The translations under genes were made by a program, and so were the position numbers. A stretch of 64,000 bases of DNA from Chryseobacterium gleum (lineage in GTDB: Bacteria; Bacteroidota; Bacteroidia; Flavobacteriales; Flavobacteriaceae), in contig CAMDGB010000008.1 of the NCBI GenBank assembly GCA_945897915.1, forward strand, positions 1 through 64,000, given 5' to 3'. Position 1 is the stretch's first letter, and every line of letters begins with the position of its first letter. A model generated the notes under the pieces. That model saw only the letters and a program-made list of their open reading frames with translations. It was not told the origin of the DNA and ran no database searches. Positions 1 to 64,000 of the stretch are shown here, piece after piece.

Positions 1-591
1 TGGAGGCGTTGGCATAGTTCACTTTCTACTTGGTTTCGAGATTATCTATACAGTCCATTGGGCGGAAGTAAAGGGGGACCTTGGATGAAAGTTAGAAATA
101 CTTTCATTATATTTTTAGTCAGTGGTTTTTGGCATGGTGCCAATTGGACTTTTATTGTATGGGGTTTGCTAAATGCCATTTACTTTTTGCCCTTATTATT
201 GTTAAATAGAAACAGAAATAATTTAGAAGACATTCATTTTAAATGGAATTTTAATGGATTAAAAACGCTTTTTCAGATACTTATCACTTTTTCAATGACC
301 ACTTTTGCTTGGATATTTTTTAGAGCAAAATCTATTTCCGATGCTATTTTGTATATAAAAAACATGTTCACTAATTTGAATTTTGACAGTCAATATTTAA
401 ATAATGCTCGCTATGCACCAGAGTTATTATGGCTAATTGGTGGTTTTGTATTAATTGAATGGTTTCATAAATACAAAACAGAACCCATTTCTGGAAAATA
501 TGAAAACATAAAATTATTGTTATGCATCCTTGCTATTTTAGCATTAGGCGTTTTCTCAGATTATAAAGAATTTATTTATTTTCAGTTTTAA
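1..591 (+). CDS. MBOAT family O-acyltransferase (C-terminal part, truncated by window start)
   Basis: Frame open from base 1 (WRRWHSSLSTWFRDYLYSPLGGSKGG...), FWHGANWTFIVWG motif typical of AlgI/DltB-type MBOAT proteins. Confidence 0.9.
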   Translation, partial: WRRWHSSLSTWFRDYLYSPLGGSKGGPWMKVRNTFIIFLVSGFWHGANWTFIVWGLLNAIYFLPLLLLNRNRNNLEDIHFKWNFNGLKTLFQILITFSMTTFAWIFFRAKSISDAILYIKNMFTNLNFDSQYLNNARYAPELLWLIGGFVLIEWFHKYKTEPISGKYENIKLLLCILAILALGVFSDYKEFIYFQF

Positions 592-1466
592 TGAAACGTT
601 TTTTTAAACTTACAGTTCTTTTTGCTTTTATACTTTTTATTGCTTCATTGTTGTTAGATGTTATTTTTACAAAAATACTTTCTCAATCATCTGAACGAAA
701 TAAAGTTGAAAATATACTCCATTCTTTTGGTAAGAAATACGATGTAGTCATTATGGGAACTTCTCGAGCCAACAACCATTTTGTTACAAATTTGTTTGAA
801 AAAAAAGGGTTAAAATCGTTTAATTATGGTATTAGCGGTTCGCATTTATTCGAAACATCTTTGTTGTTAAAAATAATGATTGCAAATAAATTTCAAATTA
901 AGAATCTAATTTTGGAAGCTGATTTAAGTATTTGTAATGAAAAAAGAGACGAGGGAACTACGGCTCGTTTTATGCCTTATATTCACACAAATACTATTAT
1001 TAAAGAACATTATAAAAACGAATCAGATTTTAAACAACTCTATTATTTACCGTTTAATAGATATATAAAATTTGATGCGAAAATTGGTTTTAGAGAAGTA
1101 TCTGAAGTTATTGCAAAAAAAACCACTAATACGCTTTATAATAAAGGATATTACCCTTTAATTTCAGATAAAAAAGGAAGCATGAAAAATGATATTTCTA
1201 CCTTAAAAGTGATCCGAAATAAATATTACGAAGAAATTAAAAATACCTGCAAACAAAACAACATTAATTTAATTGTAGTGATGACACCAATGTGTAAAAA
1301 CACAAAAGGATTATATTATTTTGATAATGTAAAAAAACAATATCCAGAAATCAATAATTTTGAAAATATGGTTACAGACGATCGTTATTTTGCCTCTTGT
1401 GGACATTTGAATAACGAAGGTGCAATTATCTATACAAATCATATTATAAATACATTTTTTAAGTAG
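591..1466 (+). CDS. Hypothetical protein, SGNH/DltD-like partner of MBOAT acyltransferase
   Basis: ATG overlaps upstream stop (TAATG); N-terminal TM; VVIMGTSRANNHF motif resembling a GxS block. Confidence 0.6.
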   Translation: MKRFFKLTVLFAFILFIASLLLDVIFTKILSQSSERNKVENILHSFGKKYDVVIMGTSRANNHFVTNLFEKKGLKSFNYGISGSHLFETSLLLKIMIANKFQIKNLILEADLSICNEKRDEGTTARFMPYIHTNTIIKEHYKNESDFKQLYYLPFNRYIKFDAKIGFREVSEVIAKKTTNTLYNKGYYPLISDKKGSMKNDISTLKVIRNKYYEEIKNTCKQNNINLIVVMTPMCKNTKGLYYFDNVKKQYPEINNFENMVTDDRYFASCGHLNNEGAIIYTNHIINTFFK

Positions 1467-1781
1467 TACTTCTTCACGCTTTTTTTTTGTTTTTTAGACT
1501 TGATTTCTCTTTTAAAACATTAAAATTCCGCTCAATTTTTCATTTTCTGCAAATTTTATTTTAAATTTTTTGTGTACTCTAAAAGCTTATTAATCAATGT
1601 AATTATACTCAAATTTAAGTCGCTTGTTCATCTTAATAAAATGTTAATTACTTGATATTCAGAAAAATAATAAAAAATGTTGTATATTTGCCGAGTTAAT
1701 TCATTAGGAGTGGTCTGATTTATGTCAATCAAACACAATGTAAAAAATTGATTTTTTTGCCCTTTTGAGAAATAAATTTAC

Positions 1782-2420
1782 ATGAGAAAAGACATTTTTT
1801 ATTTTGGAGTTGCCATTGCATTTATTGCTATAATTAGTTCTGGTTTTAGTGCATTTAAAGAGGAATCTGTTTCAGGATTTCATATCGATGATTCGGAAGT
1901 ATACGAGTATCGAGTACCTTCAAAAGACGAATCGGTAAAGTTAAATTTTTCTATACCATATACAGGAAATACTTTTATCGGTTTCACACAAGCCCTCGGT
2001 GTCAAAGAATCTGCGGGTATTTACACTCTGGTTAATCCTTTTGGTTACATGGGAAAATACCAATTCGGAAGAAGCACATTAAGACACATTGGTGTTTACA
2101 ACTTCAAAAACTTCCTTAATAACCCTAACTTACAAGAAAACGCTTTTTATGCCTTATTGTGTATAAATAAATGGGAGTTAAGAAAAGAAATTAAAAATTA
2201 TTCAGGTAGAATAATTAATGGAATCAAAATCACAGAATCGGGTTTACTGGCTGCAGCGCATTTAGCGGGTGCAAGTTCAGTAAAAGCATATCTTCGAAGT
2301 AACGGAAAAAATGGTTTTAAAGACGGTTTTGGAACTTCTTTGAGGTCTTATATTAAAAGATTTAATGGATATGATACTTCTAACGTAATCTCAAATAGAT
2401 TCGCAAAAGTAACAGATTAA
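1782..2420 (+). CDS. Secreted protein with lysozyme/transglycosylase-like region
   Basis: Signal/TM N-terminus; KESAGIYTLVNPFGYMGKYQFGRSTL followed by AAAHLAGASSVKAYL. Confidence 0.55.
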   Translation: MRKDIFYFGVAIAFIAIISSGFSAFKEESVSGFHIDDSEVYEYRVPSKDESVKLNFSIPYTGNTFIGFTQALGVKESAGIYTLVNPFGYMGKYQFGRSTLRHIGVYNFKNFLNNPNLQENAFYALLCINKWELRKEIKNYSGRIINGIKITESGLLAAAHLAGASSVKAYLRSNGKNGFKDGFGTSLRSYIKRFNGYDTSNVISNRFAKVTD

Positions 2421-3154
2421 TTTTTTTGAATAATAAAAATACAAGGTCGATTATGTAAATCGACCTTTTGTTTTTTCCAGTCGTTTACGGTTTTTGTTTT
2501 TATAAATTCTGTTGGTAAAGTTATATCGCATGCTATGCACAAATTAGTTTGTGGATGAAGTGTGGTCAAAATATCTTCTAAGAATTTATTATTTCTGTAA
2601 GGCGTTTCCATAAAAAGTTGTGCTTGATTTTTTTCTTGAGACCATTTTTCTAAATTTCTCAAGGCACTTTTCTTTTCGTTTTTGTCGATAGGTAAGTAGC
2701 CAGTAAAAGCAAAACTTTGACCGTTCATACCGCTAGCCATTAATGCCATAAGTATTGAACTTGGTCCAACTAATGGCACTACTTGAATTCCTTTTTCATG
2801 GGCTAATTTTACAATTACAGCACCAGGATCTGCTATTCCCGGACATCCTGCTTCGCTCATTACGCCCATATTTATCCCGTTTAAAAGTGGTTGAATCATT
2901 TCATAATGCTCGACAACTTCCGTATGCTTATTTAATGACCATAATTGTAAATCAGGTTGTGATTTTTCAGGACAAATTGCTTTGATGCATTTTCTAGCTG
3001 TTTTTTCATTTTCAACAATATAATAATCTAAAAGTTCAATACACCTTTTAATGTTTTGAGGTAACACATCGTTTGGGTCAACTGAAACTTCGCCTGGATT
3101 TGATAAAGTACAAGGTATTAAATATAATTTACCAAATGTTGAGGTTGTATTCAT
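2417..3154 (-). CDS. SAM-dependent methyltransferase, tetrapyrrole methylase/RsmI-like
   Basis: GVMSEAGCPGIADPGA and VPLVGPSSILMALMASG motifs. Confidence 0.85.
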   Translation of the reverse strand: MNTTSTFGKLYLIPCTLSNPGEVSVDPNDVLPQNIKRCIELLDYYIVENEKTARKCIKAICPEKSQPDLQLWSLNKHTEVVEHYEMIQPLLNGINMGVMSEAGCPGIADPGAVIVKLAHEKGIQVVPLVGPSSILMALMASGMNGQSFAFTGYLPIDKNEKKSALRNLEKWSQEKNQAQLFMETPYRNNKFLEDILTTLHPQTNLCIACDITLPTEFIKTKTVNDWKKQKVDLHNRPCIFIIQKN

Positions 3155-3191
3155 CTTTTATATTTTAATAAAGAAAAAGGGCTAGTTAAAA

Positions 3192-3653
3192 CTAATTTGA
3201 TTTAATTTTTGAAGCAATTATTGTACATACCTCATCTAATAAATGAAATACGTGTTCAAAATCTTCTATTTCACCGTAATACGGGTCTGGTACTTCAAAA
3301 CCATCGGAAGTTTGTAATTCTTTTAAAATTACTTTCACTTTTTGTTTTGATTTTTCATCAGGCGCTATAGCAATTACGTTGTTGTAATTAGAAGTATCCA
3401 TTACATAAATATGGTCAAATGTTTCAAAATCAGATTTAGTAATTTGTCTACACTTTTGTTGGCTAATATCTATACCAAATTTTTTGGCAGTTAATACGGA
3501 ACGCTTGTCTGGTGGTGCTCCAACATGGTAATTACCAGTTCCAGCACTATCAATAAAATAATCTTGTTTAGGGAGTTTTGATTGTAAAATGCCTTCTGCT
3601 AATGGTGAGCGACATATATTACCTAAGCAAACCATTAAAACCTTGGTAGGCAT
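3192..3653 (-). CDS. Low molecular weight protein-tyrosine phosphatase
   Basis: VLMVCLGNICRSPLAEG active-site loop and VPDPYYG. Confidence 0.95.
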   Translation of the reverse strand: MPTKVLMVCLGNICRSPLAEGILQSKLPKQDYFIDSAGTGNYHVGAPPDKRSVLTAKKFGIDISQQKCRQITKSDFETFDHIYVMDTSNYNNVIAIAPDEKSKQKVKVILKELQTSDGFEVPDPYYGEIEDFEHVFHLLDEVCTIIASKIKSN

Positions 3654-3654
3654 T

Positions 3655-5088
3655 TTAAATACTCAGCTTTTTGTTAATGTCTTCCACAAACTTTTTAAAT
3701 TGTTTGTCGGTAGCTACTAAATTGTCTACTGTTTTCACAGCGTGAAGTACGGTTGCATGATCTCTATCTCCAATTTGCGAACCAATGTTTGCTAATGAAG
3801 CTTTAGTGAATTTTTTAGAAAAATACATAGCTAATTGACGCGCTTGAACAATGTGACGTTTTCTAGTTTTAGATTTTAAAGTTTCTGTATCCAATTGGAA
3901 ATAATCTGAAACCACTTTTTGAATGTAGTCAATAGAAATTTCACGTTTGATATTTTTCACAAACTTCTCTACAACTTGTTTTGCTAGTTCTAGATTAATT
4001 TCACGTTTGTTGAATGAAGACTGTGCAATTAATGAAATAATAGCGCCTTCTAATTCTCTAACGTTAGATTTTATATGTTTGGCTACATATTCTAAAATTT
4101 CATCTGGCATTTCAACCCCATCTCTGTATAAAATGTTTCTTAAGATAGAAATTCTTGTTTCGTAATCAGGTTGGTGCAATTCTGCAGACAATCCCCATTT
4201 GAATCGAGACAATAAGCGTTGCTCGATGTCTTGCATATCAACTGGCGCTTTGTCAGAAGTTAAAATAACTTGTTTTCCGTTTTGATGCAAATAATTAAAA
4301 ATATGGAAGAACACATCTTGTGTGCCTGCTTTTCCGGATAAAAATTGAACATCATCAATAATTAAAACATCAATAAGTTGGTAGAAGTGAATGAAATCAT
4401 TTCTAGTATTTTTCTTTACAGATTCGATATATTGTTGCGTGAAAATTTCAGCAGAAATATATAAAACTGTTTTTTCTGGATATTTATCTTTAATTTCAAC
4501 ACCGATAGCATGTGCTAAATGCGTTTTACCTAAACCAACACCGCCAAAAATTAATAATGGATTAAATGAAGTGCCACCTGGCTTATTAGCAACTGCCATA
4601 CCTGCGCTTCTTGATAATCGGTTAGAATCACCTTCTAAAAAATTATCAAAACTATAATTGGCATTTAATTGAGATTCTATTTTTACATTTCTGATTCCTG
4701 GAATAATAAACGGATTTTTTAATTCCGGATTTTTATTCACAATAGGCACATCAATTTCTTGCGTTTTTACAGAACTACGATAGGTACTAGGAATTTGTTC
4801 TGTAAATGGAAGTTTATTGCCAGAAGTATTTTCCATTTTAATTTTATACACTAGCTTTGCTTGGTTTCCAAGTTCTTTAGTTAAAGCAGTTTTTAAAATA
4901 ATTACATAATGTTCTTCAAGCCATTCGTAAAAGAATTTACTAGGAACTTGTATATGCAAAGCATTGTCTTCTGATAAACTAATTGCCACAATAGGTTCAA
5001 ACCAAGTTTTATAGGCTTGTTCCTGAATGTTGTCCTTAATAAAGGACAAGCAATTATTCCAAACAGATTTTGCTGCATTAGTCATCAT
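3655..5088 (-). CDS. dnaA: Chromosomal replication initiator protein DnaA
   Basis: Walker A GGVGLGKTHLAHAIG, DVLIIDDVQFLSGK, C-terminal IGDRDHATVLHAVKTV. Confidence 0.98.
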   Translation of the reverse strand: MMTNAAKSVWNNCLSFIKDNIQEQAYKTWFEPIVAISLSEDNALHIQVPSKFFYEWLEEHYVIILKTALTKELGNQAKLVYKIKMENTSGNKLPFTEQIPSTYRSSVKTQEIDVPIVNKNPELKNPFIIPGIRNVKIESQLNANYSFDNFLEGDSNRLSRSAGMAVANKPGGTSFNPLLIFGGVGLGKTHLAHAIGVEIKDKYPEKTVLYISAEIFTQQYIESVKKNTRNDFIHFYQLIDVLIIDDVQFLSGKAGTQDVFFHIFNYLHQNGKQVILTSDKAPVDMQDIEQRLLSRFKWGLSAELHQPDYETRISILRNILYRDGVEMPDEILEYVAKHIKSNVRELEGAIISLIAQSSFNKREINLELAKQVVEKFVKNIKREISIDYIQKVVSDYFQLDTETLKSKTRKRHIVQARQLAMYFSKKFTKASLANIGSQIGDRDHATVLHAVKTVDNLVATDKQFKKFVEDINKKLSI

Positions 5089-5306
5089 GTGCTGTAATTT
5101 TAAAATTTTTTAATCTAATTTTGAGAAAAAGAAATTATTAACTTTTTTTATGTAGATTTTATTGGGAGAGCAAATATGTGAACAAATTTATTTAAAAAAA
5201 AATGAAATGCTATTGTAAATTAAAAAATATTGTTGTATGTAGTTTTGATTTTTATTTAATAAATTAATTACATTTAATTTTTAAGTCATAAATATATAAA
5301 ATAATA

Positions 5307-5711
5307 ATGAAAGAATACGAATTTACAGTACGAGTTAGGTACGCAGAAATTGATCAGATGGGTGTTGTATATCATGGGAATTACGCGCAATATTTTGAAA
5401 TGGGTAGAGTAGAGTGGTTAAGAAACTTAGGTGTTTCCTATAAATGGATGGAAGAAAACGGCGTAATGCTACCTGTTGTTTCTTTAGAAATGAATTATAA
5501 AAAACCAGCACGTTATGACGATGTATTGCTTGTAAAAACAATACTAAAAAGTCAAAATTCTGTAAAAATAGAATTTGACTATGAAATTTATAATCAACAA
5601 AATCAATTGTTAACAACCGGCTATTCGATGCTTGTTTTTGTAGATATGAAAACAGGTAGGCCAATTGTGCCACCAAAATACGTTTCTGATAAAATAAATG
5701 AAATAATATAA
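5307..5711 (+). CDS. Acyl-CoA thioesterase (hotdog, YbgC/FadM-like)
   Basis: VRYAEIDQMGVVYHGNYAQYFEMGRVEWLR. Confidence 0.9.
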   Translation: MKEYEFTVRVRYAEIDQMGVVYHGNYAQYFEMGRVEWLRNLGVSYKWMEENGVMLPVVSLEMNYKKPARYDDVLLVKTILKSQNSVKIEFDYEIYNQQNQLLTTGYSMLVFVDMKTGRPIVPPKYVSDKINEII

Positions 5712-6466
5712 TGGATTTATCTGAATTTGAACGCTTATTTGATAAGGAAAATTATAAAAGACATCCGTGGGAAATTTCTAGAAAAAAAGTACTTTTAAAT
5801 CTGTTAGCTACTTCGGAAATTAAGTTTCCTATCAAACGAATTGTAGATATTGGTGGAGGAGATGCTTATGTTATAAATGAAATTTACAATCAAAATTTGG
5901 CAGATGAATATTTTACAATAGATACAGCGTATTCACCAGAAATCATTCCGCAATTAAAGAAAAATTATGGTGAAAATAAAATTCATTATATACAAAATGT
6001 AGCGGATTATTTAAATGATTTTTCAACAGATGATGCTACTTTGTTTTTATGTATGGATGTTTTAGAACATTTAGAATCAGAGTCTGATATTTTGAAACAT
6101 TTTACAGCAAATAATAATTATTTTTTATTTGCAGTACCTGCTTTTCAGTCTGTTTTCTCAAAACATGATTTATTATTAGGGCATTTCAGAAGATATAATT
6201 TACAAGAATTGAAAAAAGTTTTACATCAATATCAATTTCAAATTAAAGATAATGGTTATTATTTCTCATCATTATTATGGGTTAGGTGGATAGAAAGTAT
6301 CTTTAATAAAAATAAAAAGGCATCAATTGATAATTGGTCTGGTAATGCTTTTAAATCTAAGTTGATTGTAGCTCTGTTAGAACTCGATTTTGCTTTTACT
6401 AAATTAGCACAAAAATTCGGAATTAATATTTATGGATTATCTTGTTATTGTATCTGTAAAAAATAA
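5711..6466 (+). CDS. Class I SAM-dependent methyltransferase
   Basis: RIVDIGGGDAYVI; FLCMDVLEHL. Confidence 0.8.
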   Translation: MDLSEFERLFDKENYKRHPWEISRKKVLLNLLATSEIKFPIKRIVDIGGGDAYVINEIYNQNLADEYFTIDTAYSPEIIPQLKKNYGENKIHYIQNVADYLNDFSTDDATLFLCMDVLEHLESESDILKHFTANNNYFLFAVPAFQSVFSKHDLLLGHFRRYNLQELKKVLHQYQFQIKDNGYYFSSLLWVRWIESIFNKNKKASIDNWSGNAFKSKLIVALLELDFAFTKLAQKFGINIYGLSCYCICKK

Positions 6467-6496
6467 ACTTTATATTTTAAACTAGTTACTTTATTA

Positions 6497-7114
6497 TTAG
6501 ATTTCTTCTATTTCAATTTCAAATAAAGCAGTAAAAATGGCAACTATTTCTTTGGCATTTTTTTTCCTTGCAGCAATCTGAATTTCGCAATACATTTCCA
6601 TTTTCTGATTAACAATCTGAATGTTCTTTTCTTTAATAATTCGCATTACTTTGTTCATGTTTTTATAATCGAAAGTAATTTTGAACTGTTTGTCAATGGT
6701 ATTTTCCACAATGTTTGCTTCATCTAAAGTAAGTTTAGCTGTAGTTTTATAAGCAGAAATTAACCCTCCAACGCCTAATTTGACTCCTCCAAAATAACGA
6801 ACTACCACCACTAAAACATTTGTAATTTCAAAGGATTGAATTTGTCCGTAAATAGGCATTCCTGCTGAATTACTTGGTTCACCATCATCATTGGCTCTAA
6901 ATTTAAGAGTTTCAGTGCCAATTTGGTATGCATAGCACCAATGACGTGCCGAAAAATGTTCGGTTTTTAAATTTTCTAAATAAGTTTTTACTTCAATTTC
7001 TGAAGTTAATGGGAAAGCAAAACCAAAAAACTTACTGTTTTGTTCTTTAAATAAAATATTTTCAACCGAATTTTCAATGGTTTTATATGTGTCTTTAATT
7101 TGGAGTTCTTGCAA
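6497..7114 (-). CDS. YigZ/IMPACT family protein
   Basis: ANDDGEPSNSAGMPIYGQI and VVVVRYFGGVKLGVGGLISAY. Confidence 0.92.
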   Translation of the reverse strand: MQELQIKDTYKTIENSVENILFKEQNSKFFGFAFPLTSEIEVKTYLENLKTEHFSARHWCYAYQIGTETLKFRANDDGEPSNSAGMPIYGQIQSFEITNVLVVVVRYFGGVKLGVGGLISAYKTTAKLTLDEANIVENTIDKQFKITFDYKNMNKVMRIIKEKNIQIVNQKMEMYCEIQIAARKKNAKEIVAIFTALFEIEIEEI

Positions 7115-7116
7115 TT

Positions 7117-7719
7117 TTATAATATTTTTTTATCGAATAAATGGGTTACATCATCTTGCCCTACACGTATTTGCCATGTATTTATTCCTAATGCTTCAGC
7201 TGCTTCAATATGTTCAATGGTATCGTCTACAAAAAGCGTCTTTTTTGGATTTAAATTATTCTGCTTCAAAATTAAGTTGAAAAAGGCCTCATCTGGTTTT
7301 CTCACTTTGATTTCGTAAGAAAAATAAATTTTATTAAAATGAGCGTAAAATTCTCTTGCAAAAGTTAATCCTACTCGATGTTCAAATTTATCAATATGTG
7401 TCGGATTCGTGTTACTTAATAAAAATATATTGTACTTATTTCTTAATTTTTCTAAAAATTCCAATCGTTCTAATGGAAAATCGCCAATAATAGCATTCCA
7501 AGCTTCTCTAATTTCTAAAAGATCGACATTTGGTATGTGCTTCTGAATGGTTTCCATAAACTGCATTTCATCTATTTTTCCTGTTTCAAATAAAATAGCA
7601 GCGACTTTTAAATCGTCAGACCAAACTTTTAATCCTAATTTTTTAAATGCATCAACACTCGCTTGATGGTTCAAGTTTAAAAATACATCTCCTAAATCAA
7701 AAATAATTGCCTCAATCAT
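7117..7719 (-). CDS. HAD family hydrolase/phosphatase
   Basis: IIFDLGDVF, LLSNTN, FVDDTIEHIEAAEALG. Confidence 0.9.
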   Translation of the reverse strand: MIEAIIFDLGDVFLNLNHQASVDAFKKLGLKVWSDDLKVAAILFETGKIDEMQFMETIQKHIPNVDLLEIREAWNAIIGDFPLERLEFLEKLRNKYNIFLLSNTNPTHIDKFEHRVGLTFAREFYAHFNKIYFSYEIKVRKPDEAFFNLILKQNNLNPKKTLFVDDTIEHIEAAEALGINTWQIRVGQDDVTHLFDKKIL

Positions 7720-8755
7720 AATTTATGTATGTTTTTAGTTGGTTATTTTTAATTTTTATAGTTTTTTCAGGAATAAAATTAAAGTGAGGACGTATTACAC
7801 CTTCAAAAATTTTAGTCTCAGCTATAAAAACCCTCGCTTCATCCCATAAATGGTTATTTATAAATTGTTGCAAGGTAAATGTGCCACCTTCGATAATAAC
7901 AGATTGAATGTTTTTTTCAAATAAATGAGTTAAGATATTAGAAATCAAATGAGTATCAAACTGTGTGCATTTGTAAGTCACATTTATCGAATGTACACAA
8001 TTTTCTTCTTCTGTAAAAATAATTGTAGGATTTTTTTTGTTTTTTACATTAAATCCTTCTGGAACTTTATTAGATTTATCAATAATAATCCGAGTAGGTT
8101 GCTGCCCAAACCAATCTCTAGCATCTAAACTTGAATTATCATTTAAAACTGTCGTAGTGCCAACTAAAACGGCTTGTTCTTCCGTTCGATATTTGTGTAC
8201 CAATTGTCTAGAATAGGTATTTGAGATAGCAAAAGAGGTTTTTGAATTGGGTAAAAAAGGCGCAATAAATCCGTCTGCCGTTTCTGCCCATTTTAGTATA
8301 ATATATGGTCGTTTTTTAGTGTTAAATGTAAAAAATCGTTTATTTATTGTTAAGCATGCTGCCTCTAAAACATTTAGTATCACTTCGCACCCTGCTTCTT
8401 TTAATTTTTCAACACCTTTTCCGGCCACTTCTGAATAACTATCAATACAACCAATTACTACTTTTGGAATTTTATGTGTTATAATCAAATTAGAACACGG
8501 AGGTGTTTTTCCAAAATGACTACAAGGTTCTAAATTAACGTAAATGGTGCTTTTGGAGAGTAATTCTTTGTTTTTTACTGAGTTTATAGCATGTACTTCA
8601 GCATGTGGTTCGCCCGCTTTTTTATGCCAACCTTCGCCAATTATTTTTCCATTATGTACAATCACACTTCCTACTAACGGATTAGGATATGTAGTTCCTA
8701 AACCATTTTTAGCCAATTGCAAACAACGTTTCATGTATATTTCATGCTCAATCAT
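7712..8755 (-). CDS. ribD: Bifunctional diaminohydroxyphosphoribosylaminopyrimidine deaminase/reductase RibD
   Basis: NPLVGSVIVHNGKIIGEGWH, PHAEVHAI, NLEPCSHFGKTPPCSNLI. Confidence 0.95.
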   Translation of the reverse strand: MIEHEIYMKRCLQLAKNGLGTTYPNPLVGSVIVHNGKIIGEGWHKKAGEPHAEVHAINSVKNKELLSKSTIYVNLEPCSHFGKTPPCSNLIITHKIPKVVIGCIDSYSEVAGKGVEKLKEAGCEVILNVLEAACLTINKRFFTFNTKKRPYIILKWAETADGFIAPFLPNSKTSFAISNTYSRQLVHKYRTEEQAVLVGTTTVLNDNSSLDARDWFGQQPTRIIIDKSNKVPEGFNVKNKKNPTIIFTEEENCVHSINVTYKCTQFDTHLISNILTHLFEKNIQSVIIEGGTFTLQQFINNHLWDEARVFIAETKIFEGVIRPHFNFIPEKTIKIKNNQLKTYINYD

Positions 8756-8792
8756 CTTACAAATTTAGTACTTTTACATTTTATATTTGCAA

Positions 8793-9275
8793 ATGGACTA
8801 CATAATACGAAAAATTGAACCTAAAGACAATTTGAAAATTGCGAGTGTGATTCGAAATGTTTTTGAAGAATTAGACGCACCAAAAGTAGGAACAGCTTAT
8901 GCAGATCCACATTTGACATCATTATTTAAAGTATATCAAGCTGATAATGAAATTTATTTTGTAGTTGAAAAAGATCAAATTATTTTAGGTGGTTGTGGAA
9001 TAGGTACATTAATTGAATCCGAAATTAAAATTTGCGAATTACAAAAAATGTATTTAGCAAAAGAGGCTCGAGGTAAAGGAATCGCAAATGAATTATTACA
9101 GAAATGTTTAACATTTGCTAAACAAGTGGGTTATGATAAATGTTACATTGAAACCTTACCATTTATGAAAGATGCACAGAAATTATATATAAAATCTGGT
9201 TTTACTTACATTGATGCACCGTTAGGTTCCACAGGACATAATGCTTGTGATGTGTTTATGATTAAAGATTTGTAG
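8793..9275 (+). CDS. GNAT family N-acetyltransferase
   Basis: LQKMYLAKEARGKGIANELLQKCL; first ATG at 8793 preferred over TTG at 8787. Confidence 0.9.
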   Translation: MDYIIRKIEPKDNLKIASVIRNVFEELDAPKVGTAYADPHLTSLFKVYQADNEIYFVVEKDQIILGGCGIGTLIESEIKICELQKMYLAKEARGKGIANELLQKCLTFAKQVGYDKCYIETLPFMKDAQKLYIKSGFTYIDAPLGSTGHNACDVFMIKDL

Positions 9276-9354
9276 TTTTTTAGCCACCGATTATAATAAT
9301 TTGCACTGATTTAATCCTTTAATCTGCAGCAAAACATTTTAACAAAACTTTTAT

Positions 9355-10227
9355 ATGAACATAATAAACTTAAAAACCCATTTCTTTTCAGAATTGCAAA
9401 ACATTCAAGATATTTCAGAAATAGAAAGTTTCTTTTTTATTTTAACGGAATTTCTACACAATTTAAAAAGAATTGATGTTTCTCTAAACCCTGGTTTTGA
9501 AGTTTCTGAAACAGATTTAGAAAAATGGCAAACTATAATTTCAGAACTTAAAACCGAAAAACCAATTCAATATATCACTGGTGAAGCCTGGTTTTATGGT
9601 TTGCGATTTGGAGTCAACGAAAATACGTTAATCCCACGTCCAGAAACGGAAGAATTAGTAGAATGGATAATTGAAAGTCAAAAGTTACAAGTTGAAAATC
9701 TAACCCCCAAAAAATCTAAAAACCTAACAATACTTGATATAGGAACAGGTTCGGGATGCATTCCGATTGTCTTAAAAAAGGAAATTCCTAATACTGACGT
9801 TTCTGCAATTGATATTTCTCAAAAGGCACTTGAAATGGCTCGTAAAAATGCATTAGATAATCAAGTTGAAGTCAAATTCATACTTCAAAATATTTTAGAA
9901 ACAGCATCTCTATATAAAAAATACGACATCATAGTTTCTAATCCGCCGTATGTTCGAAATATTGAAAAACAAGAAATGAAAAGGAATGTATTAGAATATG
10001 AACCTCATTTGGCTTTATTCGTGGATGATACAGATGCGTTATTATTTTACAGAAAAATTTCCCAATTGGCTTTAAAAAGTTTAGCGCCAAACGGAAAATT
10101 ATTTTTCGAAATCAATCAATATTTAGGAAAAGAAACGGTTGAATTATTAGAGCAAATAGGTTTCAAAAACATTGAACTTCGTAAAGATTTGATGGGAAAT
10201 GACAGAATGATTTGTTGCAGTTTATAA
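9355..10227 (+). CDS. prmC: Peptide chain release factor N(5)-glutamine methyltransferase PrmC
   Basis: LIPRPETEELVEW, ILDIGTGSGCIPI, IVSNPPYV. Confidence 0.95.
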   Translation: MNIINLKTHFFSELQNIQDISEIESFFFILTEFLHNLKRIDVSLNPGFEVSETDLEKWQTIISELKTEKPIQYITGEAWFYGLRFGVNENTLIPRPETEELVEWIIESQKLQVENLTPKKSKNLTILDIGTGSGCIPIVLKKEIPNTDVSAIDISQKALEMARKNALDNQVEVKFILQNILETASLYKKYDIIVSNPPYVRNIEKQEMKRNVLEYEPHLALFVDDTDALLFYRKISQLALKSLAPNGKLFFEINQYLGKETVELLEQIGFKNIELRKDLMGNDRMICCSL

Positions 10228-10286
10228 TTTCAAATTTCGTTGTTCAAAATTTTGATTAACGAACTTTGAACAACGAATTTTGAAAT
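10227..10286. terminator. Long AT-rich inverted repeat between convergent genes
   Basis: ATTTCAAATTTCGTTGTTCAAAATT (10227-10251) pairs with AACTTTGAACAACGAATTTTGAAAT (10262-10286), about 23/25 complementary, 10-nt loop. Confidence 0.6.
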
Positions 10287-11528
10287 TTATTCATACCGCA
10301 ATGCCTCCACAGGATCTAATTTAGAAGCTTTTATTGCGGGATACAACCCAGAAATAATGGTAACAATAAACGTGGTAACAAATGCTGCAATAATTGCCGC
10401 CCAAGGTATCACAAATTCAAAACCTGCTACGGAAGCAATTAATGTACCGAGTAACAATCCTAAAATTATTCCAATTATGCCACCAATCTGACTAATAACA
10501 AAAGTTTCTGTGAAAAATTGCCAAGCAATGGTAATACTTTTTGCGCCAAGTGCTTTTCTTATGCCAATTTCACGTGTTCTTTCTGAAACGGAAACCAACA
10601 TAATATTCATCAATGCAATTGTAGATCCAAAAATAGTTATGGCCCCAATAGCAATTGCTGCAATGTTAATTACGGCAATATTTTCGCCTAATTTCTGAAT
10701 TAAATCGTCGCTGCGTTTGATACCAAAATTTTCTTTCTCTACTGGATTTAATTTTCTAACTCGACGCATGGTTAAAATCGAATTGTCAACGGCTTCGTCT
10801 AATAATTGTTTATTACTAATTTTTACAGCTATATCATAATTAATATTTGGCTGAGAAAAAATAGAACGTGCAATTTGTATCGGAATAATAATTCGTAAAT
10901 CTTGATTATTCCCAAAAGTAGCGCCTTTTTCTTTTAATAATCCAATGACTTTAAATTTGGCACCTCGAACAGAAATAGTTTTGTCTATAGGATTAACACC
11001 TTCAAACAAACCATCTTTAAAGTTGGCACCTACGATACATACATAATTATTGTTATCTACGTCAAATGAATTAAAATTTCTACCCGATTCCAGATCGAAA
11101 CCATTATTTGGAATAAAATTTTCGTCAGCGCCTAAAACGGTAATTTCTGGATCTGTTTTTTTATTGTCAAATTTTACTTCTGCATTCCCTGAAGCAGTAA
11201 ATGAAAGCGATGTGGCGGTAAACGGAAAATCAAATTTATCCTTAAATGCCTTAGCTTGTGGATAACTTATTATTGGATTTACTTTTTGAGCCCGATCATT
11301 TCGTTTAATTTGTTCTGAAAAATCATACTGACTTATTGAAAAAGTATTGGCACCCATAGAAGCAAAATTTCCAAATAGATTATTTTCTAATGCTTTGGTT
11401 AAAGTTAAAATTCCTACCAAAAAAGTAATCCCAATAACAATAATAAATACTGTTAAAAATGTGCGTAGTGCCTGACTTCTAATAGAATCAATAGCAATTT
11501 TTGTATTTTCTTTAAATAATCCAATCAT
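10287..11528 (-). CDS. ABC transporter permease (MacB-like)
   Basis: N-terminal MacB_PCD-like domain, C-terminal SERTREIGIRKALGAKS, PAIKASKLDPVEALRYE. Confidence 0.95.
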   Translation of the reverse strand: MIGLFKENTKIAIDSIRSQALRTFLTVFIIVIGITFLVGILTLTKALENNLFGNFASMGANTFSISQYDFSEQIKRNDRAQKVNPIISYPQAKAFKDKFDFPFTATSLSFTASGNAEVKFDNKKTDPEITVLGADENFIPNNGFDLESGRNFNSFDVDNNNYVCIVGANFKDGLFEGVNPIDKTISVRGAKFKVIGLLKEKGATFGNNQDLRIIIPIQIARSIFSQPNINYDIAVKISNKQLLDEAVDNSILTMRRVRKLNPVEKENFGIKRSDDLIQKLGENIAVINIAAIAIGAITIFGSTIALMNIMLVSVSERTREIGIRKALGAKSITIAWQFFTETFVISQIGGIIGIILGLLLGTLIASVAGFEFVIPWAAIIAAFVTTFIVTIISGLYPAIKASKLDPVEALRYE

Positions 11529-11709
11529 ATCTATTTGTAGTTTATTTTATGTTTTTGTTACATTTTTTTTGATAATTGAAAATTCATAAATCAGATATTG
11601 ATATTGCCATTGATTTTTGCTATTGATTTTTGCGAATCCATTTAAAAGTAAGATATTTGCATTTCAATAATTGATAATTGGCAAATTGCCACATTAACAT
11701 ATTACTATT

Positions 11710-13080
11710 ATGGCATCAAAACCAAGTATTCCAAAAGGAACTCGCGATTTTTCCTCTACAGAAGTAGCAAAAAGAAATTATATATTTTCTATCATAAAAT
11801 CAAATTTCGAACAGTTTGGTTTTCAACCTATTGAAACACCATCTTTTGAAAATTCGGACACTTTAATGGGGAAATATGGTGAGGAAGGCGACAGACTGAT
11901 TTTTAAAATATTGAATTCGGGTGAGTATTTAGATAAAGTTTCGGAAGAAGATTTAACTAAAAATAACACTAAAAAAATTACCAGTCAAATCTCAGAAAAA
12001 GCCTTACGTTACGACTTAACCGTGCCTTTCGCTCGATACGTTGTGCAACACCAAAACGAATTAGAATTTCCGTTTAAAAGATATCAAATTCAACCTGTTT
12101 GGCGTGCAGATAGACCACAAAAAGGACGTTTTAGAGAATTTTTTCAATGTGATGCGGATGTCGTAGGAAGTGATTCGCTTTGGCAAGAAGTGGAATTTGT
12201 GCAATTATACGATACCATTTTCACTGCTTTAGGTTTAACAGGGGTTAACATAAAAATTAACAATCGTAAAATTTTATCTGGAATTGCTGAAGTGATTGGC
12301 GCTTCAGATAAATTAATTGATTTTACGGTTGCTTTAGATAAATTAGATAAAATTGGCGAAGACGGTGTGAAAAAAGAAATGCTTGAAAAAGGAATTTCAG
12401 AAGAAGCCATTGAAAAAGTACAACCGCTTTTCAATTTTACAGGAACTATTCCAGAAAAAATCGGAAAATTAGCCACACTTTTAGCATCTTCCAATGAAGG
12501 TTTAAAAGGTGTAGAAGAATTGAAATTCATCTGTAATGCTATTAACGAATTAGGTTTGCAATCGGCAATTTTAGACGTAGATGTTACTTTAGCTCGTGGA
12601 TTAAATTACTATACAGGTGCTATTTTTGAAGTGGAAGCACCAAAAGAGGTAGCAATGGGTTCCATAGGCGGCGGTGGTCGTTACGATGATTTAACAGGTG
12701 TTTTTGGATTAAAAAACATGAGTGGCGTGGGAATTTCTTTCGGATTAGATCGAATTTATTTGGTTTTAGAGGAATTGGGTTTGTTTCCAGAAACAGTAAC
12801 TACAACTTCAAAAGTATTATTTATAAATTTTGGTGAAGCCGAAACGTTATTTTCATTAAAAGCCATTGCGCAATTAAGACAAAACGGAATTAAAGTTGAA
12901 ATGTATCCAGATGCTGCTAAAATGGCCAAACAATTTCAATTTGCGGAGAAAAAAGGTATTCAATTTGCAGTTTTAGTTGGTGAAGAAGAAATGAAACTAA
13001 ATCAATATAAAATTAAAGATTTGGTTTCTGGTGAACAAGAGATAGTTTCGATAGAAGAGTTAGTAGAAAAATTAAAATAA
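11710..13080 (+). CDS. hisS: Histidine--tRNA ligase
   Basis: [39 protein letters not shown]. Confidence 0.97.
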
Positions 13081-13087
13081 GATAGTA

Positions 13088-13166
13088 CGCAGAGATACTC
13101 TGAGAAACACAACAAAGATTCACAAAATTATTTTTTGTATTCTGTGTAACTCCGGGAACCTCTGCG
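13088..13166. repeat. Degenerate inverted repeat in hisS-MATE intergenic region
   Basis: CGCAGAGATACTCTGAGAAACACA versus reverse complement of TGTGTAACTCCGGGAACCTCTGCG. Confidence 0.6.
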
Positions 13167-13183
13167 AACCCCTGAGTAACAAA

Positions 13184-14542
13184 ATGAAAAAATACTTCCA
13201 AGAATTCAAATACAATTTCAATTTAGCTTTACCTGTTATTTTAGGAATGGTGGGCCACACTCTAGTTGGAGTTGTAGATAATATTTTTGTAGGACAATTG
13301 GGTTCTACAGAATTAGCGGCGGTTTCTTTAGGAAATAGTTTTATATTCATAGGCATGTCAATAGGAATTGGATTTTCTACAGCCATCACACCAATTATTG
13401 CCGAATTTGATAGTAAAAAAGATAAAGAAGGTGGAAGAACTGTTTTTCAAAACGGATTAATTTTATGTACCATTTTAGGTTTTGGATTATTCTTTTTATT
13501 GCTTTTTGCCAAACCATTATTGTCATTAATGAACCAACCTGCAGATGTAGTAAAACTAGCCAAACCTTTTTTAGATATTGTGGGTTTTTCCTTGGTTCCG
13601 CTTGTAATTTTTCAAGCCTATAAACAGTTTGCAGATGGAATGAGTGAAACAAAATATTCCATGTATGCCACAATTTATGGAAACATTATCAATGTAGTTA
13701 TTAACGCATTATTAGTTTTTGGATTATTTATGTTTCCAAAAATGGGTATTGTTGGCTCGGCAATAGGCACCTTAATAGCGCGTATTTTTATGGTTATTTA
13801 TATGCATTATATTTTGTCTAAAAACGAAAAATTTAAATCTTTCTTTAAGAATTTTGGTTGGCAATCTTTTCAAAAAAGTGTTTCAGATAAAATTATTAAA
13901 CTGGGTATTCCTTCTTCTATGCAAATGTTTTTTGAAGTCGCTTTATTTACTGGCGCCATTTGGTTGTGTGGAATGATTGATACTACTAGTCAGGCAGCCA
14001 ATCAAATTGCATTAAGTTTGGCTTCGCTAACTTTTATGTTTGCCATGGGATTAAGCGTTACGGCGATGATTCGGGTAGCCAATCAGAAAGGATTGAATGA
14101 TTATAAAAAACTAAATACGGTAGCCCATTCTATTTTCTTAATGGCTATAATTTTAGAAATTATTTTCGCACTAATTTTTATGTTAGGTAGTCAAATTTTT
14201 CCATCGTTTTTTGTAAATTCAGAAATGGCATTAAATGCAACTGAAGTGAAAGAAGTACTTTCTGTATCGTCAAAATTATTAATTATTGCGGCTTTTTTCC
14301 AAATTTCAGACGGCATTCAAGTTGTAGTTTTAGGCGCTTTACGTGGTTTGCAAGATGTAAAAGTACCAATGTATTTAACCTTTGTGGCCTATTGGATTAT
14401 TGGTTTTCCAATTTCCATTTATTTAGGATTATACACAAATTTAAAAGCAGAGGGCGTTTGGATTGGTTTATTAGCTGGATTGACAGCTGCTGCATTGCTG
14501 CTTTATCTAAGATTTAGATTTCTATTAAAACAACATAGATAA
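13184..14542 (+). CDS. MATE family efflux transporter
   Basis: Multi-TM; LPVILGMVGHTLVGVVDNIFVGQLGSTELAAVSLGNS. Confidence 0.95.
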   Translation: MKKYFQEFKYNFNLALPVILGMVGHTLVGVVDNIFVGQLGSTELAAVSLGNSFIFIGMSIGIGFSTAITPIIAEFDSKKDKEGGRTVFQNGLILCTILGFGLFFLLLFAKPLLSLMNQPADVVKLAKPFLDIVGFSLVPLVIFQAYKQFADGMSETKYSMYATIYGNIINVVINALLVFGLFMFPKMGIVGSAIGTLIARIFMVIYMHYILSKNEKFKSFFKNFGWQSFQKSVSDKIIKLGIPSSMQMFFEVALFTGAIWLCGMIDTTSQAANQIALSLASLTFMFAMGLSVTAMIRVANQKGLNDYKKLNTVAHSIFLMAIILEIIFALIFMLGSQIFPSFFVNSEMALNATEVKEVLSVSSKLLIIAAFFQISDGIQVVVLGALRGLQDVKVPMYLTFVAYWIIGFPISIYLGLYTNLKAEGVWIGLLAGLTAAALLLYLRFRFLLKQHR

Positions 14543-14561
14543 AAATTTGAAAAAAGAATTG

Positions 14562-14569
14562 TACTTTTG
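14562..14569 (+). promoter_or_regulatory. Putative Bacteroidota -7 element (TAnnTTTG)
   Basis: TACTTTTG upstream of ORF at 14606; no clear -33 box at canonical spacing. Confidence 0.35.
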
Positions 14570-14605
14570 GAACTCGATTTTACAATTTACTAAAACAATA
14601 AAAAT

Positions 14606-14836
14606 ATGGAATTACCAAAATTTGTAACAGGAGACAACACCGATTTTCCAGATGATATTTTTGTCATTCATTTAGAATATCCACGATTTTTTATCAATCT
14701 AAAAGATGATTCTGTAGAATTTTTAGAAGATGTTGAAGAAGAAGACCAAAAAGAACTTGAAGTTGAAATGGAACATTTAATTACGCTAGCTGGCGAATTT
14801 TACGACCGCGAAATGGAACGTTACGAAAAAGCATAA
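14606..14836 (+). CDS. Small acidic hypothetical protein
   Basis: 76-aa ORF with ATG, followed by terminator hairpin. Confidence 0.75.
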   Translation: MELPKFVTGDNTDFPDDIFVIHLEYPRFFINLKDDSVEFLEDVEEEDQKELEVEMEHLITLAGEFYDREMERYEKA

Positions 14837-14837
14837 A

Positions 14838-14868
14838 AAAAACCGATAGTTTATCTATCGGTTTTTTT
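14838..14868. terminator. Bidirectional intrinsic terminator
   Basis: AAAAACCGATAGTTTATCTATCGGTTTTTTT. Confidence 0.9.
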
Positions 14869-14911
14869 AATCTAAAAATCTAACAAGTCTGTGTAGTCTA
14901 ACAAGTCTAAC

Positions 14912-16477
14912 CTAAGAGCTACAACTCAGCATAGAACTTCCAATTTTTTCTCTAGCCCAATCGGGTCTTTTTGCAAACCAATTTTCATTTTTTGGTTGTT
15001 CTTCGTACGGATTTAAAAGGAGTTTGTACAATTCGTTTAGTAACGAATAATCTTCTTTTTCGGCCAATTCAATTGCCATTTGCGCCATATAATTGCGCAA
15101 TACATATTTCGGATTTACCAAATTTTGCTGTATTTTTCGATCTTCGTCTGATACGGTTTCTTGAGTTAAAAACACCAAATATTGTGCAAACCAAAAATGC
15201 CAAGTTTCTAAAATAATTCCTGTAACTTCTTTAGGTTTATAAAAGGAAGCGTTAATTTTTGCTAAACAAACTTCACTTGTATCTGTTTTTTCAATCTGAT
15301 TTAAATTTCTAAAGAAAATCGTATAATCAGTTTCTGTTTGTTCTAAATTAGAAAGTAATTGTTGAATAAGATTTTCATTTTCTGCTGTTTTCGTAGTAAT
15401 ACCGAGTTTTTTCAACATCATTTCTAAAAAATCTTCATCGTATTTTTTGGCATAATCATTCAGAATTTCTTCCAAAGGTTCCGCTTCAACAATTAACGGA
15501 TAAAGTGCATTGGCCAATTGGTATAAATTCCATAAAGCAATGTTTGATTGGTTGCCAAATCGGTATCTTTTGCCTGCTGCATCTGTTGTATTGGGTGTCC
15601 AATTTGGATTGTAATCTTCAAGCCATCCGTAAGGTCCATAATCAATTGTTATACCGTGAATACTCATATTATCTGTATTCATTACGCCATGAACAAATCC
15701 TACACGTTGCCAATGCACTATCATTTCTCTTGTTTTCTCGGCAACAATTTTTAAAAAATCAATATATTTTTGTTTTCCTTCTGTTTTAATTTCTGGAAAA
15801 TAATTAGAAATGGTATAATTTGTAAGTAATTTTAAATTTTCAATATCATTTTGAGACGACAATAATTCAAAACTTCCAAATCGAATAAAACTTGGCGCTA
15901 TTCGGCATACTATTGCGCCTTTTTCTAACGCGGCATTTCCATCGTACATGACATCTCGCACCACCTCATCGCCAGTGGAAATTAAAGACAAAGAACGAGT
16001 TGTTGGCACACCCAAATGAAACATAGCTTCACTACATAAATGTTCTCGAATAGAAGATCGTAACACTGCCAAACCATCGGCTCGTCTGGAGTAGGGTGTA
16101 GGACCAGCACCTTTTAATTGTAAGGTAAAAAGCTTATTGTTATGTTCAATTTCTCCAAGTACAATTGCTCTTCCGTCACCAAGTTGACCTGCCCAATTAC
16201 CAAACTGATGCCCGGCATAGTTCATGGCAAATGGTTTTGAGTTTCCTATAATTTCTGCACCAGAAACCATATTTAAAAACGATTCAGATTTCACAAAATC
16301 ATCTGAAAAACCAATCAAATTCTGGACTTCTTTGGCAAAATGAAGTAATTTTGGACGACTTGGTGTTTTTGGTTTTACATAAGAAAAAGCGGCGTTAATT
16401 ACCTGACGCGTATAGTTTTCTTCAATAGGATCTGAAGGCAAATTTGTGGTAAACTTATGTAGAAATTGAATTGGCAT
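14912..16477 (-). CDS. selO: Protein adenylyltransferase SelO (YdiU/UPF0061)
   Basis: MNYAGHQFGNWAGQLGDGRAIVLGE, KGAGPTPYSRRADGLAVLRSSIRE, HGVMNTDNMSIHGITIDYGPYG; start set to internal ATG (MPIQFLHKF). Confidence 0.93.
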   Translation of the reverse strand: MPIQFLHKFTTNLPSDPIEENYTRQVINAAFSYVKPKTPSRPKLLHFAKEVQNLIGFSDDFVKSESFLNMVSGAEIIGNSKPFAMNYAGHQFGNWAGQLGDGRAIVLGEIEHNNKLFTLQLKGAGPTPYSRRADGLAVLRSSIREHLCSEAMFHLGVPTTRSLSLISTGDEVVRDVMYDGNAALEKGAIVCRIAPSFIRFGSFELLSSQNDIENLKLLTNYTISNYFPEIKTEGKQKYIDFLKIVAEKTREMIVHWQRVGFVHGVMNTDNMSIHGITIDYGPYGWLEDYNPNWTPNTTDAAGKRYRFGNQSNIALWNLYQLANALYPLIVEAEPLEEILNDYAKKYDEDFLEMMLKKLGITTKTAENENLIQQLLSNLEQTETDYTIFFRNLNQIEKTDTSEVCLAKINASFYKPKEVTGIILETWHFWFAQYLVFLTQETVSDEDRKIQQNLVNPKYVLRNYMAQMAIELAEKEDYSLLNELYKLLLNPYEEQPKNENWFAKRPDWAREKIGSSMLSCSS

Positions 16478-16561
16478 GGGTTTAAAATAATTTACAAAGT
16501 TACAGAATAAAATTTTTATAAGATATTTAATAAAATGTATATTTGTAACAAATTTTATAGC

Positions 16562-18046
16562 ATGATTGCAATAGAAACAAAATCTAAGTTGGAAACTTAT
16601 TTTCAGCAGTATAGAAAAGATATCATCGGAATTAATCAATCTTTTGTGTCGCCATTTGGGAAACAAAACATTGTTTATACAGATTGGACGGCAAGCGGAA
16701 GATTGTACCGACCAATTGAAGAAAAACTAATGAATACTTTTGGCCCTTTTGTGGCTAATACACATACAGAAACTTCTATTACAGGAACGGCTATGACTAT
16801 GGCGTATCATGAAGCGCGCCATATTATAAAACACCATGTAAACGCAACCGACAACGATGTATTAATTACAGACGGAACCGGTATGACTGCCGTGGTAAAT
16901 AAATTTCAACGTATTTTAGGTTTGCGCATTCCTGAAAATTTAAAAGAATATACTACCATTCCAAATGAAGTTAAGCCAATTGTTTTTATATCGCACATGG
17001 AACACCATTCTAATCAAACATCTTGGTTAGAAACTATTGCAGACGTGGTAGTGATTCCTGCAGATGAAAACGGCTTGTTTTCTATAGATAATTTTACAAA
17101 ATTAGTAGACCAATATAAAGATAGAAGTTTTAAAATTGCATCTATTACATCATGCTCTAACGTAACAGGAATTAAAACGCCGTATCATGAAGTGGCTAAA
17201 ATTATGCATCAGAATAATGGTGTTTGCTTTGTAGATTTTGCTTGTTCAGGACCTTATGTGGAAATTAATATGCATCCAGAAGATAAAGAAGCGTATTTAG
17301 ATGCCATTTTCTTTTCGCCACATAAATTTTTAGGCGGACCTGGTTCTTGTGGTGTGATGATTTTTAATAAAGAATTATATAAAAACAACATTCCTGATTG
17401 TCCTGGTGGCGGAACAGTTTCTTGGACAAACCCTTGGGGCGAACACCAATATATCGACAATATTGAAGACAGAGAAGATGGTGGAACACCAGGATTTTTA
17501 CAAGTAATAAAATCCGCACTTGCTATTCAGTTAAAAGAGAAAATGGGAGTGGCTTCTATTTTAGAAAGAGAACACGAATTGGTAGACTATATTTTTGAAC
17601 GATTAGCCCCAATCGAAAACATACATATTTTAGCAGCAGAACATACGGATAGGTTAGGAGTAATTTCATTTTATATAACCGATTTGCACTTTAATTTAGG
17701 TGTAAAATTATTAAACGATAAATTCGGTATTCAAGTTCGTGGCGGTTGTAGTTGTGCAGGAACTTACGGACATTATTTACTGAATGTAAACGAAGAAACT
17801 TCAAATTCTATTACTTGTAGTATAAATGAAGGCGATTTGACAAATAAACCAGGTTGGATTCGCATGTCAATTCATCCAACAACTACTACAGAAGAAATTC
17901 AATTGGTTTGTGATGCAATTATTGATGTAGCACAAAACTTCACCACTTGGCAAGAAGATTACGTGTATCATCCTACTAAAAACGATTTCAATCATAAAAA
18001 TGATACCAAGCCAGAAGTAGCTATGGTGAAAAGTTGGTTTAATTAA
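16562..18046 (+). CDS. Aminotransferase class V-fold PLP-dependent enzyme (cysteine desulfurase-like)
   Basis: FFSPHKFLGGPGSCGVMI PLP-Lys region, RGGCSCAGTYGHYLL; in-frame ATG also at 16535. Confidence 0.88.
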   Translation: MIAIETKSKLETYFQQYRKDIIGINQSFVSPFGKQNIVYTDWTASGRLYRPIEEKLMNTFGPFVANTHTETSITGTAMTMAYHEARHIIKHHVNATDNDVLITDGTGMTAVVNKFQRILGLRIPENLKEYTTIPNEVKPIVFISHMEHHSNQTSWLETIADVVVIPADENGLFSIDNFTKLVDQYKDRSFKIASITSCSNVTGIKTPYHEVAKIMHQNNGVCFVDFACSGPYVEINMHPEDKEAYLDAIFFSPHKFLGGPGSCGVMIFNKELYKNNIPDCPGGGTVSWTNPWGEHQYIDNIEDREDGGTPGFLQVIKSALAIQLKEKMGVASILEREHELVDYIFERLAPIENIHILAAEHTDRLGVISFYITDLHFNLGVKLLNDKFGIQVRGGCSCAGTYGHYLLNVNEETSNSITCSINEGDLTNKPGWIRMSIHPTTTTEEIQLVCDAIIDVAQNFTTWQEDYVYHPTKNDFNHKNDTKPEVAMVKSWFN

Positions 18047-18078
18047 AAGAAAAATATATTAAACTTTTGCCTTTTCAC

Positions 18079-18951
18079 TTATCTCTTATGCTTCCAACGT
18101 TTATGCGTCCATAAATAAAATTCTGGTGCGTCATAAATTTGTTGTTCTACTAATTTTAGGAAATTATCGGTGATTTCGTAATTTGGAAAATCTTTGGTAT
18201 TGCCGTCAGAAAGTACTTCAAAACTAGCTTCATAATACCCACGTTTTAGTTTCTTAGTCTTTAAGAAAATCACATTCATATCGTATTTTTTGGCTAACAT
18301 TTCGCCACCTGTATGCACAGGAACTTCAACGCCCATAAATTTTTTCCAATAATGTGTTGCACTTAATTTTGGTGATTGGTCACTCACTAATCCATACAAA
18401 CTGTAATTTTTATTTCTGAAATTTGAGGCCATCGTAGGAATAGTTTCTTTACTATCAATCAATTGGCTTTTAAATTTAGAACGAATTTTCCTTACCAATT
18501 TATCAAAATACGGATTGGCTAATTTTTTATATACACCATACCCCATAAAATGAATATGATAATTCATAGAAACTGCCCATTCGTAACTGGCATAATGTGC
18601 ACACAATAAGGCAATACTTTTTTCTTTTTTTTCTAAATCATAATATACTTCCATGTTTGAAAAGGTGTAGCGTTTTTCAATTTCTTTTTTTGAAATAGAT
18701 AATGTTTTGATCATTTCAAGAAACAAATCGCACAAATGGGCGTAGAATTTCTTCTCAATACTAGTTCTTTCTTTTTCGGAAAGATGAGGTAGTGCTAGCG
18801 CGATATTTCCTCGAACCACTCTTTTTCGATATTTAAAAATGCGGTAAACTAGAAAACACACACAATCTGATAATAAGTACAATACCGGAAACGGCAAAAT
18901 AGATAGTATCCAAATGAAAGGGTAAATTAAAATATATAATAGAAATTGCAT
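18079..18951 (-). CDS. Lysophospholipid/lipid A acyltransferase family protein
   Basis: Hydrophobic N-terminus, ALLCAHYASYEWAV (HxxxxE-like), SLYGLVSDQSP. Confidence 0.85.
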   Translation of the reverse strand: MQFLLYILIYPFIWILSILPFPVLYLLSDCVCFLVYRIFKYRKRVVRGNIALALPHLSEKERTSIEKKFYAHLCDLFLEMIKTLSISKKEIEKRYTFSNMEVYYDLEKKEKSIALLCAHYASYEWAVSMNYHIHFMGYGVYKKLANPYFDKLVRKIRSKFKSQLIDSKETIPTMASNFRNKNYSLYGLVSDQSPKLSATHYWKKFMGVEVPVHTGGEMLAKKYDMNVIFLKTKKLKRGYYEASFEVLSDGNTKDFPNYEITDNFLKLVEQQIYDAPEFYLWTHKRWKHKR

Positions 18952-19069
18952 GAATTTTTTTTACAAATATACATGTTTTGTTACTTCTTAGAAAATAATG
19001 CCATAATATGTTTTTCTTATTGATTTTTCAATATTTATAGTACCTTTAGCTTCATTAAAATTATTTTAT

Positions 19070-19708
19070 ATGTATTCTGTTTCAACCATTATTATCGCTA
19101 TTACAACATTGGTTACGTTTATGGGTTTGTCCAACGTTGCTTTTTTTGATCGCTTTAAATTCAACATTTCAAAAATTAAATCGGGCGAGCAATTTCGTAT
19201 GATTACCTCCGGATTTTTACATGCCGATTGGTTTCATTTTGCGTTTAACATGTTTAGTTTTTGGAGTTTTGCCAATTTTTTAACCCAAGAATTTAGTACC
19301 ACAAATTTTCTAATTATTTATTTTGGAAGTATGATAATGGGTAGTGTATTAACCTATTATATACATAAAAACGAACCCAATTATTCTGCTATTGGTGCCT
19401 CTGGCGCTGTAACTGGAATTATTTATTGTGCCATTTTATTATATCCAGAAATTGAGCTAAGAATGTTTTTTGCCATTCCTATTCCTGGTTACATTTTTGC
19501 TTTTTTGTATTTGGGATATTCCGTTTATGGTATGAAAGGAAGGTACGATAATATTGGGCATACCGCACATTTAGGAGGAGCTATTGGTGGTTTAGTAATA
19601 ACATTACTTTTAGTACCAAGTTTATTTCAATCCCGATTAATTTTTATTGGCATTTTATTAATCCCAATTGCAGTTTTAATATATTTGGTAAAAACCAAGA
19701 AAATATAA
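19070..19708 (+). CDS. Rhomboid family intramembrane serine protease
   Basis: HADWFHFAFNMFSFWSF, SAIGASGAVTGIIY, IGHTAHLGGAIGGL. Confidence 0.95.
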   Translation: MYSVSTIIIAITTLVTFMGLSNVAFFDRFKFNISKIKSGEQFRMITSGFLHADWFHFAFNMFSFWSFANFLTQEFSTTNFLIIYFGSMIMGSVLTYYIHKNEPNYSAIGASGAVTGIIYCAILLYPEIELRMFFAIPIPGYIFAFLYLGYSVYGMKGRYDNIGHTAHLGGAIGGLVITLLLVPSLFQSRLIFIGILLIPIAVLIYLVKTKKI

Positions 19709-19731
19709 TTGCTATTAAATAATCCTAATTT

Positions 19732-19965
19732 GGGGTTGTTTTCTGCTAATTTGGGGTTATTTAATGATATTTTGGGGTTCCAAACTACTCCGTTGGGGTT
19801 CCAAACTACTCCGTTGGGGTTCCAAACCCCAAAATCGGGGTTCCTGACCACAAAATTGGGGTCTATAACCACAAAATTGGGGTTCCATAACCGCAAAATC
19901 GGGGTTCTCAACCTCAAAATCGGGGTTCCCAACCCCAAAATTGGGGTTCCATAACCGCAAATTAT
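19732..19965. repeat. Tandem array of 11 degenerate 21-bp units, consensus GGGGTTCCnAACCnCAAAATY
   Basis: GGGG at 19732, 19753, 19774, 19795, 19816, 19837, 19858, 19879, 19901, 19922, 19943: spacing 21 bp except one 22-bp step. Confidence 0.95.
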
Positions 19966-20189
19966 CATTATAGAACCACAACGGAGATATTTTCAACCCT
20001 AACCGTGTACTCTTTTACTTCTATGATGGTTTCTTTGTGGTGGTTATACTGCTAAAAAACAGTTAGTTTTCATATAGATGGCCATTTGATAGTATTTCAA
20101 TTGATTTTTTTATACGATAAAATTAATTTAATAATTATTTTACATGATTTATATTTATTAAAACTACTTTTGTGTTCATTATTTAAAAT

Positions 20190-20834
20190 ATGAAAAGTAA
20201 AAACAAAGTAGCTGTAATAATGGCTGTATACAATACACCATTTGATATCATAAAAAGAGCAATAGATTCGGTTTTGCAACAAACTTTCCAAGATTTTGAA
20301 TTACTAGTCATTGACGATGGAAGCACAAATGATTCTGAAAGTTTAATTTTAAATTATGCCATACAGCATGAAGATAAAATTACCTATTTGCGTCATAAAA
20401 ACTGTAGTCAATCTGAGTCTATAAATAGAGCAATTTTGCTTACTAATAGCGAGTATATTACCGTTATTGATGCAGATGACGAGTACAAACCAAATCATTT
20501 AGAACTGTGCTTATCTGAAATAAATTCTTTGGATTTGATAGCTTCAACAACGGAAACCATTGTAAACAAAGAATCCGATTATTATGTGCCCGATCGTTTT
20601 AATAAAAATGAAGTGGTTCATGTGGATGATTGCATTTTGTTTGCCACACTTTTTGGAAAAAAAGAAGTGTTTACTAGCTTAAATTTTTTAGATATGTATG
20701 GCGCTGATGCTCATTTTTATGAATGTGCAGAAAAATTGTTTGTTGTAGAGAAATTAGATTTACGAACTTATGTTTATTATAGAAATAATCCAGACAGCAT
20801 AAGTGCAAAAGTTAAATTAAATCATTTGAGTTAA
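20190..20834 (+). CDS. Family 2 glycosyltransferase (possible N-terminal part of an interrupted gene)
   Basis: VAVIMAVYNTPFDIIKRAIDSVLQQTFQDFELLVIDDGSTNDSE, VIDADDEY; ends in TAA directly before an open same-frame ORF. Confidence 0.85.
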   Translation: MKSKNKVAVIMAVYNTPFDIIKRAIDSVLQQTFQDFELLVIDDGSTNDSESLILNYAIQHEDKITYLRHKNCSQSESINRAILLTNSEYITVIDADDEYKPNHLELCLSEINSLDLIASTTETIVNKESDYYVPDRFNKNEVVHVDDCILFATLFGKKEVFTSLNFLDMYGADAHFYECAEKLFVVEKLDLRTYVYYRNNPDSISAKVKLNHLS

Positions 20835-21596
20835 TTGGAAATCCCTTCAAACCTTCAATTGTCAAACAGACTTATATTAGGATGCCATATTTCAGGTGTT
20901 TATGACGTAAATAGAAGTCAAATGCTTTCAGACGATGATTTTTCAATCATTGAAAAATGGGCCAATTCTATTGCGAAATTACATCTTCAAGCCATTATTT
21001 TTCATAATAATTTTTCAGAAGCAACTGTTTTAAAACACCAATCAGCACATGTACTATTTATTAAGATAACGCATGATATTCGATTTAATCCAAATGTTTT
21101 TAGATATTATGTTTACAACCAATTCTTAGAAAAATATAGCGATACAATTGAATCGCTATTTGTGACGGATGTATCCGATGTTTTGGTATTAAAAAACCCG
21201 TTTATTCAACCTTTGTTTACAAATAATTCAGACATTGTTTTCTGTGGCGATGAACCTACGAATTGGGATAATGAATGGATGCAATTGCACGGTTCGCATT
21301 TAAGAAGTCGAATTAAAGATTATGCTGAAGTGGAATCTGAAAATAAGTCGGAGCGTTTGTTAAATTGTGGCGTTATCGGTGGTACTCTTCAAACCATTAA
21401 ACCTTTAATTGATTCACTTTGGCAGATTCATGAAAATTATAATGCAGACAACACCACATCATTTACCGGCGATATGGGTGCTTTTAACTATATTATTCGT
21501 AAAAATTATAAGAATCGTATTTTACACGGCACGCCTGTAAACTCAGAATTTAAAGCTTATTTTGATGACGGAACCAACTGGTTTCAGCACAAGTAA
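20835..21596 (+). CDS. Glycosyltransferase-like protein (possible C-terminal part of interrupted gene)
   Basis: DVSDVLVLKNPF, LNCGVIGGT, GDMGAFNYII; starts with TTG immediately after TAA, same frame as upstream ORF. Confidence 0.65.
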   Translation: MEIPSNLQLSNRLILGCHISGVYDVNRSQMLSDDDFSIIEKWANSIAKLHLQAIIFHNNFSEATVLKHQSAHVLFIKITHDIRFNPNVFRYYVYNQFLEKYSDTIESLFVTDVSDVLVLKNPFIQPLFTNNSDIVFCGDEPTNWDNEWMQLHGSHLRSRIKDYAEVESENKSERLLNCGVIGGTLQTIKPLIDSLWQIHENYNADNTTSFTGDMGAFNYIIRKNYKNRILHGTPVNSEFKAYFDDGTNWFQHK

Positions 21597-21611
21597 TTCT
21601 GTTATATTAAA

Positions 21612-21646
21612 TCACAAAAAAAAGCACCTCGTTAGAAGTGCTTTTG
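21612..21646 (-). terminator. Intrinsic terminator downstream of tRNA-Tyr
   Basis: Minus strand AAAAGCACTTCTAACGAGGTGCTTTTTTTT. Confidence 0.88.
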
Positions 21647-21729
21647 TGGGGAGAGCAGGATTCGAACCTGCGAAGTTTTCACAGCAGATTTACAGTCTGC
21701 CCTCGTTGGCCGCTTGAGTATCTCCCCAT
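21647..21729 (-). tRNA. tRNA-Tyr (anticodon GTA), long variable arm, CCA not encoded
   Basis: GGGGAGA...TCTCCCC acceptor pairing, GCAGA-CTGTAAA-TCTGC anticodon arm, GCAGGTTCGAATCCTGC T-arm. Confidence 0.97.
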
Positions 21730-21831
21730 GGCCAGTATGCTATTGCAAATATAGAATTGTTTTTTATTGTGGCAAACTTATTTTTGGGTAATGTCTAATA
21801 TATGGTATAACCTTCTGGAAACTAAAAACAT

Positions 21832-21877
21832 AAAAAATCCCATTTTGTTTTAGAATACAAAATGGGATGGATTTTTA
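21832..21877 (-). terminator. Intrinsic terminator after thioredoxin-like gene
   Basis: AAAATCCCATTTTG...CAAAATGGGATGGATTTTT. Confidence 0.8.
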
Positions 21878-21889
21878 TAATTTTAGGTG

Positions 21890-22306
21890 CTATTTTACAC
21901 CTAATATTTCTTTTATTTTAGCTTTTAATTCTTCGCCGCTAAGGTTTTTAGCTACTATGTTTCCCTGCGCATCTAAAATAAACGTGGCAGGAATTTGATC
22001 AACTTCATATGTCGTTGCAATAGGATCTTCCCAACCTTTTAAATTAGAAACCTGAGTCCAAGTTAATTTATCTTTTGCAATAGCTGCTTTCCATTTTGAA
22101 GCATCTTCATCCAACGAAACGCCTATAATATTTAACCCTTTACTATGTAATTCATTATAAATTGCAACCACATTCGGATTTTCTGCACGGCATGGTCCAC
22201 ACCAAGAAGCCCAAAAATCAATAATAGTAACTTTTCCCAACGATTCTTTTAAAGAAACGGTTTTTCCAGCAGGTGTTTTAGCAGAAAAATCAGGAGCTTT
22301 AGTTAT
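21890..22306 (-). CDS. TlpA/ResA-like thioredoxin domain (C-terminal segment of frameshifted gene)
   Basis: ITKAPDFSAKTPAGKTVSLKESLGKVTIIDFWASWCGPCRAENPNVV; frame opens directly at the A11 run. Confidence 0.85.
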   Translation of the reverse strand: MTKAPDFSAKTPAGKTVSLKESLGKVTIIDFWASWCGPCRAENPNVVAIYNELHSKGLNIIGVSLDEDASKWKAAIAKDKLTWTQVSNLKGWEDPIATTYEVDQIPATFILDAQGNIVAKNLSGEELKAKIKEILGVK

Positions 22307-23043
22307 TTTTTTTTTTCTGGAGCGGCTGCTTTTAATTGGGCATCTAATGCTTTTTTTACATTTTTACCACTTTTTGATCCGTGTAATTTTTTATCTAATT
22401 TTTCAAACGCGTCTTTAGCTTCTTTTCCTTGCATCATTCCTCTGCTAACATAGTTTTCTAAAAAAAGCATCGATAAAATAGAGCTTGGATTGTTTTTTAT
22501 AAAATCTTTAGATTTAGCATCCATTTTTGCAGAAATAGACTGAGCAAGCTTGCCATATTCTTGATTTAATTGCTGTTGCACAGCCACATCATTGGTTTCC
22601 ATGGCTTTTTTCATAGCCTCGTTGTTATTTTTCGTAAAATCAACAAGTGGTTTGTTAATAATAACCGATTCATCTGTATATTTTTGAAACAAGTCATTGT
22701 CAGTAGTTCCGGAAATTCTAGATTTTTGAATGTCTTTGGTATCAAAAGCAATTACTATAGTCCCACTTTCAATAATAAACGGAAGTGCTTTTTTCGATTG
22801 ATATTGAGGATCAATTACACCATCAATACTTACAATTCCAATTTCAGGAAGTTCGCTTTTGCCTTCAAATTGAAACTTCCCTTCTTTAATTACTACTGTA
22901 TCCATAGCTACTGGGCCCATTTCACCAGCACCTTCTAAAAATACTTTTGTGCCGTCTTTTATTCCTTTTGCTGTTCCTTCAACTTTAAATTTATTGCAAG
23001 AAATTAATATTAATGCCGAAAATAATAGTACTATTTGTTTCAT
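22303..23043 (-). CDS. DUF4369-like lipoprotein domain (N-terminal segment of frameshifted gene)
   Basis: LILISCNKFKVEGTAKGIKDGTKVFLEG; terminates in EKKK* at an A11 homopolymer. Confidence 0.85.
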   Translation of the reverse strand: MKQIVLLFSALILISCNKFKVEGTAKGIKDGTKVFLEGAGEMGPVAMDTVVIKEGKFQFEGKSELPEIGIVSIDGVIDPQYQSKKALPFIIESGTIVIAFDTKDIQKSRISGTTDNDLFQKYTDESVIINKPLVDFTKNNNEAMKKAMETNDVAVQQQLNQEYGKLAQSISAKMDAKSKDFIKNNPSSILSMLFLENYVSRGMMQGKEAKDAFEKLDKKLHGSKSGKNVKKALDAQLKAAAPEKKK

Positions 23044-23168
23044 TTTTTTTTCTAATTGGTTAACCTGAAAATTCAGTTTTTAATTTATCAGACGCAAATG
23101 TAATAATTTTTTTAGTATTTATAAAATCGTTTTAAAAAATCCTACCTAGATATCGCTATATTTACAAA

Positions 23169-23717
23169 ATGATTATTTACGATAAATTTAATTTTCACAA
23201 ACACACGTTTTGCTTGTTTCAACAAGTGGAAAGTGTTGCTGTGGCAGATTTAAAATTGGGTTACAAAAGTGCTTCAGGAAGTGCGTATTATTATATAGAA
23301 TCGGGTGTTTTCAGAAAATCCAATCATTGGGGAAGAGCCTCAAATTGCAGGTGGCGTTTGGTAAGTAATTCCGACTATAAAAATCAAATTGAAAGTGTAG
23401 GCTTTGCGAAATGGACCGATTTTTATCCAAATAGCGAAACTGAAAAATTGTTTTATATTGAAGTGAATGAAGCTAAAAACGAAGTTTATTTTAATCATAA
23501 AAACCATCCAGATTATACCAATCAACTATTAAGAAAAGCAACCGACACAACAAAAAGAATTAAAGAGATAAAAGCTATTTTACAATCGAATTTGTGGGCA
23601 AAACATTTGTTTTTCGATGATTTTGCAGATTTTAAAACGAAAATGCTAACAGAATTAAGTAATACCAATGAAAGTTTCGTAAATTTGAAGAAAATTTTGC
23701 AAGATGGGAAGAAATAA
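23169..23717 (+). CDS. Conserved hypothetical protein
   Basis: 182-aa ORF with good coding character. Confidence 0.75.
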   Translation: MIIYDKFNFHKHTFCLFQQVESVAVADLKLGYKSASGSAYYYIESGVFRKSNHWGRASNCRWRLVSNSDYKNQIESVGFAKWTDFYPNSETEKLFYIEVNEAKNEVYFNHKNHPDYTNQLLRKATDTTKRIKEIKAILQSNLWAKHLFFDDFADFKTKMLTELSNTNESFVNLKKILQDGKK

Positions 23718-23850
23718 TGCCGTAAATAAAGACAAACATAAAAAGCAATTGGACAATCATTTGAAGAAAATTCAAAAAACCAAACAAACGTCTGCAGCTA
23801 AAAAAGCAGCAATATTAGAACAATACAAGCAATCGCTTAAAAATAACTAA
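23704..23850 (+). CDS. Small basic hypothetical protein (48 aa), not in supplied ORF track
   Basis: MGRNNAVNKDKHKKQLDNHLKKIQKTKQTSAAKKAAILEQYKQSLKNN*; overlaps both neighbours in operon-like fashion. Confidence 0.6.
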   Translation: MGRNNAVNKDKHKKQLDNHLKKIQKTKQTSAAKKAAILEQYKQSLKNN

Positions 23851-24074
23851 TGCATTCACAACAACTAGTTAATTTAAAACCAAAAGTTCAAACAATTATT
23901 GATTTATTAGCCAAAAAAGAGTGGGAAACCGCTCAAGTTTTGCTGCTTAAAGTGAGTGAGGAAGTGGATAATTTAATTGATGAAGTGGTCTCAGACGACC
24001 ATTTAATTGAATTAAGTAAATATCAGGTTTTGCTAAAACATTTAGCACCTAAAATTCAAAATGGAAGACACTAA
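23850..24074 (+). CDS. Small hypothetical protein
   Basis: 74-aa ORF, TAATG overlap with upstream small ORF and overlap with downstream YchJ-like ORF. Confidence 0.65.
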   Translation: MHSQQLVNLKPKVQTIIDLLAKKEWETAQVLLLKVSEEVDNLIDEVVSDDHLIELSKYQVLLKHLAPKIQNGRH

Positions 24075-24441
24075 ACTTTGCCCTTGCGGCACCCAAATTA
24101 GCTTACAAGAATGTTGTTTGCCATATATTCAAGGCGACTTTGTACCTACCGCCGAAAAATTAATGCGTGCCAGATTTACAGCATTTTATTTACATGACGC
24201 GCAATATTTATACAAAACTACACACGTGTCTCAAAAAAAATATACCAATAAATCAGATATTTTGTCTTGGGCACAGCAAAATACATGGCAAAAATTAGAA
24301 ATCATAAACAGTACTGAAAACACAGTAGAATTCAAAGCCTACTATTTAGACGAGAATAAAACATTTCAAATTCATCACGAAAAATCAACGTTTATCTTTT
24401 TTCAAAACAATTGGTATTATGTGGATGGGAAGTTTTATTAG
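24061..24441 (+). CDS. YchJ family metal-binding protein
   Basis: CPCGTQISLQECCLPYIQGDFVPTAEKLMRARFTAF. Confidence 0.9.
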   Translation: MEDTKLCPCGTQISLQECCLPYIQGDFVPTAEKLMRARFTAFYLHDAQYLYKTTHVSQKKYTNKSDILSWAQQNTWQKLEIINSTENTVEFKAYYLDENKTFQIHHEKSTFIFFQNNWYYVDGKFY

Positions 24442-24503
24442 TTTTAACTAAAAATTAGCATTCGTTTTCTTGTCATTTAAAACTAACCTTGTAATTTTAA
24501 ATC

Positions 24504-25610
24504 ATGAAAAAAGGGTTTTATTTTAAAACGTATGAAAAGCCATTTAAGTCACCGTTTGAGGTGCTTTTTGGTGTTTTCAAAGAATTAATTGTCCACACTT
24601 CTGGTGATTTTGACGAGGCCATATCTTGGTTACGCGAGCTTGATGCCGAATACAAATTAACCACTCCAGAATATACAATTGAAGATTTTATCGAAGATTT
24701 AAAGAAAAAAGGATTCATTCGCGAAGAAATTACGGGAGATGGCGCCTGCGAGGTTACTATTACTTCAAAAACAGAACGACTTATTCGTCAAGCCGCTTTA
24801 GATCAAATATTTGGTAATTTAAACAAGTCGGGTAGTGGCAATCACAAATCTAAACAAATTGGCGGTGGCGATGAACTTACGGGCGAACTTAGAAGTTATA
24901 ATTTTGGAGATGCCTTAGATAGAATTTCATTGACTGAAAGTTTGAAAAATGCGCAAATTAATAATGGAATAGGCGAGTTCCATCTTACTGAAAATGATTT
25001 GGTAATTGAAGACACGCACTACAAATCGCAAATGAGTACCGTTTTAATGATAGACATTTCTCATAGTATGATTTTGTATGGTGAAGACCGAATTACGCCT
25101 GCCAAAAAAGTTGCCATGGCGCTAGCGGAACTCATCACAACTCGTTATCCAAAAGACACTATTGATATTTTAGTTTTTGGAAACGATGCCTGGCCTATTT
25201 CTATAAAAGAATTGCCTTTCCTGAAAGTTGGACCTTATCACACCAACACTGTTGCAGGTTTGCAATTGGCAATGGACATGTTGCGCAGAAAACGAAATAC
25301 CAACAAACAAATTTTCATGATTACCGATGGTAAACCAAGCTGTGTTCGTGAAAAAGACGGCTCGTATTACATGAATAGTAATGGTTTAGACGAATATATT
25401 GTTGAAAAATGTTATACACAAGCTGCTCAAGCAAGAAAGTTACACATTCCGATTACCACTTTTATGATTGCCAACGATCCGTATTTGCAAAAATTTGTAG
25501 ATAAATTTACAGAAGCCAATCAGGGAAAAGCATTTTATACAGGTTTAAGTGGATTGGGAGAAATGATTTTTCAAGATTATGAAGCCAACAGGAAAAAGAA
25601 ATTGAAATAA
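24504..25610 (+). CDS. VWA domain-containing protein
   Basis: TVLMIDISHSMILYGEDRITPAKKVA (MIDAS), FMITDGKPS. Confidence 0.9.
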   Translation: MKKGFYFKTYEKPFKSPFEVLFGVFKELIVHTSGDFDEAISWLRELDAEYKLTTPEYTIEDFIEDLKKKGFIREEITGDGACEVTITSKTERLIRQAALDQIFGNLNKSGSGNHKSKQIGGGDELTGELRSYNFGDALDRISLTESLKNAQINNGIGEFHLTENDLVIEDTHYKSQMSTVLMIDISHSMILYGEDRITPAKKVAMALAELITTRYPKDTIDILVFGNDAWPISIKELPFLKVGPYHTNTVAGLQLAMDMLRRKRNTNKQIFMITDGKPSCVREKDGSYYMNSNGLDEYIVEKCYTQAAQARKLHIPITTFMIANDPYLQKFVDKFTEANQGKAFYTGLSGLGEMIFQDYEANRKKKLK

Positions 25611-25671
25611 GTAGTATCAAATCATAGAAATTAAATAAAAGCAGTAGCTAAATAGCGTTTAAAAAAATAGT

Positions 25672-27132
25672 ATGACACATATAAAAACATTAGGAGAATT
25701 GATACAATCAGGTTATCAATCAAAGAAAATCAAAGATGAATTAAGAACTAATTTAAGAAATAAATTAATAGCTAAACAACCAACATTTACAGGTGTTCAT
25801 GGTTTTGAAAATTCTGTAATTCCAGAATTGGAACGCGCTATTTTATCACGTCACAATATTAATTTATTAGGATTGCGCGGACAAGCAAAAACACGTTTGG
25901 CAAGAAAAATGGTCGAACTTTTAGACGAATACATTCCGTTTGTTACAGGTTCTGAAATTAATGATGATCCTCTAAATCCAATTTCGCGTTTTGCGATAGA
26001 TTTAATTGCTGAAAAAGGCAATGACACACCAATTTCTTGGTTACATAGAAGCGAGCGTTTTTTCGAAAAATTAGCCACACCTGATGTTACAGTTGCCGAT
26101 TTGATTGGTGATGTAGATCCAATAAAAGCCGCTAATTTAAAATTATCTTATGCAGACGAACGCGTAATTCATTTCGGAATGATTCCACGTGCCAACAGAT
26201 GTATTTTTGTAATTAATGAATTACCCGATTTACAAGCGCGTATTCAAGTAGCCTTATTCAATATTTTGCAAGAAGGCGACATTCAAATCCGTGGATTTAA
26301 ATTAAGAATGCCTTTAGATTTACAATTTATATTTACTGCAAATCCAGAAGATTATACCAATAGAGGCAGTATTGTTACACCTTTAAAAGACAGAATTGGT
26401 TCGCAAATTTTAACGCATTATCCAGAAACTATTGAAATTGCTAAAATTATTACTACACAAGAAGCCAAGTTAGACGAAGACCAATCGTCTTTAGTCCATG
26501 TGCCTAATTTAGCAAAAGATTTGTTAGAACAAGTAGGTTTTGAAGCCAGAGAATCCGAATATATTGACGCAAAAAGTGGCGTTTCAGCTCGTATGAGTAT
26601 TACTGCATATGAGAATCTGATTAGTACTGCCGAACGTAGGGCCTTGCAAAACGGAGAGGGAAAAACAACCGTTCGTTTGTCTGACTTTTTGGGAATTATC
26701 CCAGCCATAACTGGAAAAGTGGAATTGGTTTATGAAGGCGAACAAGAAGGCGCTGGCGTAGTGGCGCAATATTTAATTGCCAATGCGATTCATACTTTTT
26801 TACCCGCTTATTTTCCTAAAATCGAGAAACTAGAAAAACAAGATGTAACCACGCCTTATTCCGAAATTACAGAATGGTTTTTCAACGAATCAGGTTTTGA
26901 ATTAACGGATGATTGCTCCGATGAAGTTTACAGAAATACACTAGATGAAGTGCAACCATTGGAAAATTTAATTCAGAAATACCAACCAGAAATACCTGTT
27001 TCAGATAAATATTTTCTAAAAGAATTTATCCTTTGGGCATTGGTAGAATACAACAAATTATCAAAGGAAAGAACCGAAGATGGCTTTCAGTTTAAAGATC
27101 CGTATTCGAAGTTTATTAGTAAATTGTCTTAA
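25672..27132 (+). CDS. MoxR/magnesium chelatase-like AAA+ ATPase
   Basis: NINLLGLRGQAKTRLARKM, CIFVINELPDLQARIQVALFNILQEGDIQIRG, FIFTANPEDYTNRG. Confidence 0.9.
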   Translation: MTHIKTLGELIQSGYQSKKIKDELRTNLRNKLIAKQPTFTGVHGFENSVIPELERAILSRHNINLLGLRGQAKTRLARKMVELLDEYIPFVTGSEINDDPLNPISRFAIDLIAEKGNDTPISWLHRSERFFEKLATPDVTVADLIGDVDPIKAANLKLSYADERVIHFGMIPRANRCIFVINELPDLQARIQVALFNILQEGDIQIRGFKLRMPLDLQFIFTANPEDYTNRGSIVTPLKDRIGSQILTHYPETIEIAKIITTQEAKLDEDQSSLVHVPNLAKDLLEQVGFEARESEYIDAKSGVSARMSITAYENLISTAERRALQNGEGKTTVRLSDFLGIIPAITGKVELVYEGEQEGAGVVAQYLIANAIHTFLPAYFPKIEKLEKQDVTTPYSEITEWFFNESGFELTDDCSDEVYRNTLDEVQPLENLIQKYQPEIPVSDKYFLKEFILWALVEYNKLSKERTEDGFQFKDPYSKFISKLS

Positions 27133-27144
27133 AAGGCACAAAAT

Positions 27145-27181
27145 AAAAAATCCGTTCCGATTACTTCGGGACGGATTTTTA
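27145..27181. terminator. Bidirectional intrinsic terminator
   Basis: AAAAATCCGTTCCGATTACTTCGGGACGGATTTTT. Confidence 0.9.
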
Positions 27182-27198
27182 TATTTTGAATATGTCTT

Positions 27199-28401
27199 TT
27201 AAACTATATGTAATTCTTTCATACAAGCATGCATACTTTGATAGGTTCTTTCAATATCGTTATCCAATCCAATTGAAAAACGAATTAATCCATCTGTTAA
27301 ACCCATTTCTGCTTGTTCTTCTAAAGGAATTTCAGAAGAAGTTGATGTTCCTGGTGCGCTAAAAAGCGTTTTGTAAAATCCTAAACTTACCGCCAAATAA
27401 CCTAAATTTCTTTCTTGCATTAATTCCATCAAGGCATTGGCTTTTTCTAAACTTCCAACATCAATGGTCATCATACCTCCAAAACCATATTCTGGATTAA
27501 TCATATTTTTATATATTCCATGACTTGGATGACTCACTAAACCTGGATAAACGGTTTTGATGCCGTCTGCTTCAAATTTATGTGCCAAATACATTGCATT
27601 ATGACTGTGTTGCTTCATTCGGATGTGAAGTGTTCTTAAGTTTTTCATTACCGATGCCGAACGTAAACTGTCCATTGTAGGGCCTAATAACATACTCGCA
27701 CCAGAATTTACGTTTTTTAAATCGTTTATAAATTCTTGACTCGCACACGTTACGCCGCCCACTGTATCTGAACTTCCGTTGATGTATTTTGTTAAGGAGT
27801 GTATCACAATATCAGCACCTAATTTTGCTGGCGACACGGATAAAGGCGAAAAGGTGTTGTCAACCACTAATTTAAGGTTGTGCTTTTTTGCAATCTTTGC
27901 TAAAGAAGCAATATCAGCAACTTCTAACAATGGATTGCTGACAGTTTCGCAATATAAAACTTTGGTTGTTGGTGTTATGGCAGCTTCTACAAGTTCTAAT
28001 TTAGTAATATCTACAAAAGTAGTTTTTATGCCAAATCTTGGTGTGAAATTTTTCAAAAAGGCATACGTTCCACCATAAATGGTTCTGCTAGAAACCACAT
28101 GGTCGCCTTGTCCACAAAGTTGTAAAATTGTTGGCGTAATGGCACCCATACCAGAAGCTGAAACATTGGCGGTTTCAGTGCCTTCCATGGCTGCTAAAGC
28201 TTTGTCTAAATACAAATTACTGGGTGAGGAATGTCGGGAATATAAATAACACCCTTCTGCATTACCTTCAAATGTGTCAAACATGGTTTTAGCAGAAAGA
28301 AACGTATAAGTAGAGGAATCTGAAATAGAAGGGTTTACACCTCCAAATTCGCCAAAATACTGTAAATCTTGTATGTTATCGGCGGGATTAAATTGCTTCA
28401 T
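27199..28401 (-). CDS. Cys/Met metabolism PLP-dependent enzyme (methionine gamma-lyase-like)
   Basis: YSRHSSPSNLYLDKALAAMEGTE, VVDNTFSPL, DIVIHSLTKYINGSSD; start set at MKQFNPADN (ORF extends to 28422). Confidence 0.92.
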   Translation of the reverse strand: MKQFNPADNIQDLQYFGEFGGVNPSISDSSTYTFLSAKTMFDTFEGNAEGCYLYSRHSSPSNLYLDKALAAMEGTETANVSASGMGAITPTILQLCGQGDHVVSSRTIYGGTYAFLKNFTPRFGIKTTFVDITKLELVEAAITPTTKVLYCETVSNPLLEVADIASLAKIAKKHNLKLVVDNTFSPLSVSPAKLGADIVIHSLTKYINGSSDTVGGVTCASQEFINDLKNVNSGASMLLGPTMDSLRSASVMKNLRTLHIRMKQHSHNAMYLAHKFEADGIKTVYPGLVSHPSHGIYKNMINPEYGFGGMMTIDVGSLEKANALMELMQERNLGYLAVSLGFYKTLFSAPGTSTSSEIPLEEQAEMGLTDGLIRFSIGLDNDIERTYQSMHACMKELHIV

Positions 28402-28466
28402 GAAGATTTCTTTATCTATCAAAATTGAATATAATAAATTAATATTTCAATAATGACTTAAATATT

Positions 28467-28512
28467 TAGTTTATTTATCTAATTAAAACTAAATTATTAG
28501 TTTATTTATCTA
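28467..28512. promoter_or_regulatory. Pair of 15-bp direct repeats, candidate Lrp-type operator
   Basis: TAGTTTATTTATCTA at 28467-28481 and 28498-28512, 31 bp apart, in divergent intergenic region. Confidence 0.5.
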
Positions 28513-28530
28513 TATTTTTTCTTTTTTACT

Positions 28531-28538
28531 TACATTTG
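28531..28538 (+). promoter_or_regulatory. Putative -7 element for lrp-like gene
   Basis: TACATTTG 20 bp before ATG. Confidence 0.4.
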
Positions 28539-28558
28539 CAAAATAAATTACTATTCAC

Positions 28559-29014
28559 ATGGATGCAATTGATAAAAAATTATTAGAATTGATGCAAATT
28601 GATTCTAAAAAAACAACTAAAGAACTTTCTAGTAAATTAAACTTATCTGTAACTGCAGTGTATGAACGGATAAAAAAATTGGAACGTCAAGGAATTATTA
28701 GTAAATATGCTACCATTTTAGATAAAAATAAGATAAATAAAGGATTTGTAGTGTTTTGTCATGTTAAATTAATTAAACATTCTAGAGATTTAATTTTCGA
28801 ATTTGAAAAAGAAGTAGTAACACTAACCGAAGTTTTAGAATGTTTTCACGTAAGTGGCGACTACGATTATATTCTGAAAATTTGCGTAAAAGACATGGAA
28901 GAATATAGAGAATTTATGGTTACCAAATTAACCACTTTGCAACATATTGGTAGTACGCACAGTACTTTTATGATTGGTGAAGTTAAAAATTCTACTTCAT
29001 TTGTGTTGAATTAA
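28559..29014 (+). CDS. Lrp/AsnC family transcriptional regulator
   Basis: AsnC HTH LSSKLNLSVTAVYERIKKLERQGIISKYATILD and C-terminal ligand-binding fold VSGDYDYILKICVKDMEEY. Confidence 0.95.
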   Translation: MDAIDKKLLELMQIDSKKTTKELSSKLNLSVTAVYERIKKLERQGIISKYATILDKNKINKGFVVFCHVKLIKHSRDLIFEFEKEVVTLTEVLECFHVSGDYDYILKICVKDMEEYREFMVTKLTTLQHIGSTHSTFMIGEVKNSTSFVLN

Positions 29015-29065
29015 AATTATTAAAGTTTTTTAGTTAAATAGCAATACATATTTATTTAAAAACTT

Positions 29066-29073
29066 TACTTTTG
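29066..29073 (+). promoter_or_regulatory. Putative -7 element for lpd
   Basis: TACTTTTG 41 bp upstream of ATG. Confidence 0.4.
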
Positions 29074-29113
29074 TACTTTAAAAACATACCATAACATTTT
29101 ATAAAATTTATTT

Positions 29114-30517
29114 ATGAGTCAATTTGATGTAACCATTATTGGTTCTGGACCTGGAGGATATGTAGCAGCTATTCGTTGTGCACAATTAGGATTTAAAACA
29201 GCAATTATTGAAAAATACGCAACACTTGGTGGAACGTGTCTTAATGTGGGATGTATTCCGTCAAAAGCATTATTAGCTTCCTCACATCATTATGAAGAAT
29301 TGCAACATTTTGCAGACCATGGCATTGAAGTTTCAGGCGAGGTAAAAGTAAATTTAGAAAAAATGATTGCCAGAAAACAAGCAGTTGTTGATCAAACTTC
29401 TGGTGGTGTTAAATACTTAATGGACAAAAATAAAGTTACGGTTTTTGAAGGCGTTGGTGCTTTTGAAAGTGCGACTTCTGTTAAGGTAACTAAAGCAGAT
29501 GGTTCTTCAGAAATCATAGAATCAAAAAATATCATTATTGCTACAGGTTCTAAACCTTCAAACTTGCCTTTTATCAAATTAGATAAAGATAGAATCATTA
29601 CTTCAACGGAAGCTTTAAAATTAAAAGAAGTTCCAAAACATTTAGTAATTATTGGTGGTGGTGTAATTGGAATTGAACTAGGACAAGTATACCTTCGTTT
29701 AGGTGCTCAAGTTTCTGTAGTAGAATATATGGATAGAATTATTCCAGGAATGGATGCTTCTTTATCTAAAGAATTAACAAAAGTCTTTAAAAAACAAGGC
29801 ATGAAATTTTACACGTCGCACAAAGTGCAATCTGTAGATAGAGCAGGAGATGTGGTAACCGTAAAAGCTGAAAATGCAAAAGGAGAAATCATTTCTTTGG
29901 ATGGAGATTACGCATTAGTTTCTGTGGGTCGTCGTCCGTTTACAGATGGTTTACAAGCAGAAAAAGCAGGTGTAAAAATTACAGATAGAGGTCAAATTGA
30001 AGTAAACGATCATTTACAAACTTCAGTTTCTAATATTTATGCAATTGGTGATGTAGTTCGTGGTGCGATGTTAGCACACAAAGCGGAAGAAGAAGGTGTA
30101 ATGGTTGCAGAAATTTTAGCTGGACAAAAACCACATATTAATTATAATTTAATTCCTGGCGTAGTGTACACTTGGCCAGAAGTTGCGGCTGTTGGAAAAA
30201 CAGAAGAGCAATTGAAAGCTGAAGGTATCGAATTTAAAGCAGGAAGTTTCCCATTCAAAGCATTAGGAAGAGCAAGAGCTGGTGGCGACACGGACGGATT
30301 TGTAAAAATCTTAGCCGATGCCAAAACAGATGAGGTTTTAGGTGTTCACATGATTGGCGCACGTTGTGCTGATTTAATTGCAGAAGCGGTTACCGCAATG
30401 GAATTTAGAGCGTCAGCAGAAGACATTTCAAGAATGTCACATGCACATCCTACATTTGCAGAAGCCATCAAAGAAGCCGCTTTAGCAGCAACTGGAAATA
30501 GAGCTTTGCACGTATAA
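29114..30517 (+). CDS. lpdA: Dihydrolipoyl dehydrogenase
   Basis: IIGSGPGGYVAAIRCAQLG, GGTCLNVGCIPSKALL, C-terminal HAHPTFAEAIKEAAL. Confidence 0.97.
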   Translation: MSQFDVTIIGSGPGGYVAAIRCAQLGFKTAIIEKYATLGGTCLNVGCIPSKALLASSHHYEELQHFADHGIEVSGEVKVNLEKMIARKQAVVDQTSGGVKYLMDKNKVTVFEGVGAFESATSVKVTKADGSSEIIESKNIIIATGSKPSNLPFIKLDKDRIITSTEALKLKEVPKHLVIIGGGVIGIELGQVYLRLGAQVSVVEYMDRIIPGMDASLSKELTKVFKKQGMKFYTSHKVQSVDRAGDVVTVKAENAKGEIISLDGDYALVSVGRRPFTDGLQAEKAGVKITDRGQIEVNDHLQTSVSNIYAIGDVVRGAMLAHKAEEEGVMVAEILAGQKPHINYNLIPGVVYTWPEVAAVGKTEEQLKAEGIEFKAGSFPFKALGRARAGGDTDGFVKILADAKTDEVLGVHMIGARCADLIAEAVTAMEFRASAEDISRMSHAHPTFAEAIKEAALAATGNRALHV

Positions 30518-30534
30518 ATTAAAATTTAAAGATT

Positions 30535-30572
30535 AAAAAAATCCCAAATTCTTTAGAATTTGGGATTTTTTT
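30535..30572. terminator. Bidirectional intrinsic terminator
   Basis: AAAAAATCCCAAATTCTTTAGAATTTGGGATTTTTTT. Confidence 0.92.
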
Positions 30573-30576
30573 ATGT

Positions 30577-32037
30577 TTATGACTTAGCTAATTCACTTTC
30601 TTTTTCGTAGCCAAATAAGTGATCTTTTTTAATTATTTCTGCGGTACCATCTGGAAGCATATCTTCCCATCCTGATTCGCCTTTAGACAACATTTTTAAT
30701 ATTTTTCTGGAGAAAATATCTAAAGTTTTTGCATCGTAGTTTTCAATGTCGGTAACTTTTCCGTTGTATTTAAAGAATTTATACAATTCTTTCATCCTAG
30801 GATGCACTTTTAAGTTTTCTGAAGTAATTATTTCACCCGTTTCTGGGTCTTTCATCGGATATAAATATACTTTTAAATCTCTGTAAAATAATTTCCCAAA
30901 TGCTTCTAAAATACCACCCGACATATGACGGTAGTATTTTTCATCAAAAATCTCTACCAAATTACTCACGCCCATGGCTAAAGCAGTTCGTGATTTTGTA
31001 AAAGATGAAAAGTATTCTAACACTTTATAATATTCTTGAAAATTAGAAATCATTACGGTTTGACCTAGAGCACATAAAAGTTCTGCTCTATCTAAGAAAT
31101 CTCTTTCGTCAATTTCACCTTCTGCTTTTAAGTTAGAAAGCGTGATTTCGAATACCACAAAGGTATTTTCTTTACTTACTTTATTTTCTTGTATAAACAT
31201 CTCGTAAGATTGCTTGTACATATCCATATTTACTTTGGTTACAGGTCGGAAACTGCCACGTAATGCTAAGATATTTTTTTTGTATAAAACTGCTGCAGGC
31301 AAAATATTTTTTCCTTCCGGATTAAACATTACGGCATCTGTAAAACCGTATTTTACCAATTGCAAACTCATTAATCTATTGTCTACATCAGCAAAACTTG
31401 GTCCTGAGAAATTTATCGTGTCAATTTCAAGTTGGTCTTTTTCTAAATGGTCGTATAAATAACGCAATAATTTTTTAGCATCATTATGTTTGTAAAAGGC
31501 ACCATAAATTAAGTTTACGCCCAAAATACCTAAGGTTTCTTGTTGCAAACGCGCATCATTTTCTTTGAAACGAATGTGAATTAAAATTTCATTATAAGCT
31601 TGGTCTGGTTCTACTTGAAATTTAATTCCTACCCAACCGTGTCCTTTAAATTGTTTTGCAAAATCAATAGTGGCTACTGTATTGGCATAACTAAAGAACA
31701 TTTTATTGGGATGTTTATCTCTTTTTAAACGATCTTCAATAAGTTGTGTTTCATGAGTAAGCATTTTTCTCAATCTGCTTTCCGTAACATATCTTCCGTC
31801 TTTTTCAATTCCGTAAATAGCATCACTAAAATCCTTATCGTAGGCAGACATCGCTTTCGCAATTGTACCAGAAGAAGCACCTGCTCTGAAAAAATGCCTC
31901 ACCGTTTCTTGTCCGGCACCAATTTCAGCAAAGGTTCCGTAAATATTTTCGTTTAAATTAATACGGAGCGCTTTATCCTTTGTAGAAGGAATTTGTTCAA
32001 TTACTTTGTCTCCTCTTAATGTTATTTCAGTTGTCAT
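30577..32037 (-). CDS. Large conserved cytosolic protein of uncertain function
   Basis: 486 aa, no signal peptide or recognisable TM; MTTEITLRGDKVIEQIPSTKDKALRINLNENIYGTFAEIGAGQETVRHFFRAGASSGT. Confidence 0.85.
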   Translation of the reverse strand: MTTEITLRGDKVIEQIPSTKDKALRINLNENIYGTFAEIGAGQETVRHFFRAGASSGTIAKAMSAYDKDFSDAIYGIEKDGRYVTESRLRKMLTHETQLIEDRLKRDKHPNKMFFSYANTVATIDFAKQFKGHGWVGIKFQVEPDQAYNEILIHIRFKENDARLQQETLGILGVNLIYGAFYKHNDAKKLLRYLYDHLEKDQLEIDTINFSGPSFADVDNRLMSLQLVKYGFTDAVMFNPEGKNILPAAVLYKKNILALRGSFRPVTKVNMDMYKQSYEMFIQENKVSKENTFVVFEITLSNLKAEGEIDERDFLDRAELLCALGQTVMISNFQEYYKVLEYFSSFTKSRTALAMGVSNLVEIFDEKYYRHMSGGILEAFGKLFYRDLKVYLYPMKDPETGEIITSENLKVHPRMKELYKFFKYNGKVTDIENYDAKTLDIFSRKILKMLSKGESGWEDMLPDGTAEIIKKDHLFGYEKESELAKS

Positions 32038-32204
32038 TTATTCAAATGTGTTTTTGGGCAAATTAAAATACAATGCAAAGTTAATAAATTATAGGTTTTA
32101 ACAAGAGTATTTTGTTATTTTTGTAAAAAAGAAATTGCTCTTACAAACAACTTGGCTATATTAATTCGCACCAATAAGCAATATTGCAAGTAAAAAAATT
32201 ATAG

Positions 32205-32972
32205 ATGAAAATTCATTTCCTAGGCACAGGCACCTCTCAAGGCATTCCAGTAATTGGAAGTACGCATTTTGTGTGTTTAAGTGATGATGTAAAAGACAAA
32301 CGATTGCGCGTTGCTGTTTGGATTTACGATGAAGATTTTTCTATAGTAATTGACTGTGGTCCCGATTTTCGCCAACAAATGCTTACCAGCGGTTGCTCGC
32401 AAATGGATGCGTTGCTTTTTACTCATGAACACGCCGATCATACATCGGGTTTAGATGACATTCGACCGTTTTATTTTAAACAAGGCGATATTCCGGTATA
32501 TGGACATTCGCGTGTGTTGCAAAATTTAGCCAAACGATTTGATTATATTTTTGAAAAAGAAAATAAATATCCAGGAGCGCCATCTGTGTTGCCAATTGAA
32601 GTGGTGAATAATAGAAATATTTCAATTAAAAATCAGACGGTAATTCCAATTAATGCCCTGCATGGAAATTTACAAGTTTTTGGGTACAGAATAAAAGATT
32701 TTGTATATTTAACAGATGTAAAAACCATTGAGGATGCAGAAATAGAAAAACTTAAAGATGTTGAGGTTTTGGTTATCAATGCGTTACGATTTGAACCACA
32801 TAATACCCATTTTAACGTTGAAGAAGCTATAAATTTTATAAATTTGGTACAACCTAAAAAAGCGTACTTGACGCATATTAGTCATATTTTAGGATTGCAT
32901 GAAGACGTACAAAAACAATTGCCAGAAAACGTTTTTTTGGCTTACGATAATTTAGAAATAGAAATAAAATAA
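32205..32972 (+). CDS. MBL-fold metallohydrolase (PhnP-like)
   Basis: FLGTGTSQGIPVIG, LLFTHEHADHTSGLDDIRPF. Confidence 0.93.
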   Translation: MKIHFLGTGTSQGIPVIGSTHFVCLSDDVKDKRLRVAVWIYDEDFSIVIDCGPDFRQQMLTSGCSQMDALLFTHEHADHTSGLDDIRPFYFKQGDIPVYGHSRVLQNLAKRFDYIFEKENKYPGAPSVLPIEVVNNRNISIKNQTVIPINALHGNLQVFGYRIKDFVYLTDVKTIEDAEIEKLKDVEVLVINALRFEPHNTHFNVEEAINFINLVQPKKAYLTHISHILGLHEDVQKQLPENVFLAYDNLEIEIK

Positions 32973-32980
32973 ATATAAAA

Positions 32981-33469
32981 ATGAAAAAAAGTTTATTGCT
33001 TTACGGATTAGTATTTTCAGTTTTAATTAATATTTTTCAAATAGTTAATGCTTCTAATATTTTAAAAAGAAGCGAAGAAGTGTCCACTATTAGCAAAAAA
33101 GAATTGAAAAAAGCCCAAGATTCTATTGCAACATTAGTGGATAATGATACCTTTTCGTTAGCAAATAATGAAAATGCACAAGAATATTATTTTGAATATG
33201 ATTTAAAAGCGTTACAAACTAAAGTTAAAGATGATTTAAACGCTTTTAATGCCGATAAAAAAGGAAATAAATATGTTTCTTACGATCAAATTGGCGACAA
33301 TCCGTTTTTGATAAATAACATTAAAATTTTAAATCATAGATGGATTATTGCTAACTTTTCTGATGGTAAAGTTTGGGGTGAAGTGTTGATAAAGTACTTT
33401 CATAATATTGATAAACCTACCGAATTTGAAACAGTAGAAACTTTAATTTATCAAGAAACACTAAATTAG
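32981..33469 (+). CDS. Hypothetical protein with N-terminal TM/signal
   Basis: 162-aa ORF closely spaced with neighbours. Confidence 0.7.
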   Translation: MKKSLLLYGLVFSVLINIFQIVNASNILKRSEEVSTISKKELKKAQDSIATLVDNDTFSLANNENAQEYYFEYDLKALQTKVKDDLNAFNADKKGNKYVSYDQIGDNPFLINNIKILNHRWIIANFSDGKVWGEVLIKYFHNIDKPTEFETVETLIYQETLN

Positions 33470-33471
33470 AC

Positions 33472-33951
33472 ATGAAGAAATTTTTATATATTTTATTGCT
33501 GGCATCCTTATTTTCTTGCGATTATATTTTAAAAAATCCACCAAAAGATACAACGGAAATGGATTCTATCGTAAAAAACCAAGTCAACGACGATAAAAAC
33601 GTAAATGGTTGCGATTTAAAAGCAGGATACAAATGGTCGAATATGACTAAAAAATGTGTACGTGTTTTTGAAGAAGGTTATCGGTTAACTTCCATAGAAA
33701 GAGATTCATTAGCCAGAAGGAAAAACGCTTTCTTTTTTGTGGATGTAGACAGTTTAATTGCGGAAGTTTTTTTACCAGATTCTAAAGAATCAATTGTGTT
33801 TAAAAGAGAAAGTGAAGACCATAACTTCAAATTTAAAGATTTCGAATTCCGAACCAATAAAGGTTTTTACTTGTACTACAATCAAACACTTATGTTTCAA
33901 CCTGCCATTCCTGTAGATACCAAAGTTTTAGGGAAATCCGAAGAGCATTAG
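33472..33951 (+). CDS. Hypothetical lipoprotein
   Basis: Lipobox-like LLASLFSC; 2 bp after upstream stop. Confidence 0.7.
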   Translation: MKKFLYILLLASLFSCDYILKNPPKDTTEMDSIVKNQVNDDKNVNGCDLKAGYKWSNMTKKCVRVFEEGYRLTSIERDSLARRKNAFFFVDVDSLIAEVFLPDSKESIVFKRESEDHNFKFKDFEFRTNKGFYLYYNQTLMFQPAIPVDTKVLGKSEEH

Positions 33952-34020
33952 GTTTTTGGTTATAAGGTAAAGGGGTTTTGGTAGAAGGTGCTTTCTACAG
34001 AATATTTATTTTATTCGTTT

Positions 34021-34047
34021 TGTCATGCTGAACTTGTTTCAGTATCT
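34021..34047 (+). repeat. Dispersed intergenic repeat, GTCAnnCTGAACTTGTTTCAG type
   Basis: TGTCATGCTGAACTTGTTTCAGTATCT; core matches reverse complement at 38614-38639. Confidence 0.7.
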
Positions 34048-34124
34048 ATATTTACTCAAAGTTAGGAGACTTTGCTTAACTTCGGCTCGGCAATTTCTTG
34101 AAAGCGATTTTTGGCAGCTATTTT

Positions 34125-34880
34125 TTATATTAAATTTCTAAAGATAATTATTGTTATTGCCGTTAAAAATAATAAACTAATTGAGATTTTATTGATAGTT
34201 ATTTCTGCGTCCAATATCACTATTTTTCTGTATGCTTTAAATGTGCTTAAATAAGTCAGGGGTATAAACAAAGTAGGTAATAAACTATACCAAACTACAA
34301 TAGGCAAATTAAGTAATGATACACAAACAATTAAAAATAAAATTGGAAAAATGAAGAGTTGTTTCTGACACTCTTTTTTATCAAATATATCTGCATTTTT
34401 ATAGTATATAAATTCTTTAGATAAATATTCAAATATTTTTTTGGTAATTATAAATGTAATGATTGCGATTATAATTGAAATAAAAAAGGGCACTTTAAAG
34501 TAACTAAAAACCAGTCCTGTATCACCATTTTTTATAAATGGAGCAATTAACATATAACCCAAAAACATTAAAATATTACTCATACTAAACCATAATAAAA
34601 AAAGTTTCAGCAAAGAAGGTTTTATTAATTTTATTGATATGAATAGAATTATTATTCCAAATATTATTGAGAAAGTTGGCCCCGCCAAAGCAATTAACAT
34701 TAATTGTTTTTCGGATGGTTCTATTAAAGGTTTAACAAAATTATGATGCAGTTCTGGATTTAAATTGAAGTAATCTGCAACTAAATAATGTGCCGATTCG
34801 TGCAAAATAAATGAAATTAAAGAAGTAGAAATAGCAATTAAAACACTATTAATTCCTAAATAATTGTTTTTTAAAGTCAT
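34125..34880 (-). CDS. Integral membrane protein with HExxH motif (possible M50-type metalloprotease)
   Basis: SFILHESAHYLVADYF, multi-TM. Confidence 0.65.
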   Translation of the reverse strand: MTLKNNYLGINSVLIAISTSLISFILHESAHYLVADYFNLNPELHHNFVKPLIEPSEKQLMLIALAGPTFSIIFGIIILFISIKLIKPSLLKLFLLWFSMSNILMFLGYMLIAPFIKNGDTGLVFSYFKVPFFISIIIAIITFIITKKIFEYLSKEFIYYKNADIFDKKECQKQLFIFPILFLIVCVSLLNLPIVVWYSLLPTLFIPLTYLSTFKAYRKIVILDAEITINKISISLLFLTAITIIIFRNLI

Positions 34881-35056
34881 TTTTTTGTTTTTAAAATTAT
34901 TTATTCTAAATTCTAAATTCTAAAATTTAATTTATTAATTTTTGAGGATTTGTTATCGTTAAAAAAAGCCAATAACTAGTCTATATCTCCAGCTTACGAC
35001 AATTATACTTTCCCAAAGTTAATAAATCATTTCCAATATCCTTTGTAGAATGATTC

Positions 35057-36085
35057 CTACAATTTCTTCTCATCCACATCCTTCAAAAACTGAATTACAC
35101 CTGTGAAATACGTTTCTTGGTCGTCGTATTGTGATAAATGGCTGCCATTTTTACAAAATAAAAACCTTCCGTTTTGTACTTGTTTGGCCATCCATTTCAT
35201 ATGTTCAGGATCCATAGTGTCGTATTTTGCGCCTATGGTTAAGGTGGGTACGGTCAATTCTTTCAATCGTTTGGACACATCCCAATTTTTAATATAGGCG
35301 TCACCTGTTATACCAAATTCGCTGTACCCTTGCATAGAAATATACACCTCAGAATTAATGTGTTCAAAACTTCTGATAATGGATTCTGGCCATTCTTTTT
35401 GCGGTTTTCTTAAAATGTGTTGGGTGTAATAATGTTCAAAAAGTAATTCGGTATATCTTGGATTGGTAAAATCGTTGTTTTTTTCTAATTGCATAATTTC
35501 TTGGTACACTTCCTTTTTCAATTGCGGACCTAAAACTTCTTGTGCATATTTATTATACGATGGAATACTAGAAACCATATTAGAAATAATCAATCCTTTT
35601 AAATTTTTCTGATATTTCAAGGCATAATCCATAGCTAATATGCCACCCCAAGATTGTCCTAAAATGTAAAAATTATCTTTGTTTAAACCAAGTGCTATTC
35701 GTACTTGTTCCACTTCTTCTACAAAGCGTTCATTCGTCCAAAGCGATTTGTCTTTTGGCTGGTCTGAATAATACGAACCCAATTGGTCGTAGTAAATAAA
35801 TTCGATGCCTTCTTTTGGAAAATAGCCTTCAAAAGATTCGTATAATTCGTGCGTTAAACCAGGTCCGCCGTGTAAAAGCAATACTTTTATTTTCGGGTTG
35901 TTGCCAAATCGTTTTGTCCAAACTTTGAAAGTACCTTTAGGTGTTTTTATAGGAATCATTTTTATTCCACCAGAGTATTGGTCTTCTTTTGAGTCAAAAG
36001 AATGGTAGCTTTGTAACGAAAAATCTTCGCTCTTTTTACAAGAAAAAAAAGCGAAGACTAACGAAATGAAGAATATTTTTTTCAT
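35057..36085 (-). CDS. Alpha/beta hydrolase, proline iminopeptidase-like
   Basis: LLLHGGPGLTHEL, LGQSWGGILAMDYAL, lipoprotein-type N-terminus FSC. Confidence 0.9.
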   Translation of the reverse strand: MKKIFFISLVFAFFSCKKSEDFSLQSYHSFDSKEDQYSGGIKMIPIKTPKGTFKVWTKRFGNNPKIKVLLLHGGPGLTHELYESFEGYFPKEGIEFIYYDQLGSYYSDQPKDKSLWTNERFVEEVEQVRIALGLNKDNFYILGQSWGGILAMDYALKYQKNLKGLIISNMVSSIPSYNKYAQEVLGPQLKKEVYQEIMQLEKNNDFTNPRYTELLFEHYYTQHILRKPQKEWPESIIRSFEHINSEVYISMQGYSEFGITGDAYIKNWDVSKRLKELTVPTLTIGAKYDTMDPEHMKWMAKQVQNGRFLFCKNGSHLSQYDDQETYFTGVIQFLKDVDEKKL

Positions 36086-36086
36086 T

Positions 36087-37862
36087 TTAGGATTGGTAAA
36101 TTTTATCGTAAAGGGTTTGGTATTTTTCTTTGATAATTTTACGTTTTAATTTCATGGTTGGCGTTAAATGCCCTGCGTCAATTGACCATAAATCGGGTGT
36201 TAATTCAAAACGTTTTACTTGTTCCCAACTTCCGAATTTTTTGTTGGCTTCGTCAATATCTTCTTGGATACGTGCAATGACTTTTGCATTGTTGCAAAGG
36301 TCTTCATTAGAATTTCCTAGATCAATTTGGTGTCTTATTGCCCATTCTTTAACAAAATCAAACGCCGGTTGAATTAATGCAGCAGGCATTTTTTCACCAT
36401 CACCAATAACCATAATTTGCTCAATAAAACGAGATTGTTTGAATGAATTTTCTAAAACTTGCGGCGCAACATATTTACCACCAGACGTTTTAAACATTTC
36501 TTTTTTACGATCTGTAATTTTTAAGAAACCATCAGCATCAATTTCACCAATGTCGCCCGTATGGAAATAACCATTTTTAATTACTTCTGCGGTTTGTGCT
36601 TCATCTTTATAATAACCCATCATTACGTTTGGTCCTTTACAAAGAATTTCGCCATCTGCTGCAATTTTAACTTCTACGTTTTCAATTACTCTACCAACAG
36701 TTCCAATTCTGAATCCGCCATTTCGCATATCGTTTACTGAAATTACTGGAGACGTTTCAGTTAATCCGTATCCTTCCATTACTGGAATTCCAGCGGCTGT
36801 AAATACTTTTGTTAAACGCGTTTGTAATGCCGCACTACCAGAAACCAACATTTCCAATTCGCCACCTAAACCTTCTTGCCATTTAGAGAAAATTAATTTT
36901 CTGGCAATTCCCAATTTAAAATTATAAAAAGCACCATTTGCATTATATGGTTTGTAATCCATACCTAAATCTAGTGCCCAAAAGAATAATCGCTTTTTAA
37001 TTCCTGTTAAATCTGCTCCTTTTGCGTAAATTTTATCGTATACTTTTTCTAAAAGTCTTGGTACAACTGACATAACATGCGGATGTACTTCTTTTAAATT
37101 ATCGGATATTTTTTCAATACTTTCAGCAAAATAAATGGATATTCCACCATATTGGTACAAATACGTTAACATTCTTTCGAAAATATGGCAAATAGGTAAG
37201 AAGCTCAAAGCACGCGTACTTCCTTTTCTTAATGGCATTCTTTTGTCAGAATTTAAAACATCAGAAACGATATTATCATGAGAAAGCATTACACCTTTTG
37301 GACGGCCTGTAGTTCCAGAAGTATAAATTATAGTTGCCAAATCAGAAGGTAAAACTTCACTTTTACGAACTTCTACATCGTTTTGAGTTGAAGTATCGGA
37401 ACCCATTTCTAAAAGTTCGCTCCATTTTTTACAACCAGAAATTTCGTTAAACGAATAAATATCTTTCAATAAAGGAATATTGGCCTGAACTGCTTTTAAT
37501 TTATCGTACACTTCTTGGTCTGATACGAAACAGTATTTTGCTTCAGAATGATTTAAAATATATTCATAATCTTCAGCTGAGATAGTTGGATACATTGGAA
37601 CGTTTTGTGCTCCAGTTTGCAGAATCCCAATATCTGAAATATGCCATTCCGTTCTATTATTTGATGAAATGATAGCTATTTTATCATTTTTTTCTACTCC
37701 AATATTTAATAAAGCTCTCGATAAAGCATTGGCTTTATTTAAATAATCTTGAGTTGAAGTTTTAATCCATTCATTACCGTATTTGGTTACCAAAGCATCT
37801 GGTAAGTTGTAATTTTCTAACTGATAATAAGGGAAATCAAAAAGTCGGGTTACATTTTTCAT
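36087..37862 (-). CDS. Long-chain acyl-CoA synthetase (AMP-dependent ligase)
   Basis: IIYTSGTTGRPKGVMLSHDN, GYGLTETSPVI, TGDIGEIDADGFLKITDRKKEMFKTSGGKYV. Confidence 0.96.
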   Translation of the reverse strand: MKNVTRLFDFPYYQLENYNLPDALVTKYGNEWIKTSTQDYLNKANALSRALLNIGVEKNDKIAIISSNNRTEWHISDIGILQTGAQNVPMYPTISAEDYEYILNHSEAKYCFVSDQEVYDKLKAVQANIPLLKDIYSFNEISGCKKWSELLEMGSDTSTQNDVEVRKSEVLPSDLATIIYTSGTTGRPKGVMLSHDNIVSDVLNSDKRMPLRKGSTRALSFLPICHIFERMLTYLYQYGGISIYFAESIEKISDNLKEVHPHVMSVVPRLLEKVYDKIYAKGADLTGIKKRLFFWALDLGMDYKPYNANGAFYNFKLGIARKLIFSKWQEGLGGELEMLVSGSAALQTRLTKVFTAAGIPVMEGYGLTETSPVISVNDMRNGGFRIGTVGRVIENVEVKIAADGEILCKGPNVMMGYYKDEAQTAEVIKNGYFHTGDIGEIDADGFLKITDRKKEMFKTSGGKYVAPQVLENSFKQSRFIEQIMVIGDGEKMPAALIQPAFDFVKEWAIRHQIDLGNSNEDLCNNAKVIARIQEDIDEANKKFGSWEQVKRFELTPDLWSIDAGHLTPTMKLKRKIIKEKYQTLYDKIYQS

Positions 37863-38020
37863 ATGAAATAGTTTTTAAACTGCAATTTATAAAAAAATTG
37901 TAACTTTATAAAAAAATTAACCGAAAAACTTTGAATAGTATTAATTTTGCAACAATATTACTTTAATTTAATTATTGATAAATGGGGTTTTTAAGTAAAA
38001 AGTGATTTAACTATAGAAAA

Positions 38021-38593
38021 ATGAAAAAGAAAATATTAGTTTCAGTTATAGTAATTGCTGCACTTTTTTGGGCAAAGAGTTATTTTTACGATTATAAAAT
38101 AAACCATAATTTTAAAGTAATTTCCGAAGGAAAAGTATATAAAAGTGGCGTGATTCCACCAGAAGATATTGCTGATTTTGTAAAAGAACACCATATTAAA
38201 AGTATTATCGATTTGCGTTTTCCAGGAACGGGTGACGATGTTAATAATCCAGAAATACCAGTTGAACTTACTACAGAAAAAGAAGCAGCTGCTAAAATTA
38301 AGGGATTGAATTATTTCAATTTAGGTTCAGATCAAGTGCCAAAACCTGAAAATTTAGAAGTTTTTTTTAAAGTTATGGACAACAAAGTCAATTATCCAGT
38401 GTTAATTCATTGCTTTCACGGCGTGGGTCGTGCAGAAATGTATTCCGCCATTTATCGCATAGAATATGAAAATTGGGACAGAGATGAAGCGAGAAAAGAA
38501 ACTCGTTTTCTAACCAAATTTAGTTCTTTCGATTTAGGAAAACCAAAAGGCGATTTTTTGCATAGTTATGTGAAAAGGGGAGATAGAAAATAG
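38021..38593 (+). CDS. Protein tyrosine/dual-specificity phosphatase-like protein
   Basis: VLIHCFHGVGRAEMYSAIYRIE (HCxxGxxR). Confidence 0.88.
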   Translation: MKKKILVSVIVIAALFWAKSYFYDYKINHNFKVISEGKVYKSGVIPPEDIADFVKEHHIKSIIDLRFPGTGDDVNNPEIPVELTTEKEAAAKIKGLNYFNLGSDQVPKPENLEVFFKVMDNKVNYPVLIHCFHGVGRAEMYSAIYRIEYENWDRDEARKETRFLTKFSSFDLGKPKGDFLHSYVKRGDRK

Positions 38594-38613
38594 AAAATAG
38601 AATATAGACAGCA

Positions 38614-38639
38614 GACTCTGAAACAAGTTCAGATTGACA
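38614..38639 (-). repeat. Dispersed intergenic repeat, second copy (opposite orientation)
   Basis: GACTCTGAAACAAGTTCAGATTGACA; reverse complement TGTCAATCTGAACTTGTTTCAGAGTC. Confidence 0.7.
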
Positions 38640-38660
38640 GTTGAACATATAAAATCTTTT

Positions 38661-39461
38661 TTAATCTGTTTTATCCGTGAAATCTGCGTACCTATTATTA
38701 GAAAAATTAAAAAAAAAACCAGAAATAATTCCGAAGAAATCGTTAGCGTTTAATGCCGCTCCACCGATTAATCCGCCATCTACATCCGGTTTAGAAAAAA
38801 TTTCTTTAGCATTGTCTGGTTTTACACTTCCACCGTAAAGAATGGAAACGTTTTCTGCAATTACACTTCCAAATACTTTATCTACTAAATTTCTAATAAA
38901 TAAATGCATTTCTTGTGCTTGTTCAGGGGATGCGGTTTCGCCAGTTCCAATTGCCCAAACTGGTTCGTAAGCCAATACAATATTCTTCCAGTTTTCTTTT
39001 GCAATATGAAACAAACCATCACGTAATTGGTATTCCACAACATTAAAATGATTGTCGCTTTGTCTGTCTTTTAATTCTTCGCCAAAGCAAAAAATAACGG
39101 TCATGTCATGTGCCAATGCGGTATCTACTTTGTTACCTAATAAGGCATCATTTTCATGAAAATAAGCTCTTCTTTCACTGTGACCTATAATAACAGTAGA
39201 TACGCCAATACTTGTTAACATTGATGCTGAAACTTCACCTGTGTAAGCACCACCTTCTGCTTGATGCATATTTTGCGCCGCGATTTTAATATTAGAACCG
39301 GCAACTAATTCAATGGCTTTTGCTAAATAAGGAAATGGCGTAGCTAAAATAATTTCAGCAGAATTGTTTGGTTTATTGTTTTTAATTTCATTGATTAATT
39401 CAATGGCTTGCGGCAAGGTTTTGTTCATTTTCCAGTTACCGGCTACGATGTTTTTTCTCAT
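38661..39461 (-). CDS. tpiA: Triose-phosphate isomerase
   Basis: VAGNWKMN, IGHSERRAYFHE, LAYEPVWAIGTGETASPEQAQEMH, ILYGGSVKPDNA; unusual C-terminal tail after ISG. Confidence 0.96.
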   Translation of the reverse strand: MRKNIVAGNWKMNKTLPQAIELINEIKNNKPNNSAEIILATPFPYLAKAIELVAGSNIKIAAQNMHQAEGGAYTGEVSASMLTSIGVSTVIIGHSERRAYFHENDALLGNKVDTALAHDMTVIFCFGEELKDRQSDNHFNVVEYQLRDGLFHIAKENWKNIVLAYEPVWAIGTGETASPEQAQEMHLFIRNLVDKVFGSVIAENVSILYGGSVKPDNAKEIFSKPDVDGGLIGGAALNANDFFGIISGFFFNFSNNRYADFTDKTD

Positions 39462-39477
39462 AATACAATTGAAATTG

Positions 39478-39969
39478 TTATTTAATGGTTTCTATACTTT
39501 CTATGATTTTATCAAAATCTTTTTCGATGGCGCGGAATAAAACAATTTTTCCTTCTTTATTAATTACAATAAAACGAGGAATCCAATCCAATTTAATTGA
39601 AGTTCCAAATTCGCCTTTCATTCCGTCTGGAATTAAAAAATTATCACCAGAAACCTCGAATTTTTCAATTCCGCTTTTCCAAGCTTCAAAATTTTTATCA
39701 CAAGATAAATTTATAAAAGCAACTTCTTTATATTTTTCTTTTAAATCCTTCACTTGAGGCATACTTTTAATACAATCAGAACACCAAGATGCCCAAACTT
39801 CGATTACCACAGTTTTACCTTGATTTTGCTTTAAAATTTCTTCAAAAGAAATGCCTTGATTTTCGATATTGATTAATTTTGCAGTTAAACTTTCTTTTGA
39901 AAATTCAGTTTGTGCTTGGCAAGAAGTTAAACCAAGTCCTAATGCTAATGTTGCAATGATTTTTTTCAT
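39478..39969 (-). CDS. TlpA-like thioredoxin family protein
   Basis: IEVWASWCSDCIKSMPQVKDL. Confidence 0.9.
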   Translation of the reverse strand: MKKIIATLALGLGLTSCQAQTEFSKESLTAKLINIENQGISFEEILKQNQGKTVVIEVWASWCSDCIKSMPQVKDLKEKYKEVAFINLSCDKNFEAWKSGIEKFEVSGDNFLIPDGMKGEFGTSIKLDWIPRFIVINKEGKIVLFRAIEKDFDKIIESIETIK

Positions 39970-39994
39970 GAATATGATAGTTAAAGATGGAATT

Positions 39995-41065
39995 TTATTT
40001 TTTGTAAATTACTTTTTCTAATGCTTTACTGTTAAATGCTTTTTCGGTAATTCCATCAAAATATTTAATCACGTTTCCGTTGTGTAAATATACTACGCCA
40101 GGCGTGTCTTTTCCAGTACCTAATTTTGTCCAAAACGGAATAATGTCTATCACTTTATATGGAAATTGTTTTCCTGCATATTTAAAGAAATCTGGAATTT
40201 TTTCTGCTTCTTCATCCATAAAAACAATTTGTACTTCTGGAAAATCTTTGTGTTTTTTTTGTAAAGCGTTTAGGTCTTTTGCAGCATCACGGCAATGTTC
40301 GCAACCTGGAACGAAGAAACATAATATTTTTTGACCATTATCGATATCAGCATATAAATCGGAATAGCCAGAGACCGCTTGTTTTGGACCCACTTCTTTT
40401 TTAATTGCTTCAACCACTTTTTCTGTTTTTATTTTAGTTGAATCTATGACTTTAATTTCCTCTTTTTTTACTGAATCGGTTAATTTTGAAATTGTATCAG
40501 TTGAAATATTGCTGTTTGAAATTGATGTTGTACTCGCTTTCATTGGTGCCAACATAAATAATCCCAAAATACAACCTAAAGTTACAGAAGTTAAAATCCA
40601 AAAGTTTGATTTTTTATCTTTTTCTAAAAGTTTCCAAAGAAAAATTAATAATCCAACTGCGATGATATTTTTAATGATGGCTTCAATTGGTGTCATCGGA
40701 ATTAATTCGCCAAAACAACCACAATTTCCTGAATTACCGCCACTTAAAAAGGTGATATAACTCAAATGAATGATAAAAACACTCAATAAACCTACTGTTG
40801 CAGGAATAGTAATGCGCTTTAAGAAATGATTGTTAAGTAATAAAAATCCAAGCGCAAATTCGATTCCAATTAAAATCCTTGAAAAATAGGGTGCAAGTGA
40901 TTCCGAAAATCCTAAAGTATATAATTGTTTGACTTCAAAAGTAGAAATCGCAAAATAAGGCGACGGATATAATTTAGCTATAGCTGAAACTATAAAAAGT
41001 AGCGCAACTACAATTCTGATAATCCAAGATATATTTTTTTTGTTCATTTTAATGTGTTTTAACAA
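39995..41065 (-). CDS. DoxX/MauE-like membrane protein with C-terminal thioredoxin-like domain
   Basis: Four N-terminal TM segments; ILCFFVPGCEHCRDAAKDL. Confidence 0.85.
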   Translation of the reverse strand: MLKHIKMNKKNISWIIRIVVALLFIVSAIAKLYPSPYFAISTFEVKQLYTLGFSESLAPYFSRILIGIEFALGFLLLNNHFLKRITIPATVGLLSVFIIHLSYITFLSGGNSGNCGCFGELIPMTPIEAIIKNIIAVGLLIFLWKLLEKDKKSNFWILTSVTLGCILGLFMLAPMKASTTSISNSNISTDTISKLTDSVKKEEIKVIDSTKIKTEKVVEAIKKEVGPKQAVSGYSDLYADIDNGQKILCFFVPGCEHCRDAAKDLNALQKKHKDFPEVQIVFMDEEAEKIPDFFKYAGKQFPYKVIDIIPFWTKLGTGKDTPGVVYLHNGNVIKYFDGITEKAFNSKALEKVIYKK

Positions 41066-41104
41066 ATATAAATAGGCTTTTTGGTAGATTTTGTTAATGA
41101 GATG

Positions 41105-41647
41105 TTATTGAAATTTTCCCATCAAAATTAAAGCAAAAACCGAATAATTAATCATGTCTTGATAATTGGCATCAATACCTTCAGAAACCAAAGTTTTTCC
41201 TTCGTTGTCTTCAATTTGTTTCACACGCAATAACTTCTGAATAATCAAATCTGTGAGGGAATTTACACGCATATCGCGCCAAGCTTCCCCATAATCGTGA
41301 TTTTTATCTTCCATTAATTCTTTGGTAATTTCAATTTTATGATTGAATAATTTTATGGCTTCATTTGCCGATAAATCTGGTTGAGAAGCAATTCCTTTAT
41401 CCATTTGAATTAATGCCATTATACAATAATTGATAATTCCAATAAATTCTGACGTTTCGTCTTCATCTACTTTTCTAACGACGTTTTCTTGTAAACTTCT
41501 TATGCGTTGTGCTTTAATAAATATTTGATCGGTTAATGAAGGCAAACGCAAAACACGCCAAGCTGTACCATAATCGTGCGCTTTTTTTGTAAATAATTCT
41601 CTGCAAACTGCTATAACTTTGTCGTATTCTTGTGAGGTATTGCTCAT
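41105..41647 (-). CDS. DUF1599 domain-containing protein
   Basis: Internal duplication: ELFTKKAHDYGTAWRVLRLPSLTDQIFIKAQRI versus ELMEDKNHDYGEAWRDMRVNSLTDLIIQKLLRV. Confidence 0.88.
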   Translation of the reverse strand: MSNTSQEYDKVIAVCRELFTKKAHDYGTAWRVLRLPSLTDQIFIKAQRIRSLQENVVRKVDEDETSEFIGIINYCIMALIQMDKGIASQPDLSANEAIKLFNHKIEITKELMEDKNHDYGEAWRDMRVNSLTDLIIQKLLRVKQIEDNEGKTLVSEGIDANYQDMINYSVFALILMGKFQ

Positions 41648-41655
41648 TATTATTT

Positions 41656-41663
41656 TATATTTG
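41656..41663 (+). promoter_or_regulatory. Putative -7 element for folP
   Basis: TATATTTG 31 bp upstream of folP ATG. Confidence 0.4.
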
Positions 41664-41694
41664 TATCAAAGTTCAAATATAAGTAAAAAATACG

Positions 41695-42522
41695 ATGTCA
41701 ACAATAAACTGTAAAGGAACACTCATCAATTTATCAACACCCAAAGTAATGGGGATTGTTAATGTGACCCCAGATTCATTTTTTGATGGTGGAAAACTTA
41801 CAAATTCAAATGAAATTGTACTTCAAGTAGAAAAAATGTTGCGTGATGGCGCTACTTTTATTGATTTGGGTGGCTATTCTAGTAAACCTGGCGCCGATTT
41901 TGTTTCTGAAGCTGAAGAACTAAATAGAGTAGTACCAATTGTAAAAGTATTAGTGGAGAAATTCCCAGGTATTTTACTTTCCATTGATACTTTTAGAAGT
42001 GAAGTTGCCAAACAAGCTATTGAAAATGGTGCGGCTTTAATTAATGACATTTCTGCAGGTTTGTTAGATGAAAACATGTTGGAAACGGTGGCGAAATTGC
42101 AAGTTCCTTACATTATGATGCACATGAAAGGCACACCAAAAACGATGCAAAGCTTTGCCAAATATGACGATTTACTAAAAGAAATGAATTTTTATTTTTC
42201 TGAACGAATTGCGAAAGCGAGAAGTTTTGGTTTAAATGATATTATTATCGATTCTGGCTTTGGATTTGCCAAAACTATGGAACAGAATTACGAATTACTT
42301 CAAAATTTAGAACTACTTCAATTTCACGATTTACCTATTTTAGCAGGAATTTCAAGAAAATCCATGATCTATAAAGCATTAGAAACTTCGCCAGAAAATG
42401 CCTTAAACGGAACCACATTTTTACACGCTTTCTGTTTGCAAAAAGGCGCCAATATTTTAAGAGTTCATGATGTAAAAGAAGCGGTGGAATGCGTTTCTTT
42501 AATTAGACAATTAGATAATTGA
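41695..42522 (+). CDS. folP: Dihydropteroate synthase
   Basis: MGIVNVTPDSFFDGG, DLGGYSSKPGA, LINDISAG. Confidence 0.96.
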   Translation: MSTINCKGTLINLSTPKVMGIVNVTPDSFFDGGKLTNSNEIVLQVEKMLRDGATFIDLGGYSSKPGADFVSEAEELNRVVPIVKVLVEKFPGILLSIDTFRSEVAKQAIENGAALINDISAGLLDENMLETVAKLQVPYIMMHMKGTPKTMQSFAKYDDLLKEMNFYFSERIAKARSFGLNDIIIDSGFGFAKTMEQNYELLQNLELLQFHDLPILAGISRKSMIYKALETSPENALNGTTFLHAFCLQKGANILRVHDVKEAVECVSLIRQLDN

Positions 42523-42596
42523 TTGTATTCTAAAAAAAATATTCTATAAAAACTAACACATGGTAACTATTTTCTTTGTGTTTAAATAATCTCAAA

Positions 42597-43070
42597 ATGA
42601 ACATAAAACTTATCGTCATAGGGAAAACAGACAATAAAAATCTAAACGCTTTAATTGAAGAATATACCAAGCGATTGAGATTTTATATTAAGTTCGATTT
42701 GGAAGTGATTTCTGATATAAAAAACGTAAAAAATTTATCGGAATCGGAACAAAAAACAAAAGAAGGGCAACTTATTTTAGAAAAATTAACACCAACCGAT
42801 CAATTAATTTTATTGGACGAAAACGGAAAGGAATTTAATAGTGTTGGATTTTCTGATTTTTTACAAAAGAAAATGAACTCAGGAATTAAAACGTTAGTAT
42901 TTGTAATTGGTGGACCTTACGGATTTTCAGATGAAGTCTATCAAAAAGCACAAGGAAAAGTCGCTTTATCTCAAATGACTTTTTCGCATCAAATGGTGCG
43001 TTTATTTGTAATTGAACAAATTTATAGAGGGTTTACGATTTTGAATAATGAACCGTATCATCATCAATAA
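42597..43070 (+). CDS. rlmH: 23S rRNA (pseudouridine1915-N3)-methyltransferase RlmH
   Basis: FVIGGPYGFSDEVYQKA, LSQMTFSHQMVRLFVIEQIYRGFTILNNEPYHHQ; start set to MNIKLIVIGK. Confidence 0.96.
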   Translation: MNIKLIVIGKTDNKNLNALIEEYTKRLRFYIKFDLEVISDIKNVKNLSESEQKTKEGQLILEKLTPTDQLILLDENGKEFNSVGFSDFLQKKMNSGIKTLVFVIGGPYGFSDEVYQKAQGKVALSQMTFSHQMVRLFVIEQIYRGFTILNNEPYHHQ

Positions 43071-43119
43071 TTAATTGTGCCAATTATCTAATAATCTAAT
43101 TGTCTAATAATCTAATTTT

Positions 43120-43836
43120 CTAATTCTCAACCATCGTGTGAAACACGTTCATCACGTCATCGTCTTCTTCAATTTTCTCTAATAATTTTTCAACATCAGC
43201 AACTTGCTCGGGTGTTAATTCTTTAGTTACTTGTGGAATTCTATCAAATCCAGAAGATAAAATTTCTAAACCTCTTGATTCTAATTCTTTCTGAATGGCT
43301 CCAAAACTTTCAAAAGGCGCGTACATTAATATTCCGTCTTCATCATCAGCAAAAATTTCTTCTACACCAAAATCAATCATTTCTAATTCTAATTCGTCAA
43401 TATCGTGTCCGGCAGCAGGAATTCGAAAGTTACAAGTATGGTCAAACATAAATTCTACCGATCCTTGCGTGCCCATTGTTCCGTTGCATTTATTGAAATA
43501 ACTTCTAATATTTGCAACCGTTCTGTTGTTATTATCCGAAGCGGTTTCTATTAAAATTGCAATTCCGTGTGGCGCATATCCTTCAAATAATATTTCTTTA
43601 TAGTTTGCGGTATCTTTGTCTGTTGCTTTTTTAATGGCGCGTTCTACGTTTTCTTTAGGCATATTTACCGCCTTAGAGTTTTGTATAACAGCTCTTAAAC
43701 GCGAGTTGGCTTCCGGGTTTGGACCTCCTTCTTTAACCGCCATTACAATATCTTTACCAATTCTGGTAAATGCTTTAGCCATTGCCGACCAACGCTTCAT
43801 TTTTCTTCCTTTTCTAAATTCAAACGCTCTTCCCAT
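43120..43836 (-). CDS. YebC/PmpR family protein
   Basis: MGRAFEFRKGRKMKRWSAMAKAFTRIGKDIVMAVKEGGPNPEANSRLR. Confidence 0.95.
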   Translation of the reverse strand: MGRAFEFRKGRKMKRWSAMAKAFTRIGKDIVMAVKEGGPNPEANSRLRAVIQNSKAVNMPKENVERAIKKATDKDTANYKEILFEGYAPHGIAILIETASDNNNRTVANIRSYFNKCNGTMGTQGSVEFMFDHTCNFRIPAAGHDIDELELEMIDFGVEEIFADDEDGILMYAPFESFGAIQKELESRGLEILSSGFDRIPQVTKELTPEQVADVEKLLEKIEEDDDVMNVFHTMVEN

Positions 43837-43988
43837 TTCTCGTTTTGGTTTTTATATATATCGCAAAAATAAAATAAGCAAGTAGTAAAAAAAAATGTTT
43901 GAACGTTTTTTTTATGTTTTAAGATTTTAAATAAATTTCCTGCATGTTTTTGAAATTTGATCTTGCATTTTTGGAATTTTTAAAATGT

Positions 43989-43996
43989 TATCTTTG
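43989..43996 (+). promoter_or_regulatory. Putative -7 element abutting start codon
   Basis: TATCTTTG 4 nt before ATG at 44001. Confidence 0.4.
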
Positions 43997-44000
43997 CCGA

Positions 44001-45671
44001 ATGCAAAACCAATTTTTCCAACCTTTTCCAACCGATATTTCAGGAATTCCATTACCTGAAAAATTTACGTTTCCGTTTTATTATCAACCACATAAATTGA
44101 GTGAAATGGCAGCGTTAGAATTGCAAAATTACTTAGAAATGCAAACTAATTTTGATCATAATTTCGGATTAGATTCTGCTCAGAAAGGTCTGATTATTGG
44201 AAAAATGTTTGGTGTTTTGGTTTGTCAAAATCAAAAGGGTGAATTAGGTTATTTATGGGCATTTTCCGGGAAATTGGCTAATGAAAATCGCCATGAGCAT
44301 TTTGTACCAACTGTTTTTGATATGTTAACCGAAAATAGCTTTTTTCGAAAGGAAGAAACAGTGTTAAATGCCTACAATCGAAAAATTGAAATTTTAGAAG
44401 TTTCTGATAATTATTTAAAGGAATTAGAAAATTTCAAGATAACCAATATTCAAGCAGCAACCGAATTACAAAATCAGAAAATCAGAATTAAAGCGCAAAA
44501 AATAATACGTGATGAAAGAAGAATTCAACAAGAAGCTACTTTAAACCAAGAAGAATTATTTGCATTTAACAAACAACTAGCTGAAGAAAGTAAACAAGAA
44601 AGCATTTTGTTAAAAAAAATGACAAAATATTGGAAATTGACTTTACAATCTTTGGAAGAAAAAGTAGCCGTGTTTACTAATGAAATCAATCAATTAAAAG
44701 AAGAAAGAAAAGCAAAATCGGCTGAATTACAACAAAAATTATTTTCAAATTATTCCTTTTTCAATCAATACCAAGAAAAGAAAAGTTTAGCCGAAATTTT
44801 TAACAACAATCCGCCTGCAGGCGCTGGAGAATGTGCGGCGCCGAAATTATTACATCATGCTTTTCAACATCATTTAAAACCTATTTGTATGGCTGAATTT
44901 TGGTGGGGACAATCTCCAAATTCTGAAGTGCGCCAACACAAGCAATTTTATCCATCTTGCAAAAGTAAATGCGAACCCATTTTGATGGGACACATGCTAA
45001 AAGATTTAGAAATGGAAGAAAATCCGTTTATTATGAATCATGCGGAAGGAAAAGATATTGAAATTGTGTACGAAGATGAAGTGATGTTAGTAATAAATAA
45101 GCCTACCGAGTTTTTATCGGTTCCAGGAAAAACCATTTCAGATTCGGTTTATGCTCGAATTAAAGAAAAATATCCTGAAGCCACGGGTCCGTTAATTGTA
45201 CATCGATTAGACATGTCCACTTCTGGAATTATGCTTATCGCCAAAAATGAAGCTACAGCCGTACAATTGCAAAGTCAGTTTATCAATAGAACGATTAAGA
45301 AACGTTATGTGGCACTTTTAGATGGTTTGTTGGAAAAATCTCACGGTTATATTGATTTGCCTTTGCGAGTTGATTTAGAGGATAGACCAAGACAATTGGT
45401 ATGTTACGATCACGGCAAACCCGCACAAACCAAGTGGAAAACCATCGAAGTTAAAAACGGAAAAACGAAAGTGCATTTTCATCCCATTACTGGAAGAACA
45501 CACCAATTACGCGTTCATGCTTCTCATAGTTTAGGACTACATACGCCTATTGTTGGCGATGATTTATATGGAACTAAAGCAAACAGGCTGCATCTTCACG
45601 CCGAATATATTCAGTTTGAGCATCCAGTTACTAAAGAAATTATGGAAATTTTAGTGGAAGCTGAGTTTTAG
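44001..45671 (+). CDS. RluA family pseudouridine synthase with N-terminal coiled-coil extension
   Basis: VIHRLDMSTSGIMLIAKNE, HPITGRTHQLRVHASH; ORF extends to 43944 but MQNQFF preferred. Confidence 0.92.
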   Translation: MQNQFFQPFPTDISGIPLPEKFTFPFYYQPHKLSEMAALELQNYLEMQTNFDHNFGLDSAQKGLIIGKMFGVLVCQNQKGELGYLWAFSGKLANENRHEHFVPTVFDMLTENSFFRKEETVLNAYNRKIEILEVSDNYLKELENFKITNIQAATELQNQKIRIKAQKIIRDERRIQQEATLNQEELFAFNKQLAEESKQESILLKKMTKYWKLTLQSLEEKVAVFTNEINQLKEERKAKSAELQQKLFSNYSFFNQYQEKKSLAEIFNNNPPAGAGECAAPKLLHHAFQHHLKPICMAEFWWGQSPNSEVRQHKQFYPSCKSKCEPILMGHMLKDLEMEENPFIMNHAEGKDIEIVYEDEVMLVINKPTEFLSVPGKTISDSVYARIKEKYPEATGPLIVHRLDMSTSGIMLIAKNEATAVQLQSQFINRTIKKRYVALLDGLLEKSHGYIDLPLRVDLEDRPRQLVCYDHGKPAQTKWKTIEVKNGKTKVHFHPITGRTHQLRVHASHSLGLHTPIVGDDLYGTKANRLHLHAEYIQFEHPVTKEIMEILVEAEF

Positions 45672-45673
45672 GT

Positions 45674-45874
45674 TTATTTTATATTAAAAATATCTTTGAT
45701 TACAATATATAAATCAAATTTTCCCAGTAATGAAGATATACCTAAAAAAAGAAATCCAATTCCACCAAAATATCCTTTCATATCTGTACTATACATTGGT
45801 GAGGGCTTTTTATAAGTACTATATAAAAAGTAAATCCCTACGATTATAAAAATTAGTGAAAATATAATGTTCAT
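45674..45874 (-). CDS. Small membrane hypothetical protein
   Basis: 66 aa, two hydrophobic segments. Confidence 0.6.
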   Translation of the reverse strand: MNIIFSLIFIIVGIYFLYSTYKKPSPMYSTDMKGYFGGIGFLFLGISSLLGKFDLYIVIKDIFNIK

Positions 45875-45886
45875 CTTTCTATTCCT

Positions 45887-47134
45887 TTAAATCTGTGTAT
45901 CAAAAACTTTTCCATCCAACCAAACACTATCAATCAAATTCGTAGCAAAACAATACGGAATTTCATAAAAACTATGTAAAGGTTTCGTAATAATCAAATT
46001 GGCTTTCTTACCTTTTGTAATACTTCCGTGCGACTCGCTTAAATCCATAGCATACGCGCCGTTTATTGTTGCTGCATTTATAGCTTCTTCTGGAGTCATT
46101 TTCATTTTGATACAAGCCGTAGCAACTACAAAATGCATATTTCCTGAAGGTGAAGTGCCTGGGTTAAAATCGGAAGCTAAGGCTAATGGTAAACCTGCTT
46201 TCAACATTTGTCGTGCTGGTGTATAAGGAATCGAAATAAAATACGAGCAACTTGGTAAAGCTACTGGCATACAATCAGCATTTTTTAAAACTTCAATGTC
46301 TTCTTCTGTAACAATTTCTAAATGGTCGACGCTTAAAGCACCGTTTTCGACACAAGCTTTTATTCCGTTTATGGCTGTAAACTGATTTACGTGAATTTTT
46401 GGTTTTAAACCATATTTTTTACCTGCTTCCATAATTTGAATGGTTTCCGAAACACTAAAATAGCCCGTTTCTAAAAAAGCATCAATATAATCGGCTAAAT
46501 TTTCTTGGGCGATTTTTGGTAACATTTCATTAATTATCAAATCAATATAACCTGTATGATTTTCTTTGTATTCCGTTGGGAAAGCATGTGCTCCAAGGAA
46601 AGTCGATTTTATAGCTATTGGGTAAGACTCTTTTAATTTTTTTATCACACGAAGCATTTTTAATTCGCCTTCTACGGTTAAACCGTATCCCGATTTAATT
46701 TCAACTGCTCCTGTGCCTTGTGTAATGACTTCTTCCAAACGCTTTTTCGATTGGTTATAAATTTCAGCTTCGGAAGTTTCATTTAATTTCTTAGCCGAAT
46801 TTAATATTCCACCACCACGATTGGCAATTTCTTCGTAGGACAAGCCATTTATTCTATCTACAAATTCGCTACTTCTGTTTCCGGCATAGACTATGTGCGT
46901 GTGACTATCGCAAAAACTTGGCATTACAATTTTTCCAGTTGCATCAACAATAGTGGTGTCTTTTATATTTGGACAATTTTCCATCAAACCAAAATCTGAG
47001 ATAAAATCATTTTCCAAAAGTAAATAGGCGTTTTCTAAAATGGGTAAATGCGCCATTTCTGAACCTGAAACTTTTTTAATTGAAGTTGGTCTAACTTGTA
47101 GTAATTGTTTTATATTTATAATTATGGTTTGCAT
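45887..47134 (-). CDS. hutI: Imidazolonepropionase
   Basis: MPSFCDSHTHIVYAGNRSSEF, GAVEIKSGYGL, ALASDFNPGTSPSGNM. Confidence 0.96.
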   Translation of the reverse strand: MQTIIINIKQLLQVRPTSIKKVSGSEMAHLPILENAYLLLENDFISDFGLMENCPNIKDTTIVDATGKIVMPSFCDSHTHIVYAGNRSSEFVDRINGLSYEEIANRGGGILNSAKKLNETSEAEIYNQSKKRLEEVITQGTGAVEIKSGYGLTVEGELKMLRVIKKLKESYPIAIKSTFLGAHAFPTEYKENHTGYIDLIINEMLPKIAQENLADYIDAFLETGYFSVSETIQIMEAGKKYGLKPKIHVNQFTAINGIKACVENGALSVDHLEIVTEEDIEVLKNADCMPVALPSCSYFISIPYTPARQMLKAGLPLALASDFNPGTSPSGNMHFVVATACIKMKMTPEEAINAATINGAYAMDLSESHGSITKGKKANLIITKPLHSFYEIPYCFATNLIDSVWLDGKVFDTQI

Positions 47135-47144
47135 AAGAATTAGT

Positions 47145-47152
47145 TATATTTG
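47145..47152 (+). promoter_or_regulatory. Putative -7 element for corA
   Basis: TATATTTG 30 bp upstream of GTG start. Confidence 0.4.
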
Positions 47153-47182
47153 TAAAAGGTAAAAATACTTATTTAATACAAA

Positions 47183-48247
47183 GTGCGAAAACTATTATAC
47201 AAAAAAGGTCGAAAAGTTATACCTACTCTAATAGAGTATACAGGTAAACATGAAAATGCAACACCTGAAATGCAACTATTTGTGTACAATTCTGAGGAAT
47301 TATCTGAATTTGAAGATATAAAATTATCTCAATTAGATAAACATTTAGATTACACAAAAAACAATTGGATCAATTTACACGGATTGTCTGATGTTGCTTT
47401 GATAAAAGAAATTGGCATAAAATTTAAAATTGATGATTTTATTTTAGGTGACATTTTAAACATCCTCAAACGTTCAAAAGTTGAGGAGCATAACCATACC
47501 TTGTTTTTTAATATAAAATCGTTATTACCTGAATCTAATGGTATTGATGTTGAGCAGATTAGTTTTATTTTACGAGACGGATTGCTATTTTCCTTTCAAG
47601 AGAAAAAGAGCGATTTCTTTTTACATATTCGAGAAAGAATGCGCCAACATGCCGGAATTGTTAGAGATAGAAAAGTAGATTATTTATTGTATTTGCTTTT
47701 AGACGCTGTTATGGAAAACTTTTATATAACCATAGAAAGTGAAGAGCAAAAAATTGACGCCGTTATTGATTTAATCAAAACCAAACCCAATCCTAAAATA
47801 TTAGAAGAAATTGAACACCATAGAGATAATTTAAACTTTTTGCGTCGTTCTATAGTGCCACTTCGTGATTCTTTATACTCGATAAAAAGCATGAAAGATG
47901 ATAATGTTTTTAATGTAATTACGACTGAAAATTATACCTTTTTCTCTCGTTTGCATCAAAAATGTTTAGAATTATTAGACCAAGTTGACGCCGATTTGAG
48001 TTCGTTGGAAAGTGCTTCTTCGTTTTATTTTTCGTTGCAAAGTCATAAAATGAATGAAGTGATGAAAACCTTAACTGTGGTTTCTGTATTCTTTATGCCG
48101 CTAACTTTTATTGTAGGGGTTTACGGAATGAACTTTGATAACATGCCAGAACTACATTGGAAATACGGCTATTTTTATGTAGTAGCCGGTATGTTTCTTT
48201 TGTTCGTTTCCATGATTGTGTATTTCAAAAGAAAAAATTGGTTTTAA
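47183..48247 (+). CDS. corA: Magnesium/cobalt transporter CorA (GTG start)
   Basis: C-terminal MPLTFIVGVYGMNFDNMPEL (GMN motif) and two TM helices. Confidence 0.95.
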   Translation: MRKLLYKKGRKVIPTLIEYTGKHENATPEMQLFVYNSEELSEFEDIKLSQLDKHLDYTKNNWINLHGLSDVALIKEIGIKFKIDDFILGDILNILKRSKVEEHNHTLFFNIKSLLPESNGIDVEQISFILRDGLLFSFQEKKSDFFLHIRERMRQHAGIVRDRKVDYLLYLLLDAVMENFYITIESEEQKIDAVIDLIKTKPNPKILEEIEHHRDNLNFLRRSIVPLRDSLYSIKSMKDDNVFNVITTENYTFFSRLHQKCLELLDQVDADLSSLESASSFYFSLQSHKMNEVMKTLTVVSVFFMPLTFIVGVYGMNFDNMPELHWKYGYFYVVAGMFLLFVSMIVYFKRKNWF

Positions 48248-48337
48248 ATTAAATTATATAAAATGTTTCTGTTTTATTACGAAACATTTTTTTATTTACT
48301 TATATATCGTAATATTGCAATCTATAAATATGATACA

Positions 48338-48661
48338 ATGGGAATTACCAAATCTGAATCTTTTACAACAGAACAAAACGATATGGCCAACTTGTTTAAA
48401 GCCATGGCAAATCCGGCACGAGTAGCCATAATTCAATATTTATTAAAGGTCGATTCTTGTATTTGTGGCGATATTGTAAACGAATTACCATTGGCACAAC
48501 CCACCATTTCTCAACATTTAAAAGAATTAAAAAACGCCAACATCATTCAAGGTACTATTGAAGGAAAATCTATTTGTTATTGTTTGAACAAAGACGTATT
48601 TGAATCCATTGGGCGTTATTTTATGGGCATGTATATTAAGTTAGACGCCAAATGTTGTTAA
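48338..48661 (+). CDS. ArsR family transcriptional regulator
   Basis: FKAMANPARVAIIQYLLKVDSCICGDIVNELPLAQPTISQHLKELK. Confidence 0.93.
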   Translation: MGITKSESFTTEQNDMANLFKAMANPARVAIIQYLLKVDSCICGDIVNELPLAQPTISQHLKELKNANIIQGTIEGKSICYCLNKDVFESIGRYFMGMYIKLDAKCC

Positions 48662-48679
48662 TTTTAAATTGCTGAAAAC

Positions 48680-49288
48680 ATGTTCAATAATCTATCAAAA
48701 ACCATTGCAATTGTCAAAGAAATTCCAGTTTCAATTGAACGACAAGTAGTATTACAACCGCTAATTGATTACATTCAAAACAAAGTCAATCACCAAGAAG
48801 AAATTCGTTTGAATTTTATTTGCACGCACAATTCTCGCCGCAGTCATTTGTCGCAAATTTGGGCACAAACTATGGCTTTTCATTTCAATATTCATAAGGT
48901 ATTTTGCTATTCAGGTGGAACGGAAGCTACGGCTATGTTTACAAAAGTGGGTGAAACTTTAACGAATCAAGGATTTGACATTCAAAAAATTTCAGATACA
49001 GAAAACCCAATTTATGAAGTTAAATTCGATGACAATCAACCTGCAATACTTTGTTTTTCAAAAACGTATTTCGATGATTTTAATCCTAAAAACAATTTTG
49101 GAGCCATCATGACTTGCAATAATGCAGACGAAGGTTGCCCAATGGTTTTAGGTGCCGAAGCGCGATTTCCAATCAAATATAACGACCCAAAAGCCTTTGA
49201 TGGAACACCAGAAATGAACGAAAAATATACCGAAAGAAGTTTACAAATTGCAAGCGAAATGTATTTTGTTTTCAATCAAATAAAATAA
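48680..49288 (+). CDS. LMW phosphatase-fold protein, arsenate reductase-like
   Basis: FICTHNSRRSHLSQIWAQT; between arsR-like and acr3-like genes. Confidence 0.85.
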   Translation: MFNNLSKTIAIVKEIPVSIERQVVLQPLIDYIQNKVNHQEEIRLNFICTHNSRRSHLSQIWAQTMAFHFNIHKVFCYSGGTEATAMFTKVGETLTNQGFDIQKISDTENPIYEVKFDDNQPAILCFSKTYFDDFNPKNNFGAIMTCNNADEGCPMVLGAEARFPIKYNDPKAFDGTPEMNEKYTERSLQIASEMYFVFNQIK

Positions 49289-50332
49289 ATGATTATGAAA
49301 AAAAGATTAGGATTTTTAGACCGATTTTTAACGTTATGGATATTTTTAGCGATGCTAATTGGCGTTTCCATTGGGTATTTTATTCCAAATGCAGCTAGTT
49401 TTATCAACTCGTTTTCTTCGGGAACTACGAATATTCCTTTGGCAATTGGTTTAATTTTAATGATGTATCCGCCATTAACCAAAATCGATTTTTCGCAAGT
49501 GCCTAAAATGTTTGACAAACCAAAATTGCTAACCGCTTCGTTTTTTATTACTTGGATAGTTGGACCCTTTTTAATGTTTTTATTGGCTACTTTTTTCCTA
49601 CAAGATTATCCAGAATACATGACAGGTTTGATTATTATTGGTTTAGCACCTTGCATTGCCATGGTAATTGTTTGGAACGAATTGGCAGAAGGCAATCGTG
49701 AATTAACTGCTGGTTTAATTGGCATTAATAGTTTGTTGCAAGTTTTCTTTTTTAGTTTGTATGCTTACTTTTATCTCGAAATTATGTTGCCTTTATTTGG
49801 TATCAAAGGATTACAACTCAATATAACCATCGTAGAAATTGCAAAAACCGTTGGTATTTATTTGGGGATTCCTTTTGCTTTGGCAATGGTTAGTCGGTTT
49901 GCTATAAAAAAATATATTGGTGAGACTTTCTTCAATCAAAAGTTTATTCCATTTGTATCTCCCATGACTTTAATTGCTTTGCTTTTTACTATCGTAATTA
50001 TGTTCAGCTTAAAAGGGGAAATGATTGTAGATTTACCTTTAGACGTTTTAAGAATAGCCGTTCCATTAGTGATTTTCTTTGTAATTATGTTTTTCTTGAT
50101 GTTTTTTGTGTCTAAAAAAATTGGTGCCAATTACCGTGATGCGGTGGCGTTGTCGTTTACGGCATCGGGTAATAATTTTGAGTTGGCCATTGCGGTTTCT
50201 ATTGGAGTTTTTGGTATCAATAGCGGCCAAGCTTTTGCAGGTGTGATAGGACCGTTAGTGGAAGTGCCCGCCTTAATTATTTTAGTACAAGTGGCTTTTT
50301 GGTTGCGAAAAAAGTATTTTAAAACAAAATAA
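49289..50332 (+). CDS. arsB: ACR3 family arsenite efflux transporter
   Basis: LGFLDRFLTLWIFLAMLIGVSIGYF, GLAPCIAMVIVWNELAEGN, FTASGNNFELAIAVSIG. Confidence 0.93.
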   Translation: MIMKKRLGFLDRFLTLWIFLAMLIGVSIGYFIPNAASFINSFSSGTTNIPLAIGLILMMYPPLTKIDFSQVPKMFDKPKLLTASFFITWIVGPFLMFLLATFFLQDYPEYMTGLIIIGLAPCIAMVIVWNELAEGNRELTAGLIGINSLLQVFFFSLYAYFYLEIMLPLFGIKGLQLNITIVEIAKTVGIYLGIPFALAMVSRFAIKKYIGETFFNQKFIPFVSPMTLIALLFTIVIMFSLKGEMIVDLPLDVLRIAVPLVIFFVIMFFLMFFVSKKIGANYRDAVALSFTASGNNFELAIAVSIGVFGINSGQAFAGVIGPLVEVPALIILVQVAFWLRKKYFKTK

Positions 50333-50511
50333 AAATTTCGATTTAATTTTACTTTATTTATCGCGTCTTAGATTTTTAAAAACATTTAATTTAAATTTCT
50401 TTTCTCATAATGATTACTAAAAAAATTTCGCAGCTGTTTTGAAATAATAAAAATATTTTTTATGTTTTTATTTTGTATTAAAATAATTTAGTAGTAATTT
50501 TACTTTATTAT

Positions 50512-50605
50512 TTCGATACGAATAGCGGGAACTATTCGAGGCTTTCGAAAGAAATTTAGCTCAAAAGCGGGTGACTAGCTCTATTTTTTGAGCTTTTTTA
50601 ATGCT
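50512..50605. repeat. Divergent copy of HU 3'-end structured element (copy A)
   Basis: GAATAGCGGGAACTATTCGAGGCTTTCGAAAGAAATTTAGCTCAAAAGCGGGTGACTAGCTC aligns with 50787-50850. Confidence 0.75.
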
Positions 50606-50699
50606 TTTTAGTGTCAATAACAGGTTGTTTTATGCCGTTTTTGAGGTTTAATTTTCTGTTTTTCCACTCTTTTTTTTTCTTTAAACAAAAAATTCAGTT

Positions 50700-50757
50700 C
50701 GTCAGGTCAAGATATTCAACTCGTCAGGTTCAATTGTAAAACTCGTCAGGTCGATTT
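50700..50757. repeat. Three-copy 22-bp-phased CGTCAGGT repeat
   Basis: CGTCAGGT at 50700, 50722, 50744. Confidence 0.85.
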
Positions 50758-50774
50758 TTAACTGGTTTTTAGGC

Positions 50775-50812
50775 AAAAAAAAGCCCCGAACGCGGGAACG
50801 TTCGAGGCTTTC
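50775..50812 (-). terminator. Intrinsic terminator of HU-family gene (copy B of structured element)
   Basis: Minus strand AAAGCCTCGAACG-TTCCCG-CGTTCGGGGCTTTTTTTT. Confidence 0.88.
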
Positions 50813-50841
50813 AAAAGAGACTTAGTCTCGTTAGCGGGTGA

Positions 50842-51225
50842 CTAGCTCGCTTTCTGGTAACTTAAAGTACCTAACATTTGTTTCAGCTTTTTAGCTGGAC
50901 GAAACAAAATGCGACTTTTCTTGATGTCAGTTGCCTTAACATCTTCTTCCAAATCTTGTCCGTTAGCACTAACACTTACTTGAAACGTACCAACATGACC
51001 TAATTTTACAATTCGGCCTTGGCTAAGTTCCATTAGCATGTTGCGTTCTAAAGAACGTAAAACGGCATAGCAATCGGTGTCTGTTAAGGTACACTGATAC
51101 GCAATCATTTCGGCTAACGACTCTAAAGTAGTTTCACCATTTGCAACCGACGTTGCATAATACTTCTCAGGCGCTGTAAAGTCCTGAGGATTCTTCTTAG
51201 GAAGAATTTTAAACTTAATTGACAT
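50842..51225 (-). CDS. HU-like DNA-binding protein (Bacteroidota HU-family)
   Basis: MSIKFKILPKKNPQDFTAPEKYYATSVANGETTLESLAEMIAYQCTLTDTDCYAVLRSLERNM, KLGHVGTFQVSVSANG. Confidence 0.85.
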   Translation of the reverse strand: MSIKFKILPKKNPQDFTAPEKYYATSVANGETTLESLAEMIAYQCTLTDTDCYAVLRSLERNMLMELSQGRIVKLGHVGTFQVSVSANGQDLEEDVKATDIKKSRILFRPAKKLKQMLGTLSYQKAS

Positions 51226-51404
51226 GTTTTTTTACAATTAAATTAATAAATAATTTTTGCCTCTTGGAAATGCTGCGGAACACTATCCTGACCTGCTTTA
51301 CAAAGGTCAAAATTATATTTGAAAACCAAAAGCCAAACTTATTCACAATTTGATTAAGTTTTTAACAGCAATAGTTATTAGTAAAAAGTGAATAGTGAAA
51401 AGAA

Positions 51405-51433
51405 AAAAAGCGACTAAATAGTCGCTTTTTAAT
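51405..51433 (-). terminator. Intrinsic terminator of OmpA-family gene
   Basis: AAAAAGCGACTAAATAGTCGCTTTTT. Confidence 0.9.
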
Positions 51434-51450
51434 TTGTATGTTGTGGAAAA

Positions 51451-52305
51451 TTACTTTCCTAAGTTTTTCATTTCTTTTTCTAACATGTCGTAAAACTGGT
51501 CAATTTTCGGCATAATAATAATGCGAGTTCTGCGGTTTTTCGCTTTGTTTGCTGGTGTGTTGTTGTCCACTAATGGCACATAAGAACTTCTACCTGCTGG
51601 TATTAATTGTTTTGGATTTACACCTAAGTCTTTATGTAACACACGCACAATAGCTGTAGATCGTTTTACAGATAAATCCCAATTGTCAAGTAAAACGTCG
51701 CTTTTAAACGGTACATTATCGGTGTGTCCTTCTACCATACATTCAAAATCAGGTTTACTATTGATTACTTTAGCTACTTTAGCCAATACGTTTTTGGCTT
51801 TAGCGTTTACTTCATAACTTCCAGATTTAAACAATAAATTGTCGGCTATAGAAATCATTACCACACCTTTTTCTACATTAATATTAATGTCCGGATCGTC
51901 CATGCCTACTTCACGTTTTAAACTAGTTACTAACGCTAACGTTACACTGTCTTTCTTGGTTAAAGCATCTTGTAAACGGGTAATTTTTAAATCTTTTTCT
52001 TTTAAACTTTCTAAAGATTTTTCTAAATTTTCAGCACCTTTTGCAGATAAAACACTCATTTCTTTTGAAAACGATAGTAAATCAGAATTGGTTTTCTTTA
52101 AATACTCTAGCTGAGAAGCTAAATTGCTGTAGTCTGCATTTAATTTTTCTTTTTCAGACAAACACATATTTAATTGTACAGTTGTAGAATTAAGTAAATC
52201 TTGCGTTGCTTTTTCTCTAGCTTCAAGCATAGAAAATTTCTTTTTAGATACACATGACGTAAGCGCAAAAGGAAGAATTGCCGCCAAAATTAGAATTTTT
52301 TTCAT
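51451..52305 (-). CDS. OmpA family lipoprotein
   Basis: Lipobox LTSC, coiled coil, VEGHTDNVPF...LSVKRSTAIVRVL...NRRTRIIIMP. Confidence 0.94.
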   Translation of the reverse strand: MKKILILAAILPFALTSCVSKKKFSMLEAREKATQDLLNSTTVQLNMCLSEKEKLNADYSNLASQLEYLKKTNSDLLSFSKEMSVLSAKGAENLEKSLESLKEKDLKITRLQDALTKKDSVTLALVTSLKREVGMDDPDININVEKGVVMISIADNLLFKSGSYEVNAKAKNVLAKVAKVINSKPDFECMVEGHTDNVPFKSDVLLDNWDLSVKRSTAIVRVLHKDLGVNPKQLIPAGRSSYVPLVDNNTPANKAKNRRTRIIIMPKIDQFYDMLEKEMKNLGK

Positions 52306-52409
52306 TGAAATATATTTTTTTACAAAGTTATATAGAAAAAATCATACCAAAGTAGGTTGCATGATAAAATTTATGTTTTTTTTTTGTAAATACGGAAAAG
52401 GGGATACGT

Positions 52410-53399
52410 CTATATTCTGTTAAAAGTTTTCTTTTTCTGAACAAAGTAACTCCAAACTATAGATTTGGTATAAAAATAATCTGTTTTTTGAGTTTGGTTT
52501 CTTTTTTTAAGATTCTTTCCCAATAGATGATAAAAATGGAAATGGGCTTTTAAAATGGCAAAAACATGTGAAATTTTTCCTTGAAAAAGTAACTGTATAC
52601 CGGCAAGTCCGTCTAAAATTAGTCGAATAAGTAGAATTGGAACTACTTTATCTTTAGGAAGGTTTTTGGTCAACATCAATAATGAATTTCTAAAATTCAA
52701 AAAAGTTTTCTTTGGATTGGCTTCATTCAACGTAGCGCCACCCACATGAAATACGACTGAATTGGGGCAGTATTTTACTATATACCCTAAGTTGTTTGCC
52801 CGCCAACACAAATCAATTTCTTCTTGATGGGCAAAAAAAGCACCATCAAAACCATTTAGGGTTCTAAACACTTCTTTTCTAATAAAAAAACAGGCCCCAG
52901 ATGCCCAAAAAATTTCAGTTTCGGTGTCGTATTGTCCCAAATCTTCTTCTAAAGTATCAAAAATTCTACCTTTACAAAATGCATAACCAAATTTATCTAT
53001 AAAACCACCAGCAGCACCCGCATATTCAAAATGGGTTTTCTTTTTAAAATCTAATATTTTAGGTTGTATAATGGCTGTTTTTGGTTGGTTGTCAAAAATA
53101 GTCTCGATGGGTTGTAACCAATTTTCAGTTACCTCAATATCTGAATTTACTAAGGCGTAATAAGGTTCTTCCACCTCTTTTAGGGCTTCGTTGTATCCAT
53201 TTGCAAAGCCATAATTTCCTGCATTTTCAATAATTTTTATTGAAGGAAATTCGGTTTTCAACACGGCAATAGAAGTATCTGAAGACGCATTATCCGCAAC
53301 ATAAATTGTAGCATTATCCGAAAACTGAATTACGGAAGGCAAAAATTGCTGCAATAATTTGGCACCATTCCAATTTAAGATAACTACGGCTGTTTTCAT
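52410..53399 (-). CDS. Family 2 glycosyltransferase
   Basis: VILNWNGAKLLQQFLPSVI, YVADNASSDTS, ALVNSDIEV, CFFIRKEVF. Confidence 0.94.
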   Translation of the reverse strand: MKTAVVILNWNGAKLLQQFLPSVIQFSDNATIYVADNASSDTSIAVLKTEFPSIKIIENAGNYGFANGYNEALKEVEEPYYALVNSDIEVTENWLQPIETIFDNQPKTAIIQPKILDFKKKTHFEYAGAAGGFIDKFGYAFCKGRIFDTLEEDLGQYDTETEIFWASGACFFIRKEVFRTLNGFDGAFFAHQEEIDLCWRANNLGYIVKYCPNSVVFHVGGATLNEANPKKTFLNFRNSLLMLTKNLPKDKVVPILLIRLILDGLAGIQLLFQGKISHVFAILKAHFHFYHLLGKNLKKRNQTQKTDYFYTKSIVWSYFVQKKKTFNRI

Positions 53400-53438
53400 T
53401 CAGACTACTTGGATTATTGGATTTTTAGATTTTCTTTA

Positions 53439-53882
53439 TTATTTATATTTAGGCAATTCCTTTAAAAAGGTATATTTTTCATTTTCAAAATCCATTTGAC
53501 AAAAATAATGATTTATTCCGTTAGTAACCATTAAATATGTTGCTTTCAGTGTAAAATTATAGCGTGCAATTTGATCAAAGGTGTTTTGTGAAATGGCTAC
53601 ATCAGGTTGTTTGCATTCTACAATCAAAAATATACTACCATCTGAATTGAAAATTACAATATCATATCGCTTACTCATTTCGTTAATTTTTACTTGTTTT
53701 TCAACGTTTATTAGCGATTTTGGATAACGGCATTCTTGTATTAAATACTGAATGGTGTGTTGTCTAACCCATTCTTCTGGTGTTAGCAACACAAATTTTT
53801 TTCTAATTTCATCAAAAATAGCAACTTTATTTTCACTATTTTTGAACCGAAACGCGTAAGATGGAAAATGTAACTTTTGCAT
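53439..53882 (-). CDS. Stand-alone type I restriction R N-terminal-like (HSDR_N_2) protein
   Basis: KRYDIVIFNSDGSIFLIVECKQP, a PD-(D/E)xK-like core. Confidence 0.85.
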   Translation of the reverse strand: MQKLHFPSYAFRFKNSENKVAIFDEIRKKFVLLTPEEWVRQHTIQYLIQECRYPKSLINVEKQVKINEMSKRYDIVIFNSDGSIFLIVECKQPDVAISQNTFDQIARYNFTLKATYLMVTNGINHYFCQMDFENEKYTFLKELPKYK

Positions 53883-53936
53883 GTTGCTAATGTATAATCA
53901 AATCAACGAATAAACAAATTATCAAATCAACATATT

Positions 53937-54938
53937 TTGACAGAAATAATTAAAATAGTAAACGATATTAAATCTAAAAATTACAAACCCATTTATTTTT
54001 TATGCGGGGAAGAAACCTATTATATAGATAGAATTTCTGATTTAATAGAAAAATCGGTACTTACTGAAGACGAAAAATCTTTTAATCAAGTCGTGTTATA
54101 CGGAAGAGATACCACTGTTGAAGAAATTGTTTCAACCGCAAAACGCTTCCCGATGATGTCAGATTATCAGGTGGTTATAGTCAAAGAAGCACAAAATTTA
54201 GCTAAGACATTTGAACAGTTTGAGGCGTATGCCTTGCATCCGCAACCAACTACTATTTTGGTTTTTGCTTACAGAGACAAACCAGACGGCAGAAAAAAAA
54301 TATTTAAAACCATAAAAGACAAAGGCGTTTGGTTTGAAAGTAAAAAATTATATGACAACCAAGTTCCAGATTGGATTGTAAATGTATTAAAAGGCCAGCA
54401 ATACGGTATAGAGCCAAAAGCAGCAGCTATGTTAGCCGAATTTTTAGGTGCAGATTTGTCTAAAATTAATAACGAATTGGAAAAGCTAAAAATTGTTTTT
54501 CCTGCTGGACATGTTTTTACGCCAAAAAATATTGAAGAAAATATTGGTTTTAGTAAAGATTATAATGTGTTTGAACTAAAATCAGCATTAGCTACAAGAA
54601 ATCAGCAAAAAGCATATGCCATAATACATCATTTTGCTGCCAATCCAAAAGACAATCCAATGGTTGTAATTAGCGGACAAATGTTTGCCTTTTTTGCTCA
54701 ATTATTACAATACCATGGATTAAAAGATAAATCGAAATTCAATGCGGCAAAAGTGTTGGGCGTTAATCCGTTTTTTATGGATGAATATGCTACAGCTAGT
54801 AGAAATTATCCCATGCGAAAAGTAAGTCAAATTATTGAAATTATTCGTGATATGGATGTAAAAAGTAAAGGTGTTGGTTCCGGTTCGATGAAAGAATCCG
54901 ACATGTTGAAGGAGTTGGTTTATAAAATTTTCAACTAG
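53937..54938 (+). CDS. holA: DNA polymerase III subunit delta (TTG start)
   Basis: IYFLCGEETYYIDRISDLIE, LARNQ/MVVISGQMFAFFAQLLQ pattern. Confidence 0.88.
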   Translation: MTEIIKIVNDIKSKNYKPIYFLCGEETYYIDRISDLIEKSVLTEDEKSFNQVVLYGRDTTVEEIVSTAKRFPMMSDYQVVIVKEAQNLAKTFEQFEAYALHPQPTTILVFAYRDKPDGRKKIFKTIKDKGVWFESKKLYDNQVPDWIVNVLKGQQYGIEPKAAAMLAEFLGADLSKINNELEKLKIVFPAGHVFTPKNIEENIGFSKDYNVFELKSALATRNQQKAYAIIHHFAANPKDNPMVVISGQMFAFFAQLLQYHGLKDKSKFNAAKVLGVNPFFMDEYATASRNYPMRKVSQIIEIIRDMDVKSKGVGSGSMKESDMLKELVYKIFN

Positions 54939-55017
54939 TTAATTTAAGAAGTATTGTTACTTAAAAATTATAAAAAAACACGATATTTGCAATCCAAAAC
55001 GTTAAAAATCTAAAAAA

Positions 55018-55194
55018 ATGAATAAAAATAAAGTTTTAGCTTGGGCTACGGGTATTATGATTATTATGGGTTTATTAATAATGGGTTTAGCCATATATAA
55101 ATATGACGATGTAGCAGGTTGGGGATTTGCCGCCGTTGGGGTTGGATTTTTCGCTAACGCATGGGTGTTCAATGCTTTAAAAGGAAGAATGTAA
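55018..55194 (+). CDS. Small membrane protein (58 aa; resembles CAL67264 family), not in supplied ORF track
   Basis: MNKNKVLAWATGIMIIMGLLIMGLAIYKYDDVAGWGFAAVGVGFFANAWVFNALKGRM*. Confidence 0.8.
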   Translation: MNKNKVLAWATGIMIIMGLLIMGLAIYKYDDVAGWGFAAVGVGFFANAWVFNALKGRM

Positions 55195-55225
55195 TATTTT
55201 TCAATAACAATTTACAATTCACTAT

Positions 55226-55251
55226 AATATGTCAGACGATAAGAAAGTAAT
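55226..55251 (+). repeat. Left 26-bp direct repeat duplicating the ettA start
   Basis: AATATGTCAGACGATAAGAAAGTAAT, identical to 57304-57329. Confidence 0.97.
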
Positions 55252-55401
55252 ATTTCATTTTTAAATCTTTGATTTTGTCTATTTTATATTTTTTTTAAAA
55301 ATAAAGTGGGATTATTTTAATTAAAAGTGGGAACATTTATTTGTTTAGTTTAAGTTGATATGAATGGTAAAATAATTTAAGAATTTTAAGTAATTAGCAA
55401 A

Positions 55402-55905
55402 ATGAACATATTCAATATATTTAAAACCGAGGAAGAACAATACTACCTTTATTTTAAAAAATTGTTGTCAAAAAGAGTAAAAAACAAGATTACAATTAGT
55501 AATCTCAAGGTCAGAGTAATGTCTATTCAAAATACAATAGAAATTCTTGTCGATGAAATGAAAATTTTAGAGTCAGAACTGGAAATACTAATTGAGAAAA
55601 ATGACATTAAAGGTTTTAAAAACAAATCGGAAATAGCAAGAGTTTTAAAGTTAAAACTAACTATTTTGTTTAAATTAGAAGATGAATTTAAGCAAGATTT
55701 TATTAAAGGTGTATCACTAAAAATTAAGGAGTTAATTGATAGTGGAATTACGAGTAACACTTTTAATTATGAAAAAATAAAAGATTTAATTTACAAGGAT
55801 ATTCCCTCGGATTATAATAAATGTGTAATATTCTCTGATAGAATATCAGGAGTATATTGGACGGGTGGAAAACATATAGCACAAGAAAAAATTAAAGGGT
55901 TTTAA
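55402..55905 (+). CDS. Hypothetical coiled-coil-like protein (island cargo)
   Basis: 167-aa ORF with ATG; no family recognised. Confidence 0.6.
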   Translation: MNIFNIFKTEEEQYYLYFKKLLSKRVKNKITISNLKVRVMSIQNTIEILVDEMKILESELEILIEKNDIKGFKNKSEIARVLKLKLTILFKLEDEFKQDFIKGVSLKIKELIDSGITSNTFNYEKIKDLIYKDIPSDYNKCVIFSDRISGVYWTGGKHIAQEKIKGF

Positions 55906-56481
55906 CATTTTATACTTTGTTATTATTCTGATTGTCATAATATTGTTTCTTGTTATCCATTTATTATTATGTTTATTAGCCATATTAATAACACAGGTAC
56001 GATAAAAAAAAATAATATAATATAAATCTCTTTTTTCATGAAATTTTTTAATAATTGTAGTGCTAGAAAAATCCTCTGTTTCTAAAGCTTTTAACCTATA
56101 TAAATTATAACCTAAACTCATCCAAGCTCTTACCATTTTTCGAGAAAAACCTATATTTTCCAAAGCTTTTAATTCCTCCAGAGAAACACCGGCACTCCAA
56201 AGTTTTTTTATTTCTTTTTTTGAATAATTGGAGTTCCAGTTTTTCCTATTTACAAAAGTATCTATTATCCTTAATGAAACTGGTACAAAATTCCAAAGAA
56301 AAATAAATAGAAAAAAAATAAAATGAACAGGAAAAAATAAAAGACCAATAGGATTTTTTTCTATATCTTTCCAATACCATTTTATTGGATTTTTAGGGAA
56401 TTTTTGAAAAAAAATGTAATTAGGATTTTTTAATAAATCCGCATCTATTAAGATTCCTTTTAAATAATTTTTCAAGTTCAT
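55846..56481 (-). CDS. Hypothetical protein with hydrophobic segment (island cargo)
   Basis: 211-aa ORF; FFPVHFIFFLFIFLWNFVP TM-like; repeated EELKALE/LYRLKALE helices; 3' end overlaps preceding ORF by 60 bp. Confidence 0.55.
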   Translation of the reverse strand: MNLKNYLKGILIDADLLKNPNYIFFQKFPKNPIKWYWKDIEKNPIGLLFFPVHFIFFLFIFLWNFVPVSLRIIDTFVNRKNWNSNYSKKEIKKLWSAGVSLEELKALENIGFSRKMVRAWMSLGYNLYRLKALETEDFSSTTIIKKFHEKRDLYYIIFFYRTCVINMANKHNNKWITRNNIMTIRIITKYKMLKPFNFFLCYMFSTRPIYS

Positions 56482-56548
56482 CGGATGATATTTTATTTAT
56501 TCTTGGATCTACTTCTATAATTTAGCTGTTTCTTGCATAATTATTTTA

Positions 56549-56887
56549 TTAAACAAAAAAACTAATAATCATACCTAAAAGTCCTCCAATAATAAATCCA
56601 GATCCACAAAGAGATACAGTGCTATTAATATTACCCCTTTTATTATCATGAGTTGAAGACCATTTAAATATTAATATTGAAAAAAGCATCCCAGATATGT
56701 ATGGTATCCAATATGAAGTTAGATGCTTATAATATTCACCAATACCAAATGAGCATCCTATTAAAAAGTAAAGGAAAGGAATTCCATTACCAAACCTAAT
56801 TGATATTAATGTAAATAAAAAACGGATCCAACCACTAACTAAAATTAAGCTAGGTGCTAACAAACCTACTAATATACTTTTTATCAT
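56549..56887 (-). CDS. Small multi-TM hypothetical protein (island cargo)
   Basis: 112 aa, several hydrophobic segments. Confidence 0.55.
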   Translation of the reverse strand: MIKSILVGLLAPSLILVSGWIRFLFTLISIRFGNGIPFLYFLIGCSFGIGEYYKHLTSYWIPYISGMLFSILIFKWSSTHDNKRGNINSTVSLCGSGFIIGGLLGMIISFFV

Positions 56888-57303
56888 AAAATAATAAATT
56901 ACTTTTTATTTTGAGTAATGTTTAAATAAAACAAATTAAATAATATTTTTGTAAAGATTGTGAAAATTTCATATTTACACAAATTTATTTCCATTGGATT
57001 GAAAGGATTGAAATCAGAATTAAAATTATCATTAAAATCATTAGCAGATACTCTTATAAACATACTCGTTTTAATTTTTTTATATTTTCAAAAGATTGAA
57101 TACTAAGAATTCCAAAATCATCGTTTGCTTTCTTTTTATTTAAAACTATCTTTGTAGTTATTATTAAAGTTTTATAAATTATGATTACAAAACAATTGTA
57201 TATATTAATATCAAAAGTGCAAACATTTTATGTAAAAATACAATAGTTTATAAATTTTTAATTTTATAAATAACTAAAAATTAATCACTTAATAATAATA
57301 ATA

Positions 57304-57329
57304 AATATGTCAGACGATAAGAAAGTAAT
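57304..57329 (+). repeat. Right 26-bp direct repeat (start of intact ettA)
   Basis: AATATGTCAGACGATAAGAAAGTAAT. Confidence 0.97.
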
Positions 57330-58998
57330 TTTCTCAATGCAAAAATTGAGTAAAAGTTATCCAGGTGCAGATAAACAAGTATTAAAAAACATTTATTTAA
57401 GTTTCTTTTATGGAGCTAAAATTGGTATTCTTGGACTTAATGGTTCTGGGAAATCATCTTTGTTAAAAATTATTGCTGGAATTGATAAAAATTATCAAGG
57501 AGATGTGGTCTTTCAACCAGGTTATACGGTAGGATATTTGGAGCAAGAGCCACTTTTAGACGAAACAAAAACGGTTATAGATATCGTACGTGAAGGCGCT
57601 GCTGAAACGTTTGAATTATTAGCAGAATTTAATAAAATTAATGACGATTTTGGTTTGCCTGAAGTCTATGAGAATCCAGAAAAAATGGAGAAACTCATGG
57701 ATCGTCAAGCAGAATTACAAGATAGAATTGATGCTTGTGGGGCATGGGAAATTGATACCAAATTAGAAATTGCAATGGATGCGCTTCGTACTCCAGACCC
57801 GGAAACACCAATAAATATATTGTCTGGTGGAGAAAAACGTCGTGTGGCTTTGTGTCGTTTACTATTACAACAACCAGATGTATTATTATTAGATGAGCCA
57901 ACCAACCACTTAGATGCCGAATCTGTACTTTGGTTAGAACAACATTTAGCACAATATTCAGGAACGGTTATTGCCGTTACGCACGATAGGTATTTCTTAG
58001 ATAACGTTGCCGGTTGGATTTTAGAATTAGATAGAGGAGAAGGTATTCCGTGGAAAGGAAATTACTCTTCTTGGTTAGAACAAAAATCTAACAGAATGGC
58101 ACTCGAAGAAAAAGTCGTTTCTAAAAGAAGAAAAAATTTAGAACGCGAATTAGATTGGGTGCGTCAAGGTGCAAAAGGCCGTCAAACTAAGCAGAAAGCA
58201 CGTTTACAGAATTACGATAAATTATTAAACGAAGATCAAAAAGCATTAGATGAGAAATTAGAAATTTATATTCCTAATGGGCCTCGTTTAGGAACCAATG
58301 TAATTGAAGCTAAAAATGTGGCGAAAGCATTTGGTGATAAATTATTATACGACGATTTAAATTTTGTATTGCCACAAGCGGGTATTGTTGGAATTATTGG
58401 TCCGAATGGAGCTGGTAAATCTACCATTTTCAAAATGATTATGGGCGAACAAAAAGCAGATGCAGGAACTTTTGATATCGGTGAAACGGTTAAAATCGCT
58501 TATGTAGATCAATCGCACTCAAATATTGATGTCAACAAAACGCTTTGGGAAAACTTTTGTGACGGACAAGAATTAATTATGATGGGCGGCCGTCAAGTAA
58601 ACTCTCGTGCTTATTTATCTCGTTTTAATTTTGGTGGAAGTGATCAAAACAAAAAAGTGTCTACATTATCCGGAGGAGAAAGAAACCGTCTGCATTTAGC
58701 TATGACATTAAAAGAAGAAGGAAACGTATTGCTTTTAGATGAGCCAACAAATGATTTAGATGTAAACACACTTCGTGCCTTAGAAGAAGGTTTAGAAAAT
58801 TTTGCAGGTTGTGCGGTAATTATTTCGCACGACAGATGGTTTTTAGATAGAGTTTGTACGCATATTTTAGCTTTCGAAGGCGAGTCACAAGTATATAGTT
58901 TTGAAGGAAGTTTTACAGAATACGAAGAAAACAAACGCAAACGATTAGGCAAAGATGTGACGCCAACCCGAATTAAATACAAGAAATTAATCAGATAA
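57307..58998 (+). CDS. ettA: Energy-dependent translational throttle protein EttA (ABC-F)
   Basis: Two ABC domains: GLNGSGKSSLLKIIAG, LSGGEKRRVALCRLLLQQPDVLLLDEPTNHLD, GPNGAGKSTIFKMIMG, LSGGERNRLHLAMTL. Confidence 0.96.
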   Translation: MSDDKKVIFSMQKLSKSYPGADKQVLKNIYLSFFYGAKIGILGLNGSGKSSLLKIIAGIDKNYQGDVVFQPGYTVGYLEQEPLLDETKTVIDIVREGAAETFELLAEFNKINDDFGLPEVYENPEKMEKLMDRQAELQDRIDACGAWEIDTKLEIAMDALRTPDPETPINILSGGEKRRVALCRLLLQQPDVLLLDEPTNHLDAESVLWLEQHLAQYSGTVIAVTHDRYFLDNVAGWILELDRGEGIPWKGNYSSWLEQKSNRMALEEKVVSKRRKNLERELDWVRQGAKGRQTKQKARLQNYDKLLNEDQKALDEKLEIYIPNGPRLGTNVIEAKNVAKAFGDKLLYDDLNFVLPQAGIVGIIGPNGAGKSTIFKMIMGEQKADAGTFDIGETVKIAYVDQSHSNIDVNKTLWENFCDGQELIMMGGRQVNSRAYLSRFNFGGSDQNKKVSTLSGGERNRLHLAMTLKEEGNVLLLDEPTNDLDVNTLRALEEGLENFAGCAVIISHDRWFLDRVCTHILAFEGESQVYSFEGSFTEYEENKRKRLGKDVTPTRIKYKKLIR

Positions 58999-59007
58999 TT
59001 TTGATAT

Positions 59008-59047
59008 AAAGAAAAAGGGCTGTTTCATTTGAAACAGCCCTTTTTTG
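59008..59047. terminator. Bidirectional intrinsic terminator
   Basis: AAAAAGGGCTGTTTCATTTGAAACAGCCCTTTTTT. Confidence 0.93.
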
Positions 59048-59053
59048 TATGTA

Positions 59054-62000
59054 TTACTTTTTGTTGTCAATCCATTTTCTTGCATTCACAAACGCTTCTA
59101 ACCAAGGCGAAACGGCATCTTTTTGACGGCTGTCTGGGTAATTTGCCCAATTCCAAGGGAAAGTAGATCGTTCAATATGTGGCATCATAACCAAATGTCT
59201 TCCAGTAGTGTCGCAAATCATAGCTGTGTTATAATCCGAACCGTTTGGATTGGCTGGATAGCCTTCGTAGCCATATTTTGCAACAATATTATACGCATTT
59301 TCAGGCATTGGTAAATTGAATTTTCCTTCACCGTGTGAAATCCAAACGCCTAAAGTAGCACCTTCTAAAGTAGAAAGCATCACCGAGTTGTTTTTCTGAA
59401 TTTTAACCGAAGTAAAGCCACTTTCGTGTTTGTTAGAATCGTTGTGTTTCATTTTTCCGTGCACCTCGTGGTCAGGATTAATTAGCTCTAATTCCATCAT
59501 TAATTGACAACCGTTACAAATTCCTACAGAAAGCGTATCTTCTCTTTTGAAGAAGTTTTTTAAAGCTGAATTGGCTTTTTCGTTGTATAAAAAAGCACCT
59601 GCCCAACCTTTTGCCGAACCTAATACATCTGAATTAGAGAAACCACCCACAGCACCAATAAATTGAATGTCTTCTAAGTTTTCTCTTCCAGAAATTAAAT
59701 CGGTCATGTGCACGTCTTTAACATCAAAACCAGCTAAATACATTGCATTTGCCATTTCTCGTTCGGAGTTACTTCCTTTTTCACGAATAATTGCTGCTTT
59801 TGGTCTTGCACCAGCAGGAATTATAGGTAATTTACCATCAAATTGCGCTGGAAACGAAAATTGTAATGCTTGTTTATCAAAATTCTCAAAGCGTTCTTTG
59901 GCTTTACCGTTTTTGGTTTGTTTTTGATCTAATAAATAAGACGTTTCAAACCAAGTTTTTCTAGTTTCTGTTATCGAGAAATTAAACGAATCATTAAAAT
60001 TAGTAATAGAAACTACATCACCTTCGGTCACGGTTCCAATTTTATGTATCGTGATACCGTTAGCTTTAAATGTAGCTTCAACTTCTGCATCAGCTTGAAA
60101 AACCACTCCAATATTTTCATTGAACAAGGTTTTAACGGCATCGTTTTCACCTAAAACGCTTAAATCGTAAGTAGCGCCTAAACCCATTTCAGCGAATGAC
60201 ATTTCTAATAATGTGGTAATTAAACCACCGCTACCAACATCGTGTCCGGCTTTAATTTTTCTTTCTTTTATTAACTCTTGTAAAGTATTGAATGCTTTTT
60301 TGAAAAATGCAGCGTCTTTAATAGTTGACGTTTCATTTCCAACTTTATTTTGTGTTTGATAAAATGAAGAACCTCCTAATTTAAAAGTATCTTGTGATAA
60401 ATTGATGTAGTAAATGTTTCCGCCATTTCGTTGTAAAACTGGCTCCACTACATTTGAAATATTCGAACAATTTCCAGCTGCCGAAATAATAACCGTTCCT
60501 GGTGCAATTACTTCGTCATTTGGGTATTTTTGTTTCATTGATAAGGAATCTTTTCCTGTTGGAATGTTGATTCCCAATTCGATAGCAAAATCTGAACATC
60601 CTTTTACAGCTTCGTATAAACGGGCATCTTCGCCTTCGTTTTTACACGCCCACATCCAGTTTGCCGATAAAGAAACTGAAGCTAAACCTTCTTTTAAAGG
60701 TGCCCAAACTAAATTTGAAAGTGATTCTGCAATAGCATTTCTACTTCCCGCTACAGGATCAATTAAAGCTGAAATAGGAGCGTGCCCAATAGAAGTGGCA
60801 ATTCCTTCTTTTCCTTTATAATCTAAAGCCATTACACCTACATTATTCAAGGGTAATTGTAACGGACCTGCACATTGTTGTTTGGCTACTTTTCCACCTA
60901 CACAACGGTCTACTTTATTGGTTAACCAATCTTTACAAGCCACGGCTTCTAATCGTAAAACGTGATTTAAATAGGTTGGAATTTCACTTACTTTATATTC
61001 CGAATTACTATACTTTCTAGTAATCGTTTTGTCGTTCATGATGGTTTTTGGCGAACTTCCAAAAAAGTCTTCCAAGGCATAATCCATTGGTTTTAATCCA
61101 GTAGATTTAGATGCAAAAGTAAAGCGATGGTCGTTGGTTACATCACCCACTTCATACATTGGCGAACGTTCTCTGTCGGCAATGCGTTGTAACGTTTTGA
61201 TGTCTTTTTGACCAATAACTAAACCCATACGTTCTTGCGATTCGTTTCCGATAATTTCTTTTGCAGAAAGGGTAGGGTCGCCGATTGGTAATTTGTCTAA
61301 ATCAATTAAACCGCCTGTTTCTTCAACCAATTCAGACAAACAATTTAAATGTCCACCGGCACCGTGGTCATGAATAGAAACAATTGGATTGTTGTCGCTT
61401 TCTACCATACCACGAATGGCATTGGCGGCACGTTTTTGCATTTCTGGATTGGAACGTTGGATGGCATTTAGTTCAATTCCTGAACCAAAAGCACCTGTAT
61501 CCGCTGAAGAAACTGCGGCACCACCCATTCCAATTCTGTAATTTTCACCACCCAGAATGACAATTTTATCTCCTGCAGTTGGTTTCTTTTTAATGGCTTG
61601 GTCTAATTTTCCATAGCCAATGCCACCCGCTTGCATGATTACTTTATCGTAACCTAATTTGCGCGCTGCTTCCTCGTGTTCAAATGTTAAAATAGAACCC
61701 GTAATTAACGGTTGTCCAAATTTATTTCCAAAATCAGATGCTCCGTTTGAAGCTTTAATTAAAATATCCATTGGTGTTTGGTACAACCAAGGGCGTGCTG
61801 CCATATCGTTTTCCCAAGGTCGTTCTTCATTCAATCGAGAATAGGATGTCATGTAAACGGCTGTTCCTGCTAAAGGCAACGAACCTTGTCCGCCTGCTAA
61901 ACGGTCACGAATTTCGCCTCCCGAACCTGTTGCTGCACCATTAAATGGTTCTACAGTAGTAGGAAAATTATGTGTTTCTGCTTTTAACGAAAGTACCGAA

Positions 62001-62716
62001 TCAAAATCCTTTTCTTCGTAAAAGTCAGGTTTGTCTGCACTTTTTGGTGCAAACTGGGTTACTTTTGGCCCTTTAACAAAAGCCACATTATCTTTATATG
62101 CTGAAACGATTTCATTTGGATTGGTTTCAGATGTTTTTCTAATTAATTTGAATAACGATATTGGTTTTTCTTCACCATCTACAATAAAAGTGCCGTTGAA
62201 AATTTTATGACGACAATGCTCTGAATTGGCTTGTGAAAAGGCAAATATTTCAGAATCGGTTAATTTTCTACCTAATTTTTTTGCTAGATTATTTAAATAG
62301 TCAACTTCTTCAGGGTTCAACGCTAAACCTTCTGATTTGTTATAAGCAGCAATATCGTCAATTTCTAAAATAGGTTCGGGTGCAATATTTATAGTAAAAA
62401 TATCTTGTTGTAATGCTGTGTATTTTTGAAACAACATCGGATCAAAATCTTTGAAATCAGCACTTACTTTTTCAAATTCTTCAATTCTGATAATTCCTGA
62501 AATACCCATATTTTGTGTAATTTCAACTGCATTGGTACTCCAAGGTGTAACCATAGCGGCACGAGGTCCGACAAAATTTTCTGAAATTGTTTTGTTGTTT
62601 ATTTGTTGGGTTTCACCAAATAACCAGTTTAGTTTTTGGATGTTTTCGGTAGAAATTTCAGATTGAGACTGAACTGCAAAAACGGTATTGCTTTGGTTTC
62701 CAAAGAAAAAAATCAT
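59054..62716 (-). CDS. purL: Phosphoribosylformylglycinamidine synthase
   Basis: SEHCRHKIFNGTF, KAETHNFPTTVEPFNGAATGSGGEIRDR, C-terminal GATase SVGICNGCQLM, MPHIERSTFPW. Confidence 0.97.
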   Translation of the reverse strand: MIFFFGNQSNTVFAVQSQSEISTENIQKLNWLFGETQQINNKTISENFVGPRAAMVTPWSTNAVEITQNMGISGIIRIEEFEKVSADFKDFDPMLFQKYTALQQDIFTINIAPEPILEIDDIAAYNKSEGLALNPEEVDYLNNLAKKLGRKLTDSEIFAFSQANSEHCRHKIFNGTFIVDGEEKPISLFKLIRKTSETNPNEIVSAYKDNVAFVKGPKVTQFAPKSADKPDFYEEKDFDSVLSLKAETHNFPTTVEPFNGAATGSGGEIRDRLAGGQGSLPLAGTAVYMTSYSRLNEERPWENDMAARPWLYQTPMDILIKASNGASDFGNKFGQPLITGSILTFEHEEAARKLGYDKVIMQAGGIGYGKLDQAIKKKPTAGDKIVILGGENYRIGMGGAAVSSADTGAFGSGIELNAIQRSNPEMQKRAANAIRGMVESDNNPIVSIHDHGAGGHLNCLSELVEETGGLIDLDKLPIGDPTLSAKEIIGNESQERMGLVIGQKDIKTLQRIADRERSPMYEVGDVTNDHRFTFASKSTGLKPMDYALEDFFGSSPKTIMNDKTITRKYSNSEYKVSEIPTYLNHVLRLEAVACKDWLTNKVDRCVGGKVAKQQCAGPLQLPLNNVGVMALDYKGKEGIATSIGHAPISALIDPVAGSRNAIAESLSNLVWAPLKEGLASVSLSANWMWACKNEGEDARLYEAVKGCSDFAIELGINIPTGKDSLSMKQKYPNDEVIAPGTVIISAAGNCSNISNVVEPVLQRNGGNIYYINLSQDTFKLGGSSFYQTQNKVGNETSTIKDAAFFKKAFNTLQELIKERKIKAGHDVGSGGLITTLLEMSFAEMGLGATYDLSVLGENDAVKTLFNENIGVVFQADAEVEATFKANGITIHKIGTVTEGDVVSITNFNDSFNFSITETRKTWFETSYLLDQKQTKNGKAKERFENFDKQALQFSFPAQFDGKLPIIPAGARPKAAIIREKGSNSEREMANAMYLAGFDVKDVHMTDLISGRENLEDIQFIGAVGGFSNSDVLGSAKGWAGAFLYNEKANSALKNFFKREDTLSVGICNGCQLMMELELINPDHEVHGKMKHNDSNKHESGFTSVKIQKNNSVMLSTLEGATLGVWISHGEGKFNLPMPENAYNIVAKYGYEGYPANPNGSDYNTAMICDTTGRHLVMMPHIERSTFPWNWANYPDSRQKDAVSPWLEAFVNARKWIDNKK

Positions 62717-62800
62717 AAAGTTGAGTTGCTTGAACTGATTGTGATTTCAGTTGTGTTAGTTGTTTCTGATGCAAAGTTAAACTTTCTTCTTAAAGTATAA

Positions 62801-62828
62801 AAAAAAAGAGCGGTAAAAACCGCTCTAA
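62801..62828 (-). terminator. Intrinsic terminator
   Basis: Minus strand AGAGCGGTTTTTACCGCTCTTTTTTTT. Confidence 0.9.
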
Positions 62829-62837
62829 ATTTTAAAT

Positions 62838-64000
62838 TTATGGTAAATATTCATAAGCACCAATATCGGACGGATTCGTCCTAGTTGTACCCAAGATATC
62901 TAATGGAAATGAATAGGCAAAATTGGCATTGTTTCTGCAAATGGAATTTTCATTAATACGAAAATCATTTATACTCGTGTTTTTAAATTCAGGTTTGTTT
63001 GCCAATGAATTAGTGGCAAAAATGCATCCTACGTATTTTGCTGTATTGGTAGAAAATTGGTACAAAGGATTCGTAGCAATTTGATTGTTGTTATCTACAA
63101 ATTTGATTAAACAATTATCAAATTTGTAATTAAATATGGCACCTGTTTTTTCTAAGGCAATGCCGTAATTACTGGAACCATAAAAAATACAATTTTTAAA
63201 ATTGGCTTGCGTTAATGAAGTTTGAACCGTGCTACTAATATTTTCATTAGTTAAAACTAAACTCGATTGATTTGGCGAATTCCAATAATTGGCAAACGTA
63301 CAATGAGTAAAATCATAACTTCCTCCATAAGTACAAGCTAAACTGGCTTGACCACAATAATTAATCACTACATTTTTTCCAGTTATATTTCCAGTTCGGG
63401 CTAAAATTCCCACGTTGGCACAATTATAAATTTGTACATTCATCATGTCAATAGTTGGTGTAGTTGTTCCATCATTGCCTAGCACTAACATGCCTACAGT
63501 GGTATTTTTTATAGTTAAATTTTTAATTACATTTTGGTTGCTGCCTTTCATAAATAATACGGCTAGCCATTGTCCGGGCACTTCACTGTAATCCGGTTCT
63601 AAACGATCGCCTTCAAATATCACTTCGTTTTCTAAATAGTCGGTTGCAGATAAGGCGCCATTCACTTGTAAATGTGCATTTGCAGCTACAATTAAACCAG
63701 AATCTGCATGAAAATGCACTCTTGTTCCAGGGTCAATAACTAGTGTTTTAGTTTCAGGAATTTTTGCAAAACCGTATATTACATAAGGTTTTGTATTGGT
63801 CCAATGTAGCTCATTTCCATTTATGGCATCTGTTTCGCTTAAATTGGTACCGGTAATGCTTGCAGGTTCAGTGTTCGTACCTAAATTAATTTGTTCGTAG
63901 GTATAATTATTTGGACTACCCGTTCTTTCTGGGTAAATAAAAACAGCATCCTGAATTAAAGTAACCAAATTTACTTTTTGATAATTATTGGTGTCGCCAA
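62838..64000 (-). CDS. Right-handed beta-helix/parallel beta-helix repeat protein, 5' end beyond window
   Basis: Frame open to window edge (GDTNNYQKVNLVTLIQ...); IDPGTRVHFHADSGLIVAANAHLQVNG, SDIGAYEY C-terminus. Confidence 0.85.
   Translation of the reverse strand, partial: GDTNNYQKVNLVTLIQDAVFIYPERTGSPNNYTYEQINLGTNTEPASITGTNLSETDAINGNELHWTNTKPYVIYGFAKIPETKTLVIDPGTRVHFHADSGLIVAANAHLQVNGALSATDYLENEVIFEGDRLEPDYSEVPGQWLAVLFMKGSNQNVIKNLTIKNTTVGMLVLGNDGTTTPTIDMMNVQIYNCANVGILARTGNITGKNVVINYCGQASLACTYGGSYDFTHCTFANYWNSPNQSSLVLTNENISSTVQTSLTQANFKNCIFYGSSNYGIALEKTGAIFNYKFDNCLIKFVDNNNQIATNPLYQFSTNTAKYVGCIFATNSLANKPEFKNTSINDFRINENSICRNNANFAYSFPLDILGTTRTNPSDIGAYEYLP

Follow-up and report, generated by a model that had tools for sequence, protein, structure and literature searches.

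Phages of the lambda, 434 and P22 type carry about three tandem operators, which repressors of the Cro/C1 family occupy as cooperative dimers on one face of the DNA, and type III toxin–antitoxin systems (toxIN) carry a repeat array 5′ of a gene for a ToxN-family endoribonuclease. REP/BIME repeats and REPtrons are short, intergenic and palindromic and have a GTAG/CGTC end tag (PMC3733652). A survey of prokaryotic satellites (PMC6749651) gives a 69-nt family for Flavobacterium psychrophilum; its main text contains no gene-tied 21/22-bp dyad family. Here we describe an array of 21-bp units in a stretch of 64,000 nucleotides (the window), together with related arrays. On balance, we consider it probable that the window array is the orphan of an element that normally lies 3′ of the gene encoding a helical, acidic protein of ~160 aa and/or 5′ of a gene for a Cro/C1-type HTH protein, and that its operator-like units would be sites for dimers.

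Like the lambda/434/P22 operators, the arrays consist of palindromic sites about two helical turns apart, and in 31 of 35 HTH hits (below) they lie next to a gene for a protein of the Cro/C1 fold. Unlike those operators, they comprise about 8–24 sites, also occur 3′ of an unrelated protein family without a regulator, and have no phage context, the ~160-aa family having no relative in the plasmid, phage and IMG/VR collections. A viral origin was rejected on the same absence and on a pattern search of IMG/VR, which gave two matches only, both isolated sites within other sequence. As in toxIN, a small protein gene lies beside a tandem array, but here the array is mostly downstream, often past a terminator, has a 21/22-bp period and no RNA fold signature, and the linked ~160-aa protein is acidic and predicted to be helical; we rejected a type III system because the array is 3′ of the gene in 71 of 91 cases and the protein has no toxin match in Pfam or PADLOC.

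REP/BIME repeats are likewise short, intergenic and palindromic, with a Y1 transposase sometimes nearby (here at loci L070 and L151). Assignment to them was rejected because the present arrays are tandem and strictly helically phased, not dispersed single or paired palindromes, and their unit consensus has no GTAG/CGTC end tag; they also accompany two other protein families, and each genome has few such loci. Plasmid iterons and partition sites resemble the arrays in having phased sites of about 20–22 bp beside a protein gene, but the arrays are chromosomal, with several loci per genome, dyad units and no rep or partition ATPase gene; the absence of the ~160-aa family from plasmid and phage records and the ordinary chromosomal neighbours led us to reject this class too. 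One look-alike came from the Campylobacter plasmid pBRAN2 (L095, 5015–5125), where six 22-bp repeats TTTGGGGTTTTAATACTCCTAA stand near the replication gene in an iteron-like arrangement that we treated as coincidence. With prokaryotic satellites (PMC6749651) the arrays share the form of intergenic tandem repeats. A CRISPR array was rejected, as the units have 6-nt spacers and 3–4-nt centres and not unique spacers of ~30 nt.

The window array and its neighbours

The initial annotation had described eleven GGGG-bearing units at 19732–19965, repeating every 21 bp with one 22-bp step, downstream of a rhomboid gene. The tract positions bear out this periodicity: the first G's lie at 19732, 19753, 19774, 19795, 19816, 19837, 19858, 19879, 19901, 19922 and 19943, giving seven steps of 21 bp, one of 22 bp and two of 21 bp (nine of 21 bp in all), and TRF also reports the 19732 array as a tandem repeat. 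The remaining 63.8 kb of the window, which has 31.7% GC, contain only 25 GGGG. The eleven units do lie in the interval first given, but the real end of the array is further on, at about 20006; a profile parse placed 13 units over 19732–20006, the last of which retain the AACC half only. The 22-bp step arises where GGGGTT and AACC are separated by a centre of 4 nt and not 3 nt. The features of the locus are:

19070–19708, plus strand: rhomboid protease gene (PF01694; Pfam, 1.4e-29), the neighbour on the other side, outside the module
19732–19965, no strand: array as first noted, 11 GGGG-bearing units with the consensus GGGGTTCCNAACCNCAAAATT (sequence)
19720–20006, no strand: whole phased array, with a degenerate left edge and, at the right, units that have the AACC half only (TTATCATTATAGAACCACAAC, GGAGATATTTTCAACCCTAACCG) (profile parse, loop/spacer parse, sequence)
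19772–19813, no strand: units 3 and 4, identical 21-mers (TTGGGGTTCCAAACTACTCCG) (sequence)
19931–19948, no strand: near-palindrome AACCCCAA-AA-TTGGGGTT formed by two neighbouring units (sequence)
20015–20073, minus strand: faint candidate remnant of an array-linked ~160-aa gene (its 3′ end), immediately next to the array (local alignment; nhmmer)

Units 3 and 4 are identical, as had been stated. The 18-bp palindrome that had been placed near 19934–19951 exists as a near-palindrome, three positions to the left and inexact (AACCCCAAAATTGGGGTT; 8-bp arms, asymmetric central AA). The view that the period belongs to DNA or RNA and not to a protein also held, and we assign it to DNA given the 22-bp steps and, at other arrays, 43-bp (21 + 22-bp) periods and 22-bp clades. 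A coding origin or protein heptad repeat was rejected because the 22-bp steps break the frame and the 43/44-bp periods elsewhere are not one-frame multiples of 3.

The genome-wide search for such arrays and their gene neighbours that the initial annotation had proposed revealed that the array is neither absent from relatives nor alone of its kind. The window's genome (G000, 2.14 Mb) has two sister arrays, on contigs C1 (10790–11043) and C45 (6573–6782), the close relative G063 has an ortholog, and the flanking gene families recur. A similar array was found in 11 of 400 sampled Flavobacterium genomes, and a GTDB-wide pattern scan returned true arrays in Flavobacterium, Chryseobacterium, Kaistella, Epilithonimonas, Chitinophaga, Sphingobacteriales MAGs and one MAG labelled Acidobacteria, the commonest form being GGGGT-TCCGA-ACCCC-AAATTT.

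The rhomboid gene is incidental to the array. It does adjoin the array in the window, as first noted, but the adjacency is limited to the window and its closest relative G063, and we rejected a link between gene and array; the partners are most likely a lost ~160-aa gene on the opposite strand and, in relatives, HTH genes. Local alignment of 20015–20073 with the end of the L199 gene, including the stop codon, scored 42, compared with 29.5 for the best of 100 shuffles, and the window's best match to an nhmmer profile of the gene end was 20064–20016 on the minus strand, with an E value (0.51) that is weak alone. The profile also matched at C45 (E = 0.011) and, clearly, at arrays of other genomes (L064, 2e-14; L054, 3e-7). 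At the C1 array, the pairwise test gave 47 against 28.5 in shuffles, and the profile search placed no remnant at the array edge. Judged by these alignments, gene remnants appear to adjoin the arrays at the window, C45, L054 and L064. Because the remnant of a gene end abuts the window array on the minus strand, this array was most likely the 3′ array of a since-lost gene, with the rhomboid gene simply terminating on the far side. Neither an intact ~160-aa gene nor a gene of the HTH family was found in G000, and with no HTH relative there the window array has no known partner. To its right, 20190–21596 holds a gene of glycosyltransferase family 2 and a neighbouring ORF, neither of which is present at this place in G063, so the array borders a synteny break.

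Gene families flanking the arrays

Comparison of array flanks revealed that arrays in several genera lie directly 3′ of genes of one ~160-aa family (alignment A1). The family is present in 59 of 400 Flavobacterium and 15 of 399 Bacteroidota genomes, and the array-positive Flavobacterium genomes carry it more often than the remainder (8/11 versus 51/389, p = 1.7e-5). A period of 21/22 bp (or 42–45 bp) was detected in the 1 kb downstream of 71 of 91 family genes, compared with none of 273 dinucleotide shuffles and none of 159 control windows from the same loci, and the best downstream self-match lag was 20–23 or 41–45 in 72 of 93 gene copies. Sixteen of the 91 genes have no clear downstream period, and in one clade the array lies upstream instead. 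The downstream period holds in homologs of ~25% identity, and from clade to clade the repeat letters show no relation. How similar two arrays are follows protein identity and not whether they share a genome (Spearman 0.44, 0/999 permutations); many paralogues within one genome, at ~50% identity, have dissimilar arrays. The period of about two turns thus stays while the repeat letters diverge together with the neighbouring protein, a co-divergence that may arise merely through linkage of array and gene.

Searches of Pfam, NCBIfam, PHROGs, PADLOC and PDB gave no convincing match for the ~160-aa family. Its members are acidic (median pI 5.2) and so improbable DNA binders on charge alone. Two AF2 models are helical, of moderate confidence (pLDDT 67), and the first of them had no significant match in the PDB. 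At one locus (L206, G543:C45), two tandem genes of the family are followed by a long array of 42-bp period.

In one clade, comprising 19 loci, a gene of ~120 aa follows directly after the array on the same strand. Its product combines a Cro/C1-type HTH with a probable coiled-coil tail, is basic (pI 9.4), and has a weak match to the Cro/C1 fold (HTH_26, E = 5e-4 in one member; HipB and P22 C2 in the PDB). A search for this family gave 35 hits with enough upstream sequence, including two each from L216 and L244 (broken copy); a phased array lay directly 5′ in 31 of them and downstream in one. Since the ~160-aa gene is missing upstream in 16 of the 31 array-bearing hits, the array can occur apart from it and stands 3′ of one family and 5′ of the other. 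The arrangement with the array directly 5′ of an HTH gene is found neither in the window nor in most ~160-aa loci. A Bacteroidota-type −7 motif (TANNTTTG) precedes 10 of 40 HTH starts, versus 2.3 expected. The difference in calculated charge, with the HTH protein basic and the ~160-aa protein acidic, would favour the former as the array binder. At locus L235 (G106:C23), a phased array precedes the HTH gene, and another, very strong and of 42-bp period, lies downstream of it.

Unit geometry and rival explanations

In 34 non-duplicate arrays, parsed with equal penalty for all departures in length, the centre between the arms was 3 nt in 421 of 469 cases and 4 nt in 34 of 469, and the inter-unit spacer was 6 nt in 444 of 464 cases; indels fall almost only in the 3/4-nt dyad centre. 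In 50 of 68 cases, an array's resemblance to its own reverse complement exceeded that of all 20 period-preserving shuffles, and the units are dyads, as sites of a symmetric protein would be. Complementarity of the arms, within or between units, did not exceed that of within-array shuffles (z = −0.1 and −2.0), and no compensatory changes were found within or between units. The arms do not covary, and pairing is therefore not the conserved property. G063, like the window's genome, lacks the ~160-aa gene; its array is 78% identical to that of the window and its rhomboid gene 93%, and whole units have been gained or lost between the two, as they have between C1 and L051. In these two pairs, pooled, core positions were unchanged more often than the other positions of the unit (133/142 versus 303/364, p = 0.0016), which hints that the array may be constrained even after gene loss, two pairs being little to go on.

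The identical neighbouring units 3 and 4, the gain and loss of whole units and the lower identity of the array than of the rhomboid gene would all suit a neutral minisatellite, in which slippage and unequal crossing-over maintain the 21-bp repeat and the gene neighbours are coincidental or hitch-hiking. We disfavour this reading, which seems to us quite improbable, because arrays with unrelated letters have the same gene families at their sides throughout the phylum, single-base changes of length occur almost nowhere but in the centre, dyad symmetry is retained in unrelated repeat dialects and core positions change less. The decaying minisatellite of the initial annotation thus fits in part, in that the window has an orphan array next to a gene remnant, and fails on the confinement of length changes and the better-kept core. 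That annotation had also suggested a hairpin structure at the 3′ end of a transcript, and units acting as RNA hairpins (a terminator, an mRNA stabiliser or an antitoxin-like RNA) could indeed be written as GGGGTT-n-AACCCC; in the GGGGTT clade, moreover, the array begins within about 20 nt of the stop codon. An RNA element is nevertheless very unlikely, given that arm complementarity is at shuffle level without covariation, that a terminator-like hairpin lies between gene and array, ahead of the latter, in 37 of 69 gene loci, that the two strands are equivalent, and that ten array loci contain no Rfam family at gathering score, the window stretch giving chance-level matches only. Of the three suggested roles, a phased protein-binding array has the best support, with binding itself presumed.

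The protein bound might instead be the ~160-aa product, acting on the array by its own gene as a cis-acting DNA scaffold, with the HTH protein as a later partner. This protein is the partner common to most gene-linked loci, and array letters co-diverge with it; its acidity, the lack of a recognised DNA-binding fold, the moderate AF2 models with no significant PDB match and the 16 HTH loci that have an array without the gene make such a role unlikely. Gene and array could also mark a site at which accessory or defence cargo enters by exchange, with the array as the substrate of recombination. L180 and L181 carry near-identical copies of gene, array and HTH gene in different places, their flanks being unrelated, Y1 (IS200-like) transposase genes adjoin the arrays at L070 (3539–3988) and L151 (5846–6583), and the genes after the array in loci without an HTH gene are diverse. 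Defence-like genes are among them: AriAB-like (PARIS) at L057 and L059, type IIG restriction–modification at L207, ThsB (Thoeris) at L189 and HEPN_Swt1 at L193, an AAA_21 ATPase also being named. They account for 5 of 20 genes tested after the array versus 1 of 10 on the gene side, a difference that is suggestive but not significant and in which the first batch of post-array genes was picked for large size. With no recombinase common to the array loci and the same HTH neighbour kept in 19 loci, we regard a recombination or entry site as distinctly unlikely.

Proposed mechanism and accompanying observations

The orphan-element reading that we prefer builds on the observed association of arrays with genes, its direction, its spread over Bacteroidota, the dyads, the near-fixed lengths and the divergence of letters at a kept period; against it stands the absence of a linked HTH gene from most ~160-aa loci. 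Each 21/22-bp unit would be the binding site of a symmetric (dimeric) protein, and with units two helical turns apart, about 8–24 dimers could line up on one DNA face and bind cooperatively, the array acting like a lengthened operator of the phage type. At loci where the array is followed by an HTH gene, the HTH protein would be the likely binder, and the likely target would be the promoter of that gene. The ~160-aa gene of the window would have been lost, leaving the remnant at 20015–20073 and an array that borders the convergent rhomboid gene at its 3′ end; with the gene gone, the array would be either a relic or still bound by an unlinked protein encoded elsewhere.

More tentatively, and with rather less confidence than an even chance, the arrays may belong to a Bacteroidota-wide module of an orphan acidic ~160-aa protein and/or a Cro/C1 regulator plus an array, in which helical geometry (21/22 bp, dyads, 3/4-nt centre) is selected and letters drift, the array is a nucleoprotein scaffold for about 8–24 dimers, and orphan arrays, the window's included, still function in trans. 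If so, the fast drift of array letters with the neighbouring protein would give each locus a private code. Such a module was not described in the literature searched, in which subscription papers are thinly covered; it is apparently an undescribed one, with a likely working principle, tandem operators, that is known and with a window copy that is itself probably an orphan. An unnamed family, present in about 15% of the Flavobacterium genomes sampled, comes with its own DNA array and would offer, if this is true, a natural laboratory for the co-evolution of DNA-binding proteins and their sites, with several private pairs per genome. Other intergenic repeats of 21/22 bp in Bacteroidota may find their explanation in the module as well, and an odd repeat becomes a testable system.

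Two further elements were seen near arrays. A flank common to several arrays, CCGAAAA..GAGTAGG, proved to be the DUF805b RNA motif (RF02914) and was set aside as lying outside the module; the motif occurs near the arrays of L136, L144, L146 and L057, in the last also just 5′ of the ~160-aa gene. One unnamed protein family of 821–823 aa is encoded directly after the array in two genomes, at L063 (6371–8836; genome G306, which has no ~160-aa gene) and at L165 (2080–4548).
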